A stretch of DNA of 64,000 bases, taken from assembly GCF_002160915.1 (NCBI RefSeq), contig NZ_NFLM01000015.1, positions 1 to 64,000 of the forward strand, in the 5' to 3' direction. The notes beneath the pieces are model-generated. The model did not search any database. It was not told the origin of the DNA and saw only the letters and a list, made by a program, of their open reading frames with translations. The translations under genes and the position numbers were made by a program. Position 1 is the first letter of the stretch; each line of letters begins with the position of its first letter. This DNA is from Faecalibacterium sp. An121 (GTDB taxonomy: Bacteria > Bacillota > Clostridia > Oscillospirales > Ruminococcaceae). Shown piece after piece: positions 1 to 64,000 of the stretch.

Positions 1-44
1 GACCCAAAACAGGTTCAAAGGAAGGTCCTTTCCTTTGTGTGCCT

Positions 45-72
45 ATCATAACATACCCCCCCCCGGTGTCAA
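45..72 (-). promoter_or_regulatory. Leftward promoter with C9 tract in spacer
   Basis: On the minus strand TTGACA (67-72) and TATGAT (45-50) are 16 bases apart. The spacer contains a run of nine C on the + strand (56-64). It points off the left edge, towards whatever gene follows tig; in many Firmicutes that is clpP, but that gene is not in the window. Confidence 0.5.
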
Positions 73-151
73 GACCCAATTTCAAAATTTCCCATTTTTT
101 CTTTATTTTCTTTAGTTCGCATCCACTAACTTTGGGGGAGGGGATCTGGAG

Positions 152-186
152 GCAAACGAAAAAGCACCTGCCGGAGCAGGTGCTTT
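152..186 (-). terminator. Terminator of tig
   Basis: AAAGCACCTGC and GCAGGTGCTTT form an 11-bp stem with a four-base loop. On the minus strand it is followed by a T-rich run. It lies about 25 bases after the tig stop codon. Confidence 0.85.
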
Positions 187-210
187 CTGGTTTGGTTTTG
201 CGGCAGGGCT

Positions 211-1512
211 TTATGCCTGCACTTCTTTGACGGTGGAGCGCTCGATCACCCAATCGGCGGCCCGGCGGATGGACTCGTTGCGGCGCAGCGCCCGCAGGTC
301 CGTCTTTTCCTTGACCTCCTCCAGGGTCTTTTTGGCCATCTCGGCCCGCTTGGACAGCTGCTGGTCCAGCTCGGCGTCGGTGGGCACCAGCCCTTCGGTC
401 CCGGCGATCTGGAGCAGGGCCATCCGGGCGCGGGTATTCCGCTCTGCCACCTTGCGGACGGTGGCCTTGAACTCATCCCGGGTCTGGTGGATCTGGCCCA
501 GGTATTTGTCCATGCTCAGACGCTGCATTTGCAGCTGCTGCTGGACGCTCTGCATCTCAACATGGTAGGCATTCTCCACCAGGATCTCGGGCAGATCGCC
601 CTTGGCGGCGTCGGCCAGCTGCATCAGGATCTGGTTGCGGGCATGGTTGATGGCGGTGGTGCGCTTGCGGGCGGCCAGCTGGTCATGCACCTGGGCCCGG
701 TACTCCTCCATGGTGTCCACCTTCCCTGCCTTCTTGGCAAAGTCGCTGTTCAACGCGGGCAGCTGGCGGATGCACACGTCGATGATCTTCACCTTAAAGG
801 TCGCATCCTTGCCCGCCAGGTCTTTGGCATGGTAGGCGGCGGGGAAGGTGACATTCAGATCGAACTCATCCCCTGCCTGGTGGCCGAGGATGCCCTCCTC
901 AAAGCCGGGGATCATACGGCCGCGGCCCAGCTCGATGGCCTGCTTGGTGGCGCTGCCCCCGGGGAAAGGCTCCCCGTTCACATAGCCGGTGTAGTCCATG
1001 TGGACGATGTTGCCCTTGACGGCGGGGCCCTTGTGGGGCACCAGCTCGGCAAAGCCGGCCCGGCGGCGCTCGATCACCCGGTCCACTTCCTTGTCGGTGG
1101 TGGCGGGGATGGTGCAGGTCACCTCAAAGCCGGTGGTCTTTTCCAGCTGGAACGCAGGCTGCAGGGGCACCGTGGCGGTGGCGACAAAGCCATCCTCCTT
1201 TTTGACGCTGACCAGGTCGTAGCTGGGCTCGTCCACCGGCTGCAGATCGTTTTCGGCCAGGGCCTTTTCGTACAGGGCGGGGACGTCCCGGTCCATCAGG
1301 TCGTTGATGGCGTCATACCAAAAGACATGTTCGCCCCGGTCCGCCTCGATCTGGGCCCGGTCAGCCTGTCCTTTGGCGAAACCCTTGATCGTAAAGGTAT
1401 CCCGAGTGCGCTGATAAACAGCCTCGGCGGCCTCCTCCAGCTCGGCGGCTGAGGCGCTGAAGGTCATTTTGCAGACGTTCTTTTCAGGCGTTTCTACATT
1501 TACCAATTTCAT
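211..1512 (-). CDS. tig: Trigger factor
   Basis: This is the ribosome-bound chaperone and peptidyl-prolyl isomerase that meets nascent chains at the exit tunnel. The 433-residue product has the family length and order: an N-terminal ribosome-binding domain, a central FKBP-type PPIase domain (GNIVHMDYTGYVNGEPFPGG, then IPGFEEGILG) and a long helical C-terminal chaperone domain. The open frame continues upstream, but the start at 1512 is chosen because GGAGG lies just before it and the product begins MKLVNVET as expected. The ribosome-binding loop, normally GFRKGK, reads GFAKGQ here, a mild departure. It is transcribed alone and divergently from the serine dehydratase genes. Confidence 0.93.
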   Translation of the reverse strand: MKLVNVETPEKNVCKMTFSASAAELEEAAEAVYQRTRDTFTIKGFAKGQADRAQIEADRGEHVFWYDAINDLMDRDVPALYEKALAENDLQPVDEPSYDLVSVKKEDGFVATATVPLQPAFQLEKTTGFEVTCTIPATTDKEVDRVIERRRAGFAELVPHKGPAVKGNIVHMDYTGYVNGEPFPGGSATKQAIELGRGRMIPGFEEGILGHQAGDEFDLNVTFPAAYHAKDLAGKDATFKVKIIDVCIRQLPALNSDFAKKAGKVDTMEEYRAQVHDQLAARKRTTAINHARNQILMQLADAAKGDLPEILVENAYHVEMQSVQQQLQMQRLSMDKYLGQIHQTRDEFKATVRKVAERNTRARMALLQIAGTEGLVPTDAELDQQLSKRAEMAKKTLEEVKEKTDLRALRRNESIRRAADWVIERSTVKEVQA

Positions 1513-1678
1513 AGTCGATGTTACCCTCCGTGCGGCCCCCTGCGGGCGCGATATAGTCAATTTGAAATTATTATAGCACAGATAGGGCAAAAGCGGTATA
1601 ATAAAATTGTAATTTTCTGCGCATACCCCCATGGTAGGCGCGCCAAAACCACCCAAAAGAAAGGCAAGGACAGCATCT
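1513..1678. promoter_or_regulatory. Divergent tig/sdaAB intergenic region
   Basis: This AT-rich gap separates two diverging genes. A TATAAT box reads rightward at 1598-1603 and another reads leftward at 1570-1575. Neither has a convincing -35 hexamer at normal spacing, so exact promoters are uncertain. An AAGGCAAGGA ribosome site precedes the sdaAB start. Confidence 0.4.
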
Positions 1679-2344
1679 ATGCGCCTGTTTGACGTATTGG
1701 GGCCGGTGATGATCGGCCCTTCTTCCAGCCATACCGCGGGGGCGGCCCGCATCGGCCGCACCGCCCGCCAGCTTTTGGGCGAAGCGCCCCTGCAGGCCGA
1801 CATCGGCCTGTACGGCAGCTTTGCCACCACCGGCCGGGGCCACGGCACCGACCGCGCCATTGTGGCCGGGCTGCTGGGCATGAAGCCCGACGACCCCCGT
1901 CTGCCCGACAGTTTTGCCCTGGCCCAGAAGGCAGGGCTGCACTTTTCCATCCATCCGGTGGAGCTGCGCTCGGCCCACCCCAACACGGCAGTCCTGACCT
2001 TGCAGGGCGCGCACCGGCGTCTGAACCTGACCGCAGCCTCGGTAGGGGGCGGCCGCATCCGGATCACCTCCATCGACGGGGTCAACGCCGACTTCGGCGG
2101 GGACGCCAATACCCTGATCATCCACAATGAGGACACCCCCGGCTGCATCGCCGAGGTGACCCAGGCTCTGGCCCGGCGGCGGATCAATATCGCCTCCATG
2201 CAGGTGTTCCGTTCCTCCCCCGGCGGGGAGGCCGTGATGGTGCTGGAATGCGACAGCCACATCCCTGCCGGCATCCAGCCCCAGCTGGCCGCTGTGCCCG
2301 GCATCCGAAAAGTCACCTGCCTGAATGTGGATGAGGACGTATAA
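1679..2344 (+). CDS. sdaAB: L-serine dehydratase, beta subunit
   Basis: This is the small subunit of the oxygen-sensitive, iron-sulfur L-serine dehydratase, which deaminates serine to pyruvate and ammonia. The product has 221 residues. It starts MRLFDVLGPVMIGPSSSHTA, the family signature in which the SSSHT segment lies near the active site. The C-terminal part (about residues 140-215) is an ACT domain, NTLIIHNEDTPGCIAEVTQ, presumably sensing an amino acid. The ATG at 1679 is preferred over an upstream in-frame ATG (1631) because of its ribosome site and the family N-terminus. It is followed after 21 bases by the alpha subunit. Confidence 0.93.
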   Translation: MRLFDVLGPVMIGPSSSHTAGAARIGRTARQLLGEAPLQADIGLYGSFATTGRGHGTDRAIVAGLLGMKPDDPRLPDSFALAQKAGLHFSIHPVELRSAHPNTAVLTLQGAHRRLNLTAASVGGGRIRITSIDGVNADFGGDANTLIIHNEDTPGCIAEVTQALARRRINIASMQVFRSSPGGEAVMVLECDSHIPAGIQPQLAAVPGIRKVTCLNVDEDV

Positions 2345-2365
2345 AAAGAAAGAGAGGAAACCCCC

Positions 2366-3250
2366 ATGTCCTTTTTATCCTGTGCCGAGATGCTGACCTA
2401 CGCCCATGAGCACAGCTGCACCCTGGCCCAGGCGGTGCTGCGCAGCGACCTGGCCGAAAGCCGTCTGACCGAGGAGGCCAGCCGGGCCCAAATGCGCCGT
2501 CTTTGGCAGGTGATGCAGCAGACCAGCCGGGACTACGACCCCAGCCGCCGCAGCCGCAGCGGTCTTGTGGGGGGCGACGCAGCCAAGGTGGAGCAGGCTG
2601 CCGCCCAGGGCCGGCTGCTGGGCGGGGCGTATCTGTCCGCCGTTACCGCCGAGGCCCTCAAAACCGCCGAGTGCAACGCCTGCATGAAGCGGATCGTAGC
2701 CGCCCCCACGGCGGGCAGCTGCGGGGTCCTGCCTGCGGTGCTGCTGCCCATGGCCCAGGAGGGTCAGGCCAGCGACGAAGCGATCTGCGATGCGCTGTAT
2801 GTGGCCGCAGGCTTCGGGCAGGTGATCGCGGCCCGTGCCACCCTGGCCGGCGCGGAGGGAGGCTGTCAGGCCGAAGTGGGCGCCGCCAGCGCCATGGCGG
2901 CCGCCGCCCTCTGCTATCTGAAAGGCGGCACCGCTGCCGCCTGCGCCGCAGCCGCAGCCATGGCTCTTGGCAATCTGCTGGGGCTTGTCTGTGACCCGGT
3001 GGCGGGCCTGGTGGAAGTCCCCTGTGTCAAGCGGAATGTCGTGGGCGCCGTGAACGCCGTAGCCTGCGCCAATATGGCTCTGGCCGGCATCGACAGCTCC
3101 ATCCCCTGCGACGAAGTGATCGACGCCATGGGCCGTGTGGGCCGCCAGCTCTCCCCCGACCTGCGCGAGACCGGCGCCGGCGGCCTGGCCGCCACCCCCA
3201 CCGGCCGCGCCATTGCCCGCCGCCTGGCGGCGGAAGCCGGGGGCGTATAA
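2366..3250 (+). CDS. sdaAA: L-serine dehydratase, alpha subunit
   Basis: This is the catalytic iron-sulfur subunit partnering sdaAB. The 294-residue length fits the family. Cysteines in ECNACMKRIVAAPTAGSCG and in CDPVAGLVEVPC are those expected to hold the [4Fe-4S] cluster, and the APTAGSCG motif is diagnostic. AGAGAGGAAA precedes the ATG. The two genes form a short operon; no clear rho-independent terminator with a T run follows before the tRNA promoter. Confidence 0.94.
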   Translation: MSFLSCAEMLTYAHEHSCTLAQAVLRSDLAESRLTEEASRAQMRRLWQVMQQTSRDYDPSRRSRSGLVGGDAAKVEQAAAQGRLLGGAYLSAVTAEALKTAECNACMKRIVAAPTAGSCGVLPAVLLPMAQEGQASDEAICDALYVAAGFGQVIAARATLAGAEGGCQAEVGAASAMAAAALCYLKGGTAAACAAAAAMALGNLLGLVCDPVAGLVEVPCVKRNVVGAVNAVACANMALAGIDSSIPCDEVIDAMGRVGRQLSPDLRETGAGGLAATPTGRAIARRLAAEAGGV

Positions 3251-3299
3251 GGCCCCGCAGCGCGGCCATAAGATCCCGAAAAGTTTTTTCAAAAAGCCC

Positions 3300-3328
3300 T
3301 TGACAAAACCCCGCCTTGATGGTAGAAT
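3300..3328 (+). promoter_or_regulatory. Promoter of tRNA-Arg
   Basis: TTGACA (3300-3305) and TAGAAT (3323-3328) are 17 bases apart. The tRNA begins 25 bases after the -10 box. Confidence 0.8.
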
Positions 3329-3352
3329 ATGTCCTGTTCCGAGTGAACACAT

Positions 3353-3429
3353 GCGTTGGTAGCTCAGCTGGATAGAGTGACTGACTACGAATCAGTAGGC
3401 CGGGGGTTCGAGTCCCTTCCATCGCACCA
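3353..3429 (+). tRNA. tRNA-Arg(ACG)
   Basis: A 77-nt cloverleaf can be drawn, including an encoded CCA end. The anticodon stem is ACTGA/TCAGT around loop CTACGAA, giving anticodon ACG. The D arm is GCTC/GAGT and the T loop TTCGAGT. The acceptor stem GCGTTGG/CCATCGC carries one U4-U69 mismatch. The 3' half from the anticodon loop onward doubles as the attachment core of element E1. Confidence 0.92.
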
Positions 3430-3432
3430 AAA
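3385..3432 (+). repeat. attL of element E1 (48-bp repeat)
   Basis: Forty-eight bases, from the anticodon loop of tRNA-Arg to four A after CCA, recur without mismatch at 23677-23724. The left copy is part of the intact tRNA and the right copy is an orphan 3' half. This is the usual signature of tyrosine-recombinase integration into a tRNA gene. Confidence 0.93.
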
Positions 3433-3470
3433 TCCCACGAAGAATCGTAAGATTCTCCGTGGGTTTTTTG
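3433..3470 (+). terminator. Terminator after tRNA-Arg, carried by E1
   Basis: CCCACG and CGTGGG close an imperfect hairpin with AGAATC/GATTCT inside and GTAA at the tip, followed by TTTTTT. It lies just inside the element, so integration replaces the host terminator with this one. Confidence 0.8.
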
Positions 3471-3480
3471 TTTTTCAAGG

Positions 3481-3556
3481 TGCTTGCACATTTTTGCACA
3501 TCAGCTGCACATCTGCGGGATGAGCAGTGTATTCTGTGCATCCTCTGCACGGCGTG
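3481..3556. repeat. Left-end TGCACA repeats of E1 (integrase arm sites)
   Basis: Several copies of TTGCACA or CTGCACA follow one another between the att core and the integrase gene. A matching cluster occurs at the right end (23508-23578). Repeats of this kind near the att core are probable arm-type binding sites for the integrase. Confidence 0.6.
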
Positions 3557-3582
3557 GTCTGCGCCGCACAAAAAGAAAATTT

Positions 3583-4983
3583 TTAGGCGAACAATAACCG
3601 GACAAGCTCCCGGCGTTCGTCTGGATTCATCTGCCGGACGGCTTCAAGGATCACAGGACCTGTGATGTTTGTTGGCTCCGGCTTTTTGCTTTCCTCCGGT
3701 CCGCTGGGGGCGGAACTGGATATGTCCTGTTTGTAGAAGTTGGCCTCGATCTTCTCTGCCAGCTCAATCCGGGGCTTGTCCTGGGTGTGGGCGTAGGTGT
3801 CCATCAGGGTCGACGCCGTGGCGTGCCCGGTGTTCCCCTGGACCGACTTGAAGTCGCCGCCGGACTGGAGCAGCTGATAGGTTGCGCTGGAATGACGCAG
3901 CCCATGAAAGACAATCTTCTCAAATTCAGGATGTTCACCCCGCCACTGACGATACCACTTGGTCAGTACATCCGGGGCGATGGGCAGGCCGTCCGGTAAC
4001 CGGAACAACTGCCCACAGTTAGTGTACTTTTCTGGGGCGGATTGCTCGTCCTGCTTCAGCTTCTCAAGCCAGGCCAGAAGTTCTTCCTTTAAAGGCTTCG
4101 TCATATACAGGACGCGATTGGATTTCTGGGTCTTGGCTCGTTTCAGGATCAGCGAGGACTTGCTCCCTTCCCTGCGGTCGGGAAAGATGTGGTAGATCTG
4201 GGCCGGGTCGATCTTGGCCAGAGCGTCCTTGTAGGCGCGCTGCATGGTTTTGCTGATGGTGATGGTCCCCCGGCCATCGGCGGCCTCAAAGTCCAGATCT
4301 TCCGGCTGTAAGCCGAGGATTTCTCCCTCCCGAAGGGAGAGGATCAGACTCAGATGGACTGCCAGATGAAGCGCCGGGTTTTGGATCGACTGCAAAGCTG
4401 CCAGCATGGTTTGCTCGTCCCAGATAGTCCGCTCCTCGGTGTTGATTTTCGGGGCTTCCCGGGGCAAGGGGGATTTGCGGATCAGATCCCATTCGACCGC
4501 ATAGGAGAAGGCGGTTTTCAGGAGGGTGTGAACCTCGCGGATGGACGTGCTGGATAGCAGCCGTTTCTTTTGGGCGGGGGTCAGCTCCTGTTTTTCGCCG
4601 TGGATATACTGGCCGCAAGGGGTCTGGCTCAGGGTGGCGTAGAACTGCTCGATGTCAAAGGTGCGGAGGTCTTGAATCTTCCGCTGGCCGATATACGGCG
4701 CGATCAGGTTCTGCACCATCGCGGTGGTTTGGGTGTAGGTCTTGGGAGACCACTTGTGCTTGCTGGACTGAATCGGAATCCATTTTTCCAGCAGTTCCTG
4801 AACTGTCATGGAATCGGGGATCAGGAAGGTGCCATCCTGCAATTCCTTTTCAATCGTGATCTTTCGCTCGGCGGCCTCCTTCTTGGTCTTGAAGGACTCC
4901 CAGCCTTCATGTTTTTTGCCCCGGTGGTCAATATAGGTGTATCGGACGGAATAAGCGCTTCCGCGCTTCATAATGGATGCCAT
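3583..4983 (-). CDS. Tyrosine recombinase (integrase) of E1
   Basis: This 466-residue site-specific recombinase inserts and excises E1 at tRNA-Arg. An N-terminal arm-binding domain (RGSAYSVRYTYIDHRGKK, about 7-24) and a SAM-like core-binding domain (about 60-165) precede the catalytic domain. Visible catalytic residues are R218 (LREGE), H360 and R363 (HGLRHSS), H387 (GHA) and Y397 (DTYAH). The start at 4983 gives the family N-terminus MASIMKRGSAYSVR. It reads towards the tRNA gene, with the excisionase just upstream, and is the counterpart of the E2 integrase at 41612, whose catalytic residues fall at the same positions. Confidence 0.95.
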   Translation of the reverse strand: MASIMKRGSAYSVRYTYIDHRGKKHEGWESFKTKKEAAERKITIEKELQDGTFLIPDSMTVQELLEKWIPIQSSKHKWSPKTYTQTTAMVQNLIAPYIGQRKIQDLRTFDIEQFYATLSQTPCGQYIHGEKQELTPAQKKRLLSSTSIREVHTLLKTAFSYAVEWDLIRKSPLPREAPKINTEERTIWDEQTMLAALQSIQNPALHLAVHLSLILSLREGEILGLQPEDLDFEAADGRGTITISKTMQRAYKDALAKIDPAQIYHIFPDRREGSKSSLILKRAKTQKSNRVLYMTKPLKEELLAWLEKLKQDEQSAPEKYTNCGQLFRLPDGLPIAPDVLTKWYRQWRGEHPEFEKIVFHGLRHSSATYQLLQSGGDFKSVQGNTGHATASTLMDTYAHTQDKPRIELAEKIEANFYKQDISSSAPSGPEESKKPEPTNITGPVILEAVRQMNPDERRELVRLLFA

Positions 4984-4997
4984 GGCTGAACCCTTTC

Positions 4998-5291
4998 TCA
5001 GAGGGCGGCAAACCAGGCATCGAAGCTCTGCCGGTTTACACGGATGCTGGTGCCGATGCGAACCACCCGGAAGTCCTTGGTGGTATTGCAAAGGTTGTAG
5101 GCAGCACGAGGAGAGATGGCCAGGAGTTGGGCAATCTCATCCACCCGGTAAACGAGAGGCTTGAGCGTGGCTGCGCGCGGTCTGTTTTCAGGTTCCACGG
5201 CAGGGTTTGGAGACACTTCCATTGTAGCGGATGCTGGATTGGATTGCAAGGTTTCACAGGCAAAATTTACGGTGTTCTGATTTGTTTTCAA
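4998..5291 (-). CDS. Excisionase-like HTH protein of E1
   Basis: A small DNA-binding protein of 97 residues. The C-terminal half, VYRVDEIAQLLAISPRAAYN followed by LCNTTKDFRVVRIGTSIRV, is a MerR/excisionase-type winged helix that would bend DNA to favour excision. A TTG start at 5291 is chosen because AAAAGGAG lies seven bases before it. It ends 14 bases before the integrase start. The N-terminal half is low in structure, as in the related E2 protein at 41293. Confidence 0.82.
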   Translation of the reverse strand: MKTNQNTVNFACETLQSNPASATMEVSPNPAVEPENRPRAATLKPLVYRVDEIAQLLAISPRAAYNLCNTTKDFRVVRIGTSIRVNRQSFDAWFAAL

Positions 5292-5447
5292 GCGCACGCT
5301 CCTTTTCCCTATCTTGACCGGCAAACCATCCCAGGTGGATGATTTTCAATCCGGCCAGATTGATGTAACAGCCGAAGCTGACAGTTCAGCTCCGGCCCTG
5401 TTGCCTGTGAAATTTTTTGTGCGGGAACTCAAAAATACGCGCCCGAT

Positions 5448-5650
5448 CCGCCCTTCCGCCCGGATACGCCCGGAACCGCCCGCCTGGGCGGATCACCGGG
5501 CGGCAAAGCGGGCGGATGTGATTTTAAAAAACAACGATATTACAATGAAAATAAAGCATTTCCAGGTGAGCGGGCGCGTAGGGCGGGAAATTTTCACTTC
5601 CTGCTCTTTTTTTATGAGCGGGCACAATCCGGGCGGACACATACGCCCTT
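5448..5650. repeat. GGGCGG/CCGCCC iteron-like cluster
   Basis: About ten copies of GGGCGG, its complement or one-base variants lie between the excisionase gene and the end of the helicase gene, in both orientations. Direct repeats beside a P4-type replication protein gene suggest an origin recognised by that protein. The stretch 5292-5611 has no gene. Confidence 0.5.
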
Positions 5651-6940
5651 ATAGCCCCGGTACTCGCCCCCGATGTGCTTCGAGAAGGTAAGGTTGTACT
5701 TGCCGGCACTCTTGAAAAGAAACTGGCTGAACCGCTTCTGAGAGACGGGCGTCTCCAGATTTTCCATGCACCACTTGGAGTAGGCATAGAACAGGTGGGT
5801 AGACCTGGCAGCTGCATCTTCGGCAAAGCGAAGATACTTGTCCGAGGCCATGAACTGATCCAGATTGTTCCCGTCGGCCATCACGGCTTCCAGATTCTTT
5901 CGAGTCCGTTCGCTGAGGGTAAAGCGGTACTGGTTGGCCAGAAGCCGTTTGAGACCCTCCAGCATCCAGAGAAAAATCCCCGGCAGCTCGGCAGCCATCT
6001 TGTCAATCAAAAAAGGATCGTCCACCCGGTTGGGGTCACGATCCTTTACCGAAATCAAAATTTGCCGTCGCCAGAAGCCGTCGCTGCTGTCATTGACGGC
6101 GATCAGATTGCCGTTGCCGAAGCAGAGCAGCCGGACATAGAGCCGGCCCTGGGTGGCCTGTTTTCCTTTCCGTTCGATGCAGGTCTTGTCCTCGGCGGTG
6201 ACGATGGACTTCACGTTCCGGGTGTCGGGCAGAGCCGTCATCTGGAGATCATCGTCCACCATCACCAGTTTGTGTTCCAGGTTGGCGCTGGCGAAGCGGT
6301 TGGTTTCCAGCCGATGGATTGATTCCATGTGAACGGAATCGCCCATCAGCTTTTTGACCACCAGTCCGATGCGGGATTTGCCTTCGCCGCCCCGTCCGGT
6401 GAGGATCATCATTTTCTGCGCCTTGGTGGAAGGAATGAGAAGATATCCCAGATACTCCTGTAGGGTTGGGATGTCCTCTGGTACCAGCAAGCCATTCAGA
6501 AAGCCCAGCCAGGTTTCCGGGGCCGGGGCGTCCGGCTGGTACTCCACCGGGAAGCGATTGAGGCAGAGTTCCTTTTCGGGAACAAAGCCCCTCTCATCCA
6601 GGTAGTAGGTCCCATTTTTCAAATGAATCCGGTCCAGCTGGGTTTCCCATTCTTCCCGGTAGCACTCCATCTTGATGGCATCCACAATTCGCTTGGTCTT
6701 TTTGGCGGTGTCATTGCGGGCAGCCGGCCGGATCTCCTGGTGGATTTCGTGGCGTAGCCGCTCCTCGTTGACCTCACCGTCCACATCAAATAATTTTTGG
6801 TCCAGGCACATCAGTGGACGCTTCTGCAGAAAATAGGCGCAGAATGCAGACTCCACGATTTTGCCCTTGCTGTCAATCCAAAGTTGGTCCTCTTCCTGCT
6901 CATCCATTTCGTCGCGGACATCATCGTCTGTCCAGGTCAT
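5612..6940 (-). CDS. P4-family replicative helicase of E1
   Basis: A 442-residue superfamily 3 helicase of the phage P4 alpha / D5 type, which would unwind an origin when the element is excised. Walker A is GRGGEGKS (182-189) and Walker B is KLVMVDDD (about 230). Arginine-rich sensor segments follow. No N-terminal primase domain is present. Its ATG at 6940 is preceded by AAGGAGG and overlaps the 3' end of the relaxase gene by 20 bases, so the two are translationally linked. It resembles the helicase of E2 (37997) in length and motif order. Confidence 0.88.
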   Translation of the reverse strand: MTWTDDDVRDEMDEQEEDQLWIDSKGKIVESAFCAYFLQKRPLMCLDQKLFDVDGEVNEERLRHEIHQEIRPAARNDTAKKTKRIVDAIKMECYREEWETQLDRIHLKNGTYYLDERGFVPEKELCLNRFPVEYQPDAPAPETWLGFLNGLLVPEDIPTLQEYLGYLLIPSTKAQKMMILTGRGGEGKSRIGLVVKKLMGDSVHMESIHRLETNRFASANLEHKLVMVDDDLQMTALPDTRNVKSIVTAEDKTCIERKGKQATQGRLYVRLLCFGNGNLIAVNDSSDGFWRRQILISVKDRDPNRVDDPFLIDKMAAELPGIFLWMLEGLKRLLANQYRFTLSERTRKNLEAVMADGNNLDQFMASDKYLRFAEDAAARSTHLFYAYSKWCMENLETPVSQKRFSQFLFKSAGKYNLTFSKHIGGEYRGYKGVCVRPDCARS

Positions 6941-8501
6941 GCAGTCCTCCTTGTTCTGCTTCCTGTTGTCGATCTTCCCGGTGGAGGGTCGACAACAGAT
7001 TTTGCTGTGCGGTGCTTAGTTCCATCCATGCCTTTTTTGCTTCACGGTACGCCTCATAGAACTGAGCTTTTTCCGAGATCAGATGTTCACGTTCGGTTTC
7101 CAGTTGTTTCAGGCTGGGCAGTTTGGTGATCTTTTGGGCCTTAAAATAGGCGGCTGCCGCCTGGTAAGCTGTCAGTTCGGCGCGGTGCTGTTCCCGAAAG
7201 ATTTCCGGGTTCTTTGCGGTCTTGACCTGCTGGGCAAACTTCTTGTTCTGAACGTAGGCCAGAGCATGGCGGCTCAATTCCCGGTTGGCTTTGATGCGGT
7301 TTTCCAGGTCCTTCACCACCTTGTGGGCTTCGTCATACTTTTCTGCCAGTTCCTTGACGCGGGCGTCCAGTTCTTCCTCGCTGTTCAAGTTGTACCGGGT
7401 GAAAAGCGCCATGGATTTTGCCAGCTGTTTGAGATTGAAAATCTTGGCCCAGTGCTCGTAGCCAGCGCCCTTACCTGCGGCCAGCTTGGCCTGAATGTCA
7501 ATCAGGCGGCTGATGCGGTCGGGGTGAGGATCAGAGCTGTAGAGCCTGGCGGTTTTCTTTCGCTCGGCGTTTTCACCGAGAACAGCCAGAACTTTCTCTT
7601 TGGAAAAATCATCGCCCAGCTTGCGAGAGGAGATGGGTTTGGTCCGGCCGGCGGTGAGGTAACTGAACCGGCCGCGGCTTTCACGAACCGTGATGCCATG
7701 CTCCTGTAAAAGCTGAGCGGAAAATTCCTCGAGACTGACGGCCTTGGTCAGAACAGAACGAATTTGCCGGCGAAGGACCGCTTTCTCGGTTTCATATTTG
7801 GTTTGCCGGATGGACTGACCGGAAGCGGCTGCCTTCTGGTTGGCGTGGTCGAGTCGGCGCTGGCCGCGCCGCTGCGCCCAGTATTCCTTTTCGGTAATCC
7901 GTTCACCAGTGCCGTTTAGCAGGTCGATTTGGTAGAGTCCGGCCTCCTGGCAAAGCTCCATGGTCTCAACCCGAAGGTGCCGGAGCATCGCGGCAGTGCA
8001 GCGATGCTTCATGCCCTCCTGCCAGTCGCAGGGCTTTTCCATATAGGGCTGCCTCGGGATGGTCCGTATTCGGACACTGCCGATGACAATGTGAACGTGG
8101 ATATTACCAGCTCCGTTGTGCCCATCGGGGTGAGAGCAGACAATGGCAGGATGACCTGGAAAGTTTTCCTTGCAGAATTGCAGGCCAAGGGCCTGGGCCT
8201 TTTCCAGGGTCAATCCGTTGTCCGCAGCGTCCCGCGGGTCGAAGCTGATGATATATTGGTGGGTTTTCACATCGTCAGGAGAGAAGTTCTTTCCGTACTT
8301 CCGGTTTGCCAGCAGGCAGGCCATGGCAAAGGATTGCCCACCGCATTCCAGGGTGTCCAGTAAGTACTCCTCCCGCAGCTTGGGATGGCCGTTCTCATCC
8401 AGAAGGGGGAGACCGGTGTACTCGTTGTGCTGAAAGGTCAGATAGTGTTCAGGTGCCGTAAGATCGGAGTTCTTCGAGCTTGTATGCTTGATGGTTGCCA
8501 T
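6921..8501 (-). CDS. Relaxase / mobilization nuclease
   Basis: This 526-residue protein would nick oriT and lead the strand transferred by a helper conjugation system. The metal-binding motif III is visible as HPDGHNGAGNIHVHIVIG (124-141), with H128, H135 and H137 the likely ligands. The nuclease occupies roughly the first 220 residues. The rest is charged and helical, probably coiled coil around 380-500. It overlaps mobC upstream by 53 bases and the helicase downstream by 20. The family looks MOBP-like, unlike the MobV protein of E2. Confidence 0.88.
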   Translation of the reverse strand: MATIKHTSSKNSDLTAPEHYLTFQHNEYTGLPLLDENGHPKLREEYLLDTLECGGQSFAMACLLANRKYGKNFSPDDVKTHQYIISFDPRDAADNGLTLEKAQALGLQFCKENFPGHPAIVCSHPDGHNGAGNIHVHIVIGSVRIRTIPRQPYMEKPCDWQEGMKHRCTAAMLRHLRVETMELCQEAGLYQIDLLNGTGERITEKEYWAQRRGQRRLDHANQKAAASGQSIRQTKYETEKAVLRRQIRSVLTKAVSLEEFSAQLLQEHGITVRESRGRFSYLTAGRTKPISSRKLGDDFSKEKVLAVLGENAERKKTARLYSSDPHPDRISRLIDIQAKLAAGKGAGYEHWAKIFNLKQLAKSMALFTRYNLNSEEELDARVKELAEKYDEAHKVVKDLENRIKANRELSRHALAYVQNKKFAQQVKTAKNPEIFREQHRAELTAYQAAAAYFKAQKITKLPSLKQLETEREHLISEKAQFYEAYREAKKAWMELSTAQQNLLSTLHREDRQQEAEQGGLHDLDRR

Positions 8502-8904
8502 ACAGTTCTCCCATCTTTTTCTCGGCGTTCAGCCGAAAGAGTGTGAGCGCAGACAATTCGGTCAAAAGCTGTGCCCGAATTTCTTCTGAATCTTTGCCGC
8601 CGCTGTTGAAGTGGCGGGCAAGCTGGTTCAGATTGCTGCCGATCCTGCCACATTGTCCCAGCAGGTCAGAGAGAAGTTTCAGTGCATCTTCTCCGCCGCC
8701 GGCGACAACAATGGTTTGCTTGATGGGTTTGGTGCGTAAGCAGCGGCGAAGCAGGGTGGACATATTGACGTGAAGAATTTCACACATGATTTCCAGTTCC
8801 CGCTTTTCTTCTGGGGTGACTCTAAACTTGATGAGCTGCGTTTTCCTCGGCGATCCGCTGTGCTGGGGGGTGTGGCTAGTCGAACGAGTGTTGGTCTTGG
8901 TCAT
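8449..8904 (-). CDS. MobC-like mobilization accessory protein
   Basis: A 151-residue basic protein. RVTPEEKRELEIMCEILHVN (about 29-48) resembles a ribbon-helix-helix DNA-binding segment, and LLGQCGRIGSNLNQLARHFN (about 88-107) is the typical MobC motif. It would bind oriT and help the relaxase. The start at 8904 has AAGGAGG upstream, and the gene opens the mob-rep operon. Confidence 0.85.
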   Translation of the reverse strand: MTKTNTRSTSHTPQHSGSPRKTQLIKFRVTPEEKRELEIMCEILHVNMSTLLRRCLRTKPIKQTIVVAGGGEDALKLLSDLLGQCGRIGSNLNQLARHFNSGGKDSEEIRAQLLTELSALTLFRLNAEKKMGELYGNHQAYKLEELRSYGT

Positions 8905-9697
8905 TGTACCTCCTTGCTGTTTGACTAGCTCCTCTTTGGAGCTATGTATGGCGCGGCGCAGCCGAAGAACGCGCAGAGCGCGAAATGAGCAGGGTTTGGG
9001 GAAGGCACTCCCCAACAAGTACGACCGGAGCGTGCGGCATCAATTTCAATTTGTGAAATTGTGGCCACGGGTCGATACTTGCTTTCCGCTTTTTCCGTAA
9101 GTTTTGAAAATCCAAATGAAAAAACAAAATCGGGTTTGAAAGCCGGGAGTGCAAATGTGAATCGAGATGTCTCCTGCTTGTGTGGTCGCCGTTCTCCCCG
9201 GATCAAGTTCCTGCCCCTGTTTTGCAGCGGCGTTGCAGGGTTGTACACAGGTGGGTAACGTTTCGTTACACACTTTTCAGCGCGGGTCCTGCGGTATCCA
9301 ATCCGGACGGCTGATGAAGTTGTCAAGGTGCGTATAAAGAATTGCAAACCGGTTGCCCGGCTGCAAGACTCTCGAAAAGAAAAAGGCTCCACAGCACCAA
9401 AAGATTTTGTCGTGGGTGAATGGCGGCAAAACAGTTCGGTGAAGCTGCGGAGCGGATAAACAAAGCAATGTGATAGCTTTCATTGGGTAAAGCGGCTTTG
9501 TTGGGGAACAGGGTACCACGGGAAAATGCAAATGTCAACGATATGTCGAACGATTTAGAAAAGCTCACAAGAATCAATCCGGTGGGTTGGGCATAACAGA
9601 AAAATTTCTCAGGCGAAAAAATGTGTATTTTGTCGAAGAAAAAATCGAAGAACAGGGGAGTGGTATAGCCGAGCAGTATAAGGCGGATAAGAAGTTC
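8905..9697. other. Non-coding region with candidate oriT
   Basis: About 800 bases upstream of mobC hold no convincing gene. Two inverted repeats stand out: TTGGGGA (8996-9002) with TCCCCAA (9009-9015), and CAATTTCA (9041-9048) with TGAAATTG (9054-9061) around loop ATTTG. A transfer origin is expected beside mobC, so this is the best candidate. I see nothing definite in 9280-9690. Confidence 0.4.
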
Positions 9698-9726
9698 TTG
9701 CTTTCTGACAAGTTGTGCAATACAAT
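9698..9726 (+). promoter_or_regulatory. Promoter of the E1 cargo genes
   Basis: TTGCTT (9698-9703) and TACAAT (9721-9726) are 17 bases apart, 74 bases before the HNH start. It is the first convincing rightward promoter before the cargo block. Confidence 0.5.
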
Positions 9727-9799
9727 AAAAATGATATGTTGACTTGTTTTAAGGGCAGCTAGGAAGTCGAATAATTGTTAACCAGATGAGGTAATAGAT

Positions 9800-10819
9800 A
9801 TGTCCTGCATCTACTATGGCGACCGACCAGGATTGACATACAATAAACGTGAGCATGTAATTCCTGCCTCTTTGGGATGTACGACAATGCTTCCCAGAGG
9901 GTGGGTATCCGATCAGGCGAACGAGTTCTTTTCTCGGATGGAAGATGACCTGATGCACCGATCAGTGATATCGATAAATCGAAATTTCTTTGGACCTGGG
10001 CAACGCGGCTCGCTTTCGGAGAAAAAAGCAGCACAAAGTGATGTGAGTGTTGCTCAGGATGAAAAAGGCAATAAAGCGCTCTCCTATATGTCGCTGGGGA
10101 AACCATATAGTATAGATTGTTTTTGCAGGGCGTCTAAGAAATATCACATTCATTGTATCTCTCATGAATCAGCAGAAAAATTTATCGAAGAACTGAAAAA
10201 CTTCGATGAAAATACAAAGTTTGTTGAGATCAGTTCAGCATTACTGTCTGATGAGGAAGTCCTTGTAGGTTTTCACAACCGTAAATATTATATTGCACAT
10301 AGCCCTGGTTTAAAAAATAAATTTGATATTCGAGGTGAAATCCAAGGGTTTCTTAAGCATGTTGCAGGATTGGATTTTTCAAAAGCAAACATTATCCAAA
10401 GCCCGGTCAAGATGGAGTTTCAGATGAAGGAAATTCCTGCCAATGCCAGGGTGTGCACTAAAATATTGCTGAATGCAGCGGCATATCTTTACGGCTGGGA
10501 CTTTGTGATGCAATCCGAGTTTGCTGATGTGAAAGAGTGGATTTTGGAGGGCAAACACGAGGATTTCTTTTCCAATGGACCGTCTTTTAATCCCGATGTC
10601 GTAATTAACAAAATTGTGCCGCCAGATTCGCATTGGTGTGAGTTTGCAATGGCTGGGCGTAGATTCGTAGGGGTGGTCTGTTTCTACAGATCATGGGGGA
10701 GGGTGGTTCCTCTTGCAGAATTTCATGAAAGGCCCATTCCAGATATAAATGCATTCATCTGTGATTGGAGAAATAAAAAGGATTATAAATTTATAGATTA
10801 TTTGGAAAAACTGCATTAA
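9800..10819 (+). CDS. HNH-type nuclease-like protein
   Basis: A 339-residue protein. The N-terminus, CIYYGDRPGLTYNKREHVIP followed by ASLG, matches the start of HNH_5-like domains: a Cys, then an EHVIP core with the catalytic-type His. The remaining 300 residues are not recognised. Base composition is lower in GC than the host genes, consistent with transfer. It begins the rightward cargo series, 49 bases before the MmeI-like gene, and may be a nuclease of an anti-phage system. A zinc-binding partner for the first Cys is not obvious, so an inactive HNH fold is possible. Confidence 0.55.
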   Translation: MSCIYYGDRPGLTYNKREHVIPASLGCTTMLPRGWVSDQANEFFSRMEDDLMHRSVISINRNFFGPGQRGSLSEKKAAQSDVSVAQDEKGNKALSYMSLGKPYSIDCFCRASKKYHIHCISHESAEKFIEELKNFDENTKFVEISSALLSDEEVLVGFHNRKYYIAHSPGLKNKFDIRGEIQGFLKHVAGLDFSKANIIQSPVKMEFQMKEIPANARVCTKILLNAAAYLYGWDFVMQSEFADVKEWILEGKHEDFFSNGPSFNPDVVINKIVPPDSHWCEFAMAGRRFVGVVCFYRSWGRVVPLAEFHERPIPDINAFICDWRNKKDYKFIDYLEKLH

Positions 10820-10868
10820 AACGGTCGTGTGATAAAATGATAGTTACATCTGAATAGGAGAAGAAATA

Positions 10869-13682
10869 ATGCCTGACAAGAAGATGACTGCGCAGCGGGT
10901 CGCTGCAAAGAAATTTGCGGAATACTGGCAAGGCAAAGGATATGAAAAAGGGCAGAGCCAGCCGTTTTGGCTCTCATTGCTGCGAGACGTGTATGGAGTG
11001 GAACACCCGGAGGAGTTTATCTCCTTTGAGGATCAGGTTCATCTTGACCATACTAGCTTCATCGACGGCAGCATCCCCGCCACTCATGTTCTGATTGAGC
11101 AGAAGAGTTTGGATAAGGACCTGGATGCGCCCATCCTGCAGTCCAGTGGAGTTAAGCTCACACCGTTTCAGCAGGCTAAACGATATTCCGCAGAGCTGTC
11201 CTATTCAGAACGGCCGCGCTGGATTGTCACCTGTAATTTTGCACAGTTCCGGGTGTACGACATGGAACACCCCAACAGTGAACCTGCGGTGATTTACCTG
11301 AAAGATCTGGAGGAGGACTATTACCGCCTGCAGTTCCTGGTGGATACAGAAAATACCGAGATCAAAAAGGAAGAGCGGGTTTCCTTCAAGGCTGGCGAAC
11401 TGGTTGGAATTCTCTATGACAAAATACTGGAGCAGTATAAGGACCCGTCCAATCCAGAAAGTCTCCGTAGTCTGAATATGCTCTGTGTCCGGCTGGTCTT
11501 TTGCCTGTATGCCGAGGATGCCGGAATCTTCGGCGAACACGGAAAATTTCACGATTATCTCAAGCATATTGCTGAGCACAATATTTCGGATGTGCGCCGC
11601 GGGTTGATTGATCTGTTTCGCGTGCTGGATACAAAATCAGAGGATCGGGACCCCTATATGGAAGAGGAACTGGCGTCGTTCCCCTATGTGAACGGCGGAT
11701 TGTTTGCCGATGAAAACATTGAGATCCCGCGTTTCACAGAGGAAATCGTTCAGATCCTGCTGAGCAAGGCCAGTGAGGACTTCAACTGGCGAGACATCAG
11801 TCCCACCATCTTCGGCGCAGTGTTCGAGAGCACCCTGAACCCGGAAACCCGCCGGTCGGGCGGTATGCACTATACTTCCATCGAGAATATCCATAAGGTC
11901 ATCGACCCCTTGTTCCTGCGGCAGCTGCGGGTTGAACTGAATGAAATCGAAGAGATCGCTGTGACCAATCAGCGCCGTAACCGGCTGGAAACCTTCCAGA
12001 AAAAGCTGGCTTCTCTGGTCTTTTTTGATCCGGCCTGCGGCTCTGGCAACTTCCTGACTGAGACCTATCTTTGCTTGCGCCGGCTGGAAAATGAAGTGAT
12101 CGAGCACCTGATCGCTTTGGAAAAAGGCAACACCCAGGGGCAGATCATGCTGGCCGGTGCCCGGCACATTGACATCATGGTCAGCATTGGCCAATTCTAC
12201 GGCATTGAGATCAACGATTTCGCCGTGTCCGTGGCCAAGACGGCGCTCTGGATCGCGGAAAGTCAGATGCTGGAGGAAACCGAGAAGATTCTGACCCAGC
12301 ACCTGGAGTTTCTGCCCCTGACCACCAATGCCTTTATCCATGAGGGCAACGCCCTGCGAATGGACTGGAAGGAGATCGTCCCGGTCCAGAGGCTCAGCTA
12401 CATCATGGGCAACCCGCCGTTTGTGGGAGCACGTATGATGAACGCCGAGCAGAAAAAGGATTTGAACGACGTTTTTCCCGGCTGGAAAAATGCCGGAAAC
12501 CTGGATTATGTATCGTGCTGGTATAAAAAATCAGCTGATCTAATGAAGGGGACAGAGATACGTACTGGATTGGTTTCTACCAACTCCGTAACACAGGGAG
12601 AATCGGTTGCCAATCTCTGGAAACCGCTTTTCTCTAATGGAGTACACATTGATTTTGCTCACCGTACTTTCCGCTGGGACAGCGAGGCAAGCTCCAAAGC
12701 TCATGTGCATTGTGTGATTGTTGGATTCAGCTGCGCTCCTAACAGCACACCAAAAGTAATCTACACAGACGGTCAGCCGCAAGTTGTAAAAAACATCAAC
12801 GGGTATCTGTTAGATGCTGACAATGTATTTGTGGAAAGTAGGAGTAAACCACTTTGCAATGTACCACCTATGAGCTTGGGAAATCAACCTATTGATGGCG
12901 GCTTTTATTCATTTACTAAAGAAGAAAAAGATGCGTTTGTCGCAAGAGAACCGGAAGCAGAAAAATATTTTCGACTTTGGATGGGCTCTAAGGAATTTAT
13001 CAACCGAATCCCACGGTATTTCCTCTATTTGCGTGAGTGCAGTCCGGCAGAACTTCGCAAACTTCCTGAATGTTGCAAGCGGATTGAGGCAGTAAGGCAA
13101 TTTCGATTATCGAGTAAAAGAGCGGTAACGAGACAGTTAGCTGAAACGCCAAGAGAATTTGCTTTCACCAACATATCGGAAGGAACATACATCGTTGTTC
13201 CAGAGGTTTCTTCTGAACGCAGAAAATACATTCCTATGGGCTTTCTAACGCCACAAATATTATGTAGTAACCTCGTAAAAATTGTTCCTAACGCAACATT
13301 ATATCATTTTGGGGTTTTGACATCAAACATTCATAATGCATGGATGCGGGCAGTTTGTGGGCGACTAAAAAGTGATTATCGCTATTCCAGCGGAATTGTC
13401 TATAACAACTTCCCCTGGCCCAACCCCACCGAGGAACAAAAAGCCAAAATTGAGCGGACGGCCCAGGCCATTCTGGATGCGCGAGCACTGTACCCGGACA
13501 GCAGCCTGGCGGACCTTTACGACGAACTGACTATGCCGCCCGAGCTGCGCAAGGCCCACCAGAACAATGACCGCGCTGTCATGCAGGCCTATGGGATGCC
13601 GGTGCGGGGGACAACCGAGTCGTCCTGTGTGGCTATGCTGATGGAGATATATCAGAAGTTGGTAGAACAGGAAAAAGCATAA
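10869..13682 (+). CDS. MmeI-like type IIG/IIL restriction-methylation enzyme
   Basis: A single 937-residue chain combining endonuclease, adenine methyltransferase and target recognition. The N-terminal nuclease shows D66 and E77-Q-K79 (HVLIEQKS), a PD-ExK motif. A helical spacer follows. The methyltransferase has motif I DPACGSGNF (387-395) and motif IV GNPPF (514-518). The C-terminal part (about 620-900) should hold the target recognition domain. The region encoding residues about 560-860 is clearly lower in GC than the rest, as if the recognition domain had been exchanged. AGGAG precedes the ATG. In such enzymes one DNA strand is methylated for self-protection. Confidence 0.88.
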   Translation: MPDKKMTAQRVAAKKFAEYWQGKGYEKGQSQPFWLSLLRDVYGVEHPEEFISFEDQVHLDHTSFIDGSIPATHVLIEQKSLDKDLDAPILQSSGVKLTPFQQAKRYSAELSYSERPRWIVTCNFAQFRVYDMEHPNSEPAVIYLKDLEEDYYRLQFLVDTENTEIKKEERVSFKAGELVGILYDKILEQYKDPSNPESLRSLNMLCVRLVFCLYAEDAGIFGEHGKFHDYLKHIAEHNISDVRRGLIDLFRVLDTKSEDRDPYMEEELASFPYVNGGLFADENIEIPRFTEEIVQILLSKASEDFNWRDISPTIFGAVFESTLNPETRRSGGMHYTSIENIHKVIDPLFLRQLRVELNEIEEIAVTNQRRNRLETFQKKLASLVFFDPACGSGNFLTETYLCLRRLENEVIEHLIALEKGNTQGQIMLAGARHIDIMVSIGQFYGIEINDFAVSVAKTALWIAESQMLEETEKILTQHLEFLPLTTNAFIHEGNALRMDWKEIVPVQRLSYIMGNPPFVGARMMNAEQKKDLNDVFPGWKNAGNLDYVSCWYKKSADLMKGTEIRTGLVSTNSVTQGESVANLWKPLFSNGVHIDFAHRTFRWDSEASSKAHVHCVIVGFSCAPNSTPKVIYTDGQPQVVKNINGYLLDADNVFVESRSKPLCNVPPMSLGNQPIDGGFYSFTKEEKDAFVAREPEAEKYFRLWMGSKEFINRIPRYFLYLRECSPAELRKLPECCKRIEAVRQFRLSSKRAVTRQLAETPREFAFTNISEGTYIVVPEVSSERRKYIPMGFLTPQILCSNLVKIVPNATLYHFGVLTSNIHNAWMRAVCGRLKSDYRYSSGIVYNNFPWPNPTEEQKAKIERTAQAILDARALYPDSSLADLYDELTMPPELRKAHQNNDRAVMQAYGMPVRGTTESSCVAMLMEIYQKLVEQEKA

Positions 13683-13708
13683 TATTGTGTAATAAAGTGG
13701 AGAATAAA

Positions 13709-14731
13709 ATGGATCAACAGAGACCTCAACTGACAGATGAAAGCCGAAAGAAAGCTGGAATCTCACAGATGAAAGTATTCTATCAAAATCAATATCTCTT
13801 TTGGCGTGTTGCGGTAGTAAAATCCATTCGAAAAATTTTGAAGACAAGCGACTCGTTTTATGAGGATTTGGAAGATGAGCTTTGTTTCGATCAGTCCCAG
13901 CTTTCTCCAGAAGAGCGAACGGATATAGTACATAATCAGATTAAAAATGGCTGGCTGTTTGAAGCAGTTGCACAAGCGGAACAATCGATTGAAGATTTGT
14001 TTTCTCTCCTAAAAAATGCAAAAGATCCGGCATTCTTTGCAAAAGATGTTATAACATATAAAGTAGGGACAATATCCAGCTTTATACGAGAGTTTGAAAC
14101 ATATGATCTTCAAACTGTTCTGGATGCATTTGATTTACCGTATTTCCCACTAGACGAGCCATGGGAAAATGCAGAGGTTTTTGAGCGTTATCGCAAATCA
14201 GTTTTGATGATACAAGCTTATGTAAAAGATTTGGCCACATTTCATCAGAAGTACTATTTGGATTACTGCCAGTACAAGCATGGAATGGCAGTTTCCCTAT
14301 GTCCGTTTGGAAATAATAAAAAGGGGGAATTTCAAGAAGAGAAAAAGGCTCACTGGGGCGATGGGGCATTGATGACTTTTGATAATTATGAAATCTCCAA
14401 ACGTATGAATAAAACAAATAACCTGCCTCAACTTTGTCTCTACGTGACTGAAAGTACACAGCCTTATTTGAGTCAATTACATGATGAAAATAACTTGCTT
14501 CATTTTTCTATGCACGCTGTTGACATTGATGAGGTGGTTAAAATTACGGAAGAGGCCTTTACACTGCTGAATGTTCTTTGGGCCAACTTGCTAAATAAAA
14601 ATGAATATACAGAAGCAGACGTATTTCGTGAAGTGGCTTTCCCGGTGGAAGATTATAGAAGATATTATACAATAGTTTTTCCAATGAAAAAAGATGATGA
14701 CGCCATGGAAAACAATCATAATATAAAATAA
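13709..14731 (+). CDS. Unknown 340-residue cargo protein
   Basis: I do not recognise this protein. The ATG at 13709 is chosen because GTGGAG lies six bases before it; an in-frame TTG at 13685 lacks a site. It is soluble, acidic and largely helical, with no membrane segment or signal peptide. Charged segments such as EDLEDELCFDQSQLSPEERT alternate with aromatic ones. It starts 26 bases after the MmeI-like gene and is followed 11 bases later by the AlbA_2 gene, so it belongs to one transcription unit and may modulate or assist the restriction enzyme. Confidence 0.7.
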   Translation: MDQQRPQLTDESRKKAGISQMKVFYQNQYLFWRVAVVKSIRKILKTSDSFYEDLEDELCFDQSQLSPEERTDIVHNQIKNGWLFEAVAQAEQSIEDLFSLLKNAKDPAFFAKDVITYKVGTISSFIREFETYDLQTVLDAFDLPYFPLDEPWENAEVFERYRKSVLMIQAYVKDLATFHQKYYLDYCQYKHGMAVSLCPFGNNKKGEFQEEKKAHWGDGALMTFDNYEISKRMNKTNNLPQLCLYVTESTQPYLSQLHDENNLLHFSMHAVDIDEVVKITEEAFTLLNVLWANLLNKNEYTEADVFREVAFPVEDYRRYYTIVFPMKKDDDAMENNHNIK

Positions 14732-14742
14732 GGTGGATAAAA

Positions 14743-16191
14743 TTGGCGAATTTCCAGAAATTAATAAATGAGCTGCGAAAGTACCCCAATGAAACGCAGT
14801 GGATCGAATTTAAGCATAATAATTATACTCCTAATATGATTGGCCAGGACATCAGTGCATTGGCAAATAGCGCGGCGCTGTACGAGAAAACCTGCGCATA
14901 CATGCTCTGGGGAGTTGACGATACAACACATGAGATCGTTGGCACTGAATATAATCTCCAAACACTGAAAAAAGGAAATCAGGAACTTGAAAACTGGCTG
15001 CGGTCGCTTTTGTCAAGAAATGCTGACTTTGAGTTCCATTCGGTTCCAATGGATGATAAGATAGTTGGATTGCTCATAATATATAGAGCAACTAATCAAA
15101 CCGTGACGTTTGAGAAAGTTGACTATGTTAGAGTTGGGAGTTACACAAAAAGGTTGAATGACTACCCGGTTTTGCAAGCACAGGTATGGGACAGAATACG
15201 AAATTCCAAATTTGAAGAACGCTATGCCAGATCGGATTTGGAATTGAGTGAAGCACTCCGACTGCTTGATTATGGGATTTATTTTGATATTACAGGCATT
15301 CCTCAACCAGTAGAAGCAGATAAAATCGCCCACTATATGCTGGAGGAAATGATTTTAGTCCGGCAAGACGATGGATTGTATTCCATTACAAATCTTGGAG
15401 CTATTTTGTTTGCCAAGCGTTTTTCAGATTTTCCTCGGATTTCTCGCAAAGCAATCCGAGTGGTTCAATACAGTGGAAATAATCGCTTGAACATGCTCAA
15501 AGAGGATATTGGTGGAAAAGGCTATGTGGTGGGCTTTGAAGGATTGATGAAATATCTCCAGGCGTTGATTCCCACAGAAGAAGTTATTAGTGGGGCAATT
15601 CGTGAACAAAAAACGGCATATCCTATTTTAGCCATTCGTGAAGCTGTAGCAAACGCGCTTATACATCAGGATTTTTCAATTACTGGAACGGGACCAGTTG
15701 TTGAGGTTTTCCAAAACCGAATTGAAATCACAAATCCTGGTACGCCTTTGGTAGAGGTAGCACGCATTATTGATAATCCGCCACGTTCCCGAAATGAGAA
15801 GCTGGCGGCGCTGATGCGCCGCCTGAGGATGTGCGAAGAACTTGGAACTGGGTGGGATAAGATCACCATATCCTGTGAATTGCAGCAACTTCCGGCACCA
15901 AGAATTCAGCTGTTTGAAGACAGTACCAGGGTGACGCTGTATTCTGAAATGCCTTTTTCCAGCATATCACCAGAGGACAAAATTTGGGCTTGTTATCTTC
16001 ATGCATGTATCCTTCAGGTGCAAGGGGAACAACTAACCAATGCATCTCTTCGTGAACGTTTTGGACTTAAAAGCTCCTCCGCTGGTAGCATTTCAAGATT
16101 GATCAAAGAGGCAGTTAATCAGAATTGGATCAAACCGCTTGATCCCACAACTGCTCCTCGCTATATGAAGTATGTGCCGTTCTGGGCGTAA
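14743..16191 (+). CDS. AlbA_2 / HATPase-domain regulator
   Basis: A 482-residue protein of the group often annotated as RecG-like or putative transcriptional regulator. The N-terminal Schlafen-type AlbA_2 domain reads ETQWIEFKHNN, with ISALANSAALYEKTCAYML following (about 17-55). The HATPase_c_4 module is REAVANALIHQDFSITGTG and NRIEITNPG (about 297-335). A winged helix closes the chain. The start is a TTG at 14743 with AAGGTGG before it. Such proteins occur in many restriction islands; their biochemical role is not settled. Confidence 0.82.
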   Translation: MANFQKLINELRKYPNETQWIEFKHNNYTPNMIGQDISALANSAALYEKTCAYMLWGVDDTTHEIVGTEYNLQTLKKGNQELENWLRSLLSRNADFEFHSVPMDDKIVGLLIIYRATNQTVTFEKVDYVRVGSYTKRLNDYPVLQAQVWDRIRNSKFEERYARSDLELSEALRLLDYGIYFDITGIPQPVEADKIAHYMLEEMILVRQDDGLYSITNLGAILFAKRFSDFPRISRKAIRVVQYSGNNRLNMLKEDIGGKGYVVGFEGLMKYLQALIPTEEVISGAIREQKTAYPILAIREAVANALIHQDFSITGTGPVVEVFQNRIEITNPGTPLVEVARIIDNPPRSRNEKLAALMRRLRMCEELGTGWDKITISCELQQLPAPRIQLFEDSTRVTLYSEMPFSSISPEDKIWACYLHACILQVQGEQLTNASLRERFGLKSSSAGSISRLIKEAVNQNWIKPLDPTTAPRYMKYVPFWA

Positions 16192-16194
16192 TCT

Positions 16195-16323
16195 AACTTG
16201 CCGGTAACTTGCTGGGGATAGCACAAAGATGCCATGGATCGACAAATAATGGTGTAAAAACGCCAATTTCTTGGGAATTTGGCGCGGCGGACAAGAGGTT
16301 TTAATTTGCTGGTAACTTGCTGG
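16195..16323 (+). repeat. Two 21-bp direct repeats after the AlbA_2 gene
   Basis: A 21-bp unit at 16195-16215 (built from two AACTTGCYGG halves) recurs with two or three differences at 16303-16323. Between them CGCCAATTTC (16261-16270) pairs with GAATTTGGCG (16275-16284). Function unknown. The first copy overlaps nothing coding. Confidence 0.5.
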
Positions 16324-16407
16324 CCTAATTTGACATGGGCAGATGATAGAGTTGGAGATTATCTTTTGGGAAGTGAAAACATAAGCTCTTTTGGGTAAAA
16401 ATAGAGT

Positions 16408-16453
16408 AAAACGGCCGCTCATCATGTAAATGTGCATGGTGAGCGACCGTTTT
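16408..16453. terminator. Bidirectional terminator between convergent cargo units
   Basis: AAAACGG-CGCTCA and TGAGCG-CCGTTTT form a long stem with A and T runs at the two ends. It lies between the end of the rightward genes (16191) and the end of the leftward pair (16492), so it can serve both strands. Confidence 0.75.
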
Positions 16454-16491
16454 GCCTAAAAGATATAAGAGTTTATACAGAGCTTCAGCTT

Positions 16492-17646
16492 TTAGATTGC
16501 CGCATTGTCCAGTAAAACGGAAATCTCATTGGGAGTACAACAATTCATATGTGCGAGCTTGTTGCGACAACTGTGCAGAAAATGGATTCTTTGACGATCT
16601 GCGTCTTCGGGAATGTACAGCATACGAGTGCCTGTGGCCGTTTTATAGTTCATCATATAACACAGCGTGCCCAGCTCGACCTCAGCAGGGTCGTGCAGAA
16701 CGGTGCCAAACTGCTTGACGCTGTACTGTTCGAGGGACTCATGGATGGCGTCCCAGCTTTTTTCGACAAAATTTCTTCGTTCCAGCTCGATGACGGGGAA
16801 CAGTACTTGAATTTGAGCGGTCCAGACGCGGCGCAGCAGTTCGTCGGGGCGGCCGTTTCTCAGGTACCACAAGGGATGCCTGGAATTCTGCTCCATACCG
16901 CGCTTGTCTAGCTCGCCGCTGTCAACCACATGCTGCAGTCCCTCCAGGATGGTCTCGGTATGAAAATCAGTGTGAAGAAGCAGCTGCTCTGATACTTCTG
17001 CATCGGTCTCGCACAATGCAGCAGCTGTGACGGCGATATACCGCTTCCATATATTGGTGTACTGCTGTTCCTCGTCCAGAAAAAAACTGTTGAAGAGTTG
17101 GACATCGTATAAACTTACAAACTGGTGAAAGTCAATATAGGTAAAATGCTTGGCTTCGGGAGGAGTGAAATCTCCGTGGTATTCCAGTAGAAACAGACCC
17201 GTTTCTGTGGCCCGGGGAGTAAATTCCCGGCAGAACTGAAACCACTTTCTGGCAGTTTCCCCATCAAGACCTTTGATCCAGATGATCCGATTGCGCAGAA
17301 CCTTCCAGTCAGAAAGATAGCTCTGGATGGTTTTTCGCGCCTTGGCTCTGTATCCTGCCCTCACAGAGGGAGAGGCATACCGCTGGAGAAGAAATTGCCC
17401 GGGGTCTGCAGTGTCCAGCCCATCGTCCACGGCGTCGATGGACTCGATGATAACATCGCGCACATCGGTGCGCTCGTTAAACGTCATTTGAATCTCGCTG
17501 CGCATCGAATGCCTCCAGGGAAGATCCGAGGGAACCTTCAATGCCACCATTTTGTTCTCCATTAAGGACATGGCCACCTGCTGCACAACCGTATGGGGCC
17601 CGGTGATGCTGTCCCACCAGAAGGCATCCCATGATGTATGCTCCAT
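16492..17646 (-). CDS. HEPN-motif protein paired with STAND-like ATPase
   Basis: A 384-residue protein that I do not recognise as a whole. Near its C-terminus R361-N-K-L-A-H366 (SCRNKLAHMN) has the R-x4-6-H form with a polar residue after Arg that marks HEPN domains, many of which are RNases in toxin and abortive-infection systems. The preceding segment ERRNFVEKSWDAIHESLEQY is helical, as in such folds. The N-terminal 250 residues are acidic and unassigned. The ribosome site GGAGG lies inside the last codons of the upstream ATPase gene, with two bases between stop and start, so the two are made together. I infer effector and sensor roles. Confidence 0.6.
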   Translation of the reverse strand: MEHTSWDAFWWDSITGPHTVVQQVAMSLMENKMVALKVPSDLPWRHSMRSEIQMTFNERTDVRDVIIESIDAVDDGLDTADPGQFLLQRYASPSVRAGYRAKARKTIQSYLSDWKVLRNRIIWIKGLDGETARKWFQFCREFTPRATETGLFLLEYHGDFTPPEAKHFTYIDFHQFVSLYDVQLFNSFFLDEEQQYTNIWKRYIAVTAAALCETDAEVSEQLLLHTDFHTETILEGLQHVVDSGELDKRGMEQNSRHPLWYLRNGRPDELLRRVWTAQIQVLFPVIELERRNFVEKSWDAIHESLEQYSVKQFGTVLHDPAEVELGTLCYMMNYKTATGTRMLYIPEDADRQRIHFLHSCRNKLAHMNCCTPNEISVLLDNAAI

Positions 17647-17648
17647 CT

Positions 17649-20600
17649 TTATACCTCCGTGTTATTGCTGACAATGTCGGCTTCCAAAACGTCCAGAGAT
17701 TCTCCGATAATATCGATGAAGGAACTGCGGCGGAGCCGGTATTTGTCCGTGGTTTCGGTGGGTTTGCTGAGAATGCCCATTTCAACCATTTCATCCATTA
17801 GGACTGTATATTCCTGCGGGCTCATATGGGCCAGGCAGTGGATTTCATAGATATCGGCCACCTCCATCACTTCCTCAACAGAAAAGCCCTGCCAATTGCC
17901 CGCCGTGCAGTCATCCTCGTGCAAATGATAGAGAACTGTGATGCACCGTGCAATCATGAAGTACCTGGGGTCCAGCTCCAGAGACCAGCGGAATTTATCC
18001 TTGATGCTCTTGTTCAGGTCTGCGGAATTCATGACAGCTCCCAGCTGCTCATCCTGGAGGGTAAAGGGGGGATTTCCGTTTGTCGCATGGTAGTATTTGG
18101 AATATTGGCCGGTCAGCGTCTCTACGAGGATGTAGCCAAAAAACTGAAGGATACCGGGGTAGTAATTTGTGTTGGTCAGAATGGTTTCCAAGTGAGGATA
18201 CTGGTCGATCTGAAAGCCCAAGTACCGCAGGGGTCTGGAGAGCAGCTGCATGGCATCGATGGGGGACAGGGGCGTGATGCACAAGGGGGTTCCCAGCTGG
18301 CCGAAGATGCCGTTGGCACGGGTGGCATTTTTGGCGCGGCAAACATTGTGAAGACCGGCGATGACAAATTTGAAGTTGTTTTTCGTTTCCCGCTTCAGGT
18401 CCACCAGAGGCTGGAGCTGCTGATACGAATCCTGGGCAATCGCGCCAAGAAAATCATCCACTTCGTCAATCAGAAGGTGCATGGATTTGATCTTGCCGGA
18501 CTGGAACAGAGCGCTGAGCTGAATGCACATCTCCCGGATAGTCTGGCATGGGGTCAGCGCAATAAAGTCTTTCGTCTTCCGGTTGATGTCGTAAATTAAA
18601 GTATCGACTACGTCGGCTTCAGCGCTTTTCCAGCGGATGGTGGAATAGATGGCAAAAGCATGATCCTGCGGCTTGGAGCAGCAGCTTTCTGCCCGCTCCA
18701 GCAGAGCAGTTTTGCCCAGCTGGCGGCCTCCGTAGACAACGCATGCACCGTTGGGGTCAATGATAGTGTTCAGTTCCCGGGTTCGGCCGCAAAACATTTC
18801 ATCTGCGGTAGAGCCTCCATCTCGCAGGAAGGGCTGGTAGGTGGTATAAGGCAGTGTACACTGCAGCAGGGCGGGCAGACGCTCAGTTTCCTGATATCTC
18901 GCCAGATAAAGAAAAAGAACTTGATCCACCAGCAAGAAGGAATTCCGCCCTGTTTTCTGGGTGTGGAAGATTTCTCCAATATACCGGCGCTGGGCGGTAT
19001 CAATGGGTAGGTCAATAAAGACCAGGGAGAGGCTCCCCAGATTCAGAGAAGTAACGGTGTCCACCAGCTGACGCTCTGTATAATTTCCATACAGGAAAAT
19101 GACATGAAGCGGTGACTTCATTTCGGTGCCAAAAGCGGCGATGGGGTGCAGATAATCTGCCAGCCCTTTGGCGGTGGGTTGGACGGTGACCTCCCAGATC
19201 TCCTCTTTTTTCCCTGTTTCTGCAGTGGCATTCATAGCCGTGATCCCGAGCCGGCACAGCAGCGCCTTTACCTGCTCGGGGGTGGCGGTATTTTTGCCAG
19301 TAGGCCAGCGAGAAATGAGGTCTTTGGTGTTTTCGCGGAGCCTGTTGGTCCATTCCTTGGGAAGTTGGGTCTCCAGATACCGCCAGCCAAATGTTTTCAG
19401 GGCCTTGCCTTTCCAGCGCTTGCATTCTTGAAACAGAGGGTTAAAGACATCAGGGCTGAGGAATTCTGCAAAGTAGTTGAAGTCAGGTGTGGCTGTGTAG
19501 TCCAGATCCCGCTGGCCGCTTTCATACCGGTTCAGGTACTCCTCAGTGACGGCAAAATTGTTCTCCTCTTCCAGCAGCTGTCTGGCCTTTTGAAGCAGAG
19601 GAGCGTCCGGATCGGCTTCCAGTTTGACCCGCAGGCGGTCGCTGAGCTCTTTTTTGCGGCCTTCTTCAAAACAGGAAAGCTGCTGCTTCAGGGCGCCCAG
19701 GAAGTTTCTCCAGCAGGCAAAATCTCCGATTTCATAGAAGTAGTCCTGGTATTGCTTCATCATGCCGGACAGGGTTTCCTTCTCGGTCTCGTTGATCCGG
19801 TAATAGGTGTACGCCAGCTCCAGCTCGTCGTTGAAATGTACGGTGTACAAATCGGCAGCTGCTGCCGCCTCCCTGATCTGTTCCTCGCAGACAGTGTACC
19901 GTTCGTCCTTGCTGTCCAGAAGCTGCCCCAGCATGACCAGCTGGCGCAGATTGTCCTTAAGGTCGGGCTGCTGGCCGGAAGTTTCGCCAAGGATTTCTGA
20001 CATGAGTTTATCTGCCGGCTGCCTGGGGCAGACAATATGGCGGAGTGCATTGCGCCAGAGCTCGTAGTACTTGATGCAGCTGAGGGAAAGATTGAGTTCA
20101 GGTGTTCCGGCAGGACTCAGGGAAAAGACACCGGTATAAAGCAAATCAGAATACAGCTTTAGCTGGGTGAGGGTTCCGGACAGATATTCTCTCATGTACT
20201 GGATAGACCAAGCCAGAACGCTGGCTGCCCTGGCATTTTTCCAGGAGGAGTCAGCCCAGAGCTGGTCAATCAGATGGAGGATTTGATTGCGCTGCGTCCG
20301 GAGCTGCTCGATTTCTTTCTGGCCCTTCATTCGGCTGCGGATATGTTCGGCCCACTTGATCATAATATCCAGCCGCTGCTGATACTGCCGGAGAGCCAGA
20401 TCCCGTGCATCGTATTCCAGTTTAAACCTGGTTTTGGAATTGGAAGAATTGATCTTGTCCCAAGCTTCATTCAAACGGTTTTCGATAGCCTCATTATGAA
20501 GGCTGTACCGATGGTCGTTCACGTCTACGCCGTAAAAGCTCAGCGCAAGATCGATCAGCTCCAGCGTGTCTTCGGGGGAATCATTGCTGGCAATGGATTC

Positions 20601-23006
20601 CATACACTGGTAGAGCTCGCTGCCAGGACCAAATTCTGTATTGTACAGAATAGGCAAAGCTTTCATCCTGGTTTTAGGCGGGTTGATGGTGAGGTTGGAG
20701 GCGGCGTCCCGGCGCAGGCCGTTTAAGAACCGCTCGCTTTCTGCTGCATCGCCAAGCAGAGAAATGACGGCAGGGGTAAAACCGCCGGCCCTGACGTGAA
20801 GTAATTGATTGAAAAGGGGCTTGAAAGCTTCCAGCCCCTCAAAAAGATCGCCTTTATTGAACCTGCTGAAATATTGCTCAGCCTGGCCTTTCAAGCCATA
20901 GTCATAAGCCATTGCCGGCGTCAACAGTGCATTCATGTAGGCTGCCAGTATGAAAGCAGGAATATCCTCCTGCTCGTTGGAGAATGCGGTGGAAAGGCAC
21001 TCGGAGCTATAGGTGTCTTCCCCTAAAAGCAGCCGTGTGGCCAGAGATAGCTGGCGGGAAAGCCGACTGCTGACAGGGCAGTTATCAACCTGTGCAGCAC
21101 CTTTGGCAAGCAGAGCTGCATTGACCATATCTGTAGAAAGAGTGGTGCGGTCGACAGGACCATCCAGGAGCTGGAAGATCACAGTGCAGAATTCCTGGTC
21201 GGTGGGGGTCCGCTGGAGAGCCAGAAGCCCCTCTGGAGTGAGCTGTTCCAGGCAAGGCTCCGGCGGGGTGCTGGGCAGACTGGGTTCAACATCCACCTGG
21301 GGCGCAGGTTCTTCCTGCGATAGAATAGGGGTATCGGTAGAAGCGGGCACGTAAGAGGTGGGAGTCGTGAGCGCTTCCCCGGAAGCGGCAGCAGCGGACT
21401 GTCCGGTTTCGGCCTCGGATAAAAAAGCGGCGCTGTTGTCAACAGAATCTAGGGGCTGGGGCTGCGGAGGCGCACTGCAGGAAGGATGGAGGGCGCAGAC
21501 GGTGTCTGTGCCGATGACAAAAATCTGACGGCAGGTTTTGGAGAGGGAATCCATCTGATCTGCCAGAGCCTGGGGAACAAGTAGAACGTCAGCGCTGGAT
21601 GCAACAGCATCCGAAAGGCTGGTGCAGAGGATGGCGATTTGCTGGATGCTGCCTTCAAAAACAAGCACTTGATACGAGGTGCCCTTCCATTTGATGGACT
21701 GGAGGAGAACATTATATGCGGCATTGGTCAAATGATCCTTCTGGATTACGAGGTAGTGTAGGAGGAGCTGGTTGTTTTTATAGAAGCAATCGGCTTGTTC
21801 CCGATTGACGCCTGCAGCCGCAGACAGGTTGATGTTGCCAATAGAAATGAAGAAGAGCTCTCTGGCCTGCCGAATGCGCTCCTTGTGCAGGCATTTGCAG
21901 GCATAATCTGACAGGCAGTAGAGCTCCTGGCCCTCTGCGTTCGCAAAACAAGCCAGATAGCCTTTGCTGGCCAACCCATCCACGGCGGCAAAAATGGCTT
22001 GCTTTTGATTGCTGTCAGGGTAGTCGAGACACACCGTGAACTGGGGGATCTGTTCTTTGGAGAGAACTCCCAGATTGGTAAACAGAGGGAGGATGATCCG
22101 GATCGCTCTGGCGCTTCTGGCCATCTTTTCAATTTCTTTTTTGAAGGAAGCGGCACTGGGGTTGCCGGTTTTGGCGTGATTTAAAACAGGGTAGCATATT
22201 CCATCCGCTTCGGCAGAGCCAGACAGTTCCTGTTCATTGCCGGAATCAGCGTTGTCTTGTGGCTCTGCGCCGGAGGAAAGGCTCAGGGCGGTAGGAACCT
22301 GGTCCGGCAAGATGCTATTCGCTGCCGGTTTAGCAGGATTCTGTGCTAGAACTTCTGTATCCGCGGCAATCGTTTGCGACTGAGAGGTAGAGGAGATGGT
22401 TTTCGGCACCTCCTGTGATGGAATATAATACTTCCCGCCGTTCAAACCCATTTGAATTTCCAGTTCGGGGAAGGCTTGCTGCACCTGTTTCATCAAGGCG
22501 ATTCCATCAGGGGTATACAGGTCGTTGCAGGACATGGCCTTCAGGAAGGATTCCGGTGCCTTTGCCTGGGGCAAAAGTTCTTCCAGATTGTCCAGGGTCA
22601 GCTGGTCCAAAAGGGCAGATGCCGCCGTCTGGTAGGGAACCAGCGCTTTTGCAAACGCTTCAATCAGAGACTGGACGCGGATGAATTTCGCAAGAACAGT
22701 CTGGGTGCGTTCCAGCTGCGCTTTCATCAATCTGGATTGACTCTCAGCTACAGCGTTGGCCAGTTCAGGGACAGAAGTCCCGTTGGGAAGCAGTTTGTCG
22801 TCGGAAAGTGCGACCTTGGCAACCTGATAGATTTCCTGATACTGATTTTGAAGTTGTTCCACAGAGTGATTCAGTTGGCCGATAGTTTCAGTGGAGGGGA
22901 CACGTCCTTCTTTTACAATCTCGAGAAGATTTACCAGATAGGTTTTAACTTGGTTGGATTGTGTATTAAATGCATCAATTAAACTTACAAGAGTGTTCCT
23001 TGACAC
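17649..23006 (-). CDS. Giant STAND-like ATPase (1785 residues)
   Basis: A very large modular ATPase. The GTG at 23006 is chosen because GGAAGGAG lies seven bases upstream. Residues 1-200 are helical, probably coiled coil. Two Ser/Ala/Pro/Gln-rich linkers (about 200-275 and 509-588) enclose a module (276-508) whose start looks like a winged helix. Residues 590-1290 are mostly helical. The C-terminal ATPase begins FCGRTREL (1405), with Walker A YGGRQLGKT (1425-1433) and Walker B LLIDEVDD (about 1511-1518), followed by a winged-helix tail. This resembles the STAND/archaeal-ATPase group used in signal-activated defence, but the ATPase sits at the C-terminus, unlike typical Avs proteins. No transmembrane segment is seen. 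Its partner is the HEPN-motif gene downstream. Confidence 0.7.
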   Translation of the reverse strand: MSRNTLVSLIDAFNTQSNQVKTYLVNLLEIVKEGRVPSTETIGQLNHSVEQLQNQYQEIYQVAKVALSDDKLLPNGTSVPELANAVAESQSRLMKAQLERTQTVLAKFIRVQSLIEAFAKALVPYQTAASALLDQLTLDNLEELLPQAKAPESFLKAMSCNDLYTPDGIALMKQVQQAFPELEIQMGLNGGKYYIPSQEVPKTISSTSQSQTIAADTEVLAQNPAKPAANSILPDQVPTALSLSSGAEPQDNADSGNEQELSGSAEADGICYPVLNHAKTGNPSAASFKKEIEKMARSARAIRIILPLFTNLGVLSKEQIPQFTVCLDYPDSNQKQAIFAAVDGLASKGYLACFANAEGQELYCLSDYACKCLHKERIRQARELFFISIGNINLSAAAGVNREQADCFYKNNQLLLHYLVIQKDHLTNAAYNVLLQSIKWKGTSYQVLVFEGSIQQIAILCTSLSDAVASSADVLLVPQALADQMDSLSKTCRQIFVIGTDTVCALHPSCSAPPQPQPLDSVDNSAAFLSEAETGQSAAAASGEALTTPTSYVPASTDTPILSQEEPAPQVDVEPSLPSTPPEPCLEQLTPEGLLALQRTPTDQEFCTVIFQLLDGPVDRTTLSTDMVNAALLAKGAAQVDNCPVSSRLSRQLSLATRLLLGEDTYSSECLSTAFSNEQEDIPAFILAAYMNALLTPAMAYDYGLKGQAEQYFSRFNKGDLFEGLEAFKPLFNQLLHVRAGGFTPAVISLLGDAAESERFLNGLRRDAASNLTINPPKTRMKALPILYNTEFGPGSELYQCMESIASNDSPEDTLELIDLALSFYGVDVNDHRYSLHNEAIENRLNEAWDKINSSNSKTRFKLEYDARDLALRQYQQRLDIMIKWAEHIRSRMKGQKEIEQLRTQRNQILHLIDQLWADSSWKNARAASVLAWSIQYMREYLSGTLTQLKLYSDLLYTGVFSLSPAGTPELNLSLSCIKYYELWRNALRHIVCPRQPADKLMSEILGETSGQQPDLKDNLRQLVMLGQLLDSKDERYTVCEEQIREAAAAADLYTVHFNDELELAYTYYRINETEKETLSGMMKQYQDYFYEIGDFACWRNFLGALKQQLSCFEEGRKKELSDRLRVKLEADPDAPLLQKARQLLEEENNFAVTEEYLNRYESGQRDLDYTATPDFNYFAEFLSPDVFNPLFQECKRWKGKALKTFGWRYLETQLPKEWTNRLRENTKDLISRWPTGKNTATPEQVKALLCRLGITAMNATAETGKKEEIWEVTVQPTAKGLADYLHPIAAFGTEMKSPLHVIFLYGNYTERQLVDTVTSLNLGSLSLVFIDLPIDTAQRRYIGEIFHTQKTGRNSFLLVDQVLFLYLARYQETERLPALLQCTLPYTTYQPFLRDGGSTADEMFCGRTRELNTIIDPNGACVVYGGRQLGKTALLERAESCCSKPQDHAFAIYSTIRWKSAEADVVDTLIYDINRKTKDFIALTPCQTIREMCIQLSALFQSGKIKSMHLLIDEVDDFLGAIAQDSYQQLQPLVDLKRETKNNFKFVIAGLHNVCRAKNATRANGIFGQLGTPLCITPLSPIDAMQLLSRPLRYLGFQIDQYPHLETILTNTNYYPGILQFFGYILVETLTGQYSKYYHATNGNPPFTLQDEQLGAVMNSADLNKSIKDKFRWSLELDPRYFMIARCITVLYHLHEDDCTAGNWQGFSVEEVMEVADIYEIHCLAHMSPQEYTVLMDEMVEMGILSKPTETTDKYRLRRSSFIDIIGESLDVLEADIVSNNTEV

Positions 23007-23507
23007 GTTCTTTCTCCTTCCAGTTATGAAATATGCATAATGTCTTCTGAAGATAATGCAATAGGGATTTAAGATGAGTCTGTAGCCCAAAACAATGGAT
23101 CTATTATTGCAAAATCGACCATATTTTACATTATTATACTTCCATTATAGGAATGATGCAAGAAGATTATCTGGATCGGGCAAAATGTTTTGATGACTTT
23201 AAATGGACGACAAGTGTAATGTGGTATCATTTGAAAATTGGATTTAATAAACTGGAAATTTGAAAAAATGGTGATGGAAAATATAGGCAATATTTTGTCT
23301 GGAAATTATCAAATAGCTGTCATTCATGGAAAGGTGCATCAAAGAAAAGAACAGTTATTATATTAGTCCCAAATCCTGCCGGGGAACCGATGTGGATGAT
23401 GAAGTTTTGAATCATGAAAAAAATGAAACTGTACGCGGTGAAAGGTGCATAGAATTCGATGCTCGCAGAAACAGCTGAATTCCAATTTTTTCCAGCATCA
23501 AAAGGCG
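23007..23507. other. Right-hand non-coding flank of E1
   Basis: This AT-rich stretch upstream of the ATPase gene should contain its promoter, but I find no pair of hexamers at good spacing. I see no gene. Confidence 0.4.
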
Positions 23508-23578
23508 CTGCACATTTTTGCACATTTTTTGCACATCGGAGAACTGGAAAATAGATGCACACAGGTGCAGACAGTGCA
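23508..23578. repeat. Right-end TGCACA repeats of E1
   Basis: CTGCACATTTTTGCACA and further TTGCACAT, ATGCACA and GTGCAG copies mirror the cluster at 3481-3556. They are probable arm sites for the E1 integrase, about 100 bases inside attR. Confidence 0.55.
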
Positions 23579-23676
23579 GAGAATACAACGGAAAAGAAGT
23601 TCTAAAATAACGGCAAAACGTGAGAAATTGCGAATCGTCGTAAAATTCGGAATGGATAAAAATTGCTTCTGGGTTC

Positions 23677-23724
23677 CTACGAATCAGTAGGCCGGGGGTT
23701 CGAGTCCCTTCCATCGCACCAAAA
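23677..23724 (+). repeat. attR of element E1 (orphan tRNA-Arg 3' half)
   Basis: Perfect 48-bp copy of 3385-3432. It contains only the anticodon loop through CCA, so it cannot make a tRNA. It marks the chromosomal side displaced by integration. Confidence 0.93.
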
Positions 23725-23726
23725 AT

Positions 23727-23759
23727 GCCGCAAGACCGAAAGGTTTTGCGGCTTTTTTG
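23727..23759 (+). terminator. Displaced terminator of tRNA-Arg
   Basis: GCCGCAAGACC pairs with GGTTTTGCGGC around GAAA, then TTTTTT. It follows the orphan tRNA half and was the tRNA-Arg terminator before E1 arrived. Confidence 0.8.
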
Positions 23760-23775
23760 TTTGTCCGCAAGCGCT

Positions 23776-23804
23776 TGCACGGTTTCTGCACGGTCGGTGC
23801 ACGG
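23776..23804. repeat. Arm-site cluster of a third, degraded element (E3)
   Basis: TGCACGG occurs three times at 11-base steps. The right end of E2 (43064-43092) has the same motif in the other orientation at the same spacing and with the same four-base spacers in swapped order. This points to a relative of E2 that once had an end here. Confidence 0.6.
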
Positions 23805-23849
23805 TCCAGGCTTTTGTGCCGGATCGCGCAGCGCGGTCGGGGTTCAGGG

Positions 23850-24041
23850 TGCGGGGGCAAAGCCGCCGGCATCGCCACCCAGGACGAGGTACAGGAGCTG
23901 GCCGGAGCGGCCGCGGCCTCCGGGATCCGCCTCACTGACCAAACGCCGGCGGGATGCACCGTCTACGCCGACCAGAGCCTGCTGCTGATCAACCTGATCG
24001 GCAACAGCATCAAATACGGCGTGCCCGGCGGACCGGCCTAT
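23850..24041 (+). pseudogene. Sensor histidine kinase fragment
   Basis: One frame reads QDEVQELAGAAAASGIRLTD, then ADQSLLLINLIGNSIKYGVP GG. The latter is the N box of a histidine-kinase ATPase domain. Nothing of the rest of the domain or of a sensor region is present, so this is a scrap of about 60 residues. Confidence 0.6.
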
Positions 24042-24130
24042 AAGTATGCCGCGCATCCCGAGCAAAAAGGCCCAGTGAGCCATGAAAAAAGGAACACTAA
24101 AAAGCTACATCGCACCTGTAAATTTCGCCC

Positions 24131-24313
24131 ATGGAACCTTGCAACCTGCCCCCCGGAACTGATACAATGGAATCGCTCACCCAAAACAATGCTGTCAAGT
24201 CTCCGAACTCTGACCCGACACAGCCTGAGCCGAAGGCTTGTGTCTACACGGTGGAGGAGGCGGCACAGATGCTGACCATCAGTCTGCGCTCTACCTACAA
24301 CCTGTGCCATGCT
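24131..24313 (+). pseudogene. Truncated excisionase gene
   Basis: The frame is closely similar to the E2 excisionase: both contain VTQNNAVKSPNSD or LTQNNAVKSPNSD, then KACVYTVEEVAQML or its near copy. Similarity stops after YNLC, before the DNA-recognition wing. The end was lost together with any integrase. It is part of the E3 remains. Confidence 0.75.
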
Positions 24314-25180
24314 GCCACCAGATCCCGCGACAGCAAGCAGGCACGCGATTCTTTACGATTTGTCCGTTTTCAAACAAAGCTCGCCGTAAGATAGCCGTAA
24401 TGCAATAGAACAACTCCAACCGACGAAAAAGGGACATGGTTATGAAAAGGATCCAATCATTGCATCGATTCCAGAAGGCCGTTCTGGCTTTGACTGCCGC
24501 TATGATGCTGCTTTTTACTGCTGTCTACCTCATGGCTGCCTCCCGAAAGGGCTTTCTTTACCAAAACGCGCTTCTCATCCCGCAACAGGCAGACGGCCGT
24601 ACGTTCTACATCGGGAAGATCCATGGAGAGCCGGCATGTTTTGCTGTTGAGGCAGATAAAACGGTGACATTTCAATACGGCGATCGGACCTACGGGCCCT
24701 ACACTGTTCGGGAGAATCCGGCTGCCATCCCACAGAATAGCGAGATGCGCACACAGATGACCGGCGTAGAACTTTACTGCGGTGAAAAGCTTCTTTTTTA
24801 TGGCGGCATAACAGATCTCAGCGGCCGTTTATTGCTTTATCATACAGATGGCAGTTTAGCAGATGCCGGCATTTCGGTAACCGTCAATGGCGGTGCGGAG
24901 AATATGATCACTATGGACGGCAGCGGGAATGGAATCGACCCTATGGAGCCTTCTGCTTACACCATCCTGGATTTGATGACCGGCCCCGAACTGACCCATA
25001 AAGGAGCCTGGCCTTTATGGGCCGGTGGGATATTGATCTGTGCGGCCACCATGGTTTCCGTTTTATTTGCAGACGAACTGTTCCGTTTCAATCTGGCCTT
25101 TCGTATCCGCGATGCAGACCGTGCGGAGCCATCCGAATGGGAAATAGCAGGCCGGTACATTTCCTGGGCGGTGCTGCCGG

Positions 25181-26537
25181 GGTAGTGTCAATAGTTTTTC
25201 GCAAATTGGTTTGCAATCTCTGGAAATAAATGAGGTCAGCTGGCAATAGAGGCGTCCTCCAGGGCAGCCTCCAAGTGCTTCATATTCATATACTTTTTGT
25301 TGCCCCATTGGGTTCCAACCACATGGCGCAGTCTGGCGCATACCAGCATGAGGGCAGAGTAGCCATCTGGGAAACTGCCCACCACTCGGGTACGGCGGCG
25401 AATCTCCCTATTCAGTCTCTCAATGACGTTGTTGGTGCGGATGCGAGTCCAATGCTCTGCTGGGAAATCGCAGTAGGTAAGCGTCTCTTCAATGCCATCC
25501 TCCACCTTCCTGGCAGCTTCTTTGAGCTTCATGGACCGCAGTTCTGCCACAACAGATTTGGCTTTTTCTCTGGCAGCTTTCTTGCTCTCCTGAGCATGGA
25601 TTGCTTTAAGCATTTTAGCCACCAGCTTTACCTTGGACCGGGGCGTTACAGAAAACACATTGCGGTAAAAGTGAACCGTACACCGCTGGTACTTAGCTTC
25701 CGGGAACACTTCTCCCACAGCCTCCAGCATGCCCATGCATTTATCTCCGACAACCAGCCTGACCCCATCCAGACCACGGCTTCGAAGCCACTGGAAGAAA
25801 CTGATCCAGCTAGCCTTGTCTTCTTTCATTCCCTCAGCAGCACCTAAAACCTCGCGGTATCCATCCTCGTTGACCGCAATCGCTACCAGAATCGCTACGT
25901 TTTCAAACTCTCCGCCCCAATTTCGGCGCAGGTAGATCCCATCCACATAGACATACGGATAATGTCCGCCCTGCAAAGGGCGATTGCGCCATTCCTCAAT
26001 GTGGACGTACGCTTTCTTATTCAGCTCACTAATCGTGGCCGGAGATACTTTGCTTCCCCAAAGAGCTTCGGTGATGTCTTCGACTCGCCGAACAGAAACG
26101 CCTGCCAGATACATCTCGATGAGGGCTTCTTCCACGCTGCTCTCACGACGGCGATATCTCTCAATGATAGCTGTCTCAAAAGAGATTCCTTTGAGTTTAG
26201 GAACTCTGAGTGTGACATCTCCAGATGAAGTGGTAAGATTGCGGCTGTAGTGACCACTGCGGTAGCCTTGGCGCTGCTCATTTCGCTCGTACCGGGCTGC
26301 CTGGGTAAGCTTTTCAGCTTCGGCCTCCAGCAGTTCGTTGAGTGTTTCCTCTACGCTGCCTCGGACCAATTCTTTGATCTGCCCCTTGATTACTTCCTCA
26401 TTTAGCTGTACAATTTTCTCGGACATGGTTTGCTGTCTCCTTTCAGAATGTGTGTCGCAACTTCATTCTACCAGAGACCTGCAAGCCATGTCTATTTTTA
26501 TTCCTTTTTCTTTTTGCGAAACTTATTGTACCTTATC
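25181..26537 (-). mobile_element. IS256-family insertion sequence, 1357 bp
   Basis: One transposase gene fills the element. The flanks carry the direct repeat GCTGCCGG (25173-25180 and 26538-26545), the 8-bp duplication expected for IS256. The outer 25 bases of each end match at about 16 positions, including a shared TTTCGCAAA nine bases long at the inner side. Confidence 0.9.
25236..26426 (-). CDS. IS256-family (Mutator-type) transposase
   Basis: A 396-residue DDE transposase of normal family length. Motifs include VDGIYLRRNWGG with the first Asp, LVVGDKCMGMLEAVGEVFPE with the second, CTVHFYRNV typical of the family, and NNVIERLNREIRRRTRVVG with the Glu. The frame is intact, so the element may still be active. 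It is read opposite to the gene it interrupts. Confidence 0.95.
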   Translation of the reverse strand: MSEKIVQLNEEVIKGQIKELVRGSVEETLNELLEAEAEKLTQAARYERNEQRQGYRSGHYSRNLTTSSGDVTLRVPKLKGISFETAIIERYRRRESSVEEALIEMYLAGVSVRRVEDITEALWGSKVSPATISELNKKAYVHIEEWRNRPLQGGHYPYVYVDGIYLRRNWGGEFENVAILVAIAVNEDGYREVLGAAEGMKEDKASWISFFQWLRSRGLDGVRLVVGDKCMGMLEAVGEVFPEAKYQRCTVHFYRNVFSVTPRSKVKLVAKMLKAIHAQESKKAAREKAKSVVAELRSMKLKEAARKVEDGIEETLTYCDFPAEHWTRIRTNNVIERLNREIRRRTRVVGSFPDGYSALMLVCARLRHVVGTQWGNKKYMNMKHLEAALEDASIAS

Positions 26538-26644
26538 GCTGCCGGTTGTAGCTTTGGCTCTCTTTATCGGAGGGCTCCAGTGAATATACCTTCTCACAAA
26601 GCGTCCCTATCCACATAGAGCCGTGCAGGCACCGTAAAACAGAA

Positions 26645-26682
26645 AAACCCACGAGAAATCTTACGATTTCTCGTGAGTTTTT
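26645..26682. terminator. Terminator at the old tRNA-Lys 3' end
   Basis: CACGAGAAATC pairs with GATTTCTCGTG around TTAC, with A and T runs outside. On the minus strand it would follow the displaced tRNA-Lys 3' half. Its core TCTTACGAT is shared with the terminators at 3433 and 43126, so it probably came with an earlier element (E3). Confidence 0.75.
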
Positions 26683-26726
26683 GGTGCGCTCGCGGGAACT
26701 CGAATCCCGGGCCCTCTGATTAAAAG
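26680..26726 (-). repeat. Distal att copy of E2 (orphan tRNA-Lys 3' half)
   Basis: Forty-seven bases match 43157-43203 with two differences. The two differences lie opposite each other in the T stem (a C-G pair here, T-A in the intact gene), so both versions fold. It covers the anticodon loop to the CCA end. Confidence 0.9.
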
Positions 26727-26866
26727 CGCAACCCGTGCGTCAATCATCCACCTTGGATTTCTCGATTTATCGCAATTTAATGACGTATCAACGCACGATA
26801 TTCAACTTTTTGTTTTGCATCAAAAGGCAGATTTTGCACCTGTTGCAACCAGTGTACAGCTCTGAA

Positions 26867-26896
26867 ACCGTGCAGATTCCGTGCAAAAACCGTGCA
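26867..26896. repeat. Left-end CCGTGCA repeats of E2
   Basis: CCGTGCA occurs three times at 11-base steps. The same motif and spacing occur at the right end (43064-43092). They are probable integrase arm sites. The gap 26584-26976 otherwise holds only the terminator and att copy described separately. Confidence 0.6.
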
Positions 26897-26976
26897 AGGT
26901 GTTTTTAGAAACTCCGAAGCAATTCACACACAAATGACTTGACGGCATTGTTTTGGGTGATAATCCTTTTATTAAA

Positions 26977-27852
26977 TTATGTACTTTCAATCGAGGTTAT
27001 CACACTTTTAACTTGATATTCTAATTCAGGGAAAAGGAAACCTTCATTTATATTTAAGAGATCCAGTTCTTTTATAATATTTGTTTTATACTCTTTAGGA
27101 ATTTTCAGTTTTTTTATTACCGGACATATCATTTTTTGCTGGTTTTCATTCAAGGGAAGCAAGCTCATAAATCTTTTTCCATAATTTCCTATGTTATCAC
27201 TCACTTCCACCTTCTCCAAAGACATACCAAACAGCAAAAATCCGCCGCTCTGTTGGATAATTCTTTGATTTGTCATTCTAGGCAATATTGCGTGTGCAGG
27301 AACAAAAAGCGAATGCCATATTGAACTCTCAGCATCCTTATCACTTAAATCGCATAAAAATGGCATTCGCTTTTTTCCTCTCTTTACCAAGCTTTCAATA
27401 CACGTTTCTGGCTCGAAAACAAAATCTACAACAATTTTTACGGCCCAGTTATCTTCCCAAAATGTTGGAGTTGAAAAATAATAAAACGCGCCATCTGCAT
27501 CCCTTTCATTTTGGCACGCAAAGTATAATGCAACAAGTGGATTCGTTGTTATATCCAACAATCGTGTAGGCAACCCGTAATGTTGCATTTTTACCAGCTT
27601 GTCAAAATTGTTATCAAATGCAAAATCCGCTGGTCTCCTCCTTTCTAATTCTTTAATATAGACCGATTCATTTTGAAATTTACCATCTCTATATACAGCA
27701 GGTTCTAATTTCCAATTATAGTTACCCTGTCCTCGATACCATGTCATATCATTTGTATTGGCATGATATTTTTTCAATGAATTGCTTTTCACAAAATCAA
27801 TAATATCATTTGCGCTGTGTATTTCTATTGACGTTATTTCTTCAAATGACAT
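26977..27852 (-). CDS. FRG-domain protein
   Basis: A 291-residue protein with a clear FRG domain: MTWYRGQGNYNWKLEPAVYR (about 37-56) and MQHYGLPTRLLDITTNPLVA followed by LYFAC (about 89-113). The domain is named for its Phe/Arg/Gly pattern and often sits beside restriction systems; its biochemical activity is not established. The ATG at 27852 is preferred to a GTG directly after the hsdS stop because AGGTGG lies eight bases before it. It is the last gene of the hsd operon. Low GC compared with hsdM suggests separate origin. Confidence 0.85.
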   Translation of the reverse strand: MSFEEITSIEIHSANDIIDFVKSNSLKKYHANTNDMTWYRGQGNYNWKLEPAVYRDGKFQNESVYIKELERRRPADFAFDNNFDKLVKMQHYGLPTRLLDITTNPLVALYFACQNERDADGAFYYFSTPTFWEDNWAVKIVVDFVFEPETCIESLVKRGKKRMPFLCDLSDKDAESSIWHSLFVPAHAILPRMTNQRIIQQSGGFLLFGMSLEKVEVSDNIGNYGKRFMSLLPLNENQQKMICPVIKKLKIPKEYKTNIIKELDLLNINEGFLFPELEYQVKSVITSIEST

Positions 27853-27864
27853 TGTCTCCCCCAC

Positions 27865-29355
27865 CTATTTTTGCTTCAACCTCTCGCACACCGCCAGTAG
27901 CTCCTCCAGCTTCTCCACAATTCGCTTTTGTTCAGCAAGAGGCGGGAGAGGAACTATGAGATTCCTCAATGATTTCAAACCAACTGTCTTTTGTGCTGTT
28001 CCAGTCGCTACCGCATCACACTGGGATTTTATAGTAGGACTTTTCAGAATATAGAAAATATAATCCCAATCAAGCATCAATTTCAAAAGTGCAATGTGGC
28101 GTTGAAAGCAAAACTTTTCATCACTTTCAACTTTTATCGGGATACCATATGACCCTGTAACTGTAAAAAGAATGTCTCCCTTTTGTGCAATCCGGTCGTT
28201 CGACAAAGTATTAAAATAATCTTGCGGAACATAACGGGTACTTGAAAAGTCAATTCTACCGGCAGAAACATTTGAAATCACTAAAAAAGGGACACCTTCA
28301 GGCACTTGCGGCGGCGGTTGATGATCTCCATCTGAAATACTTTTACATATTTCCCCCAACCTCACCCACATCCACCCCTCGGGTATCTCAAAGGGCTTCT
28401 CCTCCTCTGTGATCTCCGGCAGGGGTTTTTCTTTTTTGAGTTTGCCTTCCTTAATAAGCCGCTGTTTCTCGATCTGTATCTGTTCATACAGCTCCTGGGC
28501 GGTGCCTTCTTCGGGGCGCTGTTCCACCAGTTTGCCCTGGATGGCCTGCTGGAGGATGGATTTTTTCATATCCTCGGGGAAGCGGCGGTTGAAGTCCTCC
28601 AGTTTGGTCCATGCCTGTTCATAGCGGTCCACCAGGGGCAGGAGTTCTTCAATTTTGGCGACAATGCGCTTCTGTTCAGCAAGGGGTGGGAGGGGGAAAA
28701 GAAGTGCTTTTACAACTCCTGCACTTAATTCTGTCTGGTTTGTAGAGCCAGAACCCAGTTTTTCCATATATGGCTGATAGTATTTCAAAGAGTAAAAGGC
28801 AAATTTAACAGAAATATGGGTATTGGTTCTTATTATGGTGACATGTGAATCGGGTACAATTGGATGGCCGTTTGGATTATCGTTGCTATGATATATTCCA
28901 ACTCTACCAAGTGTACCGTTACCGGTAGAGTTTAAGACTATATCATTGTCCATCATGAATTCTTCCTTTGGATATTTGCTGAGTTTTGCTTCATCCAGAA
29001 ACTGAGCCAGAGATAAGTCAATATATCCGGCTTTGGTATTGCATTTCTGTGCGAAAACAAGAATATTGCTTTTTACTGCATATGTTGGCGATTTTCCGCG
29101 CTTAATTGTCTTTATAACAATATCGTTGAGCCTGCACCACATCCACCCCTCAGGTATCTCAAAGGGCTTCTCCTCCTCGGTAATCTCCGGCAGGGGCTTT
29201 TCTTTTTTGAGTTTACCCTCTTTTATCAGCCGCTGCTTTTCGGCCTGGATCTGGGCATACAGTTCCTGGGCGGTGCCTTCTTCGGGGCGCTGCTCCACCA
29301 GTTTGCCCTGGATGGCAAGCTGTAAAATGCTGTTTTTGAGTTCCTGCGGGGTCAT
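27865..29355 (-). CDS. hsdS: Type I restriction specificity subunit HsdS
   Basis: A 496-residue subunit that chooses the bipartite DNA target for HsdM and HsdR. It has two target recognition domains (about 70-235 and 320-480), each introduced by the same segment of roughly 70 residues running from KSILQ(L/Q)AIQGKLVEQRPEEG to EKPFEIPEGWMW. The second recognition domain ends with LPPLAEQKRIVEKLEELLAV, the normal distal helix. Its ATGA start overlaps the hsdM stop. The recognition domains are lower in GC than the conserved spacers. Confidence 0.95.
   Translation of the reverse strand: MTPQELKNSILQLAIQGKLVEQRPEEGTAQELYAQIQAEKQRLIKEGKLKKEKPLPEITEEEKPFEIPEGWMWCRLNDIVIKTIKRGKSPTYAVKSNILVFAQKCNTKAGYIDLSLAQFLDEAKLSKYPKEEFMMDNDIVLNSTGNGTLGRVGIYHSNDNPNGHPIVPDSHVTIIRTNTHISVKFAFYSLKYYQPYMEKLGSGSTNQTELSAGVVKALLFPLPPLAEQKRIVAKIEELLPLVDRYEQAWTKLEDFNRRFPEDMKKSILQQAIQGKLVEQRPEEGTAQELYEQIQIEKQRLIKEGKLKKEKPLPEITEEEKPFEIPEGWMWVRLGEICKSISDGDHQPPPQVPEGVPFLVISNVSAGRIDFSSTRYVPQDYFNTLSNDRIAQKGDILFTVTGSYGIPIKVESDEKFCFQRHIALLKLMLDWDYIFYILKSPTIKSQCDAVATGTAQKTVGLKSLRNLIVPLPPLAEQKRIVEKLEELLAVCERLKQK
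28377..29345 (-). repeat. Direct repeat pair inside hsdS
   Basis: About 190 bases at 28377-28565 and 29152-29345 are closely similar, encoding the duplicated spacer helices. Recombination between them would delete or exchange one recognition domain. No second hsdS or invertase is nearby. Confidence 0.8.
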
Positions 29356-30827
29356 TCGGCGGCACCTCCCAGGGCAGCGGTAATTTCGGCCAGGACGCGG
29401 TCGATCTCGGCGTTCAGCGAGGCCCGCTGCTCCTCATAGCGGTGGATCAGGTCCAGCGGGGCTAGGATCTCTTCTTCCTCGTGGGGATAGCCGCACTGGT
29501 CCAGGTTGTAGCCCAGCTCTTCCTCCAGCTGCCGGACGGTGAACTGCCGGGCCTTGTCGAAGCCGTCCACCGTCAGCTCCTGACGGTCGTTCCACCACGC
29601 TTCCGCCGGGGCGAAGTGTTCGAGCTTCATAGGTTTGGTCTTGCTGAAGTGCTTGTACCCTTCCGGCATATCCAGCCGGTAGAACCAGGTGGAGCGGGTG
29701 GGGCCGGTGCGGTCAAAGAACAAAATATTGGTGGTGATGGAGGTATAGGGGGAAAAGACGCTGCCCGGCAGACGGATGATGGTGTGCAGATTGAATTCAT
29801 GCAGCAGCTTCTTTTTGATGTTCAGCTTGGCGTTGTCGGTGCCGAACAAAAAGCCGTCAGGCAGGATGACCGCCGCGCGGCCGCCGGGTTTGAGCCGGTA
29901 CATGATCACCGACATAAACAGGTCGGCGGTCTCGCTGCTGGCCAGGTCGGCGGGAAAGTGGTTTTTCACGTCGGCCTTTTCACTGCCGCCGTAGGGCGGG
30001 TTCATCAGAACCACGTCGAAGCAGTCCTCCGGGGTGTAGTCCAGCACGTCGTGCAGCAGGGTGTTGTCATGGTAGACCTGGGGGTTGTCCATGTTGTGCA
30101 GCAGCAGGTTGGTGATGCAGAGCATATAGGGGAACTGCTTTTTCTCGATGCCATAGACGGAATTACTGAAAGCCGCCTCGTCCTCGGTGGTCCTGACCTG
30201 CTTGTGCAGCTCCTTCAGCCAGCTGGTCAGAAAGCCGCCGGTGCCGCAGGCAAAGTCCGCCATCCGCTCCCCGATTTTGGGGCGGATCATCCGGGCCATA
30301 AAGTCGGTGACGGCACGGGGCGTATAGAATTCGCCAGCCGTCCCGGCGCTTTGCAGCTCCTTCAGGATGGTCTCGTAAATCTCGCCGAAAGCGTGGCTTT
30401 CTTCGTAGTCGTCCAGGTGCAGCTCGTCAATGGTATTGATGACCTGCCGCAGCAGGACGCCGTCCTTCATGTAGTTGTTGGCGTCGGCAAAGGTGGTCTG
30501 GACAATGGCCTTGCGGATGGGGGTATCGGCATCCACCGGCAGGTTTTTCAACGTCGGGAACAGGGTATTGTTGACAAAATCCAGCAGCTTGTCCCCGGTC
30601 ATCTCTTTTCCGTTTTTCTGGCCGGCCCAGTTTTCCCAGCGGCAGGGCTCGGGAATGATGGACTGGTAGTTCTCGTCCTCCCATTCCCAGTCCGCCTCTT
30701 TGGTGGCGTATACCTTCAAAAACAGCAGCCAGGCGATCTGCTCGATCCGCTGGGCGTCGCCGTTGATGCCGGCATCGTTGCGCATAATATCCCGCAGCCG
30801 CTTGATAAATCCAGATAAGTTGCTCAT
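29352..30827 (-). CDS. hsdM: Type I restriction methyltransferase subunit HsdM
   Basis: A 491-residue N6-adenine methyltransferase. An N-terminal helical HsdM_N domain is followed by GEFYTPRAV (165-173), motif I DFACGTGGF (191-199) and motif IV NPPYGG (276-281). With HsdS it forms the modification enzyme, and with HsdR the restriction complex. It overlaps hsdS by four bases and lies 15 bases after the DUF262 gene, in a five-gene leftward operon. Confidence 0.96.
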   Translation of the reverse strand: MSNLSGFIKRLRDIMRNDAGINGDAQRIEQIAWLLFLKVYATKEADWEWEDENYQSIIPEPCRWENWAGQKNGKEMTGDKLLDFVNNTLFPTLKNLPVDADTPIRKAIVQTTFADANNYMKDGVLLRQVINTIDELHLDDYEESHAFGEIYETILKELQSAGTAGEFYTPRAVTDFMARMIRPKIGERMADFACGTGGFLTSWLKELHKQVRTTEDEAAFSNSVYGIEKKQFPYMLCITNLLLHNMDNPQVYHDNTLLHDVLDYTPEDCFDVVLMNPPYGGSEKADVKNHFPADLASSETADLFMSVIMYRLKPGGRAAVILPDGFLFGTDNAKLNIKKKLLHEFNLHTIIRLPGSVFSPYTSITTNILFFDRTGPTRSTWFYRLDMPEGYKHFSKTKPMKLEHFAPAEAWWNDRQELTVDGFDKARQFTVRQLEEELGYNLDQCGYPHEEEEILAPLDLIHRYEEQRASLNAEIDRVLAEITAALGGAAE

Positions 30828-30842
30828 AAAAATGATACCGCC

Positions 30843-33392
30843 TTAAACGTTTTGCTTTAAGTATGGAACAAAAGCATCGTAGAATTTCTTACTCCACTCT
30901 GCATGAAACTTGGCCATTCTTGTCCAATCCTCTTCGTTTTCGATACTTACTCCGTCGAGCGTGAGGACAATATAGGAACTCTTTTTATCATCCATTCTGA
31001 GCCAGGACACCGGTGTTCCAAGCCTCGTTTCAATCTCCTCTTTATGCTGAAACAGAAAATCAAAAGATTGTTTATTCCTTTCTTTTTTGAAGTGTTCCAA
31101 ACACAGTTCTATCTTCGCCACATTGTAATTTGCCACGCAGGCAAACGAGAATCCTCCAATTCCAAAGAAACCGTTGATCCAGTTTTCTTTGGATGTCGTA
31201 CAACCCGAGAAGCACCCATGTCCTGTACCATCGTCATTGGCCTTCTGAATATAGGGCAAAGCAAATGCCCAATATTTTCGCCGCAACTCTGCGCGGGTCC
31301 CTGCTTCCTCGGCGCTCTTGTCTGTATTTGAATCCTTTAGAATAAAGATTAGCGCTTCTTCATCTGCACCATAGGCTTTAAAGAATTTTCTTAGAAGAGA
31401 AATCTTGGTGACTGTACTGGTATTCCGCTCTACAAAAATATTCTCGTCGATTTTAAGAGCATTGCGCAGATCATCCGGATGGCTGCTTACATAGGCATCC
31501 AGTTCGTTATCAGGGTCCGATTTATAAGCCAGCCTCGACAGCACCGACCGGTCCTCTGTATGGAGGATTTTCAAAACCTGTTCCATCATATCGATCCAGC
31601 TGGTGACCGGCTGCTCCGTATTTTTATATCTGAAGCGCAAAATGTCCCGACCGCTCAGATCCACATCATCTCCCAGAGAATAGGAGTCCATTTGCTTTTC
31701 CGCCGGTCTATAATTTGTCTCGGGCATGGGCCAGATGGTCACCGCCCGCTGCATTAACAGCTGATTTCGTGCTTCTAGTTCGGCCAGCCCCCAATGCTGT
31801 TGCTGTCCGATCCAGCTGTTCAGGTAAAGATGACTATTGATAAACCCATTTTCCATATCTCGCTTTTCTGCGAATGGGCTGTTGCTGTATTTGGAATTGT
31901 ATCCAGTCAGGGTTAGGTTTGCAATCCGGTGCAGCCACCGCTCATGGATCTTTTCATAATCTTCTCCCAACTCCTTGACCCATGCCGGAGTGAGATGCTG
32001 TGGCATGATATGTTCAATGGAGTAGACCCCCTTGTCAAATTGCTTGTAGACATTCTGGACTTCTACTGTGCCAAAATTCTCGAACCGTTCTAGGATATAG
32101 ATCTTGTTTTTGCTATTCATCTGGTAAACTGGACGAATGGTAAAAGCCTCCACAAACTCAGCATCATCCGGGAAACGGCCGCGGTCCGTCTTGGATTTAA
32201 GAGCATATTTAAACTTTTCCAGATAATTCGCTTCCGTACCATCGTAGCGGATGATTTCCCGATGAAGCATCAAAAAGATTTTGTTCAGGGCGTTGGTGGG
32301 CAGGTCACAGATACTTCGACGAAACAGATAATTTTCCGTTAGAAGGAAAATCTCCCTCACCTGCGCAAGGTCCAGCTTTCCTTCTGCTTGTAAGCGAAGC
32401 ACTTCGAGAAAGAAGGGGCGGGTGACAGTAGTCTCCAAGCGATTTAACCGGTAAATACAGGCGTTCAGTGCCGTATCCTTCGTCTTGCCTTTAAGTAAAG
32501 TCTCATACCACCGTGCATAATCCAACAGCTCCTGAAGGAGCTGCTCAATCTCCAGCGCACGATCTTCCACAAAAGCCTTAAACGTGAAATAAACGTTGTT
32601 CATTGCAGGAATTATCTGCTGCTTGATACTCAGATAGTCCCGAATGAAACCGCTGACGTTGTAGCTGGTGTAAATTTCAATTTTATTCCAGTATTTTTCG
32701 TAAAAGTCATTTTGCTGCTTTGGCGGCTGGCCCATTAGGATAAAGTTCCGGATTTTATCACCTTCACTCAAAGCTACGCCAGTGGAGTTCAAGCTCTCAA
32801 AGATTAGCTGTGGGTTATCTTCCTGATTCAGGATAATGTTGATGATTTCAAGTTTTGTAATGGCGTCATAGAGTTCATCCAGGGTTACTTCTTCTTTCCG
32901 AAGCCGGGAGTAAAAATAATTGTAATTGATGGTAAGGTTGGAATCTGGGATATATCCTGATTCTTCGTCGAACAGCCGTCTAAAAGCTTCCCGATCATTT
33001 TTTACCGGCTTTAGTTTAATCCGGGTCTCATCTTCCTGCCACTCGTCGATCAAATAAGTTTTATAGATCTTTTCAGCAAGATTTCCTTTGGAAGGGGTGA
33101 GAATCCCTTGCTTCATCAAATTGTACATTGCAAGCAGCAATAACGAGATTGTAGTAAGCCGCTGCTGTCCATCAATCACAAGCAGTTCGTTGAATTCACC
33201 ATCATTGTGAACCGATACAATGCTGCCAAAGAAGTGACTTTTCCTACCTTTGCGGACTACTTTTACCAAATCATTATACAACTGCTTGCAGTTTTCTGTC
33301 TTCCAGTCATAGTTCCTTTGGTATACAGGGATGACAAACCGTTTATCCGATCCCTGCATATATGCAACCAGTTTTGTCTCAGAACCCTTCAT
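30843..33392 (-). CDS. GmrSD-like DUF262 / HNH (DUF1524) protein
   Basis: An 849-residue fusion. The N-terminal DUF262 domain has FVIPVYQRNYDW (19-30) and LLVIDGQQRLTT (70-81), a ParB-like nucleotide-hydrolysing fold. The DUF1524 nuclease has YSIEHIMPQHL (457-467) and RIANLTLTGYNSKYSN (489-504), the His and Asn expected of an HNH site. A C-terminal DUF4268-like domain ends the chain. GmrSD proteins are type IV enzymes that cut glucosylated phage DNA. This one lies between hsdR and hsdM, so modified-DNA restriction may be bundled with the type I system. Confidence 0.85.
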   Translation of the reverse strand: MKGSETKLVAYMQGSDKRFVIPVYQRNYDWKTENCKQLYNDLVKVVRKGRKSHFFGSIVSVHNDGEFNELLVIDGQQRLTTISLLLLAMYNLMKQGILTPSKGNLAEKIYKTYLIDEWQEDETRIKLKPVKNDREAFRRLFDEESGYIPDSNLTINYNYFYSRLRKEEVTLDELYDAITKLEIINIILNQEDNPQLIFESLNSTGVALSEGDKIRNFILMGQPPKQQNDFYEKYWNKIEIYTSYNVSGFIRDYLSIKQQIIPAMNNVYFTFKAFVEDRALEIEQLLQELLDYARWYETLLKGKTKDTALNACIYRLNRLETTVTRPFFLEVLRLQAEGKLDLAQVREIFLLTENYLFRRSICDLPTNALNKIFLMLHREIIRYDGTEANYLEKFKYALKSKTDRGRFPDDAEFVEAFTIRPVYQMNSKNKIYILERFENFGTVEVQNVYKQFDKGVYSIEHIMPQHLTPAWVKELGEDYEKIHERWLHRIANLTLTGYNSKYSNSPFAEKRDMENGFINSHLYLNSWIGQQQHWGLAELEARNQLLMQRAVTIWPMPETNYRPAEKQMDSYSLGDDVDLSGRDILRFRYKNTEQPVTSWIDMMEQVLKILHTEDRSVLSRLAYKSDPDNELDAYVSSHPDDLRNALKIDENIFVERNTSTVTKISLLRKFFKAYGADEEALIFILKDSNTDKSAEEAGTRAELRRKYWAFALPYIQKANDDGTGHGCFSGCTTSKENWINGFFGIGGFSFACVANYNVAKIELCLEHFKKERNKQSFDFLFQHKEEIETRLGTPVSWLRMDDKKSSYIVLTLDGVSIENEEDWTRMAKFHAEWSKKFYDAFVPYLKQNV

Positions 33393-33397
33393 TTTTA

Positions 33398-35740
33398 TTA
33401 CACTATCCCTTCCTGATAAATCGCCTGTTCCAATTCTCGTACCGCTTTGAGATACCCTTCCTTCCCGCCAAAATAGCTTGCGATCTTGGCGGGCTTGCCC
33501 ATCTTGAGGAAGGGGTCCAGCTTGAGGACCTCCGTTTTCTCGATCTCATAGATACCGATGTTGCAGTATTTATCCAGCAGCGCCTCCAGGACCTGATAGG
33601 CCGCGCCGCTGTACTTGCTCAGGAAGTCACGCTTTTTAACGTTGTTGGCCCGCTCCCTGCGGGTCAGGGGTTTCTTGTCGAACGCCACATGACAGATGAA
33701 GTCGAAGTCATCCACATCGGTCATCCCCTGCTCTGCTTTCACCTGTTCCAAGTCAATGCCCCGCTGGCGCAACAGATCGCGGATGGCTTCCTTCTTGTCT
33801 TGCGTGCTCCATTGGTGGATGAAGTTGTCCAGAGAGGCATACCGGCCAAGGATGTTTTCTTTGGTATAGTCTATGATGCTTTCCTGACGCAGCAGTTTGC
33901 CGTCGGTGTCGTAGATGGAAACGGTTTTCTGAATGATACGGACCTTACAGCCGTTTTCGTCCACGATGGGGGTAGGCAGCTTTGCGCTGCCGTCGTGATC
34001 ATCCTTGCCCGGCGCTTTTTCCTGCGGGGGCAGGTCCTTCCCTTGTCCTTTGGCTGTTCCGAATTCCTCGTCGATCTCCAGAGGGCCGTCCCAGTCGGGG
34101 TCAGCAAACAGCCGGGTGACGTTGCGGAAATCCATCACGGTGAAATGGGTCTTACCCTCTTTTTCCCGCAGACGGGTGCCCCGTCCAAGGATCTGCTTGA
34201 ACTCAGTCATTGAGCCGATCATCTCATCCAGCACGATCAGCTTGGTCATTTTGATATCGGCCCCAGTGGACAGCAGCTTGGAGGTTGTAGCAATCACCGG
34301 ATATTTTTCCGTTGTAGAGCGGAAATAGTCCAACTTACTCTTTCCCACATCATCACTGCCGGTGATCCGCACCACATAGTCCGGGTTCTGTTTCATCATG
34401 TCCTGATTCAGCTGTGCCAGCATATCCCGCATGCGCAGGGCTGCATCCTCGGTGGCACAGAACACAATGGTGCGGGCCATCCGGTCGGTGCTCTTGAGGT
34501 ATCGGGTGATCTCCTGGGCCACTTCGCGGATGCGGTCCTCTATAATGATGTTGTAGTCGTAGTCGCTGTTGGTATAGATGCGGTCGGGAATCTCATTGCC
34601 ATAAATGTCCAACTGCCCCCTTCGGGGCCGCCAGCCCTCCCCAATGTTGGTCATGACATTGATGACCTTGAACGGCGCAAGAAAGCCGTCCTCGATGCCT
34701 TCTTTCAGGCTGTAGGTATAGACCGGCTCGCCAAAATAGCTGAGGTTGGAGATGTACTTGGTTTCCTTGGGGGTGGCGGTCATGCCGATCTGCACAGCAT
34801 CCGAAAAATATTCCAGCACCCGCCGCCAGCGGCTTTCCTCCTTGGCCGATCCTCGGTGACACTCGTCTACGATGATCAGGTCGAAGAAATCCGGTGCGAA
34901 CAGCTCGCTGAAGTGTTCCTGGTCGTCATCGCCCACCAGCTGCTGGTACAGGGAAAAATACACCTCATAGGATGTGACGGTGTTTTTCTGGTCCTTTTTC
35001 ACATTGACCTTGTGGATGGTCTTTTGCAGCGGGGCAAAGTCCTGCTCGATGGATTGATCCACCAGCATATTGCGGTCAGCTAGGTAAAGGACCTTGTGTA
35101 CCGTTTCGCTCTTCAAAAGCCGGTAGACGATCTGGAACGCGGTGTAGGTTTTGCCGGTTCCGGTGGCCATCACCAGCAGCAGCCGTTTTTGTCCCCGGGC
35201 GATGGCGTCAACAGTCCGGTTGATGGCGATCCTCTGGTAGTAACGTGGCGGGTAGGTAGCCTGGCTGGAAAAATAGGGCTGTGCCATGGCCGCCTCCTGA
35301 GCGGGCGTCAGGCCGGATTCCCGCTTATAGCGGTCGGACAGTTCGGCCTCCGTGGGGAATTCATCCATTCCAAATTGCCGCTCGGCCCCGGTGAGGAAAT
35401 CGTGCTCGGCAAAGCCGTCCCCATTGGAACTGAAAGCAAAGGGCAAATCCAGCATTTTGGCATAGTCCATCGCCTGCTGCAGCCCCGCCGATACCTGGTG
35501 ATTGTTATCTTTTGCTTCCACCACTGCGATGGGATTGTTTGCGCTGAGGTAGAGCAGGTAATCCACCCGTTTGCCAGGCTGCCGCACCGCAAGGTTACCC
35601 TTCAGGCTGATCTTGCCATCGGTAATTTGGGTCTCCATGGTGATCTTTTGGCGTTCCCATTTGGAAGTCAACGCAGGGGTAATGTATTGCAGCTTAATAT
35701 CCTCTTCTGTCATGTTCTGCTTCAGAATGATCGGCTCCAT
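33398..35740 (-). CDS. hsdR: Type I restriction subunit HsdR
   Basis: A 780-residue motor and nuclease subunit. The N-terminal nuclease shows D60 (KRVDYLLY) and E75-A-K77 (VVEAKDN). The SF2 translocase has Walker A MATGTGKT (191-198), VDECH (291-295) and MTATPKET. A C-terminal HsdM/HsdS-binding region completes it. The length is at the short end for HsdR, like EcoR124-unlike two-domain versions. The start at 35740 is chosen for its GGGGG ribosome site and the MEPIILKQNMTEEDIK beginning; the frame runs further upstream without a site. It is the first gene of the operon. Confidence 0.95.
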   Translation of the reverse strand: MEPIILKQNMTEEDIKLQYITPALTSKWERQKITMETQITDGKISLKGNLAVRQPGKRVDYLLYLSANNPIAVVEAKDNNHQVSAGLQQAMDYAKMLDLPFAFSSNGDGFAEHDFLTGAERQFGMDEFPTEAELSDRYKRESGLTPAQEAAMAQPYFSSQATYPPRYYQRIAINRTVDAIARGQKRLLLVMATGTGKTYTAFQIVYRLLKSETVHKVLYLADRNMLVDQSIEQDFAPLQKTIHKVNVKKDQKNTVTSYEVYFSLYQQLVGDDDQEHFSELFAPDFFDLIIVDECHRGSAKEESRWRRVLEYFSDAVQIGMTATPKETKYISNLSYFGEPVYTYSLKEGIEDGFLAPFKVINVMTNIGEGWRPRRGQLDIYGNEIPDRIYTNSDYDYNIIIEDRIREVAQEITRYLKSTDRMARTIVFCATEDAALRMRDMLAQLNQDMMKQNPDYVVRITGSDDVGKSKLDYFRSTTEKYPVIATTSKLLSTGADIKMTKLIVLDEMIGSMTEFKQILGRGTRLREKEGKTHFTVMDFRNVTRLFADPDWDGPLEIDEEFGTAKGQGKDLPPQEKAPGKDDHDGSAKLPTPIVDENGCKVRIIQKTVSIYDTDGKLLRQESIIDYTKENILGRYASLDNFIHQWSTQDKKEAIRDLLRQRGIDLEQVKAEQGMTDVDDFDFICHVAFDKKPLTRRERANNVKKRDFLSKYSGAAYQVLEALLDKYCNIGIYEIEKTEVLKLDPFLKMGKPAKIASYFGGKEGYLKAVRELEQAIYQEGIV

Positions 35741-36131
35741 AAACGTCCCCCTTTTCCCTACATGACAGGAACAAACCATCGCGCTTCGACAAACTGTTTT
35801 ATTCAGTATAGCATAATGGACAGGGCGGCTCAAGGTGACAGATGCCATTTTAGCAAAGATGCCGGGTCATAAATTGGACCGCTTTGTGTTTTCTTTTGCC
35901 CCACGGTCCTCTCCATCCTTGCGACGGCTACTCATTTATGGAGTAGCTGCCCGGCAATGCGCAAAGAACCGCTTGCCGCCCGTTGCAGCCGGAAGAATCC
36001 AAAGAAACCGCGCCGGGGTTTCGTGGCACACGACTTTGCTTGCAAAGTCTAGTGTGTTATACCTTTGCGAAGGAGAGGGCAGCAGAAGCATACTCTGCAT
36101 TTCCTGTTCAGGCGATGAAACCCACCAAAAT
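35741..36131. other. Intergenic region upstream of hsdR
   Basis: About 390 bases between hsdR and the XRE gene terminator. It should carry the hsd promoter, but no confident hexamer pair is seen and no gene. Confidence 0.35.
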
Positions 36132-36177
36132 GAAAGGCTGGCAGATGGTGCAAATTGCACCCGTCTGCCAGCCTTTC
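36132..36177 (-). terminator. Long palindrome after the XRE gene
   Basis: GAAAGGCTGGCAGA pairs with TCTGCCAGCCTTTC, and inside it GGTGCAA pairs with TTGCACC. A T-rich run follows on the minus strand. It lies 47 bases past the XRE stop codon and probably ends that transcript. Confidence 0.65.
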
Positions 36178-36223
36178 GCCCTCTGCGGAGCAAAGGTATA
36201 CAAGCCCCGCCGCAGTGGCCGTC

Positions 36224-37036
36224 CTATTTCTTTGAGCGTTTTCCTCTCTGGCTGGCCCCACCTTTGAGCAGATTGGATTTCTTGCAAATCTCTACCAGCC
36301 AATGTTTCTCGTTGTCGGTCAGTTTGCTGTAATTGATTTGGTTCTGCTTGCAAAACAGCATCATCAGCTTTTCAACCTTGCTGCCCTTGACCTGTGAGAT
36401 TTCCTCTAAAGATTCCTTGAATTCGGCTAAAGGAGACTCCACCGACGCACTGGACGTATCTTTGGAATGCTGCTGTTTGAGGTCAGTCAAAATTCGCTCC
36501 ACATCATTACTCACAACACGGGCAAAGTATTCATCTTCGTCGATCTGCGCTGCCTTCAATGCCCGCAGAGTGTTGTCCTCTTTCGGGTCGTACTTCTCCA
36601 CGATTGAGGTACGTACCGATTCCAGCAAGGCGTTCAGGTTCCGAATCTGCATAGACACCATACCGTCCACATAAATCTCCATATCCGCCATCAGGCGCGG
36701 GAACTCCGGGTGGGTAATAAGCTCACAGAAAAGCCGGTTGTTTATCCTTCCACTTTTTAGCATTTCTATTGCTTCATCGCTCAGATGCAAGTCCGCAAGG
36801 ACTGCGTCTGAGCGATTTTTGTTTTCCACCAGACCCAAAAGGTAATCTGTCATCACATCATAGAAACCCGCCAGCTTAGTGATGGCAAACAGGCTTATGT
36901 CCCCTGATTCATTTGTCTCATACTTGCCAAGGGCCGCTTTTGACAGGCCCGTTTGAGCTGCCAGTTCCTCCAGAGTGCAGCCCCGTTCAATGCGCAGGTC
37001 CTTGAGGCGTTCGCCTAACGTCAGCTTTGTATGCAT
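36224..37036 (-). CDS. XRE-family repressor of E2
   Basis: A 270-residue regulator. The N-terminal helix-turn-helix is LGERLKDLRIERGCTLEELA then AQTGLSKAALGKYET (about 7-42). The rest is an unassigned, largely helical domain that may sense a signal or oligomerise. It is divergent from the CHC2-helicase-mob-int genes, and the shared control region has a matched inverted repeat over its own -35 box. I infer that it governs replication and excision of E2. Confidence 0.82.
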   Translation of the reverse strand: MHTKLTLGERLKDLRIERGCTLEELAAQTGLSKAALGKYETNESGDISLFAITKLAGFYDVMTDYLLGLVENKNRSDAVLADLHLSDEAIEMLKSGRINNRLFCELITHPEFPRLMADMEIYVDGMVSMQIRNLNALLESVRTSIVEKYDPKEDNTLRALKAAQIDEDEYFARVVSNDVERILTDLKQQHSKDTSSASVESPLAEFKESLEEISQVKGSKVEKLMMLFCKQNQINYSKLTDNEKHWLVEICKKSNLLKGGASQRGKRSKK

Positions 37037-37103
37037 TTCTTACCTCCATCCGATGGGTGGGTTGGCGATTTATCATTTTAGTATACCATATTAATGCTGT
37101 TTT

Positions 37104-37157
37104 GTCCAAGAGCGTGGAAATCGAGGGGTTTTGAGGCAAATTTCCAACCTCTTGGAC
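37104..37157. promoter_or_regulatory. Operator and promoter of the E2 repressor
   Basis: GTCCAAGAG (37104-37112) with a GTGGAAA next to it faces TTTCCAA-CCTCTTGGAC (37141-37157), an imperfect inverted repeat. On the minus strand TTGGAC within the left half can act as -35 for a TATACT box at about 37080-37085, spaced 18 bases. A repressor bound here would block its own promoter. Confidence 0.6.
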
Positions 37158-37343
37158 ATACGGGAAAGCTCTGGATTTTCTGTTATACTGTCTCCAATGT
37201 AAAATTGAATGACCGTCCTCACCGCCCAAACCGCCACGACCTCCACCCGGAGCGAGCGCCCGAAAGGGATGGCACAGCGCCCTCAGAGATGAGTGGTTGC
37301 CTGCCAGAAGCGATGAGGGAGGACCGGCAAACTTTATCCGACC

Positions 37344-37370
37344 GGGCACACGGCAAGGCACCGTGTGCCC
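37344..37370. other. Perfect hairpin before the CHC2 gene
   Basis: GGGCACACGG pairs with CCGTGTGCCC around seven bases, 27 bases before the CHC2 start. No T run follows, so it is more likely a leader structure or protein site than a terminator. The rest of 37158-37343 shows nothing I can name. Confidence 0.5.
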
Positions 37371-37397
37371 TCACCCTGTTAAGATTGCGAGGTGTAA

Positions 37398-38000
37398 ATG
37401 ATTCTTTTTAAGACAGTAAAAGAATCTATCACTGTCAAGCAGGCCGCGGCCCTGTACGGCCTGCCCATCACGACCACCGGGATGACCCGGTGCCCCTTCC
37501 ATGAGGACCACACCCCCAGCATGAAGCTGAACGACGCCTATTATTACTGTTTCGGCTGCGGAGCCACCGGCGACGTGATCGACCTCACCGCCCACATATT
37601 CGACCTTAGCAGCCTACAGGCTGCCCGGAAACTGGTTCAGGATTTTGACCTCAGCCCGGACAAGCCCCCATCCGGCGCGGTTACACTGCCCAAGCCGCTC
37701 ACCGCCATTTTCGATACCCAGCAAGAGGATATTGCCTACTGTCTACGGGTCCTCCATGACTACCGCGACCTGCTGACCCAGTGGCAGACAGAGTTTGCTC
37801 CCCTCTCCCCGGAGGAACCGCTGAACGAGCGCTTCGTGGAAGCTTTGCACATGTTGGATGTCGTAGATGACCTTATGGATTGTCTGGCTTTTGGGCCGCC
37901 CTCCCAGAAGGCGGCCGCTGCCAAGCGCCTGCTGGATGGTCAACTTCTGCCCAGAATGGAAGCCCGCTTGGACACCCTCAAAGCAAAGGAGGTCGCATGA
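37398..38000 (+). CDS. CHC2 zinc-finger primase-like protein
   Basis: A 200-residue protein with the zinc finger of bacterial DNA primases: C32, H35, C51 and C54 in RCPFHEDHTPSMKLNDAYYY then CFGCG. No TOPRIM catalytic domain follows, so it is a stand-alone zinc-binding module that probably works with the helicase translated directly after it. The stop overlaps the helicase start (ATGA). GAGGTG precedes the ATG. Confidence 0.88.
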   Translation: MILFKTVKESITVKQAAALYGLPITTTGMTRCPFHEDHTPSMKLNDAYYYCFGCGATGDVIDLTAHIFDLSSLQAARKLVQDFDLSPDKPPSGAVTLPKPLTAIFDTQQEDIAYCLRVLHDYRDLLTQWQTEFAPLSPEEPLNERFVEALHMLDVVDDLMDCLAFGPPSQKAAAAKRLLDGQLLPRMEARLDTLKAKEVA

Positions 38001-39337
38001 AAAGCAAAACCTACCGGCCCAGCTCCAACGATCCAGTTTGGCTGGAAGAAGGGCATCGAATCAACGAAGCGGTTTTCTGTGAGACCTTCATGTCCACACA
38101 CAAAATCATTTTCTGCAACGGCTCTTTCTTTACCGAAGATGGCCGTGTCACCGACGAAATGCCTCTGCGCAGCATGATTTATGAGGAGCTGCGGGACTAT
38201 GCCAGCAGCAACGTAGCCCGCAAGGTGGGCAATATCCTGGACTTGCTCAAGCTTTCTGCCCAGGTGGATAACTTCCGTCCAGTCACCAACTGCATCCACC
38301 TGGCCAATGGAACCCTGCACTTGGATGGAAGTTTTCAGGAGGGCAAGCCGGAAGTGGTCCGCAACCGGCTTCCCGTTCGGTATAACCCCGCAGTGGCCCA
38401 GCCTGTCCACTGGCTGCGGTTCCTGTCCGCCCTGCTCTACCCCGAAGATATTCCCACGGTTCAAGAATTTATCGGGTACTGCCTTATCCCCAGCAATAAG
38501 GGCCAGAGGATGATGGTCCTCAAGGGCCGCGGCGGTGAGGGCAAAAGCCAGATCGGCGTGGTGTTGTCCAGTCTGTTCGGCACCAATATGAAAGACGGCA
38601 GCATCGGCAAAATATCAGAAAACCGCTTTGCCCGGGCCGATCTCGAGCACATCCTGCTCTGCGTGGATGACGATATGCGGATGGAGGCTCTGCGGCAGAC
38701 CAACTACGTCAAGTCCATTGTCACGGCCCAGGGCCAGATGGACCTGGAACGGAAGGGCAAACAGAGCTACCAGGGCTGGATGTATGCCCGGCTGCTGGCC
38801 TTCAGCAATGGCGATCTGCAAGCCCTGTATGACCGAAGTGACGGCTTCTACCGGCGGCAGCTGGTCCTCACCACCAAGGACAAGCCCGCCGACCGGATAG
38901 ATGACCCTGACATCGCCGAGAAGATGGCCGCCGAGGCCGAAGGGATTTTCCTCTGGGCCTTTGAAGGGTTGCAGCGCCTGGTTCGGAACAGCTTCAAGTT
39001 CACCGAGAGCGACCGAGCTCGGCAGAACCGGGAGCTGGTCAAGCGGGACAACAATAACTTCTTTGACTTCATGGAGGCCGAGGATTATATCCGGCTCAAG
39101 GCGGATGCCTGTGTCAGCTCCAAAGACCTCTACACCATTTATAAGATGTGGTGTGAGGAGAACAACCTGGTGGCCCTGAAAGCTCGGAGCTTCAGTGACG
39201 CCGTGATCGCCAACCTAAAGAAGTATAACCTGGAGCACACCAACAACATCCTCAACTCGGCAGGCCGCCGTGTATGGGGCTACCTGGGAATTGAAGCCCT
39301 GGTCCGGCCGGAGATGCCTACCTCTTCCTGGGGATAA
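37997..39337 (+). CDS. P4-family replicative helicase of E2
   Basis: A 446-residue SF3 helicase. Walker A is KGRGGEGKS (176-184) and Walker B is LLCVDDDM (220-227). The start at 37997 is chosen for its AAAGGAGG site and four-base overlap with the CHC2 gene. It is equivalent to the E1 helicase but sits beside a different kind of origin region: palindromic iterons and hairpins rather than GGGCGG repeats. Confidence 0.9.
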   Translation: MKSKTYRPSSNDPVWLEEGHRINEAVFCETFMSTHKIIFCNGSFFTEDGRVTDEMPLRSMIYEELRDYASSNVARKVGNILDLLKLSAQVDNFRPVTNCIHLANGTLHLDGSFQEGKPEVVRNRLPVRYNPAVAQPVHWLRFLSALLYPEDIPTVQEFIGYCLIPSNKGQRMMVLKGRGGEGKSQIGVVLSSLFGTNMKDGSIGKISENRFARADLEHILLCVDDDMRMEALRQTNYVKSIVTAQGQMDLERKGKQSYQGWMYARLLAFSNGDLQALYDRSDGFYRRQLVLTTKDKPADRIDDPDIAEKMAAEAEGIFLWAFEGLQRLVRNSFKFTESDRARQNRELVKRDNNNFFDFMEAEDYIRLKADACVSSKDLYTIYKMWCEENNLVALKARSFSDAVIANLKKYNLEHTNNILNSAGRRVWGYLGIEALVRPEMPTSSWG

Positions 39338-39340
39338 AAC

Positions 39341-39986
39341 TGTATATGGGAGAACTTGGCCTTTTTGCTATGTACGTATGTACGAGGCCAGTACAGACGC
39401 ATCCGGCATAAGGCTCCAGAGAGTGTAACCGTTTGTTACTCCCTTGAAGTGGCTGTGACCAAATTGGTCACTACCAGAATCTCTTGATTTGACGCTCGAG
39501 TTCTGATTCACGAAATTGAAGTGGCTGTTCCCATTTTGGGAACAGCCAAAATCATGTATATGGGAGCACTTCGCCTTTTTGCTATGTACGTATGTACGAA
39601 GTCTGTACACGCACGTACATAGCGAAAATCCTAAAACACGCCATATACGCAAATCCTTTATAAGGCTAAAGTGGTAGTGGGCATTTTGTCCACTACCACA
39701 CTGAGTTGATCAAATTTTCACGGTGGCAACTCGGCTTTAGTGGCAGTGGATCTTTTCGGAAGTGCATCTGCTTTGGTCCAATCCTTGTAATCAAGTGGTC
39801 AATTTGACCACTTGATCTTGCACAATAGAAGTTCGAGTTGATGTAAAAGAATCAACGGACAGATTTTGTCCGTTGATTTTCTGGAATGCCGAGATGTTCA
39901 CCTTTCACCGCTATGTATGCACTAACCCCCCCGTACGCACGTACATAGCGAAAAGCCCAAAACGTGCTATATACGCAATCCTTTAT
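39341..39986. repeat. Palindromic iterons GCTATGTACGT of E2
   Basis: The core GCTATGTACGTATGTACG occurs at 39367 and 39581, inverted at about 39611 and 39935, and in weaker form at 39910. Two longer direct repeats surround them: about 45 bases at 39341 and 39555, and about 50 bases at 39611 and 39937 that end in ATATACGCAA-TCCTTTAT. Such nested repeats next to a helicase gene suggest the replication origin of the excised element. Confidence 0.7.
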
Positions 39987-40204
39987 GACACTGAAGTGGC
40001 CTGGGTCAAAATGACCCAGGCCACTCCTCTCCGATCAAGTTCCCATTTTGAGAACTTGATTTGAGATGGAACACCTTCTATCCCCTTATATAAATCAGTT
40101 GGTCATTTTGACCAACTGATAAAAGAGGATGTATCAATAATCAAGTGGTCAAAATGAACACTTGATTTTAGTTTGGTTGGTGCTGGACATTTTGTCCAGC
40201 ACCA
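39449..40204. repeat. Array of ten hairpins with a constant ATTTT loop
   Basis: Inverted repeats at 39449-39476, 39523-39547, 39671-39699, 39790-39816, 39850-39878, 39995-40025, 40034-40060, 40094-40120, 40139-40167 and 40178-40204. Stems are 9-13 bp and differ from one another, but the loop centre is ATTTT, its complement AAAAT, or a close variant (AAATT, AATTT), usually closed by C-G. Several stems are perfect. No ORF spans them. They lie between the helicase and the MobV relaxase. I infer a structure-recognised site in replication or transfer, or a structured RNA. Confidence 0.8.
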
Positions 40205-40250
40205 CTTTTGTAATCGAAGCTCATCCATCCAAAAGAAAGGAGTTTGTACT

Positions 40251-40385
40251 ATGCCCGTCACCAATATGATTGAATTGCCAAAAAGGAGGGCCGTCCTTGA
40301 GCCAACCACAATATGCCATCATGCGCTTCGCCAAGTACAAGGGGCCGGAGATATCCAACATCGAAGCCCACAACGAGCGTACTAA
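40251..40385 (+). CDS. Possible 44-residue leader ORF
   Basis: An ATG at 40251 has AGAAAGGAG eight bases upstream and runs 44 codons, passing through the MobV start in another frame. The first part, MPVTNMIELPKRRAVLEP, spans the ribosome site of MobV. It may serve to couple or limit MobV translation rather than to make a useful protein. Confidence 0.35.
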   Translation: MPVTNMIELPKRRAVLEPTTICHHALRQVQGAGDIQHRSPQRAY

Positions 40386-41271
40386 AGAAAAGTACGCCAG
40401 CAACCCTGATATTGACCGCTCCCGCAGCAAGTACAACTTCCACCTGATTGAGCCAACCGGCAGGTATAGGGCAGAGGCCGAGAATCAAATCCAGGCTGCC
40501 GGATGCCGTACCCGAACAGACAGCGTCCGGGTGGTGGAGGTTCTGTTCACCGCTACGCCGGAGTTTTTCAAAGGCAAGAAGCTGCCCGAAGTCCGGCGCT
40601 ACTTTGAAGAAGTGCTCTGCTTCTTCGAGCAATACCAATCCAGAGAAACGATCATCTCCGCCGTGGTGCATATGGACGAGAAAACGCCCCATATGCACCT
40701 TTCTTTTGTTCCGCTGACCGCAGACGGCCGCCTGAGTGCCAAGGAGATCGTGGGCAACAAAAAGAAGCTGACCTGGTGGCAGGACAAGTTCTGGGAACAC
40801 GTGGTCCAAAAATACCCCGACCTGGAGCGCGGCGAGAGCGCAAGCCAGACGGGACGCGACCACATTCCACCCCGCATTTTCAAGGAGATGACCCGCCTCA
40901 ACAAGCAGCGCCAGAAGTTGGAGGAACTGCTTACCGGCATCGGGCCTCTTAATAGCAAAAAGCGGGCCGCCGAAATCTCCAAACTGCTGGACGGTTATAT
41001 CCCGGCTGTGGAGAAGATGCACACTCAGCTCAAGAAGTACAACGTAGCCTTCACCGAGACGGCCACAGAGAACAAGCAACTGAAAAAGAAGGCCGCCGAG
41101 TTGGAGCAATCTCTGGAAGCCGCCACCAAAACCAGCGTCCTCAAGGAGCTGCGGGACGCACAGCTCCGGCGCGATTATGAGGATGCTCTGGCATTGCTGG
41201 AACGGATACCGAAAGAGGTTTTGGACGAATTCAGGAGGCCCAAAGCCGCCCAGCGTACTGCCGAACTTTGA
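40297..41271 (+). CDS. MobV-family relaxase (Pre/Mob type)
   Basis: A 324-residue relaxase that nicks and mobilizes E2. The MobV signature motifs are present: HNERTKEKYASNPDIDRSRS (25-44) and HMDEKTPHMHL (125-135), with H125, D127, H132 and H134 as likely metal ligands. The C-terminal third is a charged coiled coil. The start is a TTG at 40297 with AAAAGGAGGG eight bases before it; the next ATG (40321) lacks a site. It belongs to a different relaxase class from E1, although the recombination genes of the two elements are close relatives. Confidence 0.92.
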   Translation: MSQPQYAIMRFAKYKGPEISNIEAHNERTKEKYASNPDIDRSRSKYNFHLIEPTGRYRAEAENQIQAAGCRTRTDSVRVVEVLFTATPEFFKGKKLPEVRRYFEEVLCFFEQYQSRETIISAVVHMDEKTPHMHLSFVPLTADGRLSAKEIVGNKKKLTWWQDKFWEHVVQKYPDLERGESASQTGRDHIPPRIFKEMTRLNKQRQKLEELLTGIGPLNSKKRAAEISKLLDGYIPAVEKMHTQLKKYNVAFTETATENKQLKKKAAELEQSLEAATKTSVLKELRDAQLRRDYEDALALLERIPKEVLDEFRRPKAAQRTAEL

Positions 41272-41292
41272 ACCATGAAAAGGAGAATGCCA

Positions 41293-41598
41293 ATGAAGAA
41301 AAATAACAACACACCCACAAATTTCACCTCAGAAACCTTGCAAAACACCCCCGAAACCGGTACAATGGAATCAGTCACCCAAAACAATGCCGTCAAGTCT
41401 CCGAACTCTGACCTGAAACAGCCCGAACGGAAAGCCTGTGTCTACACGGTGGAGGAGGTGGCGCAGATGCTGGCCATCAGCCTGCGCTCTGCCTATAACC
41501 TGTGCAACAGCACCACCGAGTTCCGTGTCTTACGGGTAGGCGGAAGCATCCGCGTCCCCAAGGACAGTTTTCACGCCTGGCTGTTCCGGGCAGCCTGA
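41293..41598 (+). CDS. Excisionase-like HTH protein of E2
   Basis: A 101-residue protein whose C-terminal half, VYTVEEVAQMLAISLRSAYN then LCNSTTEFRVLRVGGSIRV, is an excisionase-type winged helix. GGAG lies eight bases before the ATG at 41293. It ends 13 bases before the integrase start. The truncated gene at 24131 is a close relative. Confidence 0.85.
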   Translation: MKKNNNTPTNFTSETLQNTPETGTMESVTQNNAVKSPNSDLKQPERKACVYTVEEVAQMLAISLRSAYNLCNSTTEFRVLRVGGSIRVPKDSFHAWLFRAA

Positions 41599-41611
41599 CA
41601 AGGAGGCAGTT

Positions 41612-42997
41612 ATGGCATATATCACCAAACGCGGCGGCTCTTATGGCGTCCGCTACACCTACCAGGACGAGCACGGCAAAAGCTGCGACAAATGGGAAAG
41701 TTTCTCCACCAAAGAGGAGGCGATGAACCGCAAAAAGCAGGTCGAGCACGAGCTGGCCAGCGGCACCTTCCTGATCCCTTCAACGGTAACGGTCGGTGAG
41801 TTCCTGATGGACTGGCTGCCCAAACAGTGCAGCAAGCATAAGTGGGCACCCAAGACTTATCAGTCCAATCTGTCCACCATCCAAAACCTTATTGTTCCCT
41901 ATATCGGAAACATGGAGATGCAGAAGCTCAAGCCTTATCACTTGGAGAACCTGTACAGCACTCTGAGCAAGACGCCTTGCGGCCAGTATATCGAAGGCAA
42001 AAAGCAGAAGCTGACCCCCAAACAAAAGCAGCGGCTGCTTTCCGGTACCACCATCCATGAGGTCCACCGATTGCTGCACACCGCATTCCTCTATGCGGTG
42101 GAGTGGGGCATTCTACTGAAAAGCCCCGTCCCTCTGGAAGGCCCCAAAAAGACTACCCAGGAGCGGAGCATCTGGAGCGTTGAGGAAATGCGGGCGGCCC
42201 TCGCCAGCATGGAGGACCCTATCCTTCATCTGGCGGTCCACCTGACTCTGGTTGGCGCACTGCGGGAAGGCGAAGTGGCAGGGCTTACCCCGGAAGACAT
42301 CGACTTTGACGCCGCCGGCGGGGTCGGCACCTTTTCAGTCAACAAGTCGATGCAGCGGGTACAGAAAGAATCTCTAAGCCAAGTAGGCGACAGTTGTGTG
42401 TTAAAAGCCTTTGAGGACAAGCGGGAGGGCAGCAAGACCCTTCTGATTCTAAAAAGCACCAAAACAGATGCATCTCGCCGGATCATCTTCCTGACCGCCG
42501 CTCTCCGGGAGGAACTGAAATGCTGGCTGGAACAGTTAAAAGCCGACGAGTCCCGTGCACCAGAACGCTACCACGACAGCGGAATGCTTCTCCGCCTGCC
42601 CAACGGTCAGGCCGTGGAGCCGGTCCTCATCCGCAAAAAGTTCCTCAAATGGCAGGACGCGCACCCGGAATTTCCCCGCATCGTCTTTCATGGGCTGCGG
42701 CATTCCAGTGCCACCTACCAGCTGATGATCTCGGGCGGCGATGTGAAAGCCGTACAAGGCACGACAGGCCATGCCAGCGCGGATATGCTGGTCAATACCT
42801 ATGCCCATATCCAGCAGACTTCCCGCAAAGAGCTGGGACAAAAGTTCGAGGAGAGCTTTTACAAGGAAGCCGGTAAGCCCGCTCAACCGTCTGAGATAGC
42901 CGGTGAGGCCGCCATCTCCATGTCCGCCTTGCTCGATCTGTTGAATAACGCCGACCCTGCGGTGAAGGCACAGCTCCGCTTGGCCCTCATGACCTGA
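41612..42997 (+). CDS. Tyrosine recombinase (integrase) of E2
   Basis: A 461-residue integrase acting at tRNA-Lys. An N-terminal arm-binding domain (KRGGSYGVRYTYQDEHGK), core-binding domain and catalytic domain are present, with R218 (ALREGE), H360 and R363 (HGLRHSS), H387 (GHA) and Y397 (NTYAH). Its layout matches the E1 integrase residue for residue through the catalytic positions. It reads towards the tRNA-Lys gene and is the last gene of the element. Confidence 0.95.
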   Translation: MAYITKRGGSYGVRYTYQDEHGKSCDKWESFSTKEEAMNRKKQVEHELASGTFLIPSTVTVGEFLMDWLPKQCSKHKWAPKTYQSNLSTIQNLIVPYIGNMEMQKLKPYHLENLYSTLSKTPCGQYIEGKKQKLTPKQKQRLLSGTTIHEVHRLLHTAFLYAVEWGILLKSPVPLEGPKKTTQERSIWSVEEMRAALASMEDPILHLAVHLTLVGALREGEVAGLTPEDIDFDAAGGVGTFSVNKSMQRVQKESLSQVGDSCVLKAFEDKREGSKTLLILKSTKTDASRRIIFLTAALREELKCWLEQLKADESRAPERYHDSGMLLRLPNGQAVEPVLIRKKFLKWQDAHPEFPRIVFHGLRHSSATYQLMISGGDVKAVQGTTGHASADMLVNTYAHIQQTSRKELGQKFEESFYKEAGKPAQPSEIAGEAAISMSALLDLLNNADPAVKAQLRLALMT

Positions 42998-43063
42998 TGC
43001 AAATTCAGGCAGAAACTGCAAAGGAATTCCACAGGATATAAAATCCTCCTGCGAAAAGCCTGA

Positions 43064-43092
43064 CCGTGCAGAAACCGTGCACCGACCGTGCA
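43064..43092. repeat. Right-end CCGTGCA repeats of E2
   Basis: CCGTGCA occurs three times at 11-base steps, matching 26867-26896. They are probable integrase arm sites about 65 bases inside the att core. Confidence 0.6.
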
Positions 43093-43125
43093 CTCCCCGC
43101 CTTTGGGCGGGTACATAAAAAGAAA

Positions 43126-43154
43126 AAGCGTCAAATCTTACGATCCAACGCTTC
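43126..43154 (-). terminator. Terminator after tRNA-Lys, carried by E2
   Basis: On the minus strand AAGCGT pairs with ACGCTT around an inner GATC-GTAA-GATT, followed by TTTTTCTTTTT. It lies inside the element and supplies the tRNA terminator after integration, as at the E1 end. Confidence 0.75.
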
Positions 43155-43158
43155 TCTT

Positions 43159-43234
43159 TGGTGCGCTCGTGGGAACTCGAATCCCAGGCCCTCTGATTAA
43201 AAGTCAGATGCTCTACCGACTGAGCTACGAGCGC
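43159..43234 (-). tRNA. tRNA-Lys(TTT)
   Basis: A 76-nt cloverleaf with encoded CCA. The acceptor stem is GCGCTCG/CGAGCGC, the anticodon stem CTGA/TCAG around CTTTTAA with anticodon TTT, and the T arm TGGGA-TTCGAGT-TCCCA. The 5' part is the host gene; the 3' part from the anticodon loop was supplied by E2. Confidence 0.95.
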
Positions 43235-43265
43235 ATATAGGTACGGCTGCATATGCCGCCTGATT

Positions 43266-43294
43266 ATTGTACCACACCCCGGCGCAAATTGCAA
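43266..43294 (-). promoter_or_regulatory. Promoter of tRNA-Lys
   Basis: On the minus strand TTGCAA (43289-43294) and TACAAT (43266-43271) are 17 bases apart, about 30 bases before the tRNA. Confidence 0.7.
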
Positions 43295-43391
43295 GTCCCG
43301 GCGCAAAAAAGTCCTGCCGCCGGGGCGCGCGGCAGCGCTGCGGCGCCTTTTTTGCCTCTGCGGGGCGGGCGGGGCCGGCAGGAACTTCCTC

Positions 43392-43420
43392 TTTACAAAG
43401 GGATACAAAATAGTTACAAT
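43392..43420 (+). promoter_or_regulatory. Promoter of the DUF3048 pair
   Basis: TTTACA (43392-43397) and TACAAT (43415-43420) are 17 bases apart, about 100 bases before the first DUF3048 gene. Confidence 0.65.
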
Positions 43421-43519
43421 GAAGAATATACAGTGCGCCGTTACCCGCGCCATCCTGTGCCCGGAACCGGGGCCCTGCGCCCTGTCTTGTATCCCATTGC
43501 AAAGGAGAGATGAACCTCT

Positions 43520-44710
43520 ATGAAGATCACCCGCCGCCTGCTTCTGCGCTGCTCGGCAGCTCTCACCGGCAGTCTGGCCCTGATGGGTGTCAGCACCCAG
43601 GGCAGCCTGCTGGACTGGCTGCAGCGCTTGTTCGGCTCCTCCGGGGCCGCTTCCTCCGGCGCTTCTTCCGCCGCGTCCTCCGCGGCTTCTTCCCAGCCCG
43701 CTGCCAGCAGCGCCCCCGCCCTTCCCCCTTACGATGCCGATCCCCTCACCGGGCAGCCCAAGACCGGCAGCGGCCGGATGGTGGGCGTGATGATCAACAA
43801 CATCTGCAACAGCGCCCGGCAGAACGCGCGGCCGCAGCGGGGCCTGTCTGCCGCCTCCATCCTGATCGAATCCAAGGTGGAGGGCAACATCAGCCGGCTG
43901 TGCGCTGTCTACACCAGCGCCGACGTCATCCCCGAGGTGGGTCCCCTCCGCTCGGGCCGGGACCAGTTTTTGCAGCTGCTGATGCCCTGGCAGGCCCTCT
44001 ACTACCATGACGGCGAGAGCGTTTTCTGCACCCAGTACGTCAATCAATGGGACTACTCCGGGCTGAACATCGGAGGCAAGAGCTATTTCAACACCCCCAC
44101 CCATCCCCATGTAGCCCACCGGGACAGCCGGGGCGGCGTAGTGGCCTATGAGCACACCGAGTTCACTTCGGGCCCCGAGATCCGCCAGGCCGCCGGCAAC
44201 GCCGGCATCAGCCTGGACTATCACTACGATACCACCTTCTTCCCCTTTGCAGACTACCGCACCGGCGCTGTGGAGGAGCTGGCCGGCTGCCAGGACGCCA
44301 GCCATGTGACGGTGCGCCACTCGGCCAACTATCAGTCCTCCTTTGATTACAGCCCGGCCGACAAAGTCTATCGGATGCTGATGTACAGCGCCCGCACCGG
44401 CCGGTTCGAAGCGGCGGTGGACGAGCTGAACGGCCAGCAGCTGGCCTTTGAGAATCTGCTGATCTGCTTTGCCCCCATTGCCGCCTACCCCGGCGACTCA
44501 GGCGACGTGCAGCAGGTGCAGTACATTGCCGGCGGCGAGGCTTACCTCTTCACGCAGGGGCGGGTGCGGCCCTGCCAGTGGTCCAAGCTGGCCCCCGACC
44601 TTCCCCTGGAAGTGAGCGACGGCGGCCAGACCGTCCTGTTCAACCGCGGACGCACCTACCTGGCTGTGGTGGACGAGGACGAGCGGGACTTCTTTGCCTT
44701 CAACGCCTGA
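43520..44710 (+). CDS. DUF3048 (YerB-like) exported protein
   Basis: A 396-residue exported protein. An N-terminal Arg/Lys-rich start and hydrophobic segment (MKITRRLLLRCSAALTGSLA) form a signal sequence. A Ser/Ala-rich linker (about 40-70) leads to the DUF3048 domain: DPLTGQPKTGSGRMVGVMIN, then ARPQRGLSAASILIESKVEG and VGPLRSGRDQFLQL. The N-terminal Cys lacks a clean lipobox, so anchoring is uncertain. Function of the family is unknown; related YerB proteins are cell-surface lipoproteins. It is followed 18 bases later by a second family member. Confidence 0.85.
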   Translation: MKITRRLLLRCSAALTGSLALMGVSTQGSLLDWLQRLFGSSGAASSGASSAASSAASSQPAASSAPALPPYDADPLTGQPKTGSGRMVGVMINNICNSARQNARPQRGLSAASILIESKVEGNISRLCAVYTSADVIPEVGPLRSGRDQFLQLLMPWQALYYHDGESVFCTQYVNQWDYSGLNIGGKSYFNTPTHPHVAHRDSRGGVVAYEHTEFTSGPEIRQAAGNAGISLDYHYDTTFFPFADYRTGAVEELAGCQDASHVTVRHSANYQSSFDYSPADKVYRMLMYSARTGRFEAAVDELNGQQLAFENLLICFAPIAAYPGDSGDVQQVQYIAGGEAYLFTQGRVRPCQWSKLAPDLPLEVSDGGQTVLFNRGRTYLAVVDEDERDFFAFNA

Positions 44711-44728
44711 TTGGGAAGGATCTTCACC

Positions 44729-45808
44729 ATGAAAAAGTTCACTCTGGCCCTGGCGGCCGTCTGCCTGGCGGCTCTGGCCCTGGCGGGCTGTTCCCTGACA
44801 GAGCGGCAGCAGGACGCCGCCGCCCAGAAGGCCGCCGCCACAGATCCCCTCACCGGCCTGTCCGACCGCTGGCCCGGCCAGCGCTCTGCCGCAGTGTTCC
44901 TGTACAACGGGACCGACGCCGCACGCCAGTGGGGCATTGGCGAGGCGTCGGTGGTGCTGGAAGCCCTCACCGAGGGGGACAGTGCCACCAGCCTCTGCCT
45001 GGTCTACCCCGCCCTGGAGGCCGTACCCAAGGTCGGCCCGGTGTCCCAGGCCCGTGACCTCTATTTGCAGCTGCTGGCCTGCCAGCAGGCCATCCCCATC
45101 CAGCGGGGGGCCAGCATCTATGCGGCCAACCTTCTGGACCTGTACGAGATCGCCCCTCTGGACGCCTTGTCTCTGGGGGTGAATGGCTTTTCCTACGAAG
45201 GGGAATGGGGCCAGCCCGACCAGACCAGCTGGACCACCAGCGGCGCGGACCTGCTGCCTCTGGCTGAGGAGGCGGGCGTCTCACTGGAGATCCAGCCCAT
45301 CCAGCCCGACACAGACCAGGAGGACGCCGAACCCACCACCCAGCTGCCGCCCCTGCTCCCCTTCGGTGAACCCGCCGGGGGCAAGGAGGGCGCCTCCTCG
45401 GTGGAGGTCATCTTCTCGGCGTCCGCTTCCACCCGTTTCACCTATGACAGCGGCACCGGCAAATACCTTATGGCCCGGGCCGACGGCTCCCCCCAGACCG
45501 ATGCCAACACCGACACCCAGGCCGGGTTCGACAACCTGCTCATCCTTTACAGCGCCCCTTCCCGCCGAGACGACGGCTACACCTGGGGCTATGACCTGAC
45601 CATGGGAGCGGGGGTCTATCTGAACGGCGGTTCGGTCTGGAGCATCCTCTGGATGCCGGGGGTAGACTCCACCCTCGCCATCTACAACTCGGACGGCACC
45701 GCCCTGGACATCCGCCCCGGCACCAGCTACATCGCCCTGATGGGCAGCGTGGCCGGCCAGGAACTGATCCTCCGGGACAGCGCCGGCTCCGAGATGACCG
45801 CGACCTGA
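44729..45808 (+). CDS. Second DUF3048 lipoprotein
   Basis: A 359-residue lipoprotein paralogue. The lipobox ALALAGCS (about 16-23) follows a short signal peptide. The domain retains DPLTGLSDRWPGQRSAAVFL and VPKVGPVSQARDLYLQLLA but is more divergent than its neighbour, with a Pro/Glu-rich insertion around residues 195-225. The ATG at 44729 has GGAAGGA eight bases upstream. The two genes form an operon closed by a strong terminator. Confidence 0.8.
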   Translation: MKKFTLALAAVCLAALALAGCSLTERQQDAAAQKAAATDPLTGLSDRWPGQRSAAVFLYNGTDAARQWGIGEASVVLEALTEGDSATSLCLVYPALEAVPKVGPVSQARDLYLQLLACQQAIPIQRGASIYAANLLDLYEIAPLDALSLGVNGFSYEGEWGQPDQTSWTTSGADLLPLAEEAGVSLEIQPIQPDTDQEDAEPTTQLPPLLPFGEPAGGKEGASSVEVIFSASASTRFTYDSGTGKYLMARADGSPQTDANTDTQAGFDNLLILYSAPSRRDDGYTWGYDLTMGAGVYLNGGSVWSILWMPGVDSTLAIYNSDGTALDIRPGTSYIALMGSVAGQELILRDSAGSEMTAT

Positions 45809-45816
45809 CCCAAACC

Positions 45817-45860
45817 AAAACCACCGCCCCGGGCACCACAGGCCCGCGGGCGGCGGTTTT
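45817..45860. terminator. Bidirectional terminator
   Basis: AAAACCACCGCCC pairs with GGGCGGCGGTTTT. It serves the DUF3048 operon on the + strand and the convergent phosphatase on the - strand, whose stop is three bases away. Confidence 0.85.
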
Positions 45861-45862
45861 AT

Positions 45863-46537
45863 TTATCGGTATGCCTCGTTTTCCTCGTTCTCTGCCTGGC
45901 CCCGCAGGGTATCGGCGTATCCGTAGGGCACGATATCGATGGCCTCCACCATCCGGTCCCGCATCCACAGCTGTACGTCGGTCTGGACGGTGTAGCCGCA
46001 GCCAGGGTCGGCCATCCACTGCTCGGGGCGGCGGCTGGGCAGGGCGTGCTGGGCCAGCATGCTGACGATCACGCCGCCATGGGTGACGCAGGCCGCCTCG
46101 GTGACGTCCATCCGGATCATATACTCAAACAGCTTGAGCAGCGACTCGCCGCAGCGGCGGTGGAAATCGGCGGTGGGCTCGGCCCCCTCGGGGGTGAAGC
46201 CCGACCCCGGGGTGATCCACTTGGAAAAGTCGGGGTCCTTCACCAGCTCTTTCACCGGCCGGCCCTCAAAGACCCCAAAGTGGGCCTCCCGCAGGTCGTG
46301 GACGGTGAACTGGTGGGCCGCATGGGGGAACAGAATGCCCGCCGTCTCCACCGCACGCAGCAGCGGGGAGGAAAAGACGGTGTCCACCTCCGGATACTGG
46401 AACCGCGCCTGGAGCTCGGCCAGCTGGGCCCGCCCTTCCTCGCACAGGGGCAGGTCGGTGCCGCCGCCAATGTAGCGGCCGTCCAGGTTGCCGGCGGTCA
46501 GGCCGTGGCGGATCAGATGCAGCTTAAAGGTCTTCAT
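45863..46537 (-). CDS. Histidine phosphatase family protein
   Basis: A 224-residue phosphoglycerate-mutase-like phosphatase. LHLIRHGLTAGN (about 5-16) carries the catalytic His, VFSSPLLRAVETAGI the second Arg, and AACVTHGGVIVSML the C-terminal His. Substrate cannot be told; CobC-like and broad sugar phosphatases share this form. The ATG at 46537 is preferred over a TTG two codons upstream because of spacing to GAGAGG. Confidence 0.87.
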   Translation of the reverse strand: MKTFKLHLIRHGLTAGNLDGRYIGGGTDLPLCEEGRAQLAELQARFQYPEVDTVFSSPLLRAVETAGILFPHAAHQFTVHDLREAHFGVFEGRPVKELVKDPDFSKWITPGSGFTPEGAEPTADFHRRCGESLLKLFEYMIRMDVTEAACVTHGGVIVSMLAQHALPSRRPEQWMADPGCGYTVQTDVQLWMRDRMVEAIDIVPYGYADTLRGQAENEENEAYR

Positions 46538-46714
46538 GCACAATGCACCTCTCTTTTACAAAAAGCCCCCTGCGCGCAAAAATTTTGCGCCCGCTGCCAG
46601 GGCGCACACACAAGATAGGCCGGGGTTTTGCCCAGTGTATCATATATCTGGTGGCAGGGCAAGCCTTTTGACAAAAGCGACGAAAAAAGAGGCAAAATCT
46701 CGTCGATTTTTTCC

Positions 46715-46743
46715 TTTACAAGTCGTTTTCCCTTGTGTATAAT
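46715..46743 (+). promoter_or_regulatory. Promoter of the XRE gene
   Basis: TTTACA (46715-46720) and TATAAT (46738-46743) are 17 bases apart, 75 bases before the start codon. Around them ACAAGTCGTTTTCCCTTGT forms a partial inverted repeat that may be an operator. Confidence 0.7.
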
Positions 46744-46818
46744 CAACGTGTTGTTGATATTACAAGGGAAGGGCTCCCCGGCCGTGCAGCGCCAGACAGG
46801 GGCCCGGGAGGATCATGC

Positions 46819-47526
46819 ATGGAATTCAACCGTATCATCAAGCTGCTGCGTACTGAGCGGGGCATCACCCAGAAACAGGCCGCCGAGGACCTGCACATCT
46901 CGCAGGCGCTGCTCTCCCACTACGAAAAAGGCATCCGGGAGTGCGGGCTGGACTTTGTGGTCCGGATCGCCGACTACTATGGGGTGTCCTGTGATTATCT
47001 GCTTGGACGCAGCGCCGACCGCACCGGCGCGGTGCTGACCGCCGACGATATCCCCAACCCGGACAAGATGAAGGACAATGTCTACCACGGCAGCGTCCTG
47101 CCTACCATGAACAAAAAGCTGATCTCCAACAGCCTCAACGTCCTGTACGCCAAGGTAGGCCAGTGCCACAACAAAGCCCTGGTCACCGAGATCAGCACCT
47201 ACCTGATGATGTCGGTGTACAAGATGTTCCGGCTGCTGTACACCAGCGGGCCCCACAACGCGGCCAGTATGTTCAGCATCCGGGAAGGGCAGTGGCAGGG
47301 CTATGCCGACGCCGTGATGCGGATGGCGGAGACCAATGTCAACATCCTGCTGTCGGGGGACAGCGTGCGGGGCAGCGAGGGCCTGACCGACCCGGCCCCC
47401 CTGGCCATGACCACCGAGAGCCTGACGCGGGAGTTCCCCCTCTATACATCCAGCCTGCTGAACCTGGTCAAGACCAGCGAGACCCACATCCGCGGCCTGA
47501 CGCCCTCGGAAGAAACCAAAAAGTGA
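46819..47526 (+). CDS. XRE-family transcriptional regulator
   Basis: A 235-residue regulator with an N-terminal helix-turn-helix, IIKLLRTERGITQKQAAEDL then HISQALLSHYEKG (about 5-40), and a helical C-terminal domain of unknown role. The ATG at 46819 has GGGAGG upstream and gives a product starting at the usual point for this domain. It is a single gene between converging neighbours. Confidence 0.85.
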   Translation: MEFNRIIKLLRTERGITQKQAAEDLHISQALLSHYEKGIRECGLDFVVRIADYYGVSCDYLLGRSADRTGAVLTADDIPNPDKMKDNVYHGSVLPTMNKKLISNSLNVLYAKVGQCHNKALVTEISTYLMMSVYKMFRLLYTSGPHNAASMFSIREGQWQGYADAVMRMAETNVNILLSGDSVRGSEGLTDPAPLAMTTESLTREFPLYTSSLLNLVKTSETHIRGLTPSEETKK

Positions 47527-47531
47527 GCGAA

Positions 47532-47570
47532 ACGCCCGCGCAGCCTTTTGGCCGCACGGGCGTCTTTTAT
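47532..47570. terminator. Terminator between convergent genes
   Basis: ACGCCCG pairs with CGGGCGT, followed by CTTTTAT on the + strand. It closes the XRE gene; the facing hydrolase ends at 47567. Confidence 0.7.
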
Positions 47571-48508
47571 GCCTGGATCTGGTTTTGGATGAAGCCGCCG
47601 ATGTCGGCAAACACTTCCTGCCGGTTCAGCTCCACCAGCAGCTCGTGCCGGGCCCCCGGGTAAAGCTTGACTTCCACCCGGCGCATCCCGGCGTCCCGCA
47701 GGCTCTGGGCCGCCTTCTGCACGCCGCGGCCCCGGTCCCCCACCGGATCGTCGTCCCCCGACAGGAACAGCACCGGCAGGTCTTTGGGCGCCCGGGCCAG
47801 CAGCTCCTTGTCGCACAGGCGCTCCAGGGCGGTGAACAGGCTGTCGTAGCCATTGAGGGTGAAACGGAAGCTGCACCGCTCCTCGGACAGGTAGCGGTCC
47901 ACCTCTTTTTCGTCCCGGTTCAGCCAGTCTTTGGAGGTGCGGGCCGGACGGAAGCTGCGGTTATAGCCCCCAAAGGCCATGCTGTCCACCAGCTTGCTGC
48001 GGTAGCGCCACCCATGGAAGGCCGCCAGCAGATGGCACAGCGCCCGGCCGGCCCGGGCCGCCGCCCGGGGCTGCCAGCCGGTGCCCATCAAAATGGCGCC
48101 CTGCAATTCGCCGCCGTATTCGCACAGGTACTGCCGGGCATAGAAAGAGCCCATGCTGTGCCCCAGCAAAAACCACGGCAGGCCCTCCAGTTCGGGCAGG
48201 GCCTTGGCCCACCGCGTCACACGGTGGATGTCGTCCAGCAGCAGGCGGTTGCCGTCCGGCCTGCCAAAGTAACCGTATTCCTCCCGGGATACCACCGAGC
48301 CGCCATGCCCCAGGTGGTCGTGGCCCACGGCGGCGACCCCCCGGTCCGCCAGCCAGCAGGCCAGTTGTTCATACCGGCCGATATACTCCACCATCCCGTG
48401 GGTCATCTGCAGCACCGCCCGGGGCCGGCCTTCGGGCAGGCACAGCAGTACATTCAGGGTGGCCCCCGGCCGGCTGGAAGGGATCTTCACATAGCGAAGG
48501 CTGCTCAT
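47567..48508 (-). CDS. Alpha/beta hydrolase, lysophospholipase-like
   Basis: A 313-residue serine hydrolase of the monoacylglycerol lipase / lysophospholipase group. The oxyanion segment is THGMVEYIGRYEQLACWLAD, the nucleophile elbow GHSMGS, and a late FLSGDDDPVGD and GARHELLVE supply Asp and His. There is no signal peptide, so it is cytoplasmic. Its start overlaps the stop of the AbrB gene by three bases, linking their translation. Confidence 0.88.
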   Translation of the reverse strand: MSSLRYVKIPSSRPGATLNVLLCLPEGRPRAVLQMTHGMVEYIGRYEQLACWLADRGVAAVGHDHLGHGGSVVSREEYGYFGRPDGNRLLLDDIHRVTRWAKALPELEGLPWFLLGHSMGSFYARQYLCEYGGELQGAILMGTGWQPRAAARAGRALCHLLAAFHGWRYRSKLVDSMAFGGYNRSFRPARTSKDWLNRDEKEVDRYLSEERCSFRFTLNGYDSLFTALERLCDKELLARAPKDLPVLFLSGDDDPVGDRGRGVQKAAQSLRDAGMRRVEVKLYPGARHELLVELNRQEVFADIGGFIQNQIQA

Positions 48509-48798
48509 ACCTGAGGCTTCTCCTCCTCTCCCTGGGGATGCAGCGCAGCGATCCGCGCCCAGCAGGACGGGCAGATGCACCGCCCCTCAAACGGAATGGC
48601 ATCCTGCGCCACGGCCCCGCAGAAGGCACAGGCATTGCGGGGCAGATACTTCCTCATCACGATGGCACCGTCCTCCGCAAAGATCTCCACCTTGCTGTCA
48701 GCGGTCAGGTCCATGGCGGTGCGCAGCTCTTTTGGCAGGACGACCCGTCCCAGATTGTCGATCCCGCGGATGATCCCGGTGCTCTTAGACTTTTTCAT
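48505..48798 (-). CDS. AbrB/SpoVT-type regulator with zinc ribbon
   Basis: A 97-residue protein. Residues 8-50, GIIRGIDNLGRVVLPKELRT onward, form the swapped-hairpin AbrB DNA-binding domain. The C-terminal half has two Cys pairs (CAFCG and CICPSC), a small zinc ribbon not found in plain AbrB proteins. It is probably a transition-state type regulator that may also control the co-translated hydrolase. Confidence 0.88.
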   Translation of the reverse strand: MKKSKSTGIIRGIDNLGRVVLPKELRTAMDLTADSKVEIFAEDGAIVMRKYLPRNACAFCGAVAQDAIPFEGRCICPSCWARIAALHPQGEEEKPQV

Positions 48799-49046
48799 TT
48801 TGCTCTCCTTTTCGCGCGCAAATTCGCGGCGTGTTCCGGCACAAGGTCCCTGCCCCAGGGCAGGGCGGACGGACCTCGTTACCTGTTTTTTCCAGTATAC
48901 AGGAAGGAACAGCGTTCGTCAAGAACTCCGCGCCCGTTCGACACAAAATACTCCAAGAGGCTTTTGTTTGCGCCCTGCCGGGCCGAAAAAATGCGAAGCG
49001 CGGTGGTTTTGAGCGCGTCTCCTGTCCGGCCGTGGCGCATTGTAGC
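48799..49046 (-). promoter_or_regulatory. Leader and promoter of the AbrB-hydrolase operon
   Basis: On the minus strand TTGACG (48917-48922) and TATACT (48894-48899) are 17 bases apart. The leader of about 90 bases contains AGGTCC...GGACCT, a possible hairpin. AGGAG precedes the start codon. I see nothing else up to the trpS terminator. Confidence 0.6.
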
Positions 49047-49088
49047 AAAAAGGCCCGCGCCCCGCCCAAAAAGGCGGCGGCACGGGCC
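49047..49088 (-). terminator. Terminator of trpS
   Basis: GGCCCG-GCCGCC pairs with GGCGGG-CGGGCC on the minus strand and is followed by TTTTT. It lies 25 bases past the trpS stop. Confidence 0.8.
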
Positions 49089-49112
49089 GAACAAGCTCGT
49101 ATCCTGCCAGTT

Positions 49113-50123
49113 TTACAGCTGCAGCAGGCCCACCTTGCGGTAGACCTTCTGGATGGTCCGGTCTGCCAGACGGCTGGCGGCGGCGGCGCCCTCTTTCAGC
49201 ACGCCGTCCACATAGTCCTTGTCCGCCAGGATGCGGCTGTACTCGCCCTGGATGGGGGCCAGACCGTCGGCCACCACCGTGCCGACCGCCTCCTTGAAGG
49301 TGCCGTAGCCCTGGCCCTCGAACTCTTTCTGGATCTCCTCCATGCTCTTGCCGGTGAAGATGTGGTAAATGGCCATCAGGTTGGACACGCCGGGCTTGGT
49401 CTCGGGGTCATAGCGGACCACCCCTTCCGAGTCGGTGACCGCCCGCTTGAACTTGCGGGCAATGGCGTCCCGGTCGTCGGTCAGCAGGATGAAAGCGTTG
49501 GCGTTGGTGTCGCTCTTGCTCATCTTGCGGGTGGGGTCGGCCAGGGACATGATCTTGGCCCCCTCTTTGGTCACATAGCCCTCGGGGAGGGTGAAGGTGG
49601 GGCTGTAATTGCTGTTGAACCGCTGGGCCACATTCCGGGCCAGCTCCAGGTGCTGGGTCTGGTCCTGGCCCACCGGCACCAGATCGGCGTTGTAGATCAG
49701 GATATCCGCCGCCATCAGGGCCGGGTAGGTGAACAGGCCGCCGTTGACGTTGTCGGGGTGCTTGGCGCTCTTGTCCTTGAACTGGGTCATCCGGCTCAGC
49801 TCACCGAACTGGGCGTTGCAGCACAAAATCCAGTTCAGCTGGGTGTGGGCCGGCACATGGCTCTGTACAAAGAGGATGCTGCGGGCGGGGTCGATGCCGG
49901 CGGCCAGCAGCATGGCTGCGGCCTCCCGGGTGTGGCGGCGCAGGGCCGCAGGCTCCTGCCGGACGGTCAGGGCGTGAAGGTCGGCCACCATATACAGGCA
50001 GTCGAACTGGTCCTGCAGCTTGGCCCAGTTGCGCACCGCCCCGATGTAATTGCCCAGAGTAAAGGTGCCGGTGGGCTGGATGCCGGACAAGATCACCCGT
50101 TTGCGCTCATTCTGCTCGCTCAT
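49113..50123 (-). CDS. trpS: Tryptophanyl-tRNA synthetase
   Basis: A 336-residue class I synthetase that charges tRNA-Trp. It has the HIGH-like TFTLGNYIGA (20-29), PVGQDQTQHLE and KMSKS (200-204). The start at 50123 has AGGAGG upstream and the product begins MSEQNERKRVILSGIQPTG; an upstream in-frame extension has no site and runs into the leader. It is controlled by a T-box leader. Confidence 0.97.
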   Translation of the reverse strand: MSEQNERKRVILSGIQPTGTFTLGNYIGAVRNWAKLQDQFDCLYMVADLHALTVRQEPAALRRHTREAAAMLLAAGIDPARSILFVQSHVPAHTQLNWILCCNAQFGELSRMTQFKDKSAKHPDNVNGGLFTYPALMAADILIYNADLVPVGQDQTQHLELARNVAQRFNSNYSPTFTLPEGYVTKEGAKIMSLADPTRKMSKSDTNANAFILLTDDRDAIARKFKRAVTDSEGVVRYDPETKPGVSNLMAIYHIFTGKSMEEIQKEFEGQGYGTFKEAVGTVVADGLAPIQGEYSRILADKDYVDGVLKEGAAAASRLADRTIQKVYRKVGLLQL

Positions 50124-50169
50124 AACAAAAAGCCTCCTAAAATTCCTTCCTTTGCTGTGCGCACGCTGG

Positions 50170-50480
50170 CGCGCCCATAAAAAAACGCCCCGGACAAAGC
50201 CGGGCCCTGCCGGTCTTGTCAAGGACGAATCAACATCGAATGATCCGCGGTGCCACCTTGGTTTGGCGCCCGCACAGGAGCGCCACGCTCTGTCGGGGCG
50301 CCAGCACGCCCCCGGCGCTGACGTGCGCCCTGCCGTCGCGGGATACGCAGGCTCGCGCCCTTCCCCCGCGCCCTCGGCGGCCCATAGCGGCGCACGCCTG
50401 CCCGCCTGCTTCCCAGCTGCCGCAGGCTCTCTGAGGGGGACGTCCTTCGCCGCGTCTTCCGCTTCAACGGTTTGTCGAGT
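50170..50480 (-). ncRNA. T-box riboswitch of trpS
   Basis: On the minus strand AAGGTGGCACCGCGG (50245-50259) is the T-box sequence whose TGGC part pairs with the tRNA acceptor end. It is followed by GTCCTT and by a terminator: GCCCGG with CCGGGGC, then TTTTTTT (50181-50206). Upstream, 50260-50470 is GC-rich and foldable, as needed for stem I. I could not fix the specifier loop by eye; a TGG codon is expected. Confidence 0.9.
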
Positions 50481-50482
50481 AG

Positions 50483-50511
50483 ACTATAACACGTTTGGGC
50501 CGGGCTGTCAA
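50483..50511 (-). promoter_or_regulatory. Promoter of the trpS T-box transcript
   Basis: On the minus strand TTGACA (50506-50511) and TATAGT (50483-50488) are 17 bases apart, directly before the leader. Confidence 0.82.
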
Positions 50512-50574
50512 GGCTGAGGGTGACAGCAAGTATATCACTATAAAATTTTCCCTAAATTTTGTTAATTTTGTGTA

Positions 50575-50603
50575 TTGTGCACACCATCGTTTCCCGCTAC
50601 AAT
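50575..50603 (+). promoter_or_regulatory. Promoter of the phosphoribosyltransferase gene
   Basis: TTGTGC (50575-50580) and TACAAT (50598-50603) are 17 bases apart. The 75-base leader contains a GGGGG...CCCCC hairpin. Confidence 0.6.
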
Positions 50604-50678
50604 AAAGGTATATTCCATCCACCAACCGGGGGGTATAGGGTGTGCCCCCTGCCGGCCACAGACAGGAGGGGTCGAACA

Positions 50679-51314
50679 ATGATCAATATGGTAAAGCTGC
50701 CCACCAAAAACAAGCGGATGTTCCTCCGTGTCGCCCGAGGGCACTTCGCCACCAGCCACAGCCACATCAATTATTACATCGATGTGACCATGCAGAAATC
50801 CCGCCTGTCCGAGGCGGCCGAGGCTGCCAAAGAGCTGGTACATATGTATAAGAGCACCACCATTGTGGATACCATCCTCTGTCTGGACGGCACACAGGTG
50901 ATCGGCACCTGCCTGGCCAACGAGCTGACCCGGGACGGTTTCCGCAACATGAACGCCCACCAGACCATCTATGTCATCACGCCCGAGTTCACCACCGGCA
51001 GTCAGATCATCTTGCGGGACAACATCACGCCGATGGTGCGGGGCAAGCACGTGCTGATCCTGGCAGCTTCCATCACTACGGGCTATACCGTCAAGGCCGC
51101 CGTTGAGGCGGTACAGTATTACGGTGGGCAGGTAGCGGGCCTGTCGGCCATCTTTGCCACCACCCACGAGTTCATGGGCTTCCGGGTCAACTCCATCTTC
51201 GACCCCAACAACCTGCCCGACTACACCAGCTACGAATCCCGGGACTGCCCCATGTGCAAGGCAGGCCAGCCCATCGACGCACTGGTCAACAGCTTCGGTT
51301 ATTCCTCTTTGTAA
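50679..51314 (+). CDS. Phosphoribosyltransferase family protein
   Basis: A 211-residue protein of the orotate phosphoribosyltransferase-like fold. HVLILAASITTGYTVKAAVE (about 127-146) sits where the PRPP-binding loop is expected, though the usual two acidic residues before it are replaced by Ala-Ala, so catalysis is uncertain. A C-terminal CPMCKAG motif could bind metal. AGGAGGG precedes the ATG at 50679. The substrate is not evident; a regulatory or salvage role is possible. Confidence 0.7.
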   Translation: MINMVKLPTKNKRMFLRVARGHFATSHSHINYYIDVTMQKSRLSEAAEAAKELVHMYKSTTIVDTILCLDGTQVIGTCLANELTRDGFRNMNAHQTIYVITPEFTTGSQIILRDNITPMVRGKHVLILAASITTGYTVKAAVEAVQYYGGQVAGLSAIFATTHEFMGFRVNSIFDPNNLPDYTSYESRDCPMCKAGQPIDALVNSFGYSSL

Positions 51315-51391
51315 TATTTACAAGCATTTTTCCACAGGCTGCGGTTTGCTGTTTTCCCCTCTCTACAGGCCGCAGCCTTTTCATGTCAAAA

Positions 51392-51434
51392 CGGCCCCGC
51401 CGGACACGCCCGGCAGGGCCGCTTGTTTGTTTTT
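51392..51434 (+). terminator. Terminator of the phosphoribosyltransferase gene
   Basis: CGGCCCCGCCGG pairs with CCGGCAGGGCCG around ACACGC, followed by TTGTTTGTTTTT. The facing gene also ends nearby. Confidence 0.8.
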
Positions 51435-51503
51435 CAGCCGCTTGTGCCCGGTATCTTTCTTTGCCTTCTATTTGCCATTGCAGTCTCCCTTTTCCCAACT
51501 GCG

Positions 51504-51977
51504 TCAGGCTTCAGCCGCCACGTACAGCACCAGCTTCATGCCGTCCCGGCTGGTGAACCGCACCACAGCCGCCTTATAAGCGCCGTCGCCGTTCCCTTCC
51601 ATCCGGATGCAGGAGGCCAGCGTCTCCTCATAGCGGGTCAGCGCGCCCAGCGGAGTGGAGGGCCGGTAAGAATCCCCATAGACGGCACAGGCTGCCAGAC
51701 GCCCCACACCGGCCTGCCCGGCGATCTCCTGCCGTATGGTGGACATGGATGCATCGATCTGCGCATAGTCCTGCCCGGACAGGGTCTGGGCCATATCCCG
51801 GGCCGCCCGGGTCAGGCTGTCGTCCGCTTCCACCGTGGCGTCGATCCCGGATTCCTGCAAAAACGCTTCCACTTTGTCATCGTTCAAAGAGACTGCGCCG
51901 GAGCCGCCGCAGCCGGCCAGCAATCCCACTGCCAGCAGAGCAGCCAGGGCAAGAGCAAGCCATCGTTTCATCTTCAT
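51504..51977 (-). CDS. Small lipoprotein 1
   Basis: A 157-residue surface lipoprotein: signal peptide MKMKRWLALALAALLAVGLL with lipobox LLAGCG, a Gly/Ser linker, then a compact domain of about 120 residues ending in strands (VVRFTSRDGMKLVLYVAAEA). Family not recognised. The start at 51977 gives the proper signal peptide. It is one of four similar genes in a row on the same strand. Confidence 0.78.
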   Translation of the reverse strand: MKMKRWLALALAALLAVGLLAGCGGSGAVSLNDDKVEAFLQESGIDATVEADDSLTRAARDMAQTLSGQDYAQIDASMSTIRQEIAGQAGVGRLAACAVYGDSYRPSTPLGALTRYEETLASCIRMEGNGDGAYKAAVVRFTSRDGMKLVLYVAAEA

Positions 51978-52130
51978 GTCACAACACCTCGTTTTCTCAT
52001 ATAGACTCTGCTGCGGCACAGGGTCGCCCCCGCGCCTGTTCTGTGACCAGTATACCATACCTCCCGCGCCCCCGCAATCCAAAAGCAGCGGTATGCAGTG
52101 CAATCCCGCCCCTGTGTGCCGGACACAATA

Positions 52131-52156
52131 AAGCCCCCGGCGCACCGGGGGCTTCT
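52131..52156 (-). terminator. Terminator of lipoprotein 2
   Basis: AAGCCCCCGG pairs with CCGGGGGCTT with a four-base loop; a TTTATT run follows on the minus strand. It lies 24 bases after the stop of the 52180 gene. Confidence 0.8.
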
Positions 52157-52179
52157 TGTTCTGGTTCCAAAACGGGTAT

Positions 52180-52809
52180 TTACAGCGCAGATGCTTTTAC
52201 TTCGATTGCAATCACCCAATACGAAGTATCACTGGACGTTGTGGCTTTCTTAGCCGCCGCATTGTAGGAAAAGCGGACCGCATTTCCAGAGATATCCTGC
52301 ACCGTACCCAGTGCGCCATCGATCATGAGGATCTGGGCAGCTGCAAAAGCTTCCGGCGTGTTGATCGCGCCCAGCTTTTGGATCTGCTCTCTGTTGGAAG
52401 CAAGGTAGCCCAGCAGGCCAACGCCTGTATTTGTTTTCAGGTCATTTTCTTCAACAACATAAGTAATGCCCACAGAGGTGCCGATGCTCATGATCGCGCC
52501 GCTGTTCTTAATGTCATTGACCAGCTCACCCAGGACGTTTGTGACCGTCCATCCCATATTTTCGGCCACGATCCTGCTTGCAGAGCCGGTAGCCCCGGAC
52601 GAAGCAACATTCTTGGCCGCAGCTGTCACGGCAGTAGACAGTTTATTCTCGCGCACAATGACTGCATCACTGCCTGCATCCTCCAGCAAACCGGTCATTT
52701 TACTTACGTTCAGCGATCCGCTCACACCACCACCGCCGCCGCAGGCTGTGAGCATACTGACTGCCATCACGGCAGACAGCGCCAGGGCGATCCATTTCTT
52801 CCATTTCAT
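52180..52809 (-). CDS. Small lipoprotein 2
   Basis: A 209-residue lipoprotein with signal peptide MKWKKWIALALSAVMAVSML and lipobox LTACGGGGG. The mature part is rich in Ala, Ser and Thr and ends YWVIAIEVKASAL, a strand similar in kind to its neighbours. The ATG at 52809 is preferred to one at 52824 because it starts at the signal peptide and has AGGATGAG at fair distance. No known domain recognised. Confidence 0.77.
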   Translation of the reverse strand: MKWKKWIALALSAVMAVSMLTACGGGGGVSGSLNVSKMTGLLEDAGSDAVIVRENKLSTAVTAAAKNVASSGATGSASRIVAENMGWTVTNVLGELVNDIKNSGAIMSIGTSVGITYVVEENDLKTNTGVGLLGYLASNREQIQKLGAINTPEAFAAAQILMIDGALGTVQDISGNAVRFSYNAAAKKATTSSDTSYWVIAIEVKASAL

Positions 52810-52979
52810 AAGGTACTCACTCATCCTTTCTCTTTTCAGATGCAAACATTGCGCCGTCTCGCGGTATGGGGCCAAGATCATACCTCTTGCCCCTTGATGG
52901 AATAACCATACCATATCGCCCATTTATTGTCAACAACGATACTTTACCATAGACAAAATTTACAAATTGGCTATAAAAT

Positions 52980-53006
52980 CCCCCGACGGGAAGCCCGCCG
53001 GGGGAG
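52980..53006 (-). terminator. Terminator of lipoprotein 3
   Basis: CCCCCGGCGGG pairs with CCCGTCGGGGG around CTT on the minus strand, followed by ATTTT. It is six bases past the stop of the 53012 gene. Confidence 0.8.
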
Positions 53007-53011
53007 AAACG

Positions 53012-53467
53012 TCACGGATTTTTCGCTCCAACGATGACAAACCAGTAGCGGATCTGCGTGCTGGGTTCGACCAGCTCGATGCCGCTCACATAAAAGCGGT
53101 AGTTTGCGCCATATCCTGCCACCAGATCCCGCACCGCATTTGCCGCGGCGTGTTCCAGAGAGGTATCATACTGCTGGGAACTGCTGTATACCTGCCAGCA
53201 GGCAAACCCCGGCATCAGGGGGCCCAGCTCGGAGGCCAAAATCTCTGTATCCACCAGATAAACATCATTCTGCTTCATGGCTGCTTTAAAGATATTCATC
53301 ACGGTGTTCAGCTCCATCGAGCTTTTCACCTCAATGTCCAGTCCCTGGCTTTGCAGGATCGCATTGACATCGCTGATGTCCACATCCTTGCCTTTGCCGC
53401 CGCCGCAAGCAGTCAGCATCGTCAAGGCCAGCACAGCCGCCAGCATCAGGGCCAGCAGTTTCTTCAT
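53012..53467 (-). CDS. Small lipoprotein 3
   Basis: A 151-residue lipoprotein with signal peptide MKKLLALMLAAVLALTMLTA and lipobox LTACGGG. The mature domain ends STQIRYWFVIVGAKNP, again a terminal strand with an aromatic-hydrophobic pattern. A GTG five codons upstream overlaps the probable ribosome site GAGGTG, so 53467 is the likelier start. Function unknown. Confidence 0.77.
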   Translation of the reverse strand: MKKLLALMLAAVLALTMLTACGGGKGKDVDISDVNAILQSQGLDIEVKSSMELNTVMNIFKAAMKQNDVYLVDTEILASELGPLMPGFACWQVYSSSQQYDTSLEHAAANAVRDLVAGYGANYRFYVSGIELVEPSTQIRYWFVIVGAKNP

Positions 53468-53542
53468 CTTCACAGATGACACCTCGTCTTTCTGTTCCGC
53501 AAGTAAAGATTTATATAAAAGTCCCCAAAGTTAAAAGTTGTC

Positions 53543-53605
53543 TCAGTCCGCAAGCGCCACGATCAGCACGCAGGGCACACCGTCTGCGTTGGTCCATAGA
53601 CTGCT
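53543..53605 (-). pseudogene. C-terminal scrap of a fifth lipoprotein
   Basis: Just after an in-frame stop, the minus strand reads SSLWTNADGVPCVLIVALAD and a stop. The pattern resembles the last strand of the neighbouring lipoproteins. No signal peptide or upstream domain is present. It is short, so chance is possible. Confidence 0.35.
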
Positions 53606-53629
53606 TCAAAATCAAATCAATCCGGTATC

Positions 53630-54073
53630 TTAGTATTTATAGGCAATTACCATGCCTTCTGTACCATCCGATGTAGCAGCGTCTTCCATATCGATAAAGA
53701 CTTTGGTCGTCCCTGTTTGCATATGTGCGGCAACTGTTATGTAAAGAGCGAAATAGTCTTTATTGCTTATGCCTTGCGCCTTGCTCGTATTGATCTGGTC
53801 CATATATGCATCCGTCAGGAAAACAGCATACACGCCATTCTCATTCTGATGGACGCGGTTAAACGCCTCGGACACAGTCATACCGCTGACCACGTCGGCA
53901 AAGTCTTTAGCCGCAGCCGCCGTCTCGCTGGAAGTAGTCGCCCGCACACTGTAACCAGCAGCACTCAGCATCGTATTTGTCTTGGCATAGCTTCCGCCAC
54001 CGCCGCAAGCGGTCAGCATGGTCAACGCCAGCATCAAAGACAGGACCAGAGCCAACAGTTTTTTCAGTTTCAT
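53630..54073 (-). CDS. Small lipoprotein 4
   Basis: A 147-residue lipoprotein with signal peptide MKLKKLLALVLSLMLALTML and lipobox LTACGGGG. Its signal peptide is nearly that of lipoprotein 3, while the mature part differs, ending AATSDGTEGMVIAYKY. It is the first gene of the four in transcription order. No terminator is seen directly after it. Confidence 0.77.
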   Translation of the reverse strand: MKLKKLLALVLSLMLALTMLTACGGGGSYAKTNTMLSAAGYSVRATTSSETAAAAKDFADVVSGMTVSEAFNRVHQNENGVYAVFLTDAYMDQINTSKAQGISNKDYFALYITVAAHMQTGTTKVFIDMEDAATSDGTEGMVIAYKY

Positions 54074-54244
54074 AAACCTATTACACCTCATTTCCAGTTT
54101 TTGTTTGGATGGTCAGGGCGGGGAACTCGCCCGCTGGTTGGAAGTATTGTAGCACACTTTTCACAATTCTTCCACAAAATTGTAACACTTCGCCGGTTCA
54201 TTGTCATAAAATGCAGGCGTAGGCTGCGGCAGGGCAAAAAAAAT

Positions 54245-54382
54245 TCCCCCGGCGGTGGTGAGCCGCCGGGGGCATATATGCAAGGGTCCGTGGATAAGCA
54301 GATTTGGTGCTGCACAGGACAAAAGCTTTTTTGCCCGCAGCCAAAAGATAGGAAAGCCGCCAGGCAGCTTTACCTGAATTGT
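54245..54382 (-). ncRNA. Candidate small RNA or lipoprotein leader
   Basis: A transcript from the promoter at 54389-54417 would start near 54382 and meet a strong terminator (54245-54273: CCCCCGGCGG with CCGCCGGGGG and TTTTTTTT). Between them is no ORF of note, but a hairpin in which GCTGC and GGCAAAA pair with TTTTGTC and GCAGC. It is either a free small RNA or an attenuated leader of lipoprotein 4. Confidence 0.5.
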
Positions 54383-54388
54383 GTGAAA

Positions 54389-54417
54389 AGCATATCACAA
54401 TTTTCACAACTTGTCAA
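54389..54417 (-). promoter_or_regulatory. Promoter upstream of the candidate small RNA
   Basis: On the minus strand TTGACA (54412-54417) and TATGCT (54389-54394) are 17 bases apart. A TTGTGAAAA half and a TTTTCACAA half overlap it and could form an operator. Confidence 0.65.
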
Positions 54418-54470
54418 CATTCTTATCACACTTTTTCTTTCAAAAATTTTCCTGCCCCCGGCACAGAAAA

Positions 54471-54491
54471 GCCCCGCCGCAGCGGCGGGGC
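54471..54491 (-). terminator. Terminator of the MATE gene
   Basis: GCCCCGCCGC pairs with GCGGCGGGGC around a single base, with TTTTC next on the minus strand. It lies eight bases past the MATE stop. Confidence 0.8.
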
Positions 54492-54498
54492 GGAAGGT

Positions 54499-55884
54499 TC
54501 AGTGCGGGCGGGACTTGTCCCGGCTGGCCTTGATGTAGGGGTCGTTCCAGTAACTCCAGAGCAGCTGGGCGCACATAAAACACCAGATCACCGGCTCACA
54601 GAGGATGACGGCATTGTAGCCGAAGCGCGGGATGAAGAACAGCATGAACAGGATCTTGCCCACCAGCTCGATGCCGCTGGAGATCAGGGGCAGGACCTTC
54701 TGGCCCAGGCTCTGCAAAGCATAGCGGGTGGCCAGCAGCACCCCCAGTACCGAATAGAAGGGGGCGTTCCACACCAGATACCGGGCGCCGTTTTCCAGCA
54801 CCACCGGTGCGCTGGAGCCGGATACCAGCCGCACCAGCACCCCGGAGAACAGGCTCATCAGCACGGTCATCACGATGGCGGTGCCAAAGGCAAACATCCA
54901 GATCTGCTTCATCCCCTTGCGGATGCGGTCGGGCTTGTCGGCGCCGCGGTTCTGGGACACAAAGGTGGAGCCCGCCGTGGCCATGGCGATCACCGGCATA
55001 TCGGTGAAGGTAAACAGCTTCCGGGCGGCGGTATGCCCCGCAATGACCAGGGTGCCCAGACCGTTGATGCCGTATTGCAGGATCACCGACCCTGCCGACA
55101 CGATGCTGCTCATCAGGCCCATGGACAGGCCCTGGGTGATCAGTTCGCGGTAGAGGCCCTTCTCCAGCCGGAAATGCCTGCGGCTGGGCACCAGGTGCTT
55201 TGCATACCGGAGGATATACACGATGCACAGCGCCACCGACAGCGCCTGGGACAGCACGGTAGCCACCGCGGCGCCCCGCACCCCCATCTCCAGGCCGGCC
55301 ACAAACCAGTAGTCCAGCCCCACATTGAGGCAGGAGGAGAAGATCAAAAACACCAGCGGCATGACGCTGTTGCCCACCGCCCGCAGCAGCGCCGCGCACA
55401 GGTTGTAGGCAAACATCACCACCACAAACCGGGCGATCTCGATGATGTAGCTGTACGCCTCGTCCAGGATCTCGGGCGGGGTGTCCAGCGCCTGCAGCAG
55501 AGGCCGCAGAAACAGCAGCCCGAAGATGGTGATGAGCGCCGACGCCACCAGCCCAATGACCATCGACCCCGCCACCGTCTTTTTGACCTTGTCGGGGTCC
55601 TGGGCGCCGTAGGCCCGGGCGGTGACAATGGCCAGGCCGTTGCCAATGCCCAGGCCAAAGCCCACCAGCAGCTCATAGATGGACGCGCAGGCTCCCACTG
55701 CCGCCAGGGATGTATCCCCCAGCACATTGCCCACGATCATGGCGTCCGCCGCGTTGTACAGCTGCTGGAACAGGTTGGATATAAAAATAGGGATCGCGAA
55801 CAGCAACAGGTTGCGGAAGATGGGCCCATGCAGCAGGTCCACCTGGCGGCCCCTGCCCCGGCCCATGGTCTGTGTCATCTCCAT
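54499..55884 (-). CDS. MATE-family efflux transporter
   Basis: A 461-residue membrane protein with about twelve hydrophobic segments in two pseudo-symmetric halves. PIFISNLFQQLYNAADAMIV then GNVLGDTSLAAVGA (about 31-64) is the typical first-half MATE motif. Such proteins export drugs or cationic compounds using H+ or Na+ gradients. GGAGG precedes the ATG at 55884. A terminator-like hairpin separates it from the his operon, so it is probably expressed at least partly on its own. Confidence 0.92.
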   Translation of the reverse strand: MEMTQTMGRGRGRQVDLLHGPIFRNLLLFAIPIFISNLFQQLYNAADAMIVGNVLGDTSLAAVGACASIYELLVGFGLGIGNGLAIVTARAYGAQDPDKVKKTVAGSMVIGLVASALITIFGLLFLRPLLQALDTPPEILDEAYSYIIEIARFVVVMFAYNLCAALLRAVGNSVMPLVFLIFSSCLNVGLDYWFVAGLEMGVRGAAVATVLSQALSVALCIVYILRYAKHLVPSRRHFRLEKGLYRELITQGLSMGLMSSIVSAGSVILQYGINGLGTLVIAGHTAARKLFTFTDMPVIAMATAGSTFVSQNRGADKPDRIRKGMKQIWMFAFGTAIVMTVLMSLFSGVLVRLVSGSSAPVVLENGARYLVWNAPFYSVLGVLLATRYALQSLGQKVLPLISSGIELVGKILFMLFFIPRFGYNAVILCEPVIWCFMCAQLLWSYWNDPYIKASRDKSRPH

Positions 55885-55926
55885 GTGACCTCCGTGTTTT
55901 CGTTTGTGGCGGCGGCTGTGCCGCGC

Positions 55927-55963
55927 AAAAGCACGGCCCCCGTTCTTTCGACGGAAGCCGTGC
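55927..55963 (-). terminator. Probable terminator of the his operon
   Basis: GCACGGCTTCCGT pairs imperfectly with ACGGGGGCCGTGC on the minus strand, then TTTTGC. It lies 22 bases after the histidinol-phosphatase stop. Confidence 0.6.
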
Positions 55964-55984
55964 AAGTCGATGATCGGTTCAATT

Positions 55985-56821
55985 TCAGAGCTGCTGGGTC
56001 TCAAAGCCGGCTCCGGTCAGCACCTGGACGCTGGCAAAGCCGGCGGCCTTGATCTGGCGGGCCGCCTCCTCGTAGCCAAAGGTCAGGCAATCGACCGAGT
56101 GGGCGTCGGCGGTGATGATGACCTTGCCGTCCATCCGGCGCCACTCCTGCAGCAGCCAGTCGCTGGGGTAAAAGTCATCCCGGTAGCCGCGGAACACCGC
56201 GCCGGTGTTCACCTCCAGCAGGCAGCCGGCATCCCGGGCAGCCTCCAGGGCCCCCATGGCCGCCGCGTGGTAGCGGGGGGAGGACTCATCGAAGAAAGCG
56301 CCGTCCCGGTTCAGCTTTTTGATCAGGTCCAGATGGCCCAGAATATCGGGCCGGAGGGCCGCCACCTGGGCCACCGAGGCGTAGTAGGCCTCCACAGCCG
56401 CCAGGCCATCCCCTCCAAAGTCGGTGTCGATGCAGGTCTGCAGATCCTGCTTGCGGAAATCGATCTCGTAGTACTTGCCGCTGACAGACCCATGGAGATA
56501 GTGGACGCTGCCGATCCAATAGTCGTAGCCGACGCGCTTGTCCTCCGAGAACTGATCCCACTCGATGCCGCAGAGGATGTCCACCTTGCCCTTGTACTCG
56601 GCCTTCAGCTTTGCGATGGTGGCCTTGTACTGGGCGGTGCGCCGGGGGCTCATGCAATATTCCCGGTCGCAGGGGGTATAGCTGTGCCCCGTGAAGCCCA
56701 GCGTCGTCAGCCCCTGGGCGCAGGCGGCAGAAGCCATCTCCTGTAAGGTATTTTTGCCGTCGCACAGCGTCGAGTGGCAGTGGACGCTGGATCTCATGAA
56801 GTCTGCCATAGCCTTGCTCAC
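55985..56821 (-). CDS. Histidinol-phosphatase, PHP type
   Basis: A 278-residue PHP-domain phosphatase (HisJ/HisK type), which removes phosphate from histidinol phosphate. [14 protein letters not shown] (about 12-25) carries the first metal-binding His pair, GFTGHSYTP and GIEWDQF the next, and [11 protein letters not shown] the last. The start is a GTG at 56821 whose GTGA overlaps the hisIE stop, giving coupled translation. Its place in the operon supports the assignment. Confidence 0.92.
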
Positions 56822-57453
56822 TGCATCCTTTCTTGTTTGACCTTGTGGTCAATGATATGTCGTTTTTCCAGCTCACGGGTGATGTCCTCCACCGTGATGC
56901 CGGCCTGTACCATCAGCACCAGCAGATGATAGGCCAAGTCGCCGATCTCATAGACCGTCTCGGCTTTGTCCTCCTTTTCGCCGGCAATGATGACCTCGGT
57001 GCACTCCTCGCCCACCTTTTTGAGGATTTTTTCTTTCCCTTTTTCAAACAGGTAAGACGTGTAGCTGCCCGGCTGGGGCCGGTCCCGGCGGCCCCGGATC
57101 AGGTCGTAGAGGCCCTGCCAGCTGAACTGCTTGCACGCTTCGCTGACATACACCGGCTGGAAAAAGCAGCTCTCGGCGCCGGTATGGCAGGCAGGGCCGC
57201 TCTTGATCACTTCCACCACCAGGGCGTCCCCGTCGCAGTCGGCCGTGATGGACACCACCTGCTGGACGTTGCCGCTGGTCTCCCCCTTGCGCCAGATCGC
57301 CTGGCGGCTGCGGCTCCAGAACACCGTCCGCCCCTCGGCAATGGTCAGGGCCAGGGCCTCGGCGTTCATATAAGCCAGGGTGAGCACTTCTTTGGTGTAA
57401 TGATCCTGCACGATGGCGGGGATCAGGCCTTTGTCATCAAATTTCAGTTCCAT
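56818..57453 (-). CDS. hisIE: Bifunctional HisI/HisE
   Basis: A 211-residue fusion performing steps 2 and 3 of histidine synthesis. The cyclohydrolase half (HisI) shows [30 protein letters not shown] and [13 protein letters not shown], holding Zn and Mg ligands. The pyrophosphohydrolase half (HisE, from about 120) has [22 protein letters not shown] precedes the ATG at 57453. It overlaps the phosphatase gene by four bases; 66 bases separate it from hisF. Confidence 0.95.
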
Positions 57454-57519
57454 AGCTTCTCCTGTCCGCAAAGGGAACATACTAACAGTTTATCCTATTC
57501 CGGTCCGATATGCAAGAGG

Positions 57520-58275
57520 TCACAGGCGCATTTCCACCCCATTTTTTGCAAGATAGGCCTTCAGCTGGGGGATGGAGAGGAGTTTCTGGTGGAAGATGCC
57601 CGCCGCCAGCCCGGCGTCTATCCCCTTGTGGCGGAACAGCTCCAGGAAATCCTCCTGTTTGCCGGCGCCGCCCGAGGCGATGATGGGCACGCTGACCCGG
57701 GCGGCCACCGCGTCCAGCAGTTCCAGGTCAAAGCCGCCCCGCACCCCGTCGGTGTCGATGCTGTTGAGGCACACTTCTCCCGCGCCGGCGGCTACGCACC
57801 GGGCGATCCAGTCCAAAGCGTCCCGGCCGGTGTCCTCCCGGCCCCCTTTGGCAAACACATGGAACTGCCCGTCCACCCGCTTGACGTCGGCCGAGAGCAC
57901 CACGCACTGGCTGCCATAGCGCCGGGCCGCCGCCGGGATCAGCCCGGGGTCCCGCAGGGCCCCCGAGTTGACCGACACCTTGTCCGCCCCGCACTTGAGC
58001 ACCCGGTCAAAGTCCTCCAGGGTGTTGATGCCGCCCCCCACCGTCAGGGGGATGAAGATCTCCTCCGCCACCTTGGTGAGGATATCGGTAAAGAGGGCCC
58101 GGCCCTCAAAGCTGGCGGCGATGTCGTAGAACACCAGCTCGTCGGCGCCGTCGGCGTTGTACATCCGGGCCATCTCCACCGGGTCGGCCACGTCCCGCAC
58201 CCCCTGGAAGTTGACCCCCTTGACCACCCTGCCGCTGCGCACGTCCAGGCAGGGGATGATCCGTTTGGCGATCAT
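57520..58275 (-). CDS. hisF: Imidazole glycerol phosphate synthase, HisF subunit
   Basis: A 251-residue (beta-alpha)8 barrel that joins ammonia from HisH to PRFAR, giving IGP and AICAR. The start IAKRIIPCLDVRSGRVVKGV includes the first catalytic Asp, and IASGGAGKQEDF the C-terminal phosphate site. Its ATGA start overlaps the hisA stop. Confidence 0.97.
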   Translation of the reverse strand: MIAKRIIPCLDVRSGRVVKGVNFQGVRDVADPVEMARMYNADGADELVFYDIAASFEGRALFTDILTKVAEEIFIPLTVGGGINTLEDFDRVLKCGADKVSVNSGALRDPGLIPAAARRYGSQCVVLSADVKRVDGQFHVFAKGGREDTGRDALDWIARCVAAGAGEVCLNSIDTDGVRGGFDLELLDAVAARVSVPIIASGGAGKQEDFLELFRHKGIDAGLAAGIFHQKLLSIPQLKAYLAKNGVEMRL

Positions 58276-59009
58276 AGCGCGTCTCCTTTCCCCCGGCCAA
58301 GCCGCTCCAGGCATTCGGCCAGGTCCAATGCGCCGGTGTAGAGGCTCTTGCCCAGGATGGCTGCGGCTGCCCCCAGCCGCTCCAGCTGTTCCAGTTCCTC
58401 CATCCGGGTGATCCCTCCGCTGGCCGTCACGGCGACCCCTGGCAGGGCCCCGCACAGCTGGCGGTACAAGTCCAGGTTGGTGCCCTGCATCGCGCCGTCC
58501 CGGGAGATGTCGGTGACGATGAGGGCGGTGCAGCCCGCGTCGGCCAGCCGGCGGCAGAACGCCAGCCCCTCCACGCCGCTGTCCTCGCGCCAGCCGTGAA
58601 TGGCCGCCATCCCCTGCCGCAGGTCCACCCCCACCGCCAGGCGGCTGCCGTAGGTTCGCAGCATCCGGGCGGCAAAGGCAAAATCCGTCACCGCCGCACT
58701 GCCCAGGATGCACCGGCCCACCCCCAGCTCGAGATACCGCTCGATCTGGGCCTGGGTGCGGATGCCGCCCCCCACCTCCACATACAGGCCCCCCTGCTCC
58801 ACAATGGCGCGGATGGCCTGGACGTTGGCGGGGACGCCGTCCCGGGCGCCGTCCAGATCCACCAGATGGAGGCAGCGGGCCCCCGCCCGGCGGAACGCAT
58901 CGGCCTGGGCGCAGGGGTCTGCGCCATACACCGTCATCTTGTCGTAGTCCCCCCGGGTCAGCCGGACCACCCGGCCCTCCCGCAGGTCAATGGCTGGAAA
59001 CAGCTCCAT
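58272..59009 (-). CDS. hisA: ProFAR isomerase HisA
   Basis: A 245-residue (beta-alpha)8 barrel isomerase. ELFPAIDLREGRVVRLTRGD has the catalytic Asp and VTDISRDGAMQGTN the second. The phosphate-binding TASGGITRMEEL follows. It is homologous to hisF, with which it overlaps. Twelve bases separate it from hisH. Confidence 0.97.
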   Translation of the reverse strand: MELFPAIDLREGRVVRLTRGDYDKMTVYGADPCAQADAFRRAGARCLHLVDLDGARDGVPANVQAIRAIVEQGGLYVEVGGGIRTQAQIERYLELGVGRCILGSAAVTDFAFAARMLRTYGSRLAVGVDLRQGMAAIHGWREDSGVEGLAFCRRLADAGCTALIVTDISRDGAMQGTNLDLYRQLCGALPGVAVTASGGITRMEELEQLERLGAAAAILGKSLYTGALDLAECLERLGRGKGDAL

Positions 59010-59021
59010 ACCTTCGCCCCC

Positions 59022-59633
59022 TTACAATTCCGCAAAGGCCTGCAGGATGCGCAGGCCGGTGTCGCCGCTCTTTTCGGGGTGGAACTGGGCGCCGTACACC
59101 CAGCCCTCCCGCACCACGCCCGTCACCGGGATGGAATATTCGCTGACCGCCAGGGTGCTGGCGGCGCAGTCTTTGCCGTAGTAGCTGTGGACATAGTAGA
59201 CATACTCCCCCTGCCGCAGATAGCGGAACAGTGGGTCCTGGGGGCGCAGCAGCTCCAGGGCGTTCCAGCCGATCTGGGGCACCTTGAGGGCGGGGTCAGC
59301 CAGGTCGGGGGCCAGGGGGCACACCCGTCCCGGCACCAGCCCCAGCCCGGCATGGCGGCCATACTCATAGCTCTCCTCAAACAACAGCTGCATCCCCAGG
59401 CAGATGCCCAGCAGGGGCTTGCGGGCGGCTTCGGCCTGCACCACCGGCACAAGGCCGCGCCGTTCGAGCTGCTCCATGGCATCCCCAAAGGCCCCCACCC
59501 CGGGCAGGATCACCCGGTCGGCGGCCCGGATCACCTCCGGGTCGGCGGTGACGGCGGCCTCCAGCCCGAGATGCCGCAGGCTGGAGCGCAGGCTGAACAG
59601 GTTTCCCACCCCGTAATCGATCACAGCGATCAT
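59022..59633 (-). CDS. hisH: Imidazole glycerol phosphate synthase, HisH subunit
   Basis: A 203-residue glutamine amidotransferase feeding ammonia to HisF. The triad is visible: Cys in PLLGICLGMQLLFE, His and Glu in GAQFHPEKSG. VIDYGVGNLFSL begins the fold. The start at 59633 overlaps the hisB stop by four bases. Confidence 0.97.
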   Translation of the reverse strand: MIAVIDYGVGNLFSLRSSLRHLGLEAAVTADPEVIRAADRVILPGVGAFGDAMEQLERRGLVPVVQAEAARKPLLGICLGMQLLFEESYEYGRHAGLGLVPGRVCPLAPDLADPALKVPQIGWNALELLRPQDPLFRYLRQGEYVYYVHSYYGKDCAASTLAVSEYSIPVTGVVREGWVYGAQFHPEKSGDTGLRILQAFAEL

Positions 59634-60220
59634 ACCAGCAGTCCTTTCGTCGAGGGGATCTCGTCCCGGTGTGCGCGGTCCACCTGCACGGCGGCGGCCA
59701 GCGCCCGGGCCGCCCCCTTATAGCAGGCTTCCAGGATGTGGTGGCTGTTCTCCCCTGCCAGCTGCACCAGGTGCACCGTGCAGGGCACGCTGCGGGCAAA
59801 GCCCATCCAGAACTCCTTGGCGCACTCCACGTCAAAGTCCCCCACCTTCTCGGTGGGGCAGCGCACCGCCCAGTTGAGGGTGCACCGGCCCGACAGGTCC
59901 ACTGCGCACAGCACCAGCGCCTCATCCATGGGCAGGCAGAAGCTGCCGTACCGCTGGATCCCCCGCATCTCCCCCAGCCCTTTGCGGAAGGCCTGTCCCA
60001 GGGCGATGCCCACATCCTCGGCGGTGTGGTGATAGTCCACCTCCACATCCCCGTGGCAGGTCAGCACCAGGTCAAAGCGGCCATGCCGGGCAAACAGCTC
60101 CAGCATATGGTTCAAAAAGCCGCAGCCCGTATCCACCTGGTAGATGCCCGCGCCGTCCAGGTCCAGCGTCAGCTCGATCTGGGTCTCGGCGGTGTTGCGC
60201 TCCAAACGCACTTCCCGCAT
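59630..60220 (-). CDS. hisB: Imidazoleglycerol-phosphate dehydratase
   Basis: A 196-residue dehydratase, the monofunctional form. Metal-binding motifs are GFLNHMLELFARHGRFDL, DYHHTAEDVGIALG and NSHHILEACYKGAARAL. The start at 60220 gives the usual N-terminus REVRLERNTAETQIEL. Two bases separate it from the hisC stop. Confidence 0.97.
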   Translation of the reverse strand: MREVRLERNTAETQIELTLDLDGAGIYQVDTGCGFLNHMLELFARHGRFDLVLTCHGDVEVDYHHTAEDVGIALGQAFRKGLGEMRGIQRYGSFCLPMDEALVLCAVDLSGRCTLNWAVRCPTEKVGDFDVECAKEFWMGFARSVPCTVHLVQLAGENSHHILEACYKGAARALAAAVQVDRAHRDEIPSTKGLLV

Positions 60221-60222
60221 GG

Positions 60223-61293
60223 TCAGCACTCTCCTTTCAAAGCCGTGTCCACGGCGTCCAGCACTTTTTCCATCTGTTCCAGGGTGCCCACCGTGATCCG
60301 CAGCCAGTCCCCGATGCGGGACGGCGTATCGAAGCGGCGGACCAGCACCCCCTGCTGCCACAGCCGCCGGAACAGTTCCGGCCCCGGCATGGCGTCGGTG
60401 CGGGCAAACAGGAAATTCGCCTTGCTGTCGGTCAGCTCAAAGCCGCGCCGGGCCAGCTGTTCGGCGGTCCACTGCCGGCACTGGATGATCTGCCTGCGCG
60501 TCTCCTCAAAAAACCGGTGCTGCCGCAGCGAGGCCACCCCCGCCGCCTGGGCCAGCCGGCTGACGTTGTAGGGGTTGAGGCTGGTGCGCACCCGGTCCAG
60601 GTCCTCGATCAGTTCGGGGCTGCCCAGCGCCAGCCCCAGACGTGCCCCCGCCAGCTGCCGCGACTTGGAAAAGGTGCGGATCACCAGCAGATTTTTGTAT
60701 CGTTCCAGCAAGGGCAGGCAGCTGTCCGCCCCAAAATCCACATAGGCCTCGTCCACCAGCACCACGTTGTCCGGGTTGGAGGCCGCCACCCGGGCCAGGG
60801 CTTTGGGGGGCAGGGCGATGCCGGTGGGGGCGTTGGGGTTGGCGATGACCACCGTCTGCCCCAGCCCGCAGTAATCGCCGGGATCCAGCGTCAGGTCCGG
60901 CCGCAGGGGGATGATATGGGCCGGCACGCCCAGCAGGCTGCACAGGCAGCTGTAAAAGCCGTAGGTGACATCCGCAAAGGCCAGGGGCCGTCCGCTGTCA
61001 CAGAAGGCCCGCAGGGCAAAATAGAGCACCTCGTCGCTGCCGTTGCCCGCCAGGACCTGTTCGGGCTGCAGGCCGTAGGCCTCCGCAGCCGCCTGACGCA
61101 GCTGGCGGCAGCAGGGGTCGGGATAGAGGTGCAGCCGCATCTCCTCCTCCCTTATGGCATCCATCACCGCCGTAGGGGGCGGGAAGGGACTTTCGTTGGT
61201 GTTCAGCTTCACCACTCCCTGCGTATTCTGGGGCTGGCTGCCCGGCTGATAGGGGGTGACAGCCTCCATGGCAGGGCTGAGGAAACGGCTCAC
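60223..61293 (-). CDS. hisC: Histidinol-phosphate aminotransferase
   Basis: A 356-residue PLP enzyme. The PLP Lys lies in IRTFSKSRQLAGARLGLAL, with NPNAPTG and DEAYVDFG typical of the family. The start is a GTG at 61293 that overlaps the hisD stop (GTGA); the product then begins SRFLSPAMEAVTPYQPG, the normal point. Confidence 0.96.
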   Translation of the reverse strand: MSRFLSPAMEAVTPYQPGSQPQNTQGVVKLNTNESPFPPPTAVMDAIREEEMRLHLYPDPCCRQLRQAAAEAYGLQPEQVLAGNGSDEVLYFALRAFCDSGRPLAFADVTYGFYSCLCSLLGVPAHIIPLRPDLTLDPGDYCGLGQTVVIANPNAPTGIALPPKALARVAASNPDNVVLVDEAYVDFGADSCLPLLERYKNLLVIRTFSKSRQLAGARLGLALGSPELIEDLDRVRTSLNPYNVSRLAQAAGVASLRQHRFFEETRRQIIQCRQWTAEQLARRGFELTDSKANFLFARTDAMPGPELFRRLWQQGVLVRRFDTPSRIGDWLRITVGTLEQMEKVLDAVDTALKGEC

Positions 61294-62585
61294 TGCGCCC
61301 CGCCCCCTTCCTCTGCAAAGCGGATGGTGACGCTGCGGGCGTGGGCCGCCAGACCCTCCTGCATGGCAAAACCGGCCACCTGGTCTTTGGCGGCTGCCAG
61401 GGCGTCCGGGGTGTAATAGATGAAGCTGGAGCGCTTGACAAAGTCCTCCACCCCCAGCGGGCTGGAAAAGCGGGCCGTGCCCCCGGTGGGCAGGGTGTGG
61501 TTGGGTCCCGCAAAGTAGTCGCCCAGGGCCTCGGGCACATGGCGTCCCAAAAAGATGCTGCCCGCGTTCCGGATGCGGCCCAGCAGGGCAAAGGGGTCGG
61601 CCACGCACAGTTCCAGGTGTTCGGGGGCGATGGTGTTGCACACCTCCACCCCCTGGTCCAGGTTATCGCAGAGGATGATCTTGCCGTTGGCCTCGATGCT
61701 GGCCCGGGCGATGGCGGCCCGGGGCAAAACGGCCAGCTGCTGCTCCACCTGCGTCTGGACGGCGCGGGCCAGAGCCTCGCTGTCGGTCACCAGCACAGGG
61801 CTTGCCAGCCGGTCGTGTTCGGCCTGGCTGAGCAGGTCCGCCGCCACCCAGGCGGGATCACACCCGCCGTCGGCCAGCACCAGGATCTCACTGGGGCCGG
61901 CCACCATGTCGATCCCCACCTGGCCGAATACGCGGCGCTTGGCCGCCGCCACATACACATTGCCGGGGCCCACGATCTTGTCCACCGCCGGGATGGTCCG
62001 GGTGCCATAGGCCAGGGCCGCAATGGCCTGGGCCCCGCCCGCCTTATAGATATGGGTGACCCCCGCCACCGAGGCCGCCGCCAAAATGGCGGGCGCTACC
62101 CGGCCGTCCGGGCCGGGCGGGGTGGTCATGAGGATCTCGGGCACACCCGCCACCCGGGCCGGGATAACATCCATCAGCACGGTGGAGGGATAGGCCGCCG
62201 TGCCGCCCGGCACATACACCCCCGCGCGGGCCACCGGGGTATATTTTTGGCCCAGCACCACCCCGTCCTCCCGGGTGATCACAAAGCCCTGGGGCAGCTG
62301 GCGGCGGTGGAACGCCTCGATGTTGGCGGCAGCCTGCCGCAGGATCTCCAGAAAAGCCGGGTCCACCTGCTCGAGGGCCTGTTCCATCTCGGCGGGCGTC
62401 ACCTCCAGCGCATCCAGTTTTGCCCCGTCGAACCGGAGGGCGTAGTCCCGCAGGGCGTCGTCCCCCCGCGCCCGCACCTGGGCGATGATGGCATCCACCG
62501 CCGCCTCCACTTCGGGCTGGGCGGCGGGGTCCCGGTTGAGGATCTGGCCGGGGGCCAGGTCTTGCAGTCTGTACAGACGGATCAT
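61290..62585 (-). CDS. hisD: Histidinol dehydrogenase
   Basis: A 431-residue zinc-dependent, NAD-linked enzyme catalysing the last two steps. Motifs include GVYVPGGTAAYPSTVLMDVI, GPGNVYVAAAKR, MVAGPSEILVLAD and LLSQAEHD. AAAGGAGG precedes the ATG at 62585, which overlaps the hisZG stop by four bases. Confidence 0.97.
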   Translation of the reverse strand: MIRLYRLQDLAPGQILNRDPAAQPEVEAAVDAIIAQVRARGDDALRDYALRFDGAKLDALEVTPAEMEQALEQVDPAFLEILRQAAANIEAFHRRQLPQGFVITREDGVVLGQKYTPVARAGVYVPGGTAAYPSTVLMDVIPARVAGVPEILMTTPPGPDGRVAPAILAAASVAGVTHIYKAGGAQAIAALAYGTRTIPAVDKIVGPGNVYVAAAKRRVFGQVGIDMVAGPSEILVLADGGCDPAWVAADLLSQAEHDRLASPVLVTDSEALARAVQTQVEQQLAVLPRAAIARASIEANGKIILCDNLDQGVEVCNTIAPEHLELCVADPFALLGRIRNAGSIFLGRHVPEALGDYFAGPNHTLPTGGTARFSSPLGVEDFVKRSSFIYYTPDALAAAKDQVAGFAMQEGLAAHARSVTIRFAEEGGGAQ

Positions 62586-64000
62586 AACGTTTCCTCCTTT
62601 GGGCGGGACAAGGTCTCCCGCAGCCGGGCCAGCAGCCCGCGGACCGCTGCCCCCTTGAACTGATAGCTGGACCGGTTGGCGATCACCCGGGCCGAGATGG
62701 GCAGGAAGGCTTCCTGGACCTCCAGCCCGTTTTCCCGCAGGGTGGCGCCTGTCTCCACAATATCCACAATCACATCGGACAGCCCCAGGATGGGGGCCAG
62801 CTCGATGGAGCCGTTCAGCCGGATGATCTGGATATCCCGCCCCAGCCTGGCGTAGTGCTCCTGCGCGATGCGGGGGAACTTGGTGGCCACCCGCAGGGGG
62901 CGGCCGGGGTCCTCCTGGTAGCCGGCCGGAGCGGCCACGCACATACGGCAGCGGCCCAGGCCGGTATCCAGCAGCTCATAGACATCCGGGGCGGCCTCCT
63001 CCAGGCAATCTTTGCCCACGATGCCCAGATCCGCCGCGCCGTGCTCCACATAAATCGCCACGTCGCTGGGCTTGACCAGGAAGCACCGCACCCGTGCGGC
63101 GGGGTCCTCCACCACCAGCTTGCGGGTGGCGTTGTAGTCCTCGGGAGACAGGCACCCGCTGCGGGCCAGCAGCTGGTATACCTTATCCCCCAGACGGCCC
63201 TTGGGCAAGGCGATGTTCAGCCAGGGGGCCGTCTCCTCGCAGCCGCCGGCGGGGGGCGGCGCAGCGGGGTGGTCCAGCTCATCCAGATACACCGCAAAGC
63301 CCACCGCCTGGGCCTTTGGCGTGAACTTGCGCACCAGCGGGTCATACCGGCCGCCCCGCAGCACAGGGCGGGCCACGCCCCACAGATAGCCCTGGAAGAT
63401 CAGGCCGTTGTAGTATTCCATCTCCCCTGACAAGGTCAGGTCCAGCCAGAGGGAGGGACCTGCGTCGGCCAGGCGCACCGCCAGGGCTTCCAGCTGGGCG
63501 GCGGCATCCTGCATGGCCTGGGTGCGGCAGGCCCGGCGCAGCCCGGGCAATACCTGACCGGCGGGGCCGTGCAGTTCCAGCAGCTCCTGCAGAGTCTGGA
63601 TCTGCTGCGGCCCGCAGCCCGCAGCCTGGGCAGCGGCGCTCAGGCCATGACTGTTTTTGGCTTGCAGGGCCGCCAGGATACCGCCCCGGGCCGCCGCGGG
63701 GATATCCAGAGCCTCCAGCATGGCTTGCAGCCAGCCCATGTGGCCCACCTCCAGCCGCCAGGGCCGGCCCATCACCTCGGCCAGAAGGGACATCGAGCGG
63801 GCCGCCAGGGCCACCGCCTGGCCGGTCTGCTCCGGGTCCACCTGACCGATGAATTCCAGCCCCATCTGGGCGATCTCCTTGAAGGTATGGCTGTCCGCGG
63901 AGGGGCGGTAGACGTTTTCACTGTAATAAAAGCGGCGGGTCTGGCCGGGGGCAGGCTGGGCGCTCTTGGCGATCGAGAGGGTCACATCCGGCTTGAGGGC
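62582..64000 (-). CDS. hisZG: Fused HisZ-HisG ATP phosphoribosyltransferase (5' end outside window)
   Basis: The first enzyme of the pathway, with regulatory and catalytic subunits on one chain. The frame stays open to 64000 and reads ALKPDVTLSIAKSAQPAPGQ, the middle of HisZ, so the gene starts beyond the window. HisZ, a histidyl-tRNA synthetase-like domain, continues through RRFYYSENVYR to GGRYDPLVRKFTPKAQAVGF. After a Pro/Gly linker, the short-form HisG begins APWLNIALPKGRLGDKVYQL and ends after GLLARLRETLS. It includes ADLGIVGKDCLEE and DVIVDIVETGATLREN, and lacks the ACT domain of long HisG. Short HisG normally needs a separate HisZ. Confidence 0.92.
   Translation of the reverse strand, partial: ALKPDVTLSIAKSAQPAPGQTRRFYYSENVYRPSADSHTFKEIAQMGLEFIGQVDPEQTGQAVALAARSMSLLAEVMGRPWRLEVGHMGWLQAMLEALDIPAAARGGILAALQAKNSHGLSAAAQAAGCGPQQIQTLQELLELHGPAGQVLPGLRRACRTQAMQDAAAQLEALAVRLADAGPSLWLDLTLSGEMEYYNGLIFQGYLWGVARPVLRGGRYDPLVRKFTPKAQAVGFAVYLDELDHPAAPPPAGGCEETAPWLNIALPKGRLGDKVYQLLARSGCLSPEDYNATRKLVVEDPAARVRCFLVKPSDVAIYVEHGAADLGIVGKDCLEEAAPDVYELLDTGLGRCRMCVAAPAGYQEDPGRPLRVATKFPRIAQEHYARLGRDIQIIRLNGSIELAPILGLSDVIVDIVETGATLRENGLEVQEAFLPISARVIANRSSYQFKGAAVRGLLARLRETLSRPKEETL

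Follow-up and report, generated by a model that had tools for sequence, protein, structure and literature searches.

A palindrome array upstream of a MobV relaxase gene in Faecalibacterium resembles putative sites carried inside diversified ParB-like genes

The integrative mobilizable element SGI1 carries two parS mimics that are bound by the ParB protein of its helper; the IncC parABS system is hijacked, SGI1 being stabilised and the helper destabilised (PMC10954446). In plasmid RK2, the ParB-family repressor KorB silences replication and transfer genes from OB operators that lie near or far (PMC11790492). Staphylococcal plasmids harbour oriT mimics which are recognised by allele-specific SmpO proteins (PMC8136818), and a survey of orphan ParB-CTPase-fold proteins places such proteins outside parAB operons and links them to mobile elements (PMC12704722). 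The principle of a borrowed parS is already known, but neither an array of many specificities nor a target inside the linker of the protein's own gene was met in the open-licence literature searched, where no title or opening line of an abstract among the matches listed describes such a palindrome array.

Here we describe an array of ten palindromes in the window (the whole 64-kb stretch of DNA that was analysed). Like SGI1, the element concerned is integrative and mobilizable and has palindromes matching the ParB sites of another element. However, SGI1 has two copies and one helper with ParA, and binding has been shown (PMC10954446), whereas Faecalibacterium arrays hold up to eleven mostly different candidate sites (in L087), and the ParB-like proteins look like orphans with putative sites inside their own genes. 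The likeness to KorB lies in a ParB-family repressor whose operators are placed near to or far from the promoters for replication and transfer on a mobile element, although KorB reads one operator type on its own plasmid (PMC11790492), while the Faecalibacterium array has differing sites and the candidate proteins are encoded elsewhere. As with the oriT mimics, a mobilizable element would carry look-alikes for several helper specificities, specificity following a DNA-binding accessory protein; those mimics, however, are transfer origins read by a relaxosome factor (PMC8136818), whereas the sites of the Faecalibacterium array are putative ParB targets. The main text of the orphan ParB survey contains neither the stem 'palindrom' nor 'Faecalibacterium' (PMC12704722).

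The setting of the array is a small integrative element with the gene order XRE regulator, CHC2 primase, D5-type helicase, array, MobV relaxase, HTH_17 protein and tyrosine integrase (Table 1). Four GTACGT repeat units are present between the helicase and MobV genes, and these flanking features are as the original prediction described them. The MobV protein is 100% identical to one of Faecalibacterium sp. An122; relatives of the helicase are present in 21 of 31 Faecalibacterium genomes and PF01076 relaxases in 22 of the 31. A DNA search of a plasmid collection gave no match. Elsewhere in the window, a second D5-type helicase (5627-6895, minus strand), 44% identical to the first, belongs to another element, and three large open reading frames at 29352-35848 (minus strand) resemble a type I restriction-modification cluster (methylase, DUF262-like and HsdR-like, from translations judged by eye).

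Table 1. Genes, repeat units and palindromes of the element in the window.
Feature	Position	Strand	Remarks
XRE-type regulator	36224-37036	-	HTH_3
CHC2 zinc-finger primase	37398-38000	+	PF01807
D5-type helicase	37994-39337	+	DUF5906 and Pox_D5
GTACGTATGTACG repeat unit, probable replication-origin iteron	39341-39395	+	copy at 39555-39609; origin role presumed
Palindrome A, GTGACCA-AAT-TGGTCAC	39455-39471		inner half-sites 1/16 different from site in ParB-like gene L397
Palindrome B, TGGCTGTTCCCA-TTT-...	39522-39548		without close ParB-borne counterpart; best 4/16 mismatches
Inverted iteron unit	39609-39652	-	copy at 39935-39978
Palindrome C	39671-39699		inner half-sites 1/16 different from site in ParB-like gene L425 (viral contig)
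Two degenerate palindrome relics	39700-39770		recognisable only by alignment with relatives
Palindrome F, ATCAAGTGGTCA-ATT-...	39790-39816		best ParB-borne counterpart 2/16 different
Palindrome G, five-base centre GATTT	39850-39878		without close ParB-borne counterpart; best 4/16
Palindrome H, 31 bp	39995-40025		2/16 from ParB-like gene L408
Palindrome I	40034-40060		2/16 from ParB-like gene L380
Palindrome J	40094-40120		27/27 identical, reverse complement, to palindrome inside L371
Palindrome M, one arm mismatch	40139-40167		2/16 from ParB-like genes L358/L359/L376
Palindrome N	40178-40204		35/35 identical to G000:C24 ParB-like gene (L382/L385)
MobV/Mob_Pre relaxase	40294-41271	+	PF01076; exact start uncertain
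HTH_17 excisionase-like protein	41275-41598	+	family search
Tyrosine integrase	41612-42997	+	family search

Ten palindromes with a score of at least 8 were found within 39449-40204. Eight of them scored at least 10, a value reached by none in 100 dinucleotide shuffles of the array region, confirming that the ten hairpins of the original prediction are real. Their length is 27-31 bp except for one of 17 bp. Nine share the centre CA-[A/T]3-TG, and the tenth has GATTT. The rest of the 64-kb window has seven palindromes scoring at least 10, none with an array-type centre. The covariation of the stems was likewise borne out. In 29 array palindromes, kept after 91 near-duplicates among 120 had been dropped, arm positions -4 to -13 were Watson-Crick paired in 79-97%, as compared to means of 30-50% and maxima of 55-72% upon shuffling of the arms, and each position showed between two and four types of base pair. 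A chance origin was rejected by the dinucleotide shuffles and the arm-shuffle test together. Arm symmetry extends to +/-13, and in one relative (L058) to +/-23. The parS site measures 16 bp, and arms that are symmetric further out, as in the array, speak against ParB sites.

The array lies between helicase and MobV genes that run in the same direction, which would suit a regulatory RNA or hairpins in the leader of the MobV mRNA. When 128 unique CA-N3-TG palindromes were oriented according to the relaxase gene, however, stem mismatches were balanced in the sense strand (31 G·T vs 27 A·C), as were AAA and TTT centres (34 and 33), but AAT (16) and ATT (6) centres were not equal. The seven Rfam matches obtained up to E=1 were all far below the gathering scores. 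A strand-specific RNA was therefore rejected for the CA-N3-TG class on account of mismatch and AAA/TTT symmetry, and the Rfam search gave no credible match. The same symmetry argues against a loop read on one strand. Palindromes with other centres in the same regions (n=100, iteron palindromes included) did show an excess of G·T (55) over A·C (35), a point in favour of RNA, which as an explanation of the array we nevertheless consider extremely unlikely. Thus, the CA-N3-TG class behaves as a palindromic double-stranded site without strand preference, as parS and OB-type sites do.

Comparison of orthologous sites is in agreement with such a site. The palindrome at 39790 has the centre ATT in the window, TTT in L033 and L088, and AAA in L086 and L087, while its arms are kept; this alignment suggests frequent small inversions of the centre. 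Turnover of the centre with conserved arms is what one would expect of a symmetric site in double-stranded DNA that loses nothing by inversion. Sites of this kind, lying ahead of a gene of the element, could also be operators of one regulator, be it the XRE protein or the HTH_17 protein of the element or a protein of the host. Only CA-W3-TG is fixed, however, and a single protein would need to accept a wide variety of symmetric arms, which makes one regulator a very unlikely reader of the whole array.

We then compared the occurrence of the palindromes among Mob loci. Of 99 Mob places, each with at least 1.4 kb of upstream sequence and many of them close relatives of one another, 66 had a CA-N3-TG palindrome scoring at least 9 within 1.6 kb upstream, 20 had at least two and nine at least six. 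Among 80 MobV relatives in named genomes, six or more palindromes lay upstream at 5 of the 10 Faecalibacterium loci; the 70 loci outside the genus comprised 61 without any (nine of these having less than 1.1 kb of upstream sequence) and nine with one or two. In five loci of other genera (L265, L300, L302, L304 and L315) the helicase, GTAC repeat and MobV gene adjoin, by eye, in a compact junction of about 85-170 bases. Related elements lacking the array, which the original prediction had set against its own reading if they replicated and moved normally, do exist, with the same helicase-iteron-MobV layout. Since the array is missing from most MobV relatives, it appears to be an addition that neither the replicon nor the relaxase requires, and an essential part of a MobV origin of transfer was rejected on the 61 of 70 relatives outside Faecalibacterium.

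A/T-centred palindromes numbered 86 in 243 kb lying within 2.5 kb upstream of MobV and 12 in 1,058 kb elsewhere, an enrichment of 31-fold that is inflated, some loci having been chosen because palindromes were present. None was found in 108.5 kb around MobA_MobL relaxase genes, a control with short flanks. The palindromes are not a feature of the whole taxonomic family, as judged with one probe pattern, for which an A/T-only centre was seen in 2 of 24 sites outside the genus and in 36 of 38 within it. The palindrome of one RhuM gene (L046/L047) was set aside as a likely accident of the coding sequence.

Two further palindrome patterns searched in the genus also matched sites away from MobV, many of them within the reading frames of genes for a single protein family. 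Members of this family have about 300-400 residues. A search with one member found it in 22 of 31 Faecalibacterium genomes and in 1 of 60 genomes taken, with one for each genus, from elsewhere in the taxonomic family. No match over the cut-off was obtained in Pfam or NCBIfam and nothing useful in a sequence search of the PDB; PHROGs gave weak ParB matches. A structure model (nine viral-contig relatives) had a mean pLDDT of 77 and a pTM of 0.58, with a confident N-terminal domain and helix-turn-helix. Foldseek returned four PDB matches with E<=0.001, all of them Spo0J/ParB, the best being Spo0J of Thermus thermophilus (probability 1.00, E 2e-4, TM 0.31/0.46); pNOB8 ParB followed, and matches to Spo0J-parS (E 0.28) and KorB-operator (E 2.3) were weak. 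The TM-score is modest and the kind of match consistent, so that the model points to a Spo0J/ParB fold for this family, hereafter called ParB-like.

The palindrome within these genes starts at about codons 117-128, between the parts coding for the N-terminal domain and the helix-turn-helix, and its arms differ widely between alleles. In 62 distinct linker sequences drawn from 89 family matches, many of the genes being close relatives, a score of at least 8 was reached by 57, as compared to 4 of 412 overlapping control segments from other parts of these genes, and a score of at least 10 by 45, as compared to none of the 412. When proteins were clustered at 70% identity, 18 of 23 clusters had a palindrome scoring at least 9 and five did not; this clustering covered all but six of the 16 ParB-like loci from IMG/VR (L429, L434 and L436-L439, which are copies or partial). 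Linkers of 14 of those 16 viral-contig loci, L436 and L437 being left out, were inspected, and six distinct ones carry the palindrome, some with other centres, while others have none. In the structure model the linker is disordered (residues 112-131, pLDDT below 50) and covers most of the palindrome codons, which are about 123-133 in that gene.

By eye, aligned linkers with the palindrome are not visibly longer than those of palindrome-free relatives, which makes an inserted origin of the palindrome unlikely. This bears on a reading in which the palindromes maintain themselves, either by template switching that keeps symmetry without selection or as a dispersed repeat inserting at many places. 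Dispersed palindromic repeats are known under names such as REP and RPE, and inserted copies of that type lengthen the gene or intergenic region that receives them; no such lengthening was seen, by eye, in the ParB-like genes. The AAA/TTT flips at orthologous sites with conserved arms and the presence of copies in several contexts would agree with self-maintenance. The similar codon position in divergent ParB-like genes without visible extra length, the enrichment upstream of MobV, inflated by locus choice as it is, and the absence of palindromes around MobA_MobL genes speak against it, and we regard it as improbable.

The palindromes of the array and those of the ParB-like genes were found to be related in sequence. 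Identity between palindrome N and the ParB-like gene in the window's own genome includes eight bases outside the palindrome, and the gene identical to palindrome J belongs to another Faecalibacterium genome. Arrays of other loci likewise match ParB-like genes, over 33 of 34 bases (L415/L035), 34 of 36 (L406/L042) and 28 of 29 (L395/L098), the last with an unusual centre. Of 83 array half-sites, 10 were identical to a ParB-borne pair over 16 positions (mean 2.8 and maximum 7 in a null of 300 column shuffles), 29 had at most one mismatch to the ParB-borne set (mean 11.0, maximum 19) and 51 at most two (mean 31.4, maximum 42). Thus, a common base composition does not account for the likeness of the array half-sites to the ParB-borne set. 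For the ten palindromes of the window, the best ParB-borne counterpart had no mismatch in two, one in two, two in four and four in two, where a single match with two mismatches means little given the null mean of 31.4 of 83. Palindromes 39522 and 39850, the two without a close counterpart, count against reading the array as ParB sites. The ortholog of the first relic is intact in L087, where 26 of 27 bases agree with ParB-like genes L393/L396, and L033 has an intact version of the second relic. In many ParB-like genes the centre CAAAATG reads as codons for Gln-Asn, which suggests that the array copies may have been derived from ParB-like genes.

The occurrence of the same palindromes in ParB-like genes, together with the Spo0J/ParB fold, links the site sequence to a ParB-family protein. 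It also bears on the original prediction, which had taken the covariation as selection on the fold rather than on the sequence; that step is unsupported because the same palindromes recur inside ParB-like genes and the stems resemble sites of different family members. A binding array of many specificities can mimic structure-conserving covariation. Hairpins of any sequence, selected as single-stranded DNA or cruciforms in replication or conjugative transfer, would account for the strong covariation of the arms, the location between iterons and MobV, and the inversion of the centre between orthologs. They would not lead one to expect identical sequences in ParB-like coding regions, half-sites matching the ParB-borne set above chance, relatives with the same replication and relaxase genes but no palindromes, or a CA-N3-TG class without strand preference, and we hold selection on the fold to be unlikely. 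Among the functions offered originally, the protein-binding array gains from the ParB-borne matches, which favour it at the level of sequence, and the regulatory RNA falls with the strand symmetry.

If the ParB-like proteins read these palindromes, sites should follow the recognition helix. Like helices do occur with like sites: NEKYVRR with TGGACA (L382, L425), TPIFVRR with GTGCTCA (L400, L416) and TVIRA with GTTACCA (L370, L426). In a partial Mantel test on 35 unique helices, site similarity correlated with the recognition helix when the N-terminal domain was controlled for (r=0.175, p=0.004), whereas the reverse test, of the N-terminal domain given the helix, gave r=0.06 (p=0.18). The 75 pairs with an N-terminal distance above 0.45 showed no correlation between helix and site (r=-0.06), and within this set of most distant pairs the sites were even a little less alike for the closest 5% of helices (0.62 vs 0.57). 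The sites therefore appear to track the recognition helices weakly.

ParB-like genes lie in elements with MobC, a relaxase and the ParB-like gene; others are found in small elements that also encode XRE and DUF6551 proteins, either an integrase or a serine recombinase and, in some, a PemK/MazF toxin. The window's own genome has four ParB-like genes, and an adjoining ParA partner, as in ParABS, was not found at any of them: PF13614 was absent from contigs C24 (16.5 kb) and C14 (42.6 kb), and the nearest such gene was 92 kb away on C56 and 18 kb away on C12. The ParB-like proteins thus look like orphans. In 5 of 25 ParB-like loci (L331, L332, L335, L341 and L389) a palindrome lies 533-542 bp upstream of mobC, and in L332 and L335 it differs in type from the one inside the element's own ParB-like gene.

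As in SGI1, there are sites that match those of another element's ParB, and some of the array sites are identical to ParB-borne ones. No ParB-like gene was found in the available sequence of the window's MobV element, and none within 7 kb at the 67 site-bearing Mob places, of which only 26 have at least 12 kb of sequence; at one site-bearing element (L045) a ParB-like gene is 8.3 kb away. One genome (G006) has an array and no detected ParB-like gene.

The array probably consists of about ten putative double-stranded sites for diversified orphan ParB-like proteins of other Faecalibacterium mobile elements. Most sites would belong, or would once have belonged, to a different ParB-like specificity. 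Each protein presumably acts as a homodimer, giving a symmetric site, and different specificities would give different stems; a putative cognate site would also lie within the gene of each protein itself, where the linker is encoded. The ParB-like protein presumably binds its palindrome. With parS or operator look-alikes among its origin repeats and its helicase and relaxase genes, the MobV element would draw the ParB-like proteins of co-resident elements. The origin of the array sites in ParB-like genes, the direction of copying and a benefit to the element are what we infer.

The functional consequence is the least certain part of this explanation. We favour parS mimicry, with SGI1 as the nearest precedent, in which the ParB-like protein of a resident element would be titrated or diverted, or KorB-like control of the helicase and MobV genes. 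Titration or transcriptional control is preferred over hitch-hiked partitioning because ParA was not found on the short contigs of two of the four ParB-like genes of the window's genome and lies far from the other two. More tentatively, the array could be a panel of many specificities for sensing or trapping, its sites collected from ParB-like genes of competing or helper elements, so that whichever protein is present would time or protect the element's own replication and transfer, or disturb the other element. If this were so, the array would record its neighbouring elements in the form of protein-binding sites, and the disordered linker of each ParB-like protein would be encoded by DNA that holds the protein's own target. 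The row of hairpins would then be evidence for a hidden network of mobile elements that may read each other's DNA-binding proteins in an abundant gut bacterium. The 57 distinct ParB-like linkers with a likely target inside the gene (13 clusters of the genus at 70% identity) make specificity and its evolution directly testable.

Several further observations were made around these loci. The gene following the ParB-like gene encodes a DUF6551 protein (PF20188) in L425 (1133-1936, E 1e-100) and L395 (7782-8627, E 2e-93), which is perhaps a partner of the ParB-like protein. Palindromes of 41 bp (GTACGTGCGTAC) like the origin repeats of the window's element occur near ParB-like genes in L336 (3634), L342 (6452) and L344 (9032), and the search for relatives of the window's helicase lists no match in those stretches. 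VapE-type MobV elements have a small Cys-rich protein (c11) inside the palindrome array (L090, 7417-7893; L098, 7365-7715), a relative of which (L091) had no Pfam match at E 0.001.

At c5-type MobV loci (e.g. L052, L050 and L184) the DNA becomes unrelated from within the 3' arm of a single palindrome in 10 of the 31 upstream regions that have it, as if this were a recombination point. Two further Faecalibacterium arrays (L034 and, by eye, L156) are interrupted by insertion sequences. Such sequences lie in or beside arrays at L034 (9490-13127), L156 (2200-4000) and L087 (6027-7400); L087 and L034 encode related transposases of the DUF772/DDE type by Pfam, and the other insertion sequences were judged by eye. 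In L034, one insertion begins just past the centre of one palindrome and stops near the centre of another.
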